From an uncultured Lactobacillus sp. (lineage in GTDB: Bacteria > Bacillota > Bacilli > Lactobacillales > Lactobacillaceae), in the NCBI GenBank assembly GCA_945281075.1, contig CALYQE010000001.1:1-31255 (forward strand): a DNA stretch of 31,255 nucleotides, in the 5' to 3' direction. The stretch's first letter is position 1; every line of letters begins with the position of its first letter. A program made the position numbers and the translations under genes. Below the pieces are notes generated by a model. The model saw only the letters and a list, made by a program, of their open reading frames with translations, made no database searches and had not been told where the DNA came from. This document shows positions 1-31,255 of the stretch, one piece after another.

Positions 1-279
1 CTCAACGACCTTAAAATGTATATTCAAGGCGGCAATCCTGTTTTGTACTACGGCTTTTCTTCATACCAGAAGCCTGGCGATAATCACCGCAACCACTGCA
101 AAGTGATGGTTGGCTATCAAAAGAACAAGTTTCTCATTTATGATCCGCTCTATTATTCCAAGCATGATGGTCCTGGAACTGGTGGCAAAAATATGAGTTA
201 TGATCACGGCGCCATCGCTTGGGTACCCAAATCCGCAATTCAGAGTGAATTTTGCCATAAGGCAATTACTTTCAAATAA
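1..279 (+). CDS. C39-like (peptidase_C39_2 type) protein, 3' end only
   Basis: The reading frame is open from the first base and ends with TAA at 277-279, so the gene begins before the window and the ATG at 16 is probably internal. The visible 92 residues resemble the C-terminal half of C39-like cysteine peptidase domains: a strand with GGNPVLYYGF, then NHCKVMVGY, which carries the likely catalytic His, then KFLIYDPLYY, which carries the usual Asp near the end of the fold. The Cys-containing N-terminal part and any signal peptide lie outside the window. Lactobacilli secrete many such proteins and the role of most is unknown. I am fairly sure of the fold and unsure of activity and substrate. 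Confidence 0.6.
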   Translation, partial: LNDLKMYIQGGNPVLYYGFSSYQKPGDNHRNHCKVMVGYQKNKFLIYDPLYYSKHDGPGTGGKNMSYDHGAIAWVPKSAIQSEFCHKAITFK

Positions 280-282
280 CTA

Positions 283-324
283 AAAAATGCGTTTCGGCTA
301 AAATTAGCTGAAGACGCATTTTTT
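283..324. terminator. Bidirectional intrinsic terminator
   Basis: An A-run, the arm TGCGT..TTCGGCTAA, a short loop, the arm TTAGCTGAA..ACGCA and a T-run. Read on either strand the hairpin is followed by at least five T. It lies just after the peptidase stop and about 48 bp past the apbE stop, so it can serve both converging genes. Confidence 0.85.
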
Positions 325-371
325 GTATGTAATATTCAAGCACTAGCATTGGTTTAGCTGCTTAAATGTTT

Positions 372-1295
372 TTAGAAATTATCATATTCAAAGTGATCAT
401 CATTATAGACAAAAACAGCACCAAGGCGGTCAGGATTATCATGCCAACCAGCAATCGGATGACCAGCAAAAAAGAGCCGCTTGCATTCAAGTTCTGCTTG
501 AACCGAATCCTTCGTAAAAGTAGTGATGCCCGCCAAATCGGTTTCTACCGGGTAGCCCGTGCGTGGGTCAATTAGATGGTGATATTTATGCCCATCAACA
601 ATTAGATAGCGCTCATATGTCCCGCTGGTCACTGCAGAACATTCCGGAACCATGACGGAGGAGATGTTTTGTCCCCGCTTTTCCTTTGGATCCTGAATAC
701 CAACCGACCATTGACCATTAGCCCGCTTGGGCGAATCACCAACCAGCAAAATATTGCCGCCAAGATTAATGATGCCCGCATGAACGCCATAAGCCCGCCA
801 AAAATCGCGCAGCCGGTCGGCAATCCAGCCCTTGGCAATGCCGCCAAGGTCAAGTTCCATGCCCAGCTTTTGGAGGTAGACCGTTTGATTTTCATCGTCT
901 AAATCGACACTATTCGGGTCAATCAACTTCATCTTTTCTTGTATTTGCTCAGCAGTTGGCACGTGCGCATTGTTAAATCCAATTGCCCAGAGCTTTACCA
1001 AGGGACCAATTAAAGCATTAAAGCCGTAATTTTCTCGGCTTTCTTCAACTGCCAATTTGACCAAATCATAAACCGCACTGCAAACTTGAACTGGCTCTTT
1101 GCCAGCAGCCTGATTAATTGCCATCACTTCGGAATAACCCCGGTTGACTGTTAATAAGTCTTCATAATGATCAATCAAATCAAACGACTCATTAATGATG
1201 GTGTCATCGGTTGTGCCAAATACCTGCAAAGTAATCGCTGTGCCCAATGCACGGTGCTCACCAACCGCCTGTTCTAACGCTAAATTTTTAATCAT
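372..1295 (-). CDS. ApbE-family FAD:protein FMN transferase-like protein, cytoplasmic, with altered metal site
   Basis: 307 aa of the ApbE flavin-transferase family, which moves FMN from FAD onto Ser/Thr of target proteins. Visible family blocks are ALGTAITLQVF near residue 16, LDLGGIAKGWIADRL at 149-161, NLGGNILLVG at 178-186 and SGTYERYLIVDG...HLIDPRTGYPV at 224-250. There is no signal peptide or lipobox, unlike FmnB at 29122, so it should be cytoplasmic. At the conserved C-terminal D-x-x-x-T that helps bind Mg2+ (D301/T305 in the FmnB of this window) it has E268 and K272, which may impair or change the chemistry. It starts at ATG with AGGAAAG upstream and lies 11 bp after the tyrosine phosphatase gene, so it is the last gene of that operon. 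Family membership is secure; activity is not. Confidence 0.85.
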   Translation of the reverse strand: MIKNLALEQAVGEHRALGTAITLQVFGTTDDTIINESFDLIDHYEDLLTVNRGYSEVMAINQAAGKEPVQVCSAVYDLVKLAVEESRENYGFNALIGPLVKLWAIGFNNAHVPTAEQIQEKMKLIDPNSVDLDDENQTVYLQKLGMELDLGGIAKGWIADRLRDFWRAYGVHAGIINLGGNILLVGDSPKRANGQWSVGIQDPKEKRGQNISSVMVPECSAVTSGTYERYLIVDGHKYHHLIDPRTGYPVETDLAGITTFTKDSVQAELECKRLFFAGHPIAGWHDNPDRLGAVFVYNDDHFEYDNF

Positions 1296-1306
1296 TGACT
1301 TCTTTC

Positions 1307-2098
1307 CTATTTTTCTAAATATTTTTCTCTGATTGTTGCTTGCATCTGCTGATCAATCGCAAGCTCATTAGTAATGAATGATTCTAGCCCACCAAAATGC
1401 TGATTAATCGTGATTAAGCTGGTATCAAAGAAAGCATTGGCAACCGAACCTAAAATTCGCATATTGGCTCTGAAGAGATCATTTTCGCCGTTTTGCTTAA
1501 ATTGCTGATCACGCTTGGCACGATAGTCATTAAGCATGTAATTTGAATATAAATAATCTTGTCTGATTACTTCCAAGTCGACGCCTAAAATCGACAAAAC
1601 AACAGCCGTTACCAGCCCTGTTCTGTCTTTGCCTTCTGAGCAGTGATACAAAACAGCACCGCCTTCTACTGCGGCAATCGTGGCAATGATTTGGTGAAAA
1701 CTGTACTGGGCAGTTTCCGTCAGAACATGGTCATGGTAGCGTCTGCACATCATTTTAAAGCCAGCATACTGATCACGGCGATACTCCGCAAATTCCTGAC
1801 TAAGATCGAGTCCATTGCCGTTAGTGTTGTCTTCAACTGATAAAGGAAAATTGTAGTGTGCTACATTCGGCATCTCCTTATCTGGTTTTTTTCGGCATTC
1901 CGCTGGCGAACGTAAATCGATAATTGCACTTAAGCCATAATCTAACAAATAACGCTCATCAGCCGGAGAAATTCCGCTAATATTACCGGTGCGCAGCAAG
2001 CGGTGTTTTTTGATTTTCCGACCATTAAGCCCAACATAGCCACCAAGATCACGGGGATTGCACACTGACTTAATTGGCAATACGACTGGCTCAGACAT
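1307..2098 (-). CDS. Protein tyrosine phosphatase (LipA/MptpB-like)
   Basis: 263 aa. The N-terminal NPRDLGGY...RLLRTGNISGIS is the signature start of the bacterial tyrosine/dual-specificity phosphatase family that includes MptpB. The P-loop HCSEGKDRTG gives catalytic Cys153 and Arg159 (C-x5-R), and DLRSPAEC at 61-68 is the conserved segment following the first strand. The extra Lys in the P-loop (CSEGKDR) is typical of family members that also act on phosphoinositides. No signal peptide is visible. The ATG is preceded by AAAGGGAT. It is cotranscribed with the downstream ApbE-like gene. Its partners are unknown; the association with flavin genes is positional only. Confidence 0.88.
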   Translation of the reverse strand: MSEPVVLPIKSVCNPRDLGGYVGLNGRKIKKHRLLRTGNISGISPADERYLLDYGLSAIIDLRSPAECRKKPDKEMPNVAHYNFPLSVEDNTNGNGLDLSQEFAEYRRDQYAGFKMMCRRYHDHVLTETAQYSFHQIIATIAAVEGGAVLYHCSEGKDRTGLVTAVVLSILGVDLEVIRQDYLYSNYMLNDYRAKRDQQFKQNGENDLFRANMRILGSVANAFFDTSLITINQHFGGLESFITNELAIDQQMQATIREKYLEK

Positions 2099-2116
2099 AG
2101 ATATCCCTTTCCTGAC

Positions 2117-2147
2117 AAAAAAACCGAATAGTTAATTCTATCCGGTT
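2117..2147 (-). terminator. Intrinsic terminator after the FMN reductase pair
   Basis: On the minus strand AACCGGATAG, loop AATTAA, CTATTCGGTT and then seven T in all. It lies 33-63 bp past the stop of the FMN reductase gene at 2181-2729. Confidence 0.85.
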
Positions 2148-2176
2148 ATTTTACACTCTGCTAGGTGATCTAGCAA
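2148..2176 (-). promoter_or_regulatory. Probable promoter of the phosphatase-apbE pair, overlapping the terminator
   Basis: On the minus strand TTGCTA (2171-2176), a 17-bp spacer and TAAAAT (2148-2153). The expected start, near 2141, falls inside the 5' arm of the terminator 2117-2147, so transcripts made here would lack half of the stem. Confidence 0.5.
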
Positions 2177-2180
2177 AAAA

Positions 2181-2729
2181 TTATTTATTTGCTTGTTCAA
2201 CGAACTTGAAGAAGTTGTCCATCATGGCATCTAATTGCTTGATCGTTGCTTCATCAGTTAATTCGCCGGTTTCTTTATTGAATTTGTCTGGAGCTTGGCC
2301 AATTAAAACTTCGTTTCCTGGCAAAACATTTGCACTCATATCAGGTGAAAGCAGAATTTCACGGATGTCTTCCTGCGCACGTCCGGTGCCTTGGCTGCCA
2401 TATGAAGTACCAGCCACTGCAACAGGCTTCATCTTCATTACGTTCGGGCCAGCATGTGAACCTAACCACTCAAGACTACTCTTTAAAGCAGCTGGAATAG
2501 TGTGATCGTATTCTGGGGTTGTAATGATAATCCCATCTGCACTCTTAATGTCTTCGATCCATGCTTTAATTGAGTCATCAGCCATTTCTGTTCGACAGAA
2601 AGGAGTCAATTGATCGATTTCTTTAACTTCAATATCTGCTTGATCACTATAATGTTTAGCAATAAATTGTGCTAAAAAACGATTGTAAGAAAAAGCGGCA
2701 TTTGTACCAACAATTGCTAATAATTTCAT
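2181..2729 (-). CDS. NADPH-dependent FMN reductase family protein (second of a tandem pair)
   Basis: 182 aa, the usual size for the flavodoxin-like NADPH-dependent FMN reductase family, whose members reduce FMN, azo dyes or quinones with NAD(P)H. The N-terminal LLAIVGTNAAFSYNRFLAQF is the phosphate-binding loop, TTPEYDHTIPAALKSSLEWLG at about 95-115 is the diagnostic PEY-x-x-x-P-x-x-LK block, and GTSYGSQGTGRAQEDIRE follows. The gene has AGGAGG upstream, overlapping the TAG stop of its upstream paralogue, so the two are translationally adjacent. The physiological substrate cannot be told from sequence. Soluble reduced flavin or quinone from these enzymes could feed the EET genes elsewhere in the window, but that is speculation. 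Confidence 0.88.
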   Translation of the reverse strand: MKLLAIVGTNAAFSYNRFLAQFIAKHYSDQADIEVKEIDQLTPFCRTEMADDSIKAWIEDIKSADGIIITTPEYDHTIPAALKSSLEWLGSHAGPNVMKMKPVAVAGTSYGSQGTGRAQEDIREILLSPDMSANVLPGNEVLIGQAPDKFNKETGELTDEATIKQLDAMMDNFFKFVEQANK

Positions 2730-2740
2730 TCTTGGTCCTC

Positions 2741-3280
2741 CTACTTAGTAACTTGTGCGTACCAATCATCAACTTCATCGAAGAAGTGACCTAAGAATTC
2801 AATAGAAGACTTGTCAGTTAAGTCACCATTTTCATCAAATTGCTTCGGTGCAGTACCCATCATAAACTCATCACTATTAAAGATCTTAGCGCCAAAACCT
2901 GGAGCAGTCATTAAGCTCTTTAAACGACTTTGTGAACGAGAGCCACCTTGAGGCATTGGTGAAGTTGAAACAATTGCAACCGGCTTGTCTTTAAATGGGT
3001 GTGAAGTGCATGACAACCATTCAAGCGCACTACTCAAAGCACTAGTCACTGAGTGTTGCTGTTCTGGGGAACCGATTAATACCAAGTCAGCATCCTCAAT
3101 TTCTTTACTCAAAGCTTGAACAGCTTCAGGAGCATCCTCGCCTTCTTTAAACATCGGTAAACCCTTAACAGTTGTTAGTTTAAAATCATATTTGTCAGCA
3201 AAATGCTTAACAATAAACTTAAGCAGTGCTTCATTAAAAGAATTATTGGCATTTGAGCCAGATAATGCAAGAATTTTCAT
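2741..3280 (-). CDS. NADPH-dependent FMN reductase family protein (first of a tandem pair)
   Basis: 179 aa from the ATG at 3280. A GTG at 3289 would add three residues, but it overlaps the Shine-Dalgarno AGGTGG, which is placed correctly for the ATG. The protein is a paralogue of the downstream gene: [20 protein letters not shown] versus MKLLAIVGTNAAFSYNRFLA, and [21 protein letters not shown] versus the PEYDH block. In this copy the usual PEY is PEQ and Ser replaces the following Pro and Lys, so flavin or substrate contacts may differ. An extended -10 promoter lies directly upstream. The pair is probably a tandem duplication with divergence. Family call is strong; substrate unknown. Confidence 0.87.
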
Positions 3281-3318
3281 AAAAACCACCTTTCAGAAAA
3301 CTAATTTCTCTTCCAATT

Positions 3319-3327
3319 ATTATATCA
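3319..3327 (-). promoter_or_regulatory. Extended -10 promoter of the FMN reductase pair
   Basis: On the minus strand TGATATAAT, that is TGn followed by a consensus TATAAT, about 39 bp before the ATG at 3280. No good -35 box stands 16-18 bp upstream, which fits an extended -10 promoter. Confidence 0.6.
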
Positions 3328-3371
3328 TAATCTAAATTTTTTTGACCCAAAACATCACCTTGTCAGGCATT

Positions 3372-3395
3372 AAAAAAGCGGTAATTAAACCGCTT
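3372..3395 (-). terminator. Intrinsic terminator after the TetR gene
   Basis: On the minus strand AAGCGGT, loop, ACCGCTT followed by six T, 10 bp past the TetR stop codon. Confidence 0.8.
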
Positions 3396-3405
3396 GCTCT
3401 TTTAG

Positions 3406-4026
3406 CTATTTACCTTTTTTATTGCTGCCTTTGTCGTCAGTATCAAAGAGAGAGACTTGGCTAGTTTCACTTAGCCAGTCGTTTAAGATTGCATCATTAA
3501 TCTGGGCGGACAAAACGTTAACAATCTGTTTTTGCGAGAAACTAGCAATCCCGTTAACAATCAGAGAAGCAATGCCGATGGTCGTAATCCAGTTGGCAAC
3601 CACAATGTTCTTAATTTTTTCATTTGAGTTATCCGAGTCTTTGAACTGCTCTTTGAATTTAGAAATTCCCACATTGATTAAAGTATCGGAAATAATCTTG
3701 CTGCCAAACTTACCATCAACAAACATTGCCCGAAAGAGGTTTTCGTGTTCTTGGGCAAAATCAATATAAGACAAATCCATATCAATCAAAGGCTGACCGG
3801 TATATTTCTTTTGCAAGATCTCGTTTTTTAAGTTTTCGGCAATTTTGCTTAAAACTTCCGTTCGAAGTTCATCCATGCTTTTAAACTCAAGGTATAAGGG
3901 TTGAGTTGAAAAGTGACCCGCTTTTGCAATATTACGCGCGGTCAGGCTCTCAATGCCATCTTTAACAACCATTTTATAGGCAATATTTAAAATTTTGCTC
4001 CGCCCAATTTCTTTTTTTCTCGCCAT
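3406..4026 (-). CDS. TetR/AcrR-family transcriptional regulator
   Basis: 206 aa. The N-terminal 60 residues form a TetR DNA-binding domain: ILNIAYKMVVKDGIESLTARNIAKAGHFSTQPLYLEFKSMDEL, in which the helix-turn-helix covers roughly residues 27-46. The C-terminal ligand domain has no recognisable subgroup. The last ten residues are Lys-rich. The ATG is preceded by AAGGAAGA. An imperfect inverted repeat lies 34-62 bp upstream and could be its own operator. Next upstream on the same strand, 81 bp away, is a 73-aa gene; downstream is the flavin reductase cluster, separated by a terminator. Targets cannot be predicted beyond likely autoregulation. Confidence 0.85.
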   Translation of the reverse strand: MARKKEIGRSKILNIAYKMVVKDGIESLTARNIAKAGHFSTQPLYLEFKSMDELRTEVLSKIAENLKNEILQKKYTGQPLIDMDLSYIDFAQEHENLFRAMFVDGKFGSKIISDTLINVGISKFKEQFKDSDNSNEKIKNIVVANWITTIGIASLIVNGIASFSQKQIVNVLSAQINDAILNDWLSETSQVSLFDTDDKGSNKKGK

Positions 4027-4059
4027 TTTGGTCTTCCTTAATCAACTTCCGCTAGCTCT

Positions 4060-4088
4060 AATGACAGCTATTAATTACAGCTGTTATT
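4060..4088. promoter_or_regulatory. Inverted repeat, candidate TetR operator
   Basis: AATGACAGCT and AGCTGTTATT, ten-base arms with one mismatch around a 9-bp AT centre, in the gap between the 73-aa gene and the TetR gene. The size and dyad symmetry suit a TetR-family dimer. No experiment is implied; it could also be a hairpin in the shared transcript. Confidence 0.4.
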
Positions 4089-4107
4089 TATCTAGTTACA
4101 ACTAATA

Positions 4108-4329
4108 TTACTCCTCATTGTTTAAAAATTCATCGTAATTTGACGAAACCATTTCAAGTAAATCTTCTTTGCTCAAACCTTGCGCGGCACAGTATGAAAA
4201 GAAAGCGGCAGATAAAATGTAGCCTCGTTCGCGGTCATCCGTCAAATTCTCCGTAAAGTTCATGTTAATGCTTTGGTTTTCGTAATCCGTAACAATTTCA
4301 ATTGCCTTGTTTTCTGACGATTCGCTCAT
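4108..4329 (-). CDS. 73-aa acidic protein of unknown function
   Basis: I do not recognise this protein. It is 73 aa, acidic (many Glu/Asp, terminal FLNNEE), soluble, with no signal or membrane segment. The middle GYILSAAFFSYCAAQGLSKEDLLEMVSSNY looks like two amphipathic helices. It is supported as a gene by an unusually strong ribosome binding site (GGGGGGAGAGG, 4 bp before ATG) and by codon-like composition. It is 81 bp upstream of, and codirectional with, the TetR gene, so the two may share a transcript. The 240-bp leader is highly structured (see 4413-4482), which suggests post-transcriptional control. Confidence 0.65.
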   Translation of the reverse strand: MSESSENKAIEIVTDYENQSINMNFTENLTDDRERGYILSAAFFSYCAAQGLSKEDLLEMVSSNYDEFLNNEE

Positions 4330-4412
4330 TTTCCTCTCCCCCCTTATTAATAGTAAACTGATCTGATTTCAAGTTGTTTTGCAGCAGTCTATCTAATCTG
4401 TTATTTCAACTA

Positions 4413-4482
4413 CCGTTAGCTTTACAATTAGCCACATGTTATTTATCTCAAAGGCCAATTAATTAAATTTGTAAAGTAACGG
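4413..4482. repeat. Long imperfect inverted repeat in the leader of the 73-aa gene
   Basis: CCGTTAGCTTTACAA at 4413-4427 is complementary to TTGTAAAGTAACGG at 4469-4482 with one bulged base, and the pairing resumes inside with AATTAGCC against GGCCAATT. In the leftward transcript this gives a stem of about 20 bp with a 20-40-nt loop, 85-155 nt before the start codon. Confidence 0.6.
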
Positions 4483-4566
4483 GTGAAAATAAAAATGTTA
4501 CTGTTATTTTCCTTAAAATAAATAAGTAGCTGAATTTATAAAATAACAATAAATCATCTTATTAAT

Positions 4567-4596
4567 AGAATAGTAAATTTTTGGTGCTTTTGTCAA
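4567..4596 (-). promoter_or_regulatory. Leftward promoter with consensus -35, probably for the 73-aa gene
   Basis: On the minus strand TTGACA (4591-4596), an 18-bp spacer and TATTCT (4567-4572). The start would be near 4560, giving a leader of about 230 nt before the ATG at 4329. Confidence 0.5.
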
Positions 4597-4815
4597 GAAT
4601 AATGTGTATTTTTTCACTTAAAATAATCAAATAAAACTTTTTAAAAAAACAAAAGTGTTATCAAACTTTGATTTATCAGTAAAAACTAATCGTAATCACC
4701 AATAACTCTTTTTTATCAAACTATAAAAAGAGTACGTCTTAAAACCCTTCTGCTCTAAAAAACGCACACTGTAACTATAATTATAATTATTTGGTGAAAT
4801 ATATAAATTTAACAA

Positions 4816-5490
4816 CTACTGTTTTTTAATCATTTCCCCGTCCATCATCGTAAAGATCTGATCGGCGTACTTTTCTAACCTGGGGTCGTGTGTGACCAAG
4901 ATAACAGCCTTATTGTAGTCTTTGGCCAAGTCCTTGAATAACTGACCGACTTCCGTCACATTTTCACTATCAAGTGAGGCTGTCGGCTCATCAGCCAGTA
5001 AAATTTTGGGATTAGCGTAAAGCGCTCGTGCAATTGCAGCGCGCTGTTGCTGTCCCCCTGATAATTCACTCGGATATTTATTAACTAAGTCAGTTAAGCC
5101 AAGCTTTTGCAATAATTTTTGCAATGTCTGCTGATCCAAGTTGTTTTGTTTTTTAACCCGCTTAACGAGCTCAAACTGTTCTTTTACGGTTAAAAAAGGA
5201 ACAAGATTATACGCTTGCAAAACAAAGCCAATTTTGTTCAAACGCAAAGCGTCCGTTTCCTTATTGGACAACTCAGCAACCTGCTGGTTTTCAATTAGGA
5301 CCTGACCAGCTGATGGTCTTTGCAAGGAGCCCGCAATTGTTAGAAAGGTACTCTTGCCGGCACCTGATGGCCCCATTATTAAAACTACTTCACCCAAATT
5401 GGCTTTAAAGTTGATTTTTTTCAGTGCTTGAACTTCTGCCGCCCCTTTGCCGTAAGTTTTTTGGACATTTTTTAATTCAATAACTGTCAT
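4816..5490 (-). CDS. hrtA: ABC transporter ATPase, heme efflux (HrtA-like)
   Basis: 224 aa from the ATG at 5490, which has AGGTG six bases upstream; a GTG nine bases earlier is less likely. All ABC motifs are present: Walker A GPSGAGKST at 40-48, Q-loop VLQAYNLVPF, signature LSGGQQQR at 143-150, Walker B ILLADEPTASLD, H-loop VTHDPR. It belongs to the MacB/LolD-type ATPases that pair with a single FtsX-like permease. One base separates its ATG from the stop of that permease. The HrtA assignment rests on the operon with a TetR gene and the HrtR-type operator (7100-7114), since the ATPase alone is not diagnostic. In this family it powers export of excess heme from the membrane. Confidence 0.8.
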   Translation of the reverse strand: MTVIELKNVQKTYGKGAAEVQALKKINFKANLGEVVLIMGPSGAGKSTFLTIAGSLQRPSAGQVLIENQQVAELSNKETDALRLNKIGFVLQAYNLVPFLTVKEQFELVKRVKKQNNLDQQTLQKLLQKLGLTDLVNKYPSELSGGQQQRAAIARALYANPKILLADEPTASLDSENVTEVGQLFKDLAKDYNKAVILVTHDPRLEKYADQIFTMMDGEMIKKQ

Positions 5491-5491
5491 T

Positions 5492-6553
5492 TTATTCACC
5501 TATTGCCTTTGCTGGATCGACTTTGATAATTGATCTAATTGGAATTAAGCTGCCAATCATCCCGGTTAAAAATAGTCCCACCGTGCCACTAGCAATAATC
5601 TGCCAAGTAAAACTCATTGGCACTGCCGCCGGCAGAAGCTTGGCCGTGATGAATGTCGCTGCCAGTCCCAAGACGATTCCTGCACCGACTAAGATCAGGG
5701 CCTGGCTGACGGTTGCCTTAACCAGCGTACTAGTGGGAATACCCTGCGCACGCATAACTGCAAAATTGTGCATTTTTTGCATTGTCAAAATATACAAGAA
5801 AACCGCGATAATGATCAGAGAAATTACAAATAGGAAACCGATCATTAATTGGAAGGTCATGTTTTGAGCGGTGTAGCCTGGCAGCTTATTAATAAAATCA
5901 TTAATTGCATAAGTTTTCATGTTGCCGTGATTTTCACGATAATTGGCCTGACGCGAAATAATGGCCGATGCACGTAGATCAGGTATGCCTTGGCGCAACT
6001 TTTTCCAAGTAGGCAGCGTACCGTAGATAATTGGGGCGATATTGATTTTGGCATTCCGTGCGAAACCAACAATCTGATATTTTTGCGCAGAACCATTTAA
6101 TTTAAGCTGATCGCCAAGGTGGTAGCCCTTGACTTTAAACGCTTGATCAACAACTACCTCATGGTCACTGTTGGCTTTGCGCCCAGCAATCAATTCCTGG
6201 TCTTGATAAATGAACTGGTTCTTTTTAACCCCGATGAACTGGGACGAAACTTGCGCTTTTGACTTGCTCTTTGCCACCACTGGCGTTTGCCCCAACAAAG
6301 CCTCATTTTTGCTCATCGTCACGTTGGCTAAATCCGTTTTAGTCAACACCGATTGACTCATGCTGACGTTGGCGTTCTTATTTAAAATAACCTGCTTGGC
6401 ATTCCAGGTTTCAATTGCTTGCGTGTTCTCGCTGGCGAGTCCTACCGCTAACGAGGACAAAATGAAAATCAAGTAGCTGATCAAGAAAATCATCAATATG
6501 ATCAGACCATAACGTAATTTTTCTTTTTTAATTTCTTTGATTGCTAAAAACAC
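5492..6553 (-). CDS. hrtB: FtsX-family permease, heme efflux (HrtB-like)
   Basis: 353 aa with the topology of HrtB: a membrane segment at about 14-37, a long extracytoplasmic MacB-like domain at about 40-230, and three C-terminal membrane segments (about 233-258, 284-305 and 317-340) ending in the LIPIRSIIKVDPAKAIGE tail typical of FtsX-like permeases. Translation probably starts at GTG 6553, which shares its first G with the TAG stop of the regulator (TAGTG), after AAGGAG. It forms the membrane channel for the adjacent ATPase. In lactic acid bacteria HrtBA prevents toxicity from imported heme, which would be relevant to a strain that uses exogenous cofactors. Substrate assignment is by context. 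Confidence 0.78.
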   Translation of the reverse strand: MFLAIKEIKKEKLRYGLIILMIFLISYLIFILSSLAVGLASENTQAIETWNAKQVILNKNANVSMSQSVLTKTDLANVTMSKNEALLGQTPVVAKSKSKAQVSSQFIGVKKNQFIYQDQELIAGRKANSDHEVVVDQAFKVKGYHLGDQLKLNGSAQKYQIVGFARNAKINIAPIIYGTLPTWKKLRQGIPDLRASAIISRQANYRENHGNMKTYAINDFINKLPGYTAQNMTFQLMIGFLFVISLIIIAVFLYILTMQKMHNFAVMRAQGIPTSTLVKATVSQALILVGAGIVLGLAATFITAKLLPAAVPMSFTWQIIASGTVGLFLTGMIGSLIPIRSIIKVDPAKAIGE

Positions 6554-7074
6554 TATTTAGTCTCCTTTGTTAACAACATTAGTCCCGCCTTCAAGTGCGC
6601 TAAAACCGGTTTTTTCAGCTGCGGATCAACGATAATTTCCTTAATAGCAGCATGACAGAGGACCATCGCACTCCAGTTTTGCGTGCTGAGCTTGACAAAG
6701 ACCTTGCTTGAAAAAGGGCGAACAACTAAACTTTCGTTGTACAGTACATGCATTTTAAACAGTTTGCTGTACTGACTGCACAAAGTTTGCTCAACAAAAT
6801 CAACCACGTTTTGATAAAACGATTGCGGCTCATAGGCTGACGGCAGTTTAATAAAAGCATGAATCTCTGCTATTGCCTGGCGGTATAAATATTCATAAGC
6901 ATCGCTTAGATCAGTAAAATACTTGTAAAATGAACCTCGTGCAATGCCGGCATCCTTAACAATGCGCGCCACTTGTGCTTTTTGCAGCGGATAGTTGCTA
7001 AATTCCCTTAATAACGCCGCCGTAATTAATTCTTTTTTGGCCGGCGGCAGTTTAATAAATGTTGATTTAACCAT
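6553..7074 (-). CDS. hrtR: TetR-family regulator of heme efflux (HrtR-like)
   Basis: 173 aa from the ATG at 7074; an in-frame TTG at 7089 has no ribosome binding site. The N-terminal domain, with QVARIVKDAGIARGSFYKYFTDLSD, is a TetR helix-turn-helix. Heme is sensed in Lactococcus HrtR by His72 and His149. Here, counted from the chosen start, there is a His at 72 (QAIAEIHAF), a His at 141 (MVLCHAAIK), and others at 109 and 160, so a bis-His site is possible. It is the first gene of the operon and its promoter region carries the palindrome 7100-7114. The expected behaviour is repression released by heme. Confidence in TetR is high; in heme sensing it is moderate. Confidence 0.75.
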   Translation of the reverse strand: MVKSTFIKLPPAKKELITAALLREFSNYPLQKAQVARIVKDAGIARGSFYKYFTDLSDAYEYLYRQAIAEIHAFIKLPSAYEPQSFYQNVVDFVEQTLCSQYSKLFKMHVLYNESLVVRPFSSKVFVKLSTQNWSAMVLCHAAIKEIIVDPQLKKPVLAHLKAGLMLLTKETK

Positions 7075-7099
7075 TATTTCTTCTTTCAAGCAGCAAAAA

Positions 7100-7114
7100 G
7101 TGACACCGTGTCAC
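7100..7114. promoter_or_regulatory. 15-bp perfect palindrome, candidate HrtR operator
   Basis: GTGACACCGTGTCAC, two seven-base arms around one base, 26 bp upstream of the regulator's ATG. From memory the Lactococcus lactis HrtR operator is ATGACACAGTGTCAT. The core TGACAC-n-GTGTCA is identical, so 12 of 15 positions match. Confidence 0.75.
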
Positions 7115-7125
7115 CAATTGAGTAA

Positions 7126-7154
7126 AGCATAACTCTGTTTAAAATTTGCTGCAA
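7126..7154 (-). promoter_or_regulatory. Candidate promoter of hrtRBA
   Basis: On the minus strand TTGCAG (7149-7154), a 17-bp spacer and TATGCT (7126-7131). The predicted start, near 7119, puts the palindrome just downstream, where a bound dimer would block transcription. The boxes are weak matches. Confidence 0.4.
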
Positions 7155-7183
7155 ATAAAATGCTTAGTCTAACTAAAAAGAAC

Positions 7184-7213
7184 AAAAAAACCGCCATCGC
7201 TGACGATTGCGGT
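7184..7213 (-). terminator. Intrinsic terminator after the histidine phosphatase
   Basis: On the minus strand ACCGCAATCG, loop TCAG, CGATGGCGGT and then seven T in all. The stem begins one base after the stop codon. Confidence 0.9.
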
Positions 7214-7214
7214 C

Positions 7215-7817
7215 TTATAAGGCTAATAACCGGTTATAATAATTTATTCGGGGAATTCCTTGGCGGTATGAAATCTTTGCTAAAGCGCAATTATCCATTG
7301 TTTCAAATGAATTGATGTCGCCTTCAGCAAAATAATGGGCAAGCATCATGCGAATCAAGGTTCCATGACAAACTACCAAAATTTTTTGCTCAGGATATTG
7401 CTTTTGCAAATCAGCGAGAAAACTGCCACAGCGTCGGTCAAGCTCGGTAAAAGTCTCGCCGCTTGGAGCATATTGAACATAATTAGCCGCTGCCTTTCCC
7501 CAGGGATCAAACGCATCCGGATACTGCTTTCTCATGTCTGACAAGTATTGGCCGTCCCATTCACCGAAATTGAACTCAATCAGACGATCATCAAGAATGA
7601 TGTCCTTGCGGTTTCTGGTAAAGATCTTAGCGGTTGTCAGCGCCCGTTTCATTGGACTTGAAAATACCACGTCAAAACCACTTGGGTCAAAGTTAGCCGC
7701 CGCTTTTTCGGCATATTCACGCCCCTGCTCATCAAGATCATGATCAAATAATGCTCCTTGAATTTTATTGGTTTTATTCAAATCTGTCTGACCATGACGT
7801 AAAAAAACTATTTCCAT
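7215..7817 (-). CDS. Histidine phosphatase family protein (phosphoglycerate mutase-like)
   Basis: 200 aa. The N-terminal FLRHGQT provides Arg7 and the phosphorylated His8. SSPMKRALTTA supplies the second Arg (58), EFNFGEWDGQ the acid Glu81, and VVCHGTLIRMM the second His (151). At 200 aa it is too short for a glycolytic mutase and fits the broad-specificity phosphatases. AAAGGGGGAT precedes the ATG. It follows yaaA by 27 bp on the same strand, so the two probably form an operon. The substrate is unknown; annotations of such proteins as phosphoglycerate mutase are usually not tested. Confidence 0.87.
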   Translation of the reverse strand: MEIVFLRHGQTDLNKTNKIQGALFDHDLDEQGREYAEKAAANFDPSGFDVVFSSPMKRALTTAKIFTRNRKDIILDDRLIEFNFGEWDGQYLSDMRKQYPDAFDPWGKAAANYVQYAPSGETFTELDRRCGSFLADLQKQYPEQKILVVCHGTLIRMMLAHYFAEGDINSFETMDNCALAKISYRQGIPRINYYNRLLAL

Positions 7818-7844
7818 CTTATCCCCCTTTATTACTTATGCAAA

Positions 7845-8612
7845 CTACCGCTTTTTGAAAGCAAACTCTGTTCGAAAAAGATAATTGCTTTGCGTTGAAG
7901 CTGCCGGAACAAACTCAAAGCCAAAGTCATTAAAATGCTGCAGGTCTTCGGGCTTGCTAAGTTGCTGCTCTGATGCAAAGCGAACCATTTCGCCGCGGGC
8001 CATTTTGGCATGAACCCCGACAGTCTGCCACTTATCCTGCTTTTTTTCCTGAAAATCAACCGTAATCATCCGGCGCTTGGCGGTCAAATATGGTGAAATG
8101 TTTTTCGAGTATTCTTTTGATGCTAAGTTAATAAGCCCGTCATCCTCGGCAAACAGCCAATCGGCAATGCTTGATCCCCAATAGTCATACAAGTTGGGCT
8201 CTTTAAAGCCCCACACCTTGTTTTTCATTTCTAACCGATAGGGCCAAACACCATCAAAAGGCCGCAAAACGCCGTAAAGTCCCGAGATGATCCTAACATT
8301 ATCTTGGAGATAGGCTAAAGCAGGAGCGGAAAAGAGGTCCGGCGCCATATACTGGTACTGAATCCCGGAATAAGACATGATCGCTGGCGTTAAGTTGGTT
8401 TTTGGGGCAAGATCAAGCTGCTTTATTTGGCTCTGTCCCTGCTTAGTAGTTTGGCTACTAGACTGCCAAATTTTCTGCAGCTGGTCAAAGTCACACTGCT
8501 TAAGAAAAGTGGCTAATTCTTGCGCTTGTTTTAAAAAGCAAGGAACAGATTTTGCTGCAAACGAATCACTGTCGATTTTCATCTTCATTGCCGGTGAGAT
8601 AATAATTTTCAT
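7845..8612 (-). CDS. yaaA: Peroxide stress protein YaaA
   Basis: 255 aa, the normal length of the YaaA (DUF328) family. The start MKIIISPAMKMK, the central PALMSYSG-like block (here TPAIMSYSGIQYQYM) and ISGLYGVLRPFDGVWPYRLEM are diagnostic, and VHAKMARGEMVRFA is the conserved C-terminal block. In Escherichia coli YaaA lowers free intracellular iron under hydrogen peroxide stress and binds DNA. The start codon has only a weak GAAAG next to it. It is divergent from the gene at 8676, with 63 bp between them. A role against peroxide is plausible in a catalase-poor lactic acid bacterium; it is inferred from the family. Confidence 0.92.
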   Translation of the reverse strand: MKIIISPAMKMKIDSDSFAAKSVPCFLKQAQELATFLKQCDFDQLQKIWQSSSQTTKQGQSQIKQLDLAPKTNLTPAIMSYSGIQYQYMAPDLFSAPALAYLQDNVRIISGLYGVLRPFDGVWPYRLEMKNKVWGFKEPNLYDYWGSSIADWLFAEDDGLINLASKEYSKNISPYLTAKRRMITVDFQEKKQDKWQTVGVHAKMARGEMVRFASEQQLSKPEDLQHFNDFGFEFVPAASTQSNYLFRTEFAFKKR

Positions 8613-8675
8613 CTTTCGTATTTACCGCCTTTTGGGTTAAACTAGTTAGTGATTGATATTGAGGAGAATTAATGA

Positions 8676-9329
8676 ATGAATCCAGATTTTGCTATTGTTT
8701 TAAATTTTAAACTAAATGATGCTAAAAATGTAGATGCCGACTTTTTAGTCAAGACAGCACGCGATATTGGCGCCCGCGCCATTGTAGTTGATCAAATGCA
8801 AGACGAGTTTGTGAGTCCATGCGTTAAATATACTATCAGTTTAGTCGAGCCTCAAACCGGCCTTGATTTGAACGCTAGCAACGTTATCAATGCTATTGTT
8901 GCCAATCGCCAAAATGGCAAAGCTACTTTTATTAATGTTAATGCAGAAAACGGGCAATTTGAAGAGCACACGCAAAAAATGCTGACGGCCGTTAATCGCT
9001 GGATGCATCTTTTTGGGCACGCATTCAATGAAAGTAAGCCGGCTAAGCTGTCTGCTAACAGTGGCTTTATCCTGCAAAACCGCCACATGCCTTATCAAAA
9101 ATACCTCTTCATTAATGCTCCGTTACCAAAGGAAGTTACCGTCACTGGGCTTGAAGTTGAACCAACTCGCGTAGAAATGATTGAAAAAAGAACGGAGCTC
9201 AAATTTGCTTACCAAAATCAGCAATTAACGATTGATCTTGACCAAGTTCCTGCTAGCGACATGAACTGGCAAGTGATCCGCATTCAAGCGCACCGCCCAG
9301 AAGATGATATTAAAGAAACCAAGTTTTAA
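8676..9329 (+). CDS. Unknown protein, possibly a degenerate fucosidase-like remnant
   Basis: 217 aa, no signal peptide or membrane segment. I do not firmly recognise it. The stretch DADFLVKTARDIGARAIVVDQM recalls the GH29 alpha-L-fucosidase segment in which the barrel strand leads into AKHHDGF, but the catalytic-pocket HHDGF is replaced by MQDEF. The C-terminal EVTVTGLEVEPTR...ELKFAYQNQQLTIDLDQ resembles the beta-sandwich that ends such enzymes. The barrel is far too short to be an active glycosidase. Start choice: GAGGAG at 8661-8666 is nine bases from ATG 8676; an overlapping ATG at 8672 is in another frame. The fold resemblance is tentative. Confidence 0.6.
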   Translation: MNPDFAIVLNFKLNDAKNVDADFLVKTARDIGARAIVVDQMQDEFVSPCVKYTISLVEPQTGLDLNASNVINAIVANRQNGKATFINVNAENGQFEEHTQKMLTAVNRWMHLFGHAFNESKPAKLSANSGFILQNRHMPYQKYLFINAPLPKEVTVTGLEVEPTRVEMIEKRTELKFAYQNQQLTIDLDQVPASDMNWQVIRIQAHRPEDDIKETKF

Positions 9330-9452
9330 GTAAACTCAATCATTCGTAATGCCAACAAAGATTCCTGCTGCTTTTCTAACGAATATATTTCGAGTCAGCA
9401 GTGGACAATTTATAATGCCCATAGACCAAAAAGCGTTCTATATAAAAGGCTA

Positions 9453-9481
9453 TTGACGATTATTATTAGTTTATCTACAAT
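9453..9481 (+). promoter_or_regulatory. Promoter of the small secreted protein gene
   Basis: TTGACG (9453-9458), a 17-bp spacer and TACAAT (9476-9481), close to the vegetative consensus. The start would be near 9488, about 23 bp before the ATG at 9511. Confidence 0.7.
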
Positions 9482-9510
9482 TGCTGTGTAAGTATACTTG
9501 GAGGCAATTT

Positions 9511-9861
9511 ATGCTGAACTTCAAAAAATCAAAGCAGTTAAAGTGGCTCATCAGTTTCTTTAGCGTCATAATTTTTGCAATTAATGGTTATCAGATCAAG
9601 CCGCTTTCAAATGATCATGCGGCAACCTCGCCGCGCCAAACAAATGTTGTTCATGCGGCAACTTTTAAACACCATTCAAGAACACATGTGATACTTGGCG
9701 CGCGTAATACCCAAGCAGTCTTTATTGCCAGCAATTATGGCAGGAAATATCACTTTAGTCGAAACTGTCGTGGACTTCGTCCTGCAAAAAGCAGAATTAT
9801 TCGCATCACACAGAAACAAGCGATCAACAGAGGGTATACCCTTTGCAAATGGGAAAAATAG
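9511..9861 (+). CDS. Small secreted protein with a C-terminal YH-x4-C...C motif
   Basis: 116 aa from the ATG at 9511, supported by GGAGG upstream; a TTG at 9481 lies within the -10 box and is excluded. Residues 1-28 contain a basic start and hydrophobic core (WLISFFSVIIFAI), with a possible cleavage after HAA near 50. The C-terminal 38 residues, KYHFSRNCRGL...QAINRGYTLCKW, match a short domain found at the end of many secreted Firmicutes proteins and nucleases, with pattern YH-x4-C...A-x-x-x-GY-x-x-C-x-x-C. Here His81, Cys86 and Cys112 are kept, but the last Cys is replaced by Glu. A metal-binding role is suspected for the family and not shown. Confidence 0.7.
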   Translation: MLNFKKSKQLKWLISFFSVIIFAINGYQIKPLSNDHAATSPRQTNVVHAATFKHHSRTHVILGARNTQAVFIASNYGRKYHFSRNCRGLRPAKSRIIRITQKQAINRGYTLCKWEK

Positions 9862-9871
9862 TCAAAACTTC

Positions 9872-9909
9872 AAAAGCACAACAACCTAGTAATAGGCTAT
9901 TGTGCTTTT
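9872..9909. terminator. Bidirectional intrinsic terminator
   Basis: AAAAGCACAA...CCTA, loop GTAA, TAGG...TTGTGCTTTT. It sits between the stops of two converging genes and ends in four T on each strand. Confidence 0.8.
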
Positions 9910-9945
9910 ATTGTATGAAAACAAATTAATTTTCGGCTGAGATAG

Positions 9946-10290
9946 TTATTGTTTCAGGTATTCCAAGACCTTGGAAATATCTTCTTTCTTTTTAGCTGGC
10001 GCAATTTCTGGATTCTTCAAAATTTCGATCGCATGTTGCACCATCGTATATACCTGTTTGTCATCATCGCTGTCGATAATCAAATAGCCAATTTTAAAGT
10101 AAGATTCCAAGTTAGAAGTATCATTCTCATCCAGCGCTTTTTTGATTAAATAACCAAAAATCGCCTTCATATTACGCGTTCTCTTTTTCTTTTCCTTCTT
10201 TTTATCATAAACCGGTAAAAACAAGGCTACACAAACCGCCGCAATCTCGGCAGCAGCAGTCACCCATTCCGATAGTGGTCCAATTGCCAT
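9946..10290 (-). CDS. Small membrane-anchored protein of unknown function
   Basis: 114 aa. One N-terminal membrane segment at about 8-28 (WVTAAAEIAAVCVALFLPVY) is followed by a run of Lys/Arg (KKKEKKKRTR), so the rest should face the cytoplasm. The remainder is predicted helical (IFGYLIKKALDENDTSNLESYFKIGYLIIDSDDD...). Similar short proteins with an SEW...A..AV..AL..P start occur in prophage and accessory regions of lactobacilli, but I cannot name one. A good GAGGTGAGAG site precedes the ATG, and TATAAT is present on the minus strand at 10308-10313, though without a clear -35. It has its own terminator and is not in an operon. Confidence 0.65.
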   Translation of the reverse strand: MAIGPLSEWVTAAAEIAAVCVALFLPVYDKKKEKKKRTRNMKAIFGYLIKKALDENDTSNLESYFKIGYLIIDSDDDKQVYTMVQHAIEILKNPEIAPAKKKEDISKVLEYLKQ

Positions 10291-10463
10291 ACTCTCACCT
10301 CATAATTTATTATATTATTTTGCCATACTTTTAGATTAAATAATAAAGGAATAAAAACAAGCCATCTAACTTTTTAACTGCCATTACAACAACGATTACG
10401 AGTTTTTTATTACCAAAAGCCAAACACAAATCTAGTTGTTTTATGTTGCTAAACTTGATCATA

Positions 10464-10508
10464 AAGAAACAGCAAGAAAAGTTATCAATTACTTTTTTGC
10501 TGTTTCTT
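10464..10508 (-). terminator. Probable terminator after efp
   Basis: AAGAAACAGCA(A)GAAAAGT, loop, ACTTTT(T)TGCTGTTTCTT: a stem of about 19 bp 13 bp past the efp stop. The T-run on the minus strand is short (CTTTAT), so efficiency is uncertain. Confidence 0.65.
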
Positions 10509-10520
10509 AATTTTAACTCT

Positions 10521-11093
10521 TTAATTGTTACTGTCAGCTCTAGACTTATAAGTACCTTCCGTAGTGTTGACTACCAGTTCTTCACCTTCTTTAATGAAGT
10601 CTGGAACCTGAACAACCAGGCCAGTTTCCATTGTAGCCGGCTTACCAGTTCCAGTAACAGTTGCACCTTTAATTCCCGGTTCAGTATGAACAACCTTCAT
10701 CACAACCGTAGCCGGTAATTCTACCCCAAGAAGTTTGCTGCCGTCAGCAAACTCTAGTTGAACTTCAATATTTGGCATCAAATAAAGGCGGTCATCACCA
10801 AGTTGCTCACTAGAAATTTCGTATTGCTCATATGTTTCAGTATCCATAAAGGTGTAAACATCACCTTCATTATAAAGAAACTGAGCCTTTTTCTTCGTGA
10901 TTTCAACTAATTCAACTTTTTCAGTTGGACGCATTGTCTTATGAACAACGGCTCCACTTTCAATGTTGCGCAAATCCATTTGCATTACCGTGTTGCCCTT
11001 GCCTGGCTTATGGTGATTCGCCTTCAAAACGCGAATCATTTTACCATCTTGACTAAAAACCATGCCCTTTTTTAAGTTTATTGCTTGCACCAT
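10521..11093 (-). CDS. efp: Translation elongation factor P
   Basis: 190 aa. EF-P relieves ribosomes stalled at polyproline stretches. The KOW-like N-terminal domain has ANHHKPGKGNTVMQMDLRN, placing the tip lysine at residue 32 (KPG-K32-G), the residue modified in many bacteria. The OB domains follow, with YTFMDTETYEQYEI, LPATVVMKVVHTEPGIKG and the C-terminal EEGTYKSRA-like end (TTEGTYKSRAD). The start MVQAINLKKGMVF differs from the usual MISANDF/MISTNDF, as in the second EF-P paralogue carried by several lactobacilli, so another copy may exist elsewhere. No modification enzyme is nearby. Confidence 0.95.
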   Translation of the reverse strand: MVQAINLKKGMVFSQDGKMIRVLKANHHKPGKGNTVMQMDLRNIESGAVVHKTMRPTEKVELVEITKKKAQFLYNEGDVYTFMDTETYEQYEISSEQLGDDRLYLMPNIEVQLEFADGSKLLGVELPATVVMKVVHTEPGIKGATVTGTGKPATMETGLVVQVPDFIKEGEELVVNTTEGTYKSRADSNN

Positions 11094-11200
11094 CTTGATT
11101 GCTCCTTTTTCTTTTGTAATAAATCAACTCCAAGAAGAACTACGCTGGAGGCAAAGCAAATTTTTTTATCAGTAATAAATAAATCGTATTCATACTGTTT

Positions 11201-11209
11201 AGTATAACA
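11201..11209 (-). promoter_or_regulatory. Extended -10 promoter of efp
   Basis: On the minus strand TGTTATACT (TGn plus TATACT), about 108 bp before the efp ATG. No strong -35 is present. The resulting leader of roughly 100 nt holds a weak CTCCA/TGGAG hairpin and an AAGGAG ribosome binding site. Confidence 0.5.
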
Positions 11210-11286
11210 AAGTTGCGCTGATCAAGGTACAGTTAAATTGACAATTTTGCAACATTTAGTTTTACTGCGCATCGTTTAAGAAGATG

Positions 11287-12201
11287 CTAAAACTCGCGCA
11301 AGTAAATTTTGTCAATCAGGTGTCCAGTTGTTTTATGCAGGATTAGACTAGCACGCTGCTTAGTTGGCGCAATGTACTCGCGCAAGTTAACGAGGTTAAC
11401 CATTTGCCAAGTATCTTGAGCCAACTGCAAAGCGGCTTCTCGTGGGCCATTGGCCATTTCATAATAAAAATTGGTCGAATTATTTTTATTCATTTCTAAT
11501 ACCCGAACGAATCTTTGCATGAACCACTTTTCAATTAAATCTTCTTCCGCGTCAATATAGATTGAAAAGTCAAAAAAGTCGCTAGTCACGATTTGGCCGT
11601 TCGTTGGCAGTTGCAGGGTGTTAATGCCTTCAACGATTAAAATATCTGGATGCTGAACATGACCGTATTGGCCTGGAACAATATCGCTTAGTTCTTGAGA
11701 ATATAACGGATAAGCAACATTTTCTTTACCACTGAGAATATCTTTTAAAAAATCGCTTAACAAGTTCATGTTGTAGCTTTCGGGGAAACCCTTGCGATCA
11801 AAAAGATTACGACGCTTTAGCTCCTCGTTGGGATAGATGAAGCCATCCGTTGTCATCATGTGAACATTTAAATCTGCAAAGGTTCGGCTCAGCAGCATTT
11901 GTAAAAGGCGCGCTGTAGTTGACTTGCCGACCGCAACCGAACCGGAAATACCAATAATAAACGGCGCCTTAATTACTTTTTGCCGCAAAAATTCCGACTG
12001 GTGCTGTTGCAAAGTCCGTTTTTCTTGATAAACCAAATAAAGGTAACTGATCAAACTGCCATATATTTCGCGCACATCTGTGAGGTTGATGACATCACCA
12101 AGCGATTTGATTTTTGCCAATTCTTCCTTGGTTATGTTTACCGTTTTGTTTGCCGAAAAAGATGCCCATTCGTCTCGCTTAAAGCACAAATAATTCTTCA
12201 T
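11287..12201 (-). CDS. coaA: Pantothenate kinase, type I
   Basis: 304 aa, normal for the type I (P-loop) pantothenate kinase that phosphorylates pantothenate in the first step of coenzyme A synthesis. The Walker A is GSVAVGKST at 87-95. The family blocks MMTTDGFIYPNEELKRRNLFDRKGFPESYN, YSQELSDIVPGQ, DILIVEGINTLQ and FSIYIDAEEDLIEKWFMQRF follow in the right order. It begins at ATG after AAGGAAC. TATAAT on the minus strand at 12230-12235 is a likely -10. It is a single-gene unit, upstream of efp on the same strand with 193 bp between. No anomalies. Confidence 0.95.
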   Translation of the reverse strand: MKNYLCFKRDEWASFSANKTVNITKEELAKIKSLGDVINLTDVREIYGSLISYLYLVYQEKRTLQQHQSEFLRQKVIKAPFIIGISGSVAVGKSTTARLLQMLLSRTFADLNVHMMTTDGFIYPNEELKRRNLFDRKGFPESYNMNLLSDFLKDILSGKENVAYPLYSQELSDIVPGQYGHVQHPDILIVEGINTLQLPTNGQIVTSDFFDFSIYIDAEEDLIEKWFMQRFVRVLEMNKNNSTNFYYEMANGPREAALQLAQDTWQMVNLVNLREYIAPTKQRASLILHKTTGHLIDKIYLREF

Positions 12202-12305
12202 TTTTTCGTTCCTTAATTTACTTTCATCTATTATATATAAAATCTAGTGCTTCGCATAACCAGCAACTTCAAAAAAACCGGCTGCAATTAGCCCTATTCC
12301 AAAGC

Positions 12306-12331
12306 AAAAACCCGCCTTGAGTGCGGGTTTT
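12306..12331 (-). terminator. Intrinsic terminator after helD-GNAT
   Basis: AAAACCCGC, short loop, GCGGGTTTT on the minus strand ending in T5, two bases past the GNAT stop. A weaker GGCT/AGCC stem with seven T follows at about 12270-12292 on the same strand. Confidence 0.85.
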
Positions 12332-12333
12332 CA

Positions 12334-12780
12334 CTATAGATCATAAAACATCATTATGTGCTCAACGCCAGCTTCGGTGAATACATCGCCTTTTGTTTGG
12401 TAGCCCAAGTGGTCATAAAACGGTTTAGCCTGCATCTGAGCGTGGCAAGCCAAGCGCTTGATACCACGTTCTTTTAAGTACTCGTGAACCTGGTTCATCA
12501 TTTTCGAACCTAAACTTTGCCCTCGCGTTTCAGCAGCAACCGCCACCCGGCCCAGCATCCATTCACCGTCTTCTTCAAAAAGGCGACAAACCGCTAATGC
12601 GGTCGTTTTTTCGGGGTTAAGCAAGTAAACCTGAATTGCGCTCAGGTCCTCATCATCTAATTCTGGTGCCGTGATTTTTTGTTCTGTTACAAACGTATCG
12701 ATCCGCAGCCGCGCAACGCAGTAGACTTCACGGCCACTCATCTCATCAATTTTTTTAAACGAAAATTTTGGTTCCTTCAT
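12334..12780 (-). CDS. GNAT family N-acetyltransferase (ElaA-like)
   Basis: 148 aa, a single GNAT domain. The acetyl-CoA binding region is LGRVAVAAETRGQSLGSKMM at 76-95, with the R-x-x-x-x-G loop as RGQSLG (Ser where Gly is commoner). The start, with VARLRIDTFVTEQKI....LDDEDL, and the end, with HAQMQAKPFYDHLGYQTKGDVFTEAGVEHIMM, match the ElaA group closely, in which the phrase F-y-x-x-x-G-F is followed by an E-x-G-I-x-H motif. The acceptor is unknown. AGGTAAAAG precedes the ATG. It lies ten bases after helD and is cotranscribed with it. Confidence 0.88.
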   Translation of the reverse strand: MKEPKFSFKKIDEMSGREVYCVARLRIDTFVTEQKITAPELDDEDLSAIQVYLLNPEKTTALAVCRLFEEDGEWMLGRVAVAAETRGQSLGSKMMNQVHEYLKERGIKRLACHAQMQAKPFYDHLGYQTKGDVFTEAGVEHIMMFYDL

Positions 12781-12790
12781 TTTCTTTTAC

Positions 12791-15085
12791 CTATTTTTCT
12801 TCAAAAGTATTTTGGTCTACTTCGAGCAGTGGGCTTCTTTCACCAGTATACAAGATATCTAATTTGTACATTGCCCGCGAAGTAATTGTGTAAACCAATT
12901 GCGTTTCATCAACGCGCTGGTAATTATCGCTCGAAGCACCCCACATAACAACTGCATCAAACTCTAAGCCTTTGGCCAAATAAGATGGAATTACCAGCGT
13001 CCCTTCGACAAGACGCTGATTAGCCGTTGCGATCAATGTCGCCTTATTTTGACCCTGCTTGATTTTAGCCGCAACTTTTTTGGCTTGCTTTAAATCTCTC
13101 GTAATAACCGCCGTCGTCAAGTTTCGCTTGTCGTTGTCCTTTAAAAGCTGGTTTAACACTTTAAATACGTCTTCTTCATCAGCCCTTCCCCAGATAACGG
13201 GTTTAGGCCCTTGACGGTTAAAGGACTCAATCTTTTCTCCTTGCCGCAGAATCTGTTTGGTAAAGTCAGTCAGCTGCTTAGTCGACCGGTATGACTTGGT
13301 TAGCTGTACCACATCGGTTTTTTTGGGGTCAAACAGGCCACTGATTTGCTTCAGCAAACTTTTACTTTCATCTTTAGTAAAAATAGCCTGGTTAAGATCG
13401 CCCAACATCGTAAATTTGGCCCGGGGGAAATTATACTTTAAGTAACACAGCTGGAATGGCGTATAATCCTGAATTTCATCAATAAAGGCATAGCGCATTT
13501 CATAATTAACATGACGGCCAGTGATTAAATCATATAAATAGAGGTATGCCGAAACGTCGTTCATATGAAGATAGTGCTGCTTAAAGCCCGCTTTAACTTC
13601 TTCAATCTGCTCATTCCAGTCTTCTTCACTAATGTCCCACTTAGACAAATCCGTCATTTTGGGCACCGCACGCAAGAAGTTCAGATACTGCGCCCGCATG
13701 TTAATAAAGTTATTGTGCGTAATTTGTTGGAACACCTTGTTCAAGGCCTTGACCACAATTTTGCGGCTGAGAAACTTTTCTTCTTTCTCCTCTGATTCAA
13801 ATTCTTGATCAGGACGATCATATAGTTCATTTAATTGTTCTTGGCTTAAACTTTGAATTTCATCAGCTACCCAGGCTTTTTTACTTTCTGAACCAATCTT
13901 GCGGTTGAGCGTTTTGATCAAGTTTTCACGGGTCGCATCAATACGATTGCTTAAGTTATAGTTGGCGTTAAAGGAGTAGTAGACTTCACTAATCTTGGCT
14001 TTTTCAAAAAATGGTTTTTGACGGTCACGGAAATAAATATTTTTAAAGATCACACCTCGCTCATTGAGGTGCTTGGCATAACGCGTCAGCAAATTAAAAA
14101 AGCTGGTTGAGTCTTTAAACCGACTAATTGCTGAATCGGCCATTGTATCTTCAAACTGGTCAAACAAGTTTTCCACAGTCATCCCCGGCAAGCGGCGAGC
14201 GACAAACTGCCAGTAAGTCATTTGGACCATGTTTTGCTCACCCATTTCCGGCAAAACATTTTTAATGTAATCATTAAATAATTGGTTCGGGCTAAACATA
14301 ATGACATCGCTGCTAGTTAAGTTGCCGCGATAGCGATACAGCAGGTAGGCAATGCGCTGCAAAATAGCGGAAGTTTTACCGGAGCCAGCAGCACCTTGCA
14401 CAAATAACAAGTCGGCACTGGTATTTCTAATGATCTTGTTTTGCTCACGCTGAATGGTTGTCACAATTGACTTCATTTGCGTGCTCGACTTTTCGCCTAG
14501 TACTTCCAGCAGCATTTGGTCACCAATTGATTCATTCGTATCAAACATATTGATGATCTGACCGTTTTCAATCATAAATTGCCGCTTCTTAGTCATTTCA
14601 ACGGTAATCTCCCCTTCAGGAGAATTGTAGGAAACGTCACCCAATTTGCCATCATAATAGATGGAAGAAATTGGCGCACGCCAGTCATAAATTAAAAAGT
14701 GATTGTTTTTATCAGCAAATGAGCCTAGTCCAATGTAGATCGTTTCTGTTTTTTGACCGTTTTCCTTAAAATCAATCCGAGCAAAATAGGGCCTTTGTTC
14801 TAGTTTTTGAACTGTATTTAGCTGTCGAGCGGAATGCTGCCAAGCATTTTCCCGCTCATTAAGAAGCTGCTGCTGCTGATGAATTGATAAAGCTGTTTCC
14901 ATCGAGGTCGAGTAGCCATCATAATCCAGCTTAACATCATCGAAGAAATGTGAATTTATTTCCCTAGCCTCACCCTCTGCCGACTTAATCGAAGAGGATA
15001 ATTCCGCTTTCTTTGACCTAATCTTTTTCAAAATTTGGTCAAGATGCTTTTGCTCAAACTGCTTGTCATTAATTTGTTTTAACAT
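12791..15085 (-). CDS. helD: RNA polymerase recycling motor HelD (UvrD/Rep-like ATPase)
   Basis: 764 aa, close to Bacillus subtilis HelD (774). The N-terminal 90 residues are a charged, helical arm (antiparallel coiled coil) that in HelD enters the RNA polymerase channels. Then comes the family hallmark IYIGLGSFADKNNHFLIYDWRAPISSIYYD at 117-145, and Walker A GAAGSGKT at 231-238. Later blocks include FIDEIQDYTPFQ (Walker B), MLGDLNQAIF, LTKSYRSTKQLTDF and VIPSYLAKGLEFDAVVMW. The C-terminal half is that of superfamily 1 helicases. HelD removes stalled RNA polymerase from DNA using ATP. AGGTGA precedes the ATG. The GNAT gene follows in the same unit. Confidence 0.93.
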   Translation of the reverse strand: MLKQINDKQFEQKHLDQILKKIRSKKAELSSSIKSAEGEAREINSHFFDDVKLDYDGYSTSMETALSIHQQQQLLNERENAWQHSARQLNTVQKLEQRPYFARIDFKENGQKTETIYIGLGSFADKNNHFLIYDWRAPISSIYYDGKLGDVSYNSPEGEITVEMTKKRQFMIENGQIINMFDTNESIGDQMLLEVLGEKSSTQMKSIVTTIQREQNKIIRNTSADLLFVQGAAGSGKTSAILQRIAYLLYRYRGNLTSSDVIMFSPNQLFNDYIKNVLPEMGEQNMVQMTYWQFVARRLPGMTVENLFDQFEDTMADSAISRFKDSTSFFNLLTRYAKHLNERGVIFKNIYFRDRQKPFFEKAKISEVYYSFNANYNLSNRIDATRENLIKTLNRKIGSESKKAWVADEIQSLSQEQLNELYDRPDQEFESEEKEEKFLSRKIVVKALNKVFQQITHNNFINMRAQYLNFLRAVPKMTDLSKWDISEEDWNEQIEEVKAGFKQHYLHMNDVSAYLYLYDLITGRHVNYEMRYAFIDEIQDYTPFQLCYLKYNFPRAKFTMLGDLNQAIFTKDESKSLLKQISGLFDPKKTDVVQLTKSYRSTKQLTDFTKQILRQGEKIESFNRQGPKPVIWGRADEEDVFKVLNQLLKDNDKRNLTTAVITRDLKQAKKVAAKIKQGQNKATLIATANQRLVEGTLVIPSYLAKGLEFDAVVMWGASSDNYQRVDETQLVYTITSRAMYKLDILYTGERSPLLEVDQNTFEEK

Positions 15086-15117
15086 AACGTCACCTATACA
15101 TTTTATTAACTCAACAA

Positions 15118-15153
15118 CTTTTTAAAAATAACGTTATTTTTGTTTTTAAAAAG
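15118..15153. repeat. Nested AT-rich palindromes upstream of helD
   Basis: A perfect 18-bp palindrome AAAAATAACGTTATTTTT (15124-15141) lies inside a larger inverted pair, CTTTTTAAAAA (15118-15128) and TTTTTAAAAAG (15143-15153). It is 33 bp before the helD start, so it may be a protein-binding site or a leader hairpin. Confidence 0.5.
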
Positions 15154-15234
15154 GTTTGATAACAATTTTACAATATTTTTAGTTATAAAATTAATTTTTT
15201 AGTTAAGTTTTCTTGAATTTTCCAGATAAAAACC

Positions 15235-15263
15235 GTGAAATTATAAGGGAAAGTGTCTATAAT
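15235..15263 (+). promoter_or_regulatory. Promoter of the first matrixin gene, with an overlapping inverted repeat
   Basis: GTGAAA (15235-15240), a 17-bp spacer and TATAAT (15258-15263). AGTGTCT at 15252-15258 and AGACACT at 15293-15299 form an inverted pair that touches the -10 box and ends 34 bp before the ATG. Confidence 0.6.
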
Positions 15264-15332
15264 ATAGTTATTAAGAATTTTATTACATATAGAGACACTA
15301 TTTCAAATATAAAGTAACGGAGCTGAAATATT

Positions 15333-15971
15333 ATGAAGAACTTGGATCGTTTTTTTAATAAACTAGCCTGCGCTTTCATTATTGTTATTGCAGTTATTGG
15401 TTGCCTTGAACCTCTTGCCAACAATATTCTTACTAGTGTACCAAATCAAGTCGTTTATGCAAAAAAATCAAAGGTTCGGAATAAAAAAGTCACAGCATAC
15501 AGCAAAAATTTCAATGCCTCCCCAGTTTATAAATGGAGTTCTCCTACTGCTAGCGTTTACCTTAATCTTACCAACAAAAAATTGATTTCTGCCTCCAAAG
15601 AGGCGATAAGTGCATGGAATAACACTAACGCTTTTACTTTTACCGAGACGAACAATAAAAAAGATGCTAACATAGTTATTGATGAAGTTTACGATCAAGA
15701 TTGCAATTACGCTGGTTATACAACCTCTCATTATTATGTTAAATCTGGTGAGCTAGTTTTAGCTGAAACCAAGTTAAATACATATTACCTTGAAAATCAC
15801 TCGCCATATGATTACAGTCATGATCGGATTGTCAACACAGTTGAACATGAACTAGGTCACGCAATTGGTCTCAAACATGACAGCGGTGAATCAGTAATGT
15901 ACCCTACCGGGTCAATCTATTCAATTCAAAAAGACGACATTCAAGCTCTGAAAGATTTATATAACAATTAA
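15333..15971 (+). CDS. Secreted matrixin-type zinc metalloprotease (first copy)
   Basis: 212 aa. The N-terminus has a basic start, a hydrophobic core at 11-27 and a likely cleavage after VYA at 43, before KKSKVRNKK. The mature domain carries the metzincin zinc site HELGHAIGLKH (His172, Glu173, His176, Gly179, His182) followed by SVMYP, whose Met189 is the Met-turn. VYLNLTNKKLISASKEAISAWNN resembles the start of matrixin catalytic domains. No pro-domain with a Cys switch is visible. It is expected to act outside the cell. A paralogue lies 900 bp downstream, with a histidine phosphatase between. CGGAG precedes the ATG. Substrate unknown. Confidence 0.87.
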   Translation: MKNLDRFFNKLACAFIIVIAVIGCLEPLANNILTSVPNQVVYAKKSKVRNKKVTAYSKNFNASPVYKWSSPTASVYLNLTNKKLISASKEAISAWNNTNAFTFTETNNKKDANIVIDEVYDQDCNYAGYTTSHYYVKSGELVLAETKLNTYYLENHSPYDYSHDRIVNTVEHELGHAIGLKHDSGESVMYPTGSIYSIQKDDIQALKDLYNN

Positions 15972-15993
15972 TTATAAGAAATTGAGCTCATAA

Positions 15994-16638
15994 ATGAAAA
16001 GAATTTATATCATTCGGCACGGTCAAACCTATATTAACCGTTACAATAAAATGCAAGGCTGGTGTGACACGCCATTAACTCAAGCGGGACTTGATGGCGC
16101 TAAACAGGCTGGACAAGCATTAAAAAATATTCCATTTGATATTGCCCTTTCAAGTGATTTAAAAAGGGCAAGTGACACCTGTGAGATTATTATTCAGCAA
16201 AATTGTCGACAGGCTGAACTGCAACATCTTGCTAGCCCATTTTTCCGTGAACTATTTTACGGTTATTTTGAAGGCATGGATAGTGACATGGCTTGGCAAA
16301 TGATCGGAGGGCCTCACGGCTACCATAATCACTATGACCTCTTTAAAAATGAGTCGCTTGATACGGTTAAAGATTGGGTCAAAGAAGCAGATCCCTTCCA
16401 CGAAGCTGAAAATGCACAAGAATATTGGAACAGACTTAATCAGGGCTTTAAGCTAATCGAGCAGCTTGACGGTGCGGAAAATATTCTACTCGTTACCCAC
16501 GGTCTTACCATTCGCAGCATTGCTGCCAAATTTGGTGACTTTGATATTAGCGAAGGTCCGCGAAATGCTTCAATTACAATTTTAAACATGACCGCTCAAA
16601 CTAAAAAAGTTGTTTCCTATAACAAGATGGAAGTCTAA
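15994..16638 (+). CDS. Histidine phosphatase family protein
   Basis: 214 aa. IIRHGQTYINR gives Arg8 and the catalytic His9; SSDLKRASDTCEI carries the second Arg; FRELFYGYFEG the acid; LVTHGLTIRSIAAKFG the second His. It has the size and motifs of broad phosphatases and is clearly different from the copy at 7215-7817 (insertion AWQMIGGPHGYHNHYDLFKNESLDTVKDWVKEAD). No signal peptide, so it is cytoplasmic. It begins 22 bp after the first metalloprotease with only a weak GAG site, and ends in a strong terminator, so the two probably share a transcript. No functional link to the protease is evident. Confidence 0.87.
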   Translation: MKRIYIIRHGQTYINRYNKMQGWCDTPLTQAGLDGAKQAGQALKNIPFDIALSSDLKRASDTCEIIIQQNCRQAELQHLASPFFRELFYGYFEGMDSDMAWQMIGGPHGYHNHYDLFKNESLDTVKDWVKEADPFHEAENAQEYWNRLNQGFKLIEQLDGAENILLVTHGLTIRSIAAKFGDFDISEGPRNASITILNMTAQTKKVVSYNKMEV

Positions 16639-16671
16639 CAAATCAGGTCCGTTTTTCCAGCTCATTTTATC

Positions 16672-16711
16672 AAAACTCCATTTATTAAATAATGATAAAT
16701 GGAGTTTTTTT
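16672..16711 (+). terminator. Intrinsic terminator
   Basis: AACTCCATTTAT, loop, ATAAATGGAGTT followed by T-rich sequence, 34 bp past the phosphatase stop. Confidence 0.92.
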
Positions 16712-16792
16712 AGTTAGTGCTTTTTCACTCGTTATTTTAATTAAAAAGCTAATATCTTACTTCTGAATGTATCTATTTCGGCTTTTTATCGT

Positions 16793-16798
16793 TATAAT
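16793..16798 (+). promoter_or_regulatory. -10 box of the second matrixin gene
   Basis: A consensus TATAAT 73 bp before the ATG at 16871. No convincing -35 is present at normal spacing. The spacing to the gene is similar to that of the first copy (70 bp), which supports a common layout. Confidence 0.4.
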
Positions 16799-16870
16799 GG
16801 ATATTAAGTACCCTTAGCAAAAATAATAATAAAATGAAATGAATGGAAAAAATAAACTGAGTTAAAAGAA

Positions 16871-17464
16871 ATGAATAAAATTCACCGTTTAAGTATCAAA
16901 ATATTTTCTGCAGTGACATTATCTTTCGCCTTTGTTAGCTGTACCATCTCTTCTTCTCATCCGGGTTCACCGTTTATTCCTACACAGATCGCCTACGCTA
17001 AAAAGAAGACTGCACCTAGGCGCTGGAATAAACCCAAAGCTTTAGTCTATCTGCAGCTAGGTAAAGATGAAAACTTAATTGCTGCTACTAGTGATGCCAT
17101 TAGAGAATGGAATAAAACTAAAGCCTTTACTTTTATCATTACCAACAAAAAGAAAAAAGCGCAGATTGTCGTGGAGCTTTGGTACAGCACAGCAACCGAC
17201 TATACCGGCTACACTACTTGGTCCTATAACCTTAAAAACAATCGAATGCTGGCGGCAAAAATTTTTCTAAACCAATATTATTTAGAAAATTATACGGATC
17301 AACCAATGAGCTACGAGGATGGAGTCAAGGTTATTGAACATGAATTAGGCCATGCAATTGGTCTTAATCATCGAACAGACGTCCCGTCTATCATGGATCC
17401 AGAAAGCCAATATGCCATTCAGTCAGTCGACATTAAGACCGTTAAGAATATTTATCGTAAATAA
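16871..17464 (+). CDS. Secreted matrixin-type zinc metalloprotease (second copy)
   Basis: 197 aa, a paralogue of 15333-15971 with the same plan: signal peptide with core at 11-24 and likely cleavage after AYA at 43 (before KKKTAPRR), then VYLQLGKDENLIAATSDAIREWNKTKAFTF, and the zinc site HELGHAIGLNH (His157, Glu158, His161, Gly164, His167) with Met175 in PSIMDPE as the Met-turn. A Cys at 24 (FVSCT) loosely resembles a lipobox, but the AYA site is more convincing. The ribosome binding site is weak. It lacks the 15-residue segment that follows the signal in the first copy. The pair probably arose by local duplication. Substrate unknown. Confidence 0.85.
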   Translation: MNKIHRLSIKIFSAVTLSFAFVSCTISSSHPGSPFIPTQIAYAKKKTAPRRWNKPKALVYLQLGKDENLIAATSDAIREWNKTKAFTFIITNKKKKAQIVVELWYSTATDYTGYTTWSYNLKNNRMLAAKIFLNQYYLENYTDQPMSYEDGVKVIEHELGHAIGLNHRTDVPSIMDPESQYAIQSVDIKTVKNIYRK

Positions 17465-17693
17465 CCATAGCGTATGCAGTCAAATTAACCTCATGATCAT
17501 TATTTATTATAATCGCACTACAGTGCTGACTTCTCCATTATTTTTGGCTCTTTATCTCGTAGTTTGCCGGCGTTATTAATGTTAATCATTAGCTTTTTTA
17601 AAATGCTGTAAAAACAGTTGGAAGAACGCAAAAGTCAATTCAATTAGCTGGGATAATAAGCCCATTCAAGTTTGGAAGTATCAGTAACTAGTC

Positions 17694-18418
17694 ATGGCCA
17701 AAGCAAAATACTTAGAAGTTGTTCAAACAATCTATGTCAGAATTGAAAACGGAACCTATAAGTGCAGGTGCGGCTCTGCCTAATCAAGTGAAGTTAGCCG
17801 ATGAATTGGGCGTCAACCGGCTAACTGTTAAAAAGGCGCTCGACGGTTTAGAAAGATGAGGTCTTATTTATAAGCAATCCGGCCTAGGCATTTTCGTTTC
17901 AAATAAACTGCCGATCCGCAGCGAAGTCGATTCGCCCACTAATTTATTTACCGGACTTAAAAAACCGTTGAAACTGATAATATTAAAAGCAAAATTATCA
18001 GTTTTTCCGTTGACTTTCCCAGTAAAAAAATTCAAACTTACCTTAATTTAAGCGCAAACGAACCAGTTTATAAAATTTTTCGTCTAAGAATCGTTGATGA
18101 TCAGCCTTTAACGCTTGAACGGACCTATAATCCCGGTTGCACTCGTTCCAGGTTTAGATGAGGATATATTGCATTCCTCAATCTATCACTACCATGCATC
18201 ATCACTTGAAGTTAAAATTTGGGCGTGCATACCGCAAAATTAAAGCAAGTAAATCCGATCAATATGATCAAAAACACCTGCTCGCCAAAAAAGATGACCC
18301 AATGTTGGAATTAGAACAGCTAATTTGGTTGAACAATGGTAAAACGGTTGAGTATTCAACTAGCCAGAACCGGTATGATCAAAGAAACTACCCTATCGTT
18401 GAAAACTTTCGGTTTTAA
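17694..18418 (+). pseudogene. Decayed GntR-family (HTH plus UTRA) regulator
   Basis: Joining frames gives a recognisable GntR/UTRA repressor: MAKAKYLEVVQTIYVRIENG, then after a frameshift near 17765 AALPNQVKLADELGVNRLTVKKALDGLER, an in-frame TGA near 17857, GLIYKQSGLGIFVSNK, another frameshift near 17967, IISFSVDFPSKKI...YKIFRLRIVDDQPLTLER, another near 18135 and a last near 18200, before EQLIWLNNGKTVEYSTSQNRYD and the TAA at 18416-18418. The signature LADELGVNRLTVKKAL is the winged helix. With at least four frameshifts and a stop it cannot be functional. Its former targets are unknown; sugar-utilisation genes are usual for UTRA members. A promoter-like TTAACC-17-TATAAT lies at 17485-17513. 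Confidence 0.85.
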
Positions 18419-18431
18419 CGAACTTTTGCAT

Positions 18432-18477
18432 AATCAAAAAAGAAGAGACTGCTTTTGCGTCTCTTCTTTTTTTGATT
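18432..18477. terminator. Strong bidirectional terminator
   Basis: AATCAAAAAAGAAGAGAC, a 9-bp loop and GTCTCTTCTTTTTTTGATT. It ends the liv operon on the minus strand and would also stop transcripts through the GntR pseudogene. Confidence 0.92.
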
Positions 18478-18487
18478 GCAGCTTGCT

Positions 18488-19198
18488 TTAGCCGCCAAAA
18501 TAAACCTTTTGGACTTCTGGATCGGCCAAGAGCTCCTTACCTGAACCGGTAAGCTGCACTTTACCCGTAGCCAGAACGTAGCCCCGATCGGCAATTGACA
18601 AGGCCTGCTTGGCATTCTGCTCGATTAATAAAATGGTCGTGCCTTTTTTATTCAGTTCCTTGATAATGCTAAAAATTTCCTGAATATACAGGGGCGATAA
18701 CCCCATCGAAGGCTCATCCAGTAAAAGCAGCTTGGGCTTGGCCATTAGCGCGCGCCCAATCGCTAACATTTGCTGCTCACCGCCAGACAAGGTTGCCGCA
18801 TCCTGATTTCGCCGCTTCTTCAAAATAGGAAAACGAGCAAAGATTTCCTGGTAAGTTTTGGCTGTTTCTGCATTATTTTTTTGCAAAAAGGCCCCCATCT
18901 GCAAGTTTTCCATGACGGTTAGCCCAGAAAAAATGTGTCGCCCCTCCGGAACTTGTGAAATCCCTTCCTGCACAATCTGCGGTGCTTTTTTGCGAGTCAA
19001 ATCTTCGTTGCGGTAAACAATTTTACCTTCTTTGGGCTTTAACAAGCCAGAAATTGTTTTAACAATCGTCGACTTGCCGGCACCATTAGCACCAATTAGG
19101 GTCACGATTTCACCTTCGTTAATCTCGAAGCTGACCCCTTTTACTGCCTGAATGACGCCATAATTAACAGATAAGTCCTGTACTTCTAGCATTGCCAT
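18488..19198 (-). CDS. livF: Branched-chain amino-acid ABC transporter ATPase LivF
   Basis: 236 aa. Walker A GANGAGKST at 36-44, signature LSGGEQQML at 136-144, Walker B LLLLDEPSMGLSP, H-loop LIEQNAKQAL. The SxxQVPEGRHIFSGLTVMENL segment is the LivF hallmark. It forms a heterodimer with LivG under the LivH/LivM channel and drives uptake of Leu, Ile and Val. The start ATG follows the livG stop with no gap, and the GGGAGGG within the end of livG serves as its ribosome binding site. It is the last gene of the operon, with a terminator 11-56 bp after the stop. Confidence 0.93.
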   Translation of the reverse strand: MAMLEVQDLSVNYGVIQAVKGVSFEINEGEIVTLIGANGAGKSTIVKTISGLLKPKEGKIVYRNEDLTRKKAPQIVQEGISQVPEGRHIFSGLTVMENLQMGAFLQKNNAETAKTYQEIFARFPILKKRRNQDAATLSGGEQQMLAIGRALMAKPKLLLLDEPSMGLSPLYIQEIFSIIKELNKKGTTILLIEQNAKQALSIADRGYVLATGKVQLTGSGKELLADPEVQKVYFGG

Positions 19199-19981
19199 CT
19201 AATCTTCACCCTCCCCTAAGTATGCTTCGATCACCTTCGGGTTTGATCTAATCTCATCCGGCGTACCCGTTGCCAGTAACTCACCTTGATCAAGCACATA
19301 AATTCGCTCCGCCAAGTTCATGACTAGCGACATATCGTGTTCAATCAATAAAACGGTAATTTGAAATTCTTTTTGCACGCGTTTAATTAAATTGGTTAAA
19401 TCGGTTGTTTCTTCAGGGTTCATGCCAGCTGCAGGTTCATCTAAGAATAAAATCTGGGGTTTAGTCGCTAAAGCACGCACAATTTCCAGACGGCGCTGAG
19501 TGCCGTAAGGCAAATTCTTGGCCAGTGTCTGTTCATAGTCGGTCAAATCAAAGATCTCAAGCAGCTTTTCAGCTGCAATTCTCATTTCTTTTTCCGTTTG
19601 ATAGTAACTTGGCAACCGCAAAATTGTGGTCAAAAAGCCCTCGCGATATTCATTAGTCATCGCGGTCAAAACATTATCCATGACCGTCAGGTCTTTGAAT
19701 AAACGGATATTTTGGAAAGTCCGCGATAAACCTAAGTCCGCAATTTGCACAGCACTTTTATGCGTTAAATCATATGTTTGCTGGTCGACTTGTAAATCAA
19801 TTTTGCCGCTGGTGACCTGAACCATCCCGGTTAAAAGATTAAATAAAGTCGTTTTGCCGGCACCGTTAGGACCAATCAGAGCAACCAGCTCATGCTGATC
19901 TAAGTAGAGTGACACGTCATTGACCGCCGTTAAGCCGCCAAACTTGCGCACTACATGCTCAACTTGCAATAAATGCTCCAT
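19199..19981 (-). CDS. livG: Branched-chain amino-acid ABC transporter ATPase LivG
   Basis: 260 aa. Walker A GPNGAGKTT at 37-45; the LivG-type signature LPYGTQRRLEIVRAL replaces the canonical LSGGQ; Walker B ILFLDEPAAGMNP, H-loop LIEHDMSLVM; LGLSRTFQNIRLFKDLTVMDNV is also typical of LivG. The C-terminal LYxGTPDEIRSNPKVIEAYLGE ending is the family's usual one. It pairs with LivF to energise the transporter. It starts 3 bp after livM, with AAGGGG upstream. Membrane-associated in the cytoplasm. No missing residues. Confidence 0.93.
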   Translation of the reverse strand: MEHLLQVEHVVRKFGGLTAVNDVSLYLDQHELVALIGPNGAGKTTLFNLLTGMVQVTSGKIDLQVDQQTYDLTHKSAVQIADLGLSRTFQNIRLFKDLTVMDNVLTAMTNEYREGFLTTILRLPSYYQTEKEMRIAAEKLLEIFDLTDYEQTLAKNLPYGTQRRLEIVRALATKPQILFLDEPAAGMNPEETTDLTNLIKRVQKEFQITVLLIEHDMSLVMNLAERIYVLDQGELLATGTPDEIRSNPKVIEAYLGEGED

Positions 19982-19984
19982 GCC

Positions 19985-20941
19985 TTAGCCCCTTTCTTTC
20001 TTACTAAAATGATTGGTAATTCTTTTTAGGGAGAATTCCCAATTGCCCAAAAGACCTGACGGCTTAAACAGCATAATCAAGATTAACGCAATTGCGTATA
20101 TTACCATTCGCAATGAACCAAAGTTCTGCAAAACCGTATCCAAGATCCCTAAAACGGTCGCTGCGAGAAATGTTCCTGTCATGCTGCCAACGCCGCCAAG
20201 AACAACAATTACCAGAATTGAGATTGACTCCATAATGCCAAAATTCGAAGGAGAAATAGTCTGAATGTATGAAGCACTCAAACTGCCGGCAATGGCTGCG
20301 GTAGCGCCACCGATCACAAAAGCTGCTAATTTCCACTTAGTCGTGTTAATGCCCATTGCTTCGGCGGCAATTTCGTCTTCACGCACAGCCTTAATTGCAC
20401 GTCCATCACGTGAACGAATCAAGTTCAAGATCACAATCGTCGTCAGACAAACCAAAATATAAACGGTCGGCCATGAGCAAAGCTGCGGAATGTTGAACAT
20501 TCCTGCTGATCCACCGGTGATTTTCAAATTATTAATGACATTACGGATAATTTCCGCTGCGCCTAAGGTGGCAATAGCAAAATAATCGCCCTTTAGCCGA
20601 ATAAATGTTGCTGTACCAATAATCGTAGCTAATAAAATCGCGATCGCCATGCCCACCAAGACTGACACGATAAAACCAAGTTCGCTGCTCATGTGTTGGG
20701 TGATGATTGCCGTTGCATATGCACCAATTGCCATAAAGCCAGCATGCCCTAACGAAAACTGCCCGCTAAATCCAATAATTAAATTCAGTCCACTGGCCAA
20801 GATGATATTGATCCCGATGGTGACCAACATGTTTTCGATAAAATCGTCAATTACCCCGATCATGATCAAAGTATTAATGAGGTAAAAACCGCCAACCATC
20901 AAGACGAGCCAAGACAAAATGTATTTCCAATTTGCTTTCAT
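19985..20941 (-). CDS. livM: Branched-chain amino-acid ABC transporter permease LivM
   Basis: 318 aa, hydrophobic throughout, with about eight to ten membrane segments starting at WKYILSWLVLMVGGFYLINTLIM. The diagnostic LSLGHAGFMAIGAYATA block appears as FSLGHAGFMAIGAYATAI, and the EAA-like loop with ATWKAxAFxIGGxxAxxAGSLxAxY appears as TTKWKLAAFVIGGATAAIAGSL. It forms the membrane channel together with LivH. AGGTGG precedes the ATG. It begins 8 bp after livH and is codirectional and probably cotranscribed with livJHGF. Confidence 0.93.
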   Translation of the reverse strand: MKANWKYILSWLVLMVGGFYLINTLIMIGVIDDFIENMLVTIGINIILASGLNLIIGFSGQFSLGHAGFMAIGAYATAIITQHMSSELGFIVSVLVGMAIAILLATIIGTATFIRLKGDYFAIATLGAAEIIRNVINNLKITGGSAGMFNIPQLCSWPTVYILVCLTTIVILNLIRSRDGRAIKAVREDEIAAEAMGINTTKWKLAAFVIGGATAAIAGSLSASYIQTISPSNFGIMESISILVIVVLGGVGSMTGTFLAATVLGILDTVLQNFGSLRMVIYAIALILIMLFKPSGLLGNWEFSLKRITNHFSKKERG

Positions 20942-20949
20942 TTTGCCAC

Positions 20950-21828
20950 CTAAACCTTTTCCTTAGCATTTTTGCCAAAAATACCAGCTGGTAAGAAGAG
21001 CAAAATAACAATTAACACGAAGTAGACAACCGCATCTTTGTATGACGACAAGCCAATCGATTGGAAAAAGGTTTCCAAAAAGCCGATTAAAAAGCCACCA
21101 AGCGATGCCCCTGGAACAGAGCCAATACCACCTAAAACTGCGGCAACAAAGGCTTTAATTCCCGGTGTCATCCCCATCAACGGGTCAATTTGGTTATAGT
21201 ACATGCCGATCAAAACACCGGCTGCACCCGCCAAGGCCGATCCTAGAGCAAAGGTAAAGGAAATAGTATGGTTAACATTAACGCCGACTAATTCAGCCGC
21301 ATCGGGATCAACGGAAACCGCCCGCATCGCACGCCCCATCTTCGTCTTTTTGATAATCAGCTGCAACAAAATCATTAAGATCAAGGCTGTGGCTAAAATT
21401 AATACTTGAATATTTGAAATAATAATATCGCCAATGTGATAGTTAACTTGCTCAATAATCTGCGGAAAACTACGTGCATTTGAGCCTACTAAATATGACA
21501 TCCCGTTTTCCAGTAAAAACGAAACACCAATAGCCGTAATTAAGACAGCGATCCGTGGTGATTTACGTAAAGGCCGGTAGGCAAAATACTCAATTACCAC
21601 GCCAGCAATCGCACTGACAATCATTGCCGACAATAAAGCCGTAATAAAATTAAAATGCCATAAGCTAATTGCATAATATGCAAAAAATGCACCAAGCATA
21701 TAAATGTCGCCGTGAGCAAAATTAATTAACTTAATAATGCCATAAACCATGCTGTAGCCTAGCGCCAATAAGGCGTAGATCGAGCCTAGCGACAACGCAT
21801 TAATGATTTGCTGTAAGACTATTTGCAA
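20950..21828 (-). CDS. livH: Branched-chain amino-acid ABC transporter permease LivH
   Basis: 292 aa, membrane protein with about eight hydrophobic segments. NALSLGSIYALLALGYSMVYGIIKLINFAHGDIYMLGAF is the LivH hallmark (LGYTMVYG..INFAHG), and GAALGGFLIGFLE-type sequence near the end (PGASLGGFLIGFLETFFQ) confirms it. It starts with TTG at 21828, a choice supported by AAAGGAGCG at the right distance and the lack of a nearby ATG. It lies 48 bp after livJ. With LivM it forms the transmembrane pore for Leu/Ile/Val. Confidence 0.93.
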   Translation of the reverse strand: MQIVLQQIINALSLGSIYALLALGYSMVYGIIKLINFAHGDIYMLGAFFAYYAISLWHFNFITALLSAMIVSAIAGVVIEYFAYRPLRKSPRIAVLITAIGVSFLLENGMSYLVGSNARSFPQIIEQVNYHIGDIIISNIQVLILATALILMILLQLIIKKTKMGRAMRAVSVDPDAAELVGVNVNHTISFTFALGSALAGAAGVLIGMYYNQIDPLMGMTPGIKAFVAAVLGGIGSVPGASLGGFLIGFLETFFQSIGLSSYKDAVVYFVLIVILLFLPAGIFGKNAKEKV

Positions 21829-21876
21829 ATTGATCGCTCCTTTATTTTATGAATTCGCTAACTATTCTTGTTTGAA

Positions 21877-23076
21877 CTATTCAACCTTAAAGGAATTACT
21901 AATTTTGCCATTGGTAATCTCCTCAATCACAATCGCTTCGTCTGGGTTGTGGTGTTTGTCGATTGTCATTTCACCAGTTACGCCTTTAAAGCCAGTTAAC
22001 TTAGCTAAACCAGCGGCAATCTTAGTTGAATCATCGGATTTTTCGTCTTCAATTGCTTGCTTAACCATATAAACGGAATCATAAGCTAATGCGGCAAAGG
22101 CAGGTGCGTCTGCATGATAACGTTCTTTGAATGATTTCAAAAATTTAGCAGAAAATGTTTCTTTGGCAGCAACGCGAGTTGAAAACGGTGTGGTATAAAA
22201 GATTTTAGTTGCATTGTTGGCACCAGCAATCTGGACTAATTTTGAGTCACACATACCGTCGCCGCCAACGATTGGAGCCTTAATCCCCATTTGACGGGCT
22301 TGCTTGATGATTAAACCAATTTCTGTGTAGTACCCTGGCACATATATTACGTCGGCATTTTTAGATTTAAACGAAGTTAGAACTGCATTAAAGTCCTTAT
22401 CACCAGCCGAATAGGTTTGGCTATCAACAATTTTGCCTTTGAAAGTCTTCTTAAACGCCTTAGCTAAGCCTGTACCATAATCACTAGAGTTGTCAGCATA
22501 AATTGCTACCCGCTTTGCCTTCAGCTTGTCCATGACAAACTTGGCTGCACTTTCACCCTGAATATTGTTTTGGAAACATGCACGGAAAACGTATTTCTGC
22601 ACCTTGCCGTCTTTTTGCAAAGTGAAGTTTGGATCAGTTGCCGAAGGGCTAACGAAAGGTACAGCTGCCTTGGTAATGTTTGGAATTTGTGCTGTTCCCG
22701 CATTAGTAGTAGCAGGCCCCACGATTGCCGCTACCTTGTCCTTGGTTGCCAATTGTGCTGCAACAGATGCTGAAGTCGCTGTCGAAGACTTATTATCGCG
22801 GATAATCAGCTTAATCTTCTTTTTATGACCATTGACATCAATTCCGCCAGCCTTGTTGATCTCATCTGCAGCCAACTGGATACCTTGCTTTTCAGCATTA
22901 CCGTAACCGGCTACCGCACCTGAAAGCTCCAGATTAACCCCAATTTTGACGATATTCTTGTCCTGCTTGGTACCGGCATTATTGCCGCCATTTTTGGCCA
23001 CTGAACAGCCCGCCAGCATCAGCGCCGCGGCGCCCGCTGTAAAAATATTCACTACCTTTTTTGTGATTTTCATCAT
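21877..23076 (-). CDS. livJ: Branched-chain amino-acid-binding lipoprotein LivJ/LivK
   Basis: 399 aa. The signal peptide ends in a lipobox LMLAGC with the lipidated Cys at residue 24, so the protein is anchored to the outer face of the membrane. A Ser/Asn/Gly-rich linker follows. The binding fold is of the periplasmic type I group: KIGVNLELSGAVAGYGNAEKQGIQLAADEINKAGG, then VAAIVGPATTNAGTAQIPNI, SPSATDPNF and YADNSSDYGTGLAKAFKKTF. It captures branched-chain amino acids and hands them to LivHM. ATG at 23076 is followed by a second ATG at 23073; AAGGAG favours the second, a trivial difference. It is the first gene of the operon, downstream of the attenuator. Confidence 0.92.
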   Translation of the reverse strand: MMKITKKVVNIFTAGAAALMLAGCSVAKNGGNNAGTKQDKNIVKIGVNLELSGAVAGYGNAEKQGIQLAADEINKAGGIDVNGHKKKIKLIIRDNKSSTATSASVAAQLATKDKVAAIVGPATTNAGTAQIPNITKAAVPFVSPSATDPNFTLQKDGKVQKYVFRACFQNNIQGESAAKFVMDKLKAKRVAIYADNSSDYGTGLAKAFKKTFKGKIVDSQTYSAGDKDFNAVLTSFKSKNADVIYVPGYYTEIGLIIKQARQMGIKAPIVGGDGMCDSKLVQIAGANNATKIFYTTPFSTRVAAKETFSAKFLKSFKERYHADAPAFAALAYDSVYMVKQAIEDEKSDDSTKIAAGLAKLTGFKGVTGEMTIDKHHNPDEAIVIEEITNGKISNSFKVE

Positions 23077-23100
23077 TTTCTCCTTTGTTTTTCAATCAAA

Positions 23101-23128
23101 AACCTCATTCAACTTAATGAATGAGGTT
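23101..23128 (-). terminator. Intrinsic terminator (attenuator) in the liv leader
   Basis: On the minus strand AACCTCATTC (23119-23128), loop ATTAAGTT, GAATGAGGTT (23101-23110), then TTTTGATTG. A ten-base perfect stem with a run of five T, placed 25 bp before livJ and inside the operon's own leader. Confidence 0.85.
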
Positions 23129-23216
23129 TAAGTTAATCAAGCCCCATTCATCAAGACGTAAACAAGGGCTTAACTTGTGCAAATCACCATCAGCAATTTG
23201 TTTTTGCTAAGTCCTT
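23101..23216 (-). promoter_or_regulatory. Mutually exclusive RNA structures of a probable ribosome-mediated attenuator
   Basis: In transcript order: A AAGGACTTAG (23216-23207, end of the leader ORF), B AAGTTAAGCCCTT (23176-23164), C GAATGGGGCTTGATTAACTT (23149-23130), D AACCTCATTC (23128-23119), E GAATGAGGTT (23110-23101). A pairs with B (one A-C mismatch, one G-U). B pairs with C (GGGCTT and AACTT with an internal bulge). C pairs with D (GAATGGGG against CCTCATTC, one G-U). D pairs with E to form the terminator. A ribosome reaching the stop codon would cover A, leaving B:C and D:E (off). A ribosome stalled on the Ile/Leu codons would leave A:B and C:D (on). This is read from the sequence and not tested. 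Confidence 0.7.
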
Positions 23217-23296
23217 CTCGACAACAAGGCAATAATAATTTTTTGAGTATTGGTCATTTTAACTTGCGCTTTTCGGCAACCATATTTAGTTTTCAT
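23207..23296 (-). CDS. 29-aa leader peptide with Ile-Ile-Ile-Ala-Leu-Leu
   Basis: ATG at 23296 with GGGAGG eight bases upstream, 29 codons, TAG at 23207. The peptide is MKTKYGCRKAQVKMTNTQ then KIIIALLSRRT. Codons 20-22 are ATT ATT ATT and codons 24-25 are TTG TTG, so five of six consecutive codons call for branched-chain amino acids, directly before a branched-chain transporter operon. The strong ribosome binding site, consensus promoter and downstream attenuator hairpins argue that it is translated as a sensor of charged tRNA. The product itself is probably non-functional. It is short, so random occurrence cannot be excluded on the peptide alone; the combination makes it convincing. Confidence 0.78.
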   Translation of the reverse strand: MKTKYGCRKAQVKMTNTQKIIIALLSRRT

Positions 23297-23332
23297 TAAA
23301 ATGACCTCCCAAAATTTAATTTAATACTTAGA

Positions 23333-23361
23333 ATTATAAGCATCTGCTTTTTAAGTGTCAA
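23333..23361 (-). promoter_or_regulatory. Consensus promoter of the liv operon
   Basis: On the minus strand TTGACA (23356-23361), exactly 17 bp, TATAAT (23333-23338). Both boxes are perfect. The start, near 23326, gives a 30-nt lead-in to the leader ORF and about 250 nt to livJ. A perfect promoter with downstream attenuation is a logical pairing. Confidence 0.9.
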
Positions 23362-23622
23362 GATATTTCTTAAATTATTTTAATCATAAATAAATTAAGC
23401 AAATCTGTTGGATTATCTTAAAGTTTCATCTCGTTTCGGATTATCAAATGAAAAAGATCGAAGATGAATTATTATTAGCAAAATCACGCTTAAATAATTA
23501 GGAAGAAACTTCTTGAAACTTATTTATAATTCAAGCTGTTCATCACGCTAGAAAATACTAAATTACCATGTGATACTTTTAACTTTATGTTAAAATGGAA
23601 GAGATGATAAGGAGGCAAAAAA
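23362..23622. other. Intergenic region between the divergent liv and 105-aa genes
   Basis: AT-rich, no supported gene. It holds an extended -10 promoter TGTTAAAAT at 23588-23596 for the rightward gene. Otherwise I see nothing convincing. Confidence 0.5.
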
Positions 23623-23940
23623 ATGTTTGCAACAGTTTTTTATTGGATCATTATTGCCGTTACAGGCTTATGGGGAGTATGGTCAGCTGTCTGGTCCATC
23701 ATTTACATCGTTAAACATGAAAATGGGAACTTATGGATTTTCGCCATTATTAATACCTTGGTGTTTGGGTTATTAGGATTAGCTAATTTGATTTATAGTA
23801 CAGAAGGAAACCAGTGGTATTGGTTTGCTTCCTCACGAGCTGACATTAGTTTTTTAGTTTACACGCTGTGGGCTTATTTTATTCTTGTCATAATCCAGTT
23901 TATTTGCGGCTTTACGCGCAAGCCTAGCAAAGCATCGTAA
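23623..23940 (+). CDS. Small three-segment membrane protein of unknown function
   Basis: 105 aa. Three hydrophobic segments at about 3-28 (VFYWIIIAVTGLWGVWSAVWSIIYI), 37-58 (LWIFAIINTLVFGLLGLANLIY) and 74-96 (DISFLVYTLWAYFILVIIQFICGF), rich in Trp. The N-terminus is short and the C-terminal tail (TRKPSKAS) is basic, so the tail should be cytoplasmic. I do not recognise a family. The ribosome binding site AAGGAGG is nearly perfect, an extended -10 lies 27 bp before the ATG, and a strong terminator follows, so it is a genuine monocistronic gene. It lies directly beside dmkB in convergent orientation; a link to the EET genes is not indicated. Confidence 0.7.
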   Translation: MFATVFYWIIIAVTGLWGVWSAVWSIIYIVKHENGNLWIFAIINTLVFGLLGLANLIYSTEGNQWYWFASSRADISFLVYTLWAYFILVIIQFICGFTRKPSKAS

Positions 23941-23964
23941 TCAAGTTGAGACATTTTTAATAAT

Positions 23965-24002
23965 AAAAAAGTTGATCCTATCCTAGTAGATCAACTTTTT
24001 TT
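23965..24002. terminator. Strong bidirectional terminator
   Basis: AAAAAAGTTGATC, 11-bp loop, GATCAACTTTTTTT. It separates the small membrane protein from the convergent dmkB. Confidence 0.93.
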
Positions 24003-24033
24003 AACTCATTCTTGTTTAACGTTAGCTTTAAAA

Positions 24034-24993
24034 TTAATAGCCTCTTGTTAAGCACTCTTGAATTAGATCAAAAGTTTCAGAGAATCCAACATACTCCGAA
24101 AAATTTTCTTTTAGCATATTTAAAGCCTGAGCGGTAAACTTAGTTGCCAAATTTTGAGCATATTCAATTCCTCCCAAATCATTAACTAATTTATCAATTT
24201 GGGCTAGTTCAGGTAATGATAATTTTTTCCCAATCTTAACTAAGTCTTTAAGCTTACCAGTTTTATCTTTTCTTAACGCAAAAATTAGCGGACCAGTATA
24301 AACTCCATTCACGACATCCAGTAAAACCGGCTTTTTCAGTTCTGCTTCTGTAGCTGTAAAGTCCAAAATGTCATCACGCAATTGAAAAGCTTGACCAAAT
24401 AGTAGCCCTACTTGCTGTGCCTTTTTGGCTAGCGATCTACTAAGACCGCCTTCGAGTGCACCAATATAACAGGCATAACCAAAAAGACTAGCAGTTTTTC
24501 CACGTATTTGTTCAAGATATTCTTTTTCAGAAATCATCGTGTTGTATTCGTTACCATACTGCATCGTTTCACCAGCTAGAATTGTCTGCATAGTGTTTCC
24601 ATTAATTCGCAAATCAGTTATACGCGAAGTGTTTTCACTTAAAAGTTGTAAAGAAAGTGCAAACAAATAATCTCCTGAATATAACGCAATAGTTTTACCG
24701 AACTCAGCTTGAACTGACTTTCTTCCTCGTCTAGTAGCAGAATTGTCGATGATATCATCATGAATTAGGGTAGCATTGTGAAGGATTTCTACAGAACTAG
24801 CGATGTTATAAATTCTTTGCTGATTTTGTTTATTCCCCATTTCTCCAAAAAGAATTACAAAACTAGGACGCAACTGCTTTCCGGGCGTAGAAAAGGCGTA
24901 TTTAAGGGCTTTACCCAAATCACCTTTGGGTAGAGTTACGTTTTGATGAATTATTTTCTGAACTTTTATTAATTGATTATCTAGCCTTGTCAT
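24034..24993 (-). CDS. dmkB: Polyprenyl diphosphate synthase of the EET locus (DmkB)
   Basis: 319 aa from ATG 24993, with AAGGAA upstream; a TTG 18 bases earlier lies within the end of eetB and is unlikely. It is a trans-isoprenyl diphosphate synthase: first Asp-rich motif LIHDDIIDNSATRRGR (Asp79, 80, 83) and second QLRDDILDF (Asp207, 208, 211), with GKQLRPSFV before and GKTASLFGYACYIGAL between. It makes the C-chain for a demethylmenaquinone. In Listeria the homologue of this position is DmkB, a dedicated copy for the EET quinone. Stop and start of eetB and dmkB are one base apart (TAAAATG), indicating coupled translation. It is the last gene of the left arm. Chain length cannot be told reliably. 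Confidence 0.88.
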   Translation of the reverse strand: MTRLDNQLIKVQKIIHQNVTLPKGDLGKALKYAFSTPGKQLRPSFVILFGEMGNKQNQQRIYNIASSVEILHNATLIHDDIIDNSATRRGRKSVQAEFGKTIALYSGDYLFALSLQLLSENTSRITDLRINGNTMQTILAGETMQYGNEYNTMISEKEYLEQIRGKTASLFGYACYIGALEGGLSRSLAKKAQQVGLLFGQAFQLRDDILDFTATEAELKKPVLLDVVNGVYTGPLIFALRKDKTGKLKDLVKIGKKLSLPELAQIDKLVNDLGGIEYAQNLATKFTAQALNMLKENFSEYVGFSETFDLIQECLTRGY

Positions 24994-24994
24994 T

Positions 24995-25540
24995 TTAATT
25001 TCCTTTGTCAACCACGGTTTTAATAAAACTGAATGCCCCTGCGTAATGCAAAAGGTAATTACTAATTAGACCAATCAGCAAACCTGATAAAATTCCAAAA
25101 ATCGTTAACAGCGGTAAATATAAAAAGAGATATTTGCTTTGTGCAAGCATCGCCGCTATTAGCAATTGTCCACAATTGTGGCTAACGCCCCCAATAATTG
25201 ACACACCGATTAAGCTGATAAATCTTGGGACAAGTGCTATAAAAAGTTTCATAATAAGCAAGCTTAAAAACGAACCGGCTGCTGCGTATAAAAACGTTCC
25301 CGTTCCCCCAGTCATTAATGCTGTTAAAACTATCCTTAAGAAGGTTAATAAAAAACAGTCTTTAAAAGGTAAAATCATTAAGGAAATCAGCGTAATTATA
25401 TTGGTTAATCCCAATCTTGCTCCTGGAGCAAAGAAAAAGGGGGATGGGAGCATTTGCTCAACAATACTAAGGATAATTCCCTGAGAACATAAAATTCCCG
25501 TAAAGACATAATTGCTTAAATAGTTACTTGTTTTATTCAT
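24995..25540 (-). CDS. eetB: Gx transporter family membrane protein (EetB-like)
   Basis: 181 aa, five to six membrane segments beginning YVFTGILCSQGIILSIVEQMLPSPFFFAPGARLGLTNIITLISLMIL. The sequence LGLTNIITL and the conserved GxxxxxG-rich segments (GTGTFLYAAAGSFLSLLIM, GGVSHNCGQLLIAAML) fit the family often named heptaprenyl diphosphate synthase component I or Gx transporter, which includes EetB of the Listeria EET locus. The first name is misleading, since this is an integral membrane protein with no prenyl-synthase motif. It has a weak ribosome binding site, 15 bp after eetA, so its translation may depend on that of eetA. The biochemical role of EetB is not settled. Confidence 0.82.
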   Translation of the reverse strand: MNKTSNYLSNYVFTGILCSQGIILSIVEQMLPSPFFFAPGARLGLTNIITLISLMILPFKDCFLLTFLRIVLTALMTGGTGTFLYAAAGSFLSLLIMKLFIALVPRFISLIGVSIIGGVSHNCGQLLIAAMLAQSKYLFLYLPLLTIFGILSGLLIGLISNYLLHYAGAFSFIKTVVDKGN

Positions 25541-25555
25541 AGTGTTCGTAAAGCT

Positions 25556-25921
25556 TTATTTTTCATTTTCAACTCTTAATTCAACTAAAAACCGATGCGG
25601 TAAGCAAACAATTGTGTCTTCACTTTTACTTTTCCATCCTTCTTTAACACAAACTTGGTCTTGACAGTTTGCATCAATCATCCGAATGCGCTGATTTTTT
25701 ACTTGAATGACATTAAGTTTATTGTCTTTTTGATATTTCCAAACTACGTCCTCGCTTAAAGGTAGTCGTTTGACTTCGTGATTATTTACTTTAATTATAG
25801 CAATAATGTTGCTGCTTTCTCTTTTTGGCGACAACAAAAAGTAACAGGGAACGAAGCTAATCATGATTAGAATCAAAATAACTACTGCATCACCTAATTT
25901 TACTCGTTTACTTGCTTTCAT
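25556..25921 (-). CDS. eetA: Extracytoplasmic NusG domain II protein (EetA-like)
   Basis: 121 aa from ATG 25921; an ATG 21 bases earlier has no ribosome binding site. One N-terminal membrane segment (residues 10-30, DAVVILILIMISFVPCYFLLS) anchors a small extracytoplasmic domain. That domain matches the stand-alone NusG_II family: the pattern C-x4-C...C-x-x-H with Cys86, Cys91, Cys106 and His109 (ANCQDQVCV...IVCLPHRFLVEL). EetA of Listeria has this architecture. The Cys/His arrangement could bind a metal or be redox-active; this is unproven. It follows ndh2 after an intrinsic terminator, so its expression depends on readthrough, as no promoter is visible between them. Confidence 0.82.
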   Translation of the reverse strand: MKASKRVKLGDAVVILILIMISFVPCYFLLSPKRESSNIIAIIKVNNHEVKRLPLSEDVVWKYQKDNKLNVIQVKNQRIRMIDANCQDQVCVKEGWKSKSEDTIVCLPHRFLVELRVENEK

Positions 25922-25956
25922 ATAAAGTCTCGTCCCCACCATTGACAGCTTAAACT

Positions 25957-25990
25957 AAAAAAGTCTTATAGATTAGACTATAGGACTTTT
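25957..25990 (-). terminator. Intrinsic terminator between ndh2 and eetA
   Basis: On the minus strand AAAAGTCCTATAG, loop, CTATAAGACTTTTTT. It lies 11-45 bp past the ndh2 stop and only 36 bp before the eetA ATG, with no promoter between. Confidence 0.85.
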
Positions 25991-26001
25991 GAAAATTACC
26001 G

Positions 26002-27897
26002 TTAATTCTTTACTCCATTTTTATCAACATGATAAATCGGTTTTAAGATACCATAGCGCCATTTTGCAAGTTTCTTTTCCAGCCAAGGCACGAACCACAT
26101 GTCTAAACCGAAGGATCTGCCAGAGCCATTCATTACTGCTAATGCTGCAAAAATCATCCAAACATTTACCCAGTAATTCATTCCTGATAAGCAAAAGATA
26201 GCCACAAATACCGCGCTCATCCCACCAGCTAACCAAGTACAAAAGCCTAAAACTAACATAATTCCCAGAGCGATTTCTAGACACGTCATCGTTTTTTGTG
26301 CTACTAAAGCTGTTTCTTTATTAGGAATCATTATCTTAGTAATTGATTGAACCCAGCTTGGCATTTTATCAAAAACTGCCATTGGTGAATGACCGTAATC
26401 ATAATTCAAAGAAAACAGCGCTGGAGCAGCACTGGTTGCAGCTTTGCCACTTGCTGCCGTAGTAGCTGCAGCTTTTTGAGAGGCACCGCTAGTGGCAGCT
26501 TGGATCAGCCATGGAAACTGTAACTGCAATTTATTAGTAAACCAAGACCCGCTGCCTTGAACTTTATACCAACAGTCAATTAGCCACATCATCCCAAGAT
26601 ATATCCTTAATGGGACTGTCCACAAAACATTGCCATAGCGGTTAAGGTTACCACGCCATAGCGTCGGTCTCTTAATTCTGAACCATTCATCCATAATATA
26701 ATGGAAAAGATAATGGCCAGAGTATATTGCCATGAAGTAGATCATGTCAACAATATCTTTCATTAAAATGGCAAAAAAGCCGCTAAGATGAAATGTATTA
26801 ACTAAAGAAGCAACACCCCATGCCGGTCCTAAAGACACCATGAATCCCGAATAAGTGCCCTTAAATTTCACCGGCTCACCGCCAGTAATCTGACTATAAA
26901 TATTTCTTAACGCACATTTTCCAGCGGATTCAGCTCCTTGAACAACTTGTGGTTCGCCACGTCCACTACCATCTGCGTCATATAAGGCAACATCACCAAT
27001 TACGTAAATATGAGGATCAGTCTTTAGCTGCGCGTATTCATTAACAATTATTCTACCAGCACGTCCTGTTTCAAACCCAAAATCCTTTGCAGTATCAACA
27101 GCCTTTACTCCCGCTGTCCAAATTAAAGTTCTGGTTGGAAAAGTTGTTCCGTCTTTGAGATCAACATATTTTTCATGAACGCCGACAACCCCAGTATTTG
27201 TTTTAATTTCAACCCCTTGCTTCAAAAGATATTGTTCAGCTTTATCAGCATCTGAGCGATCAAGCATATTCATGACTGTTGGAGCCATTTCCATCATCGT
27301 GATTTTAATGTCATCTTTTTGTAGGTTATACTTCTTAGCCAGCTCTGACCGCCACGAATTTAATTCACCGGCCATTTCGGTACCCGTAAATCCAGTACCT
27401 ACAATAACAAAGTTTAAATATTGAGCCCTCTTCTCAGGGTCACGCTCTTTGGATCCCAGATGTACCATTAAGTCTATATGATCGCGGAGCCTCTCAGCAT
27501 CATCTAAATTCCCTAAAGTGAACCCATACTCTTTAACCCCAGTAGTTCCAAAATCGTTGGGTTGTGAGCCGATAGCCAAAACGACATAATCATATGGATA
27601 AATTCCATGCTCTCCTATTACTTTGTTAGCTGCTTGATCAATCTTGGTTATATTATCAGTTACAACATCAACATTTTTTCTTCGTGAGAAAAGACGTTGT
27701 AAATCATATTTAAGGCTTTTTGCTTCCACGCGATTAGCTGCTACCTCATGAAGCGAGGTCATCATCGTCATATACGGATTTTTATCAATCAGTGTAATTT
27801 TAACATCATGCCGCTTTTTTAACTTCTTGGCGAGATGTTTAGTCGTATAGAGACCTCCAAAGCCTCCTCCTATTACAACAATATTTGTTTCAACCAC
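26002..27897 (-). CDS. ndh2: Type II NADH dehydrogenase of the EET pathway, with C-terminal membrane domain
   Basis: 631 aa from GTG 27897, chosen because AAAGGG is eight bases upstream (a GTG nine bases earlier overlaps that site). Residues 1-410 are a type II NADH:quinone oxidoreductase: FAD-binding VIGGGFGGLYTTKHL, NAD-binding VIVGTGFTGTEMAGEL near 165-180, and FAD-tail YVIGDVALYD near 298-308. Residues 425-600 add four membrane segments and a DoxX-like C-terminal part, with an Ala/Thr/Ser-rich linker between (about 468-495). This extended form is the one used for EET in Listeria and Lactiplantibacillus, unlike the short respiratory Ndh. It would oxidise cytosolic NADH and reduce the membrane demethylmenaquinone. 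It is the first gene of the left arm with its own promoter. Confidence 0.92.
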   Translation of the reverse strand: MVETNIVVIGGGFGGLYTTKHLAKKLKKRHDVKITLIDKNPYMTMMTSLHEVAANRVEAKSLKYDLQRLFSRRKNVDVVTDNITKIDQAANKVIGEHGIYPYDYVVLAIGSQPNDFGTTGVKEYGFTLGNLDDAERLRDHIDLMVHLGSKERDPEKRAQYLNFVIVGTGFTGTEMAGELNSWRSELAKKYNLQKDDIKITMMEMAPTVMNMLDRSDADKAEQYLLKQGVEIKTNTGVVGVHEKYVDLKDGTTFPTRTLIWTAGVKAVDTAKDFGFETGRAGRIIVNEYAQLKTDPHIYVIGDVALYDADGSGRGEPQVVQGAESAGKCALRNIYSQITGGEPVKFKGTYSGFMVSLGPAWGVASLVNTFHLSGFFAILMKDIVDMIYFMAIYSGHYLFHYIMDEWFRIKRPTLWRGNLNRYGNVLWTVPLRIYLGMMWLIDCWYKVQGSGSWFTNKLQLQFPWLIQAATSGASQKAAATTAASGKAATSAAPALFSLNYDYGHSPMAVFDKMPSWVQSITKIMIPNKETALVAQKTMTCLEIALGIMLVLGFCTWLAGGMSAVFVAIFCLSGMNYWVNVWMIFAALAVMNGSGRSFGLDMWFVPWLEKKLAKWRYGILKPIYHVDKNGVKN

Positions 27898-27937
27898 TTT
27901 AAGCACCCTTTCGAAAGTAAAAACTTAACATACTTAA

Positions 27938-27966
27938 ATTATACTCGTCTTTAGATATTGGGTAAA
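27938..27966 (-). promoter_or_regulatory. Promoter of ndh2
   Basis: On the minus strand TTTACC (27961-27966), a 17-bp spacer and TATAAT (27938-27943). The start would be near 27931, 34 bp before the GTG. Confidence 0.7.
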
Positions 27967-28023
27967 GTGTCTTTTTTCACAAAAGTTTTAAGCGAAAAAA
28001 TATGCTTTCTTTATTGCTATTTT

Positions 28024-28051
28024 ATAGTTATATAACTGTTGCAATAACTAT
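28024..28051. promoter_or_regulatory. Inverted repeats over the -35 of pplA, candidate operator
   Basis: ATAGTTAT (28024-28031) and ATAACTAT (28044-28051) are complementary, and the first overlaps a perfect palindrome AGTTATATAACT (28026-28037). The set covers the -35 box and the start of the spacer, in the gap between the divergent EET arms, so one protein could control both. Confidence 0.45.
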
Positions 28052-28067
28052 GTTTCTATTCTATAAT
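28039..28067 (+). promoter_or_regulatory. Promoter of pplA
   Basis: TTGCAA (28039-28044), a 17-bp spacer and TATAAT (28062-28067), 57 bp before the ATG at 28124. Confidence 0.75.
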
Positions 28068-28123
28068 TTGAATAAGTGAACTAGTACACAATTTTGGGTA
28101 ATATATTAGTGGAGGAGATACTA

Positions 28124-29041
28124 ATGAAAAACAATAAATTTATTTACAGCGCAAGCATTTTAGCTTTATCCGCTTTGCTATTAGGTGGATGCTCAACAAC
28201 AGCCAGCAACGATTCTTCTAAGAGTTCAAAGCCAAAAGAAAGCAAAGTTGTTAAGTCAAAGGCTCCCAAACAAATCGCCGGAGGCAAGTTAAAAGACGGC
28301 GATTATAAACTAGTAGAAGATAATTATTCAAATGGTTACCGCTTAAAAATGGCAATGACCGTTAAAGACGGTAAGGTTGCTGATACTAGCTACGACTACA
28401 TTAACAAAAAAGGCATCTCTAAGGCAAAAGATGCCAAGTATGAAGAGGAAATGAAAAAATATTCTAAAGAAAAAATTGGTCCAAAAGAGTACATACCTGA
28501 ATTACAAAAATCATTTGCAAAAAATGGCGCTAATTCGAGTGCAATTCAAGTTGTCTCGGGCGCAACTGGCTCTAGTTTGACTTTAAAAAACTATGTTAAC
28601 CAGTTAACTCAGGCTGCCCAAAATGGCAAAACTGGCATCATCCATATTAATAACGATCAAAAGATGAAGGATGGCACTTACAAATTAGAAGAGCTAAATT
28701 ACAGTCATGACTATCGTCAAATATTTACAATGGTCGTCAAAAAAGGGAAAATTAGCAGCTTCAAATACGATCAAATCAACAAAGATGGGATCTCCAAAAC
28801 TAAAAATTCCTCATACGAAAAGCAAATGAAAAAAGTTAATAAAATTGGTCCAAAAGAATATATTCCAAAATTACAAGAAGAATTCTTGAAATCTAATGGT
28901 AATACTGAAAAAGTTCAAGTAGTTTCAGGAGCAACTGAATCCTCCCATTCATTCATTGCTTATGTTGATCAGCTAATTAATGCTGCTCAAAAGGGTGACA
29001 CTCATACCATTAAAGTAGATAATATTGTTTATCAAGAATAA
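28124..29041 (+). CDS. pplA: Flavinylated EET lipoprotein PplA with two FMN-binding domains
   Basis: 305 aa from ATG 28124, supported by GGAGGAG (a TTG 30 bases earlier is ignored). The lipobox LLLGGC puts the lipidated Cys at 23. A Ser/Lys-rich linker (24-50) leads to two homologous FMN-binding domains, about 57-168 and 180-291. Each contains DGxYKL(V/E)E..Y, GISK and ends in an SGAT flavinylation site: Thr148 and Thr271. The domains align through IGPKEYIP and QVVSGAT(G/E)SS, showing an internal duplication. FMN is attached by FmnB on the outer face, and the protein passes electrons to iron or other acceptors. It is the first gene of the right arm, with its own promoter and terminator, which suggests high expression. 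Confidence 0.92.
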   Translation: MKNNKFIYSASILALSALLLGGCSTTASNDSSKSSKPKESKVVKSKAPKQIAGGKLKDGDYKLVEDNYSNGYRLKMAMTVKDGKVADTSYDYINKKGISKAKDAKYEEEMKKYSKEKIGPKEYIPELQKSFAKNGANSSAIQVVSGATGSSLTLKNYVNQLTQAAQNGKTGIIHINNDQKMKDGTYKLEELNYSHDYRQIFTMVVKKGKISSFKYDQINKDGISKTKNSSYEKQMKKVNKIGPKEYIPKLQEEFLKSNGNTEKVQVVSGATESSHSFIAYVDQLINAAQKGDTHTIKVDNIVYQE

Positions 29042-29069
29042 AAGTTAAAAGTTAAATTTTAAAATTCAC

Positions 29070-29105
29070 AAAAAAGAGTGACATTTGCTTACGCCGCTCT
29101 TTTTT
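29070..29105 (+). terminator. Intrinsic terminator between pplA and fmnB
   Basis: AAAAAAGAG.G, loop, C.CTCTTTTTT, 29 bp past the pplA stop and 17 bp before the fmnB ATG. The stem is AT-rich with few GC pairs, so leakage into fmnB is likely. Confidence 0.75.
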
Positions 29106-29121
29106 GTTAAGGAAATTAAAA

Positions 29122-30213
29122 ATGAATAAACAAATTTATAAATTGCTTCTAATTTTGGAGCTATTTCTGCTAGGAACGAGTCTGACAGCGTGTTCGACAA
29201 AAAGCAATCATTCAGAAACTGCAAAAACAGAGCTTACCAATAGGCCAATTTCTGACACTAAGTTTTTAATGGGAACCGTTTGTACAATTAAAATATATAA
29301 TAAACACAAAGAAAGGGCTTTAGAGGCTGGATTTGATCGAATTGCAGTTTTAGCAAAAGAGACTACTGTTAATCAAAAAGGCAGTGAAATAGACAAAATC
29401 AATTATAATGCTGGAATTAAACCAGTGAAAGTGACACCAACTATTTTTCGCATGTGCAAAGATGCATATTATTACAGTAAAATATCTGCAGGTACATTCG
29501 ATTTTACTATTGGACCAATTACAAGTTTATGGCGCATTGGCTTTCCCGATGCTCATAAGCCCAAGGAAAGTACTATTAAGAAACGCTTACCGTTAGTCAA
29601 TTACCGTAATGTCATATTTAATGATCAAAAGCAAACTGTTTTTCTCAAGAAAAGAGGGATGAAACTTGATCTTGGGGGAATGGCAAAGGGTTTCATTTCT
29701 GATGAAGTAATGAAAGTACTTAAAAGAAATGGAGTAACCAGTGCAATCATCGATTTAGGCGGAAATATCTATGTACTAGGAAAATCACCGACAAATGGTG
29801 GTAACTGGTCCGTTGGCATTCAAGACCCTAAAGCAGCCCGTGGTGCCGCAATTGGGGCTCTTCCTGAGCAAAATGCTACGGCTGTAACTTCAGGAATTTA
29901 TGAACGTTATCTTAAAGTTGGTAAAAAAGTATACAGTCATTTGATGGATCCTAAAACTGGCTATCCTTGCCAAAACAACTTATTAAGCGTAACAATTATT
30001 GCTAAACGCTCTGAAACTGGCGATGGTTTATCAACAGCAGTCTTTAACCGTGGGCTAAAGAAGGGCTACAAGTATATTGAAGAGAAGCCTGGTACAGAAG
30101 CAATTTTTATAACCAAAAAGAAAAAAGTTTATATTACATCAGGTCTTAAAAATAAGTTCAAACTGTTTCCTGATAGCGGCTATCATTTAGCCAAAATCGA
30201 AACCGTAAAGTAA
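29122..30213 (+). CDS. fmnB: Membrane-anchored FAD:protein FMN transferase FmnB (ApbE family)
   Basis: 363 aa from ATG 29122, with AAGGAAATT upstream; a TTG 18 bases earlier is unlikely. The lipobox LTAC puts the lipidated Cys at 24, so catalysis is outside the cell. ApbE motifs: FLMGTVCTIKIY at 48-59, FDFTIGPITSLWRIGF at 126-141, KLDLGGMAKGFISDEV at 181-196, IIDLGGNIYVLGKSP, AVTSGIYERYLKVGKKVYSHLMDPKTGYPC, and the metal site D301-G-L-S-T305. It splits FAD and attaches FMN to the SGAT threonines of PplA. It follows pplA through a leaky terminator and precedes dmkA by about 27 bp. It differs from the cytoplasmic copy at 372-1295, which lacks the lipobox and the D-x3-T pair. Confidence 0.93.
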   Translation: MNKQIYKLLLILELFLLGTSLTACSTKSNHSETAKTELTNRPISDTKFLMGTVCTIKIYNKHKERALEAGFDRIAVLAKETTVNQKGSEIDKINYNAGIKPVKVTPTIFRMCKDAYYYSKISAGTFDFTIGPITSLWRIGFPDAHKPKESTIKKRLPLVNYRNVIFNDQKQTVFLKKRGMKLDLGGMAKGFISDEVMKVLKRNGVTSAIIDLGGNIYVLGKSPTNGGNWSVGIQDPKAARGAAIGALPEQNATAVTSGIYERYLKVGKKVYSHLMDPKTGYPCQNNLLSVTIIAKRSETGDGLSTAVFNRGLKKGYKYIEEKPGTEAIFITKKKKVYITSGLKNKFKLFPDSGYHLAKIETVK

Positions 30214-30233
30214 AATAGTTATGAGAGGAAATT

Positions 30234-30251
30234 ATGAATAATGGAAGCTAA
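30234..30251 (+). other. Five-codon ORF overlapping the dmkA start
   Basis: ATG AAT AAT GGA AGC TAA. Its ATG is five bases from GAGAGG, a better spacing than the 12 bases to the dmkA ATG at 30241, and its stop overlaps the first codons of dmkA in another frame. It may load ribosomes that reinitiate at dmkA, or it may be chance. Confidence 0.4.
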
Positions 30252-31254
30252 AAAGCAATATAAGCGCTTCACGGTTACTGATTTTTTTGAGTTAGTTCGG
30301 CTTAACACTAAGTTAAATAGTTTGATGCCATACTTACTGGGAATATTGTTTGCTTATTTTTATTTTCACACGTTCAACTGGGAAAACTCCTTAATTTATT
30401 TGATTGCTCAAGGAGCGATTGCACTTTTTGTCACTGGTTTTAATAATGTCCAAGACTATCGGCTTGCCAAAAGTCAAAGCTATCAACAAAAACACAACCT
30501 AATTGGCAAACGCAATATTTCTCCTAAAACATCCTTGTTAGTTATGCTTATGCTCCTTTTTGTTGCAGGAATTTTAGGAATTTGGCTTACTATTCGAACT
30601 AATTTTTTTATTTTATTGATTGGAGCACCGGGACTTTTGGTTGCGGTTTTCTATACTTATGGTCCTGTACCTTTTTCTCGAATTCCTTTAGGAGAAATTT
30701 TAGCCGGTCTATTCGAAGGTCTAGGAATAATGTTTTTGGCCGTTTACATTAATTCACCATTTTCACAATTGGCTAGCTTAACTTTTAATTGGCCCGAATT
30801 TTCGTTTTCTGGTAATTTAGCTAACTTATTGCTAATCTTTTGGATTGCTTTACCCCAAGCTTTTTTCAATGCCGCTACTATGCTAGCTGATAATACTTGC
30901 GACTTAAAGCAAGATTTGGAAAATGGCCGACATACCCTACCTTCATACATTGGCGTTCCATCCTCCTTAAACTTGTTTAGCTTTTTAACCCTCTTTCCTT
31001 ATATCATTGTTTTGATTAGCGTGATATTTAAACTGTTACCAATTTGGCAACTTCTAGTATTTATTACTTTTCCAAAATTGTATAAGAACGTGCGCTCATT
31101 TCGAAAAAAGCAAACTAAGGATATGGCATTTTGGGTGGACAAAGATAATATCAAACACAAGGTTCCAACTACCTTTGATCTGGCTCCGCAAAATTTATTT
31201 TGGTTCCAACTAATGCAAATTTTGGGACTGATAATCGGAATTTTAATTGAATAA
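30241..31254 (+). CDS. dmkA: UbiA-family demethylmenaquinone prenyltransferase (DmkA)
   Basis: 337 aa, about eight to nine membrane segments. The first Asp-rich motif is N68-N-V-Q-D72-Y-R, the MenA-type form, and the second is D217-NTC-D221-LKQ-D225 followed by GRHTLP, as in 1,4-dihydroxy-2-naphthoate prenyltransferases (MenA), which join the prenyl chain to DHNA. In EET loci DmkA does this for the pathway's own quinone. No menaquinone head-group genes are in the window; many lactobacilli depend on DHNA made by other bacteria. ATG 30241 is the only in-frame start (TGA at 30235). The stop TAA ends one base before the window edge, so the gene is complete. Downstream genes are not visible. Confidence 0.88.
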   Translation: MEAKKQYKRFTVTDFFELVRLNTKLNSLMPYLLGILFAYFYFHTFNWENSLIYLIAQGAIALFVTGFNNVQDYRLAKSQSYQQKHNLIGKRNISPKTSLLVMLMLLFVAGILGIWLTIRTNFFILLIGAPGLLVAVFYTYGPVPFSRIPLGEILAGLFEGLGIMFLAVYINSPFSQLASLTFNWPEFSFSGNLANLLLIFWIALPQAFFNAATMLADNTCDLKQDLENGRHTLPSYIGVPSSLNLFSFLTLFPYIIVLISVIFKLLPIWQLLVFITFPKLYKNVRSFRKKQTKDMAFWVDKDNIKHKVPTTFDLAPQNLFWFQLMQILGLIIGILIE

Positions 31255-31255
31255 A

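What the first reader, a model, noticed from the sequence alone, without database searches (positions are those of the whole stretch)
23101..23361. Ribosome-mediated attenuator of the liv operon: leader peptide with III-A-LL and five-segment hairpin switch
A perfect promoter is followed by a well-initiated 29-codon ORF with three Ile and two Leu codons in six, then segments that pair A:B, B:C, C:D and D:E, where D:E is a terminator just before livJ. The logic works: a ribosome at the stop codon hides A and yields B:C plus terminator; a ribosome stalled on Ile/Leu codons frees A:B, so C:D forms and the terminator does not. I found no T-box. Firmicutes usually regulate such genes by T-box or CodY, so a peptide attenuator on a branched-chain transporter in a lactobacillus is notable and may not be described.
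Basis: partly seen in the sequence, partly recalled or inferred. Interest (0 to 1): 0.85.

Follow-up and report, generated by a model that had tools for sequence, protein, structure and literature searches.

The report
Leucine-sensing RNA switch before liv genes
In front of the genes for a branched-chain amino acid importer, lactobacilli carry a short peptide gene whose leucine codons appear both to sense leucine shortage and to serve as one arm of the RNA switch that turns the importer on; such switches are known for biosynthesis genes, but I found no account of this one.

The parts
23333..23361 (-). sigma-70 type promoter, TTGACA-17-TATAAT
   Evidence: 12 of 12 to consensus; similar boxes precede many relatives' leaders in the printed sequences (by eye)
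23305..23310 (-). Shine-Dalgarno of the leader ORF (GGGAGG)
23207..23296 (-). leader peptide ORF, 29 codons, MKTKYGCRKAQVKMTNTQKIIIALLSRRT
   Evidence: a related ORF stands before livJ at 31 of 31 close places of the genus
23296..23306 (-). 5' arm of a hairpin covering the leader Shine-Dalgarno and start codon
   Evidence: 12-bp helix in the fold; SD:ORF pairing beats the median synonymous recoding in 62 of 68 leaders
23252..23262 (-). 3' arm of that hairpin, inside the leader ORF
23231..23239 (-). three Ile codons (ATT), present in few relatives
23222..23230 (-). conserved Ala-Leu-Leu control codons (GCC TTG TTG)
   Evidence: where Ala precedes the Leu run its codon is GCC in 57 of 57; the Leu run stays although its codons vary
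23216..23230 (-). [not shown]
23206..23215 (-). segment A (AGGACUUAGC), overlaps the leader stop codon, pairs with B
23180..23200 (-). small hairpin between A and B
   Evidence: hairpin-like letters recur there in relatives (by eye)
23165..23174 (-). segment B (GUUAAGCCCU), pairs with A or with C
23156..23165 (-). conserved B-C loop (UUGUUUACGU here, mostly UUGUUUGCGU), possible RNA polymerase pause signal
   Evidence: conservation; function is inference
23136..23155 (-). segment C (CUUGAUGAAUGGGGCUUGAU), pairs with Z, B or D
23113..23126 (-). segment D (CCUCAUUCAUUAAG), pairs with C or E
23098..23110 (-). segment E (GAAUGAGG) and U-run, terminator with D
21877..23076 (-). livJ, branched-chain amino acid binding lipoprotein
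   Evidence: Peripla_BP_6, 7.2e-56
20950..21828 (-). livH permease
   Evidence: BPD_transp_2; gene name by order
19985..20941 (-). livM permease
   Evidence: BPD_transp_2; gene name by order
19199..19981 (-). livG ATPase
   Evidence: ABC_tran and BCA_ABC_TP_C
18488..19198 (-). livF ATPase
   Evidence: ABC_tran; gene name by order

Best explanation
[not shown]
Confidence: 0.8

Rival explanations
1. The first reader's five-segment attenuator without the codon arm: A:B forms whenever A is not covered, so lack of translation gives read-through.
For: Before E is out, the no-ribosome fold shows C:D (9 or more expected pairs) in 28 of 32 leaders, with A:B; A:B is kept in 88.9% of cells; 7 of 33 full folds favour C:D.
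Confidence: 0.1
2. The leader senses general slowing of translation, or Arg/Thr/Ser supply, rather than leucine.
For: RT before the stop is common in the genus.
Against: The AGGAC letters are kept as RNA outside the reading frame as well (L060 and the leuA type have the stop before them), so RT follows from segment A; Leu is kept with changing codons; targets are liv and leuA.
Confidence: 0.06
3. Control is by another regulator (T-box, CodY or an unknown riboswitch) and the ORF is incidental or makes a functional small protein.
For: Many Firmicutes BCAA genes use T-box or CodY; 14 of 14 livJ loci of other families carry CodY-like boxes of 13-15 of 15 letters (no shuffle control).
Against: No Rfam hit; no CodY in 49 genomes of the genus, own included, against 25 of 31 outside (some genomes are incomplete); the start of the peptide is poorly conserved while its end and the RNA arms are kept.
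Confidence: 0.04

Closest known systems
Rli60, leader of ilvD-leu in Listeria monocytogenes (PMC5864092, passages read)
   Same: BCAA-codon leader peptide, terminator and antiterminator, lower read-through when leader translation is blocked.
   Different: Controls biosynthesis, lies under CodY, 13-codon peptide; no codon arm is described in the passages I saw.
S. aureus ilvD attenuator (PMC5794164, passages read)
   Same: Peptide with three Ile then two Leu codons, as in the window; GAAUGG and UUGUUU motifs are named there and also occur in the window's C and B-C loop.
   Different: Biosynthesis operon; the antiterminator pairing described is with the U-tail; homology not tested.
LEU element of Actinobacteria before leuA (PMC1262725, passages read)
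   Same: A run of Leu codons pairs with a control segment.
   Different: There the partner is the leuA Shine-Dalgarno, with a pseudoknot, and its authors think classical attenuation unlikely; here the partner is the antiterminator arm of a transcription terminator.
leu/ilv attenuators of enteric bacteria (review PMC6123439, passages; details recalled)
   Same: Stall on control codons, antiterminator against terminator, termination without translation (recalled).
   Different: Those named in the review passages precede biosynthesis operons; sequence relation not tested.

Membership tests
ribosome-mediated (leader peptide) transcription attenuator | short ORF with a start, a ribosome-binding site and a run of control codons for the product's amino acid | tested here: met
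   (translation itself not tested)
ribosome-mediated (leader peptide) transcription attenuator | mutually exclusive antiterminator and intrinsic terminator, conserved by covariation | tested here: met
ribosome-mediated (leader peptide) transcription attenuator | helix overlapping the ORF end that a ribosome would block, conserved by covariation | tested here: inconclusive
   A:B present in 88.9% of cells but no covariation beyond shuffles
ribosome-mediated (leader peptide) transcription attenuator | read-through rises on starvation for the coded amino acid and depends on leader translation | not testable with these tools
   needs experiment
Rli60-like BCAA leaders of Bacilli | sequence and structure similarity found by a covariance model | tested here: inconclusive
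   R2: 2 leaders before IlvD genes (Pfam) among 4 non-own hits in 398 genomes, E 1.4e-4 and 6.7e-4; R1 found none of this type
T-box | match to Rfam RF00230 in the leader | tested here: not met
   no match in the window; 10 matches elsewhere in the genome
CodY regulon | codY gene in the genome | tested here: not met
   0 of 49 in the genus including the own genome, which is only 76% complete
actinobacterial LEU element | Leu codon run pairs with the Shine-Dalgarno of the downstream gene | tested here: not met
   in the window fold the codons pair with C

The most novel reading that the evidence does not exclude
The leucine codons are at once the sensor and a structural arm of the switch: they clamp the antiterminator strand, so that only a ribosome stalled there both frees that strand and leaves A:B intact. 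This self-clamping, default-off leader defines a leucine regulon (liv import, leuA, at least one oligopeptide-binding protein) across Lactobacillaceae, and in Lactobacillus, where CodY and IlvD were not found, it has taken over control of branched-chain amino acid supply.
Probability: 0.55. Interest if true: 0.72.

Novelty: new variant of a known kind. Interest (0 to 1): 0.6.

Why it matters
It would give Lactobacillaceae, including bee-gut lactobacilli that probably cannot make branched-chain amino acids, a conserved leucine sensor on import, where T-box or CodY would be expected. It makes a sharp claim testable: control codons can be chosen for base pairing as well as for the amino acid, which would explain why the Ala codon before the Leu run is GCC in 57 of 57 leaders and why the Leu codons and the opposite arm change together.

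Tried and rejected
Rejected: T-box or other Rfam family. CodY control. Ile as main signal. Weak model hits outside the family: 8 of 8 non-own R1 hits in 398 genomes of the class were terminators without such a leader, so E of 0.001-0.01 counts as chance unless an ORF of this type is there; one hit inside the family, L127, was also chance, and two of four non-own R2 hits (L144, L151) had no such leader. Plasmid DNA search gave no match.

Papers: searches listed no paper that I recognised as describing this leader; the library holds open-licence papers only. Seen: passages of PMC2965389, PMC6123439, PMC5794164, PMC1262725, PMC5864092, PMC2494555, PMC9413887; all others as listings only. PMC2965389 reports a histidine leader peptide for hisS paralogues in bacilli, so leader peptides in Firmicutes are not new as such.

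Errors of mine on the way: whole-genome loci are not oriented, so one search printed the wrong strand for minus matches and 18 missed their leaders. One search crashed part-way (redone; its codon counts were printed before the crash). mis-placed the Leu run or the arm in some rows (redone in 63; its swap table is superseded by 92). L048 was sliced wrongly in 24 and its leader was not examined. In one search my segment finder failed on several rows; alignment columns were used instead (33, 41). One search chose a wrong Leu run for L044. In 56 and 83 my strict ribosome-binding-site filter missed leaders (L102, L156, L157, L159, L161, L167); they were read with a looser scan in 95, as were nine model hits not fetched before (93).

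Dropped rows: L102, L127, L139 from the 68-leader set; redundancy filter 84 to 68. L059 and L060 are not in alignment A2 used for covariation. livJ fragments G387, G470, G343 and the copy of G107 cut by its contig are not in the 80 genomes.

Full report
What is there. The window lies in a Lactobacillus genome; the close named relatives found are L. apis, L. helsingborgensis and L. bombicola, which I know as bee-gut species (recalled). On the minus strand livJ, livH, livM, livG and livF run from 23076 to 18488. Before them stand a perfect promoter, a leader ORF with a good Shine-Dalgarno and segments A to E; the U-run ends 21 bases before the livJ start. The leader folds much better than shuffled sequence.

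Conservation in the genus. livJ of 70% identity or more occurs at 31 places in the 75 genomes of the genus searched, and all 31 have the leader. Of five remoter copies (53-56%), four carry a different leader and the fifth, L048, was not examined. Peptides vary at the start and agree at the end: A-L-L-(L)-x-x-R-T, with exceptions such as L011 (VLII) and L068. An Ile triplet beside the Leu codons is in 4 of 33 leaders (the 31 plus L059, Secundilactobacillus paracollinoides, and L060, Lacticaseibacillus thailandensis). livJ loci of other families (L017 to L030) did not show it (by eye); all 14 have a CodY-like box of 13-15 of 15 letters, the Lactobacillaceae loci 9-13, a count without shuffle control. 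CodY was found in 0 of 49 genomes of the genus and 25 of 31 others.

Covariation. On 19 leaders C:D has four pairs with changes on both sides (shuffles reach this in 51 of 500) and a covariation score above all 500 shuffles; B:C with D:E has three such pairs (2 of 500) and also a score above all 500. Because D serves both C and E, a change there must be matched twice; L014 and L068 seem to do so with a shift in C (by eye). A:B is kept in 88.9% of cells but does not co-vary beyond shuffles.

The leader's own start. The Shine-Dalgarno pairs inside the ORF in the window (12 bp). Over 68 leaders this pairing is better than the median synonymous recoding in 62 (median fraction 0.048). I read it as a brake on late ribosome loading; this is inference.

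What is known. Ribosome-mediated attenuators for BCAA biosynthesis have experimental support in Listeria (Rli60) and S. aureus and are predicted in L. lactis, Corynebacterium and streptococci. In Listeria, mutants of the leader's ribosome-binding site or start codon lower read-through, as the codon arm predicts for this leader and the five-segment scheme does not. A broader model (R2) finds two similar leaders before IlvD genes outside the family, so common descent is possible. The actinobacterial LEU element is the nearest precedent that I saw for Leu codons as a pairing arm. I found no paper on this leader (searches listed under Tried and rejected).

Biology. IlvD was found in 0 of 75 genomes of the genus, with 14 of 14 controls positive. 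Such cells probably must import branched-chain amino acids, so control of the importer by leucine supply makes sense. Verdict: real, very probably functional, and a new variant of a known kind; interest moderate to high because of the codon arm and the family-wide leucine regulon.

Noticed in passing
L101 (G015:C1:1526582-1526724, minus): A near copy of the livJ leader (E 7.6e-26) stands before a family-5 solute-binding protein gene, so peptide uptake may share the leucine signal.
   Followed up: partly
L014/L068 (G034:C1:579713-582432): Two livJ genes in tandem, each with its own leader and terminator, so the second attenuator would sit inside the operon.
   Followed up: partly
L164 (G163:C17, upstream of livJ): Leader peptide ends ARLIIIKDSGT: an apparent switch of the control codons from Leu to Ile.
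   Followed up: no
L016, L046, L047, L049 (genus members with livJ of 53-55% identity): A second leader type (VITLLQVM and the like) with unrelated sequence, GAGCUC repeats and a similar chain of helices before livJ; the control codons again pair downstream in three of four folds.
   Followed up: partly
window 23156-23165 and the same loop in relatives: UUGUUUGCGU in the B-C loop is strongly conserved; I noticed no pairing partner for it, and a pause signal is one guess.
   Followed up: no
window 16871-17464, plus strand: Small matrixin-like metallopeptidase (PF00413, 1e-8) in a Lactobacillus.
   Followed up: no
window 24034-25011, minus strand: Polyprenyl synthetase (PF00348) upstream of the liv region.
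   Followed up: no
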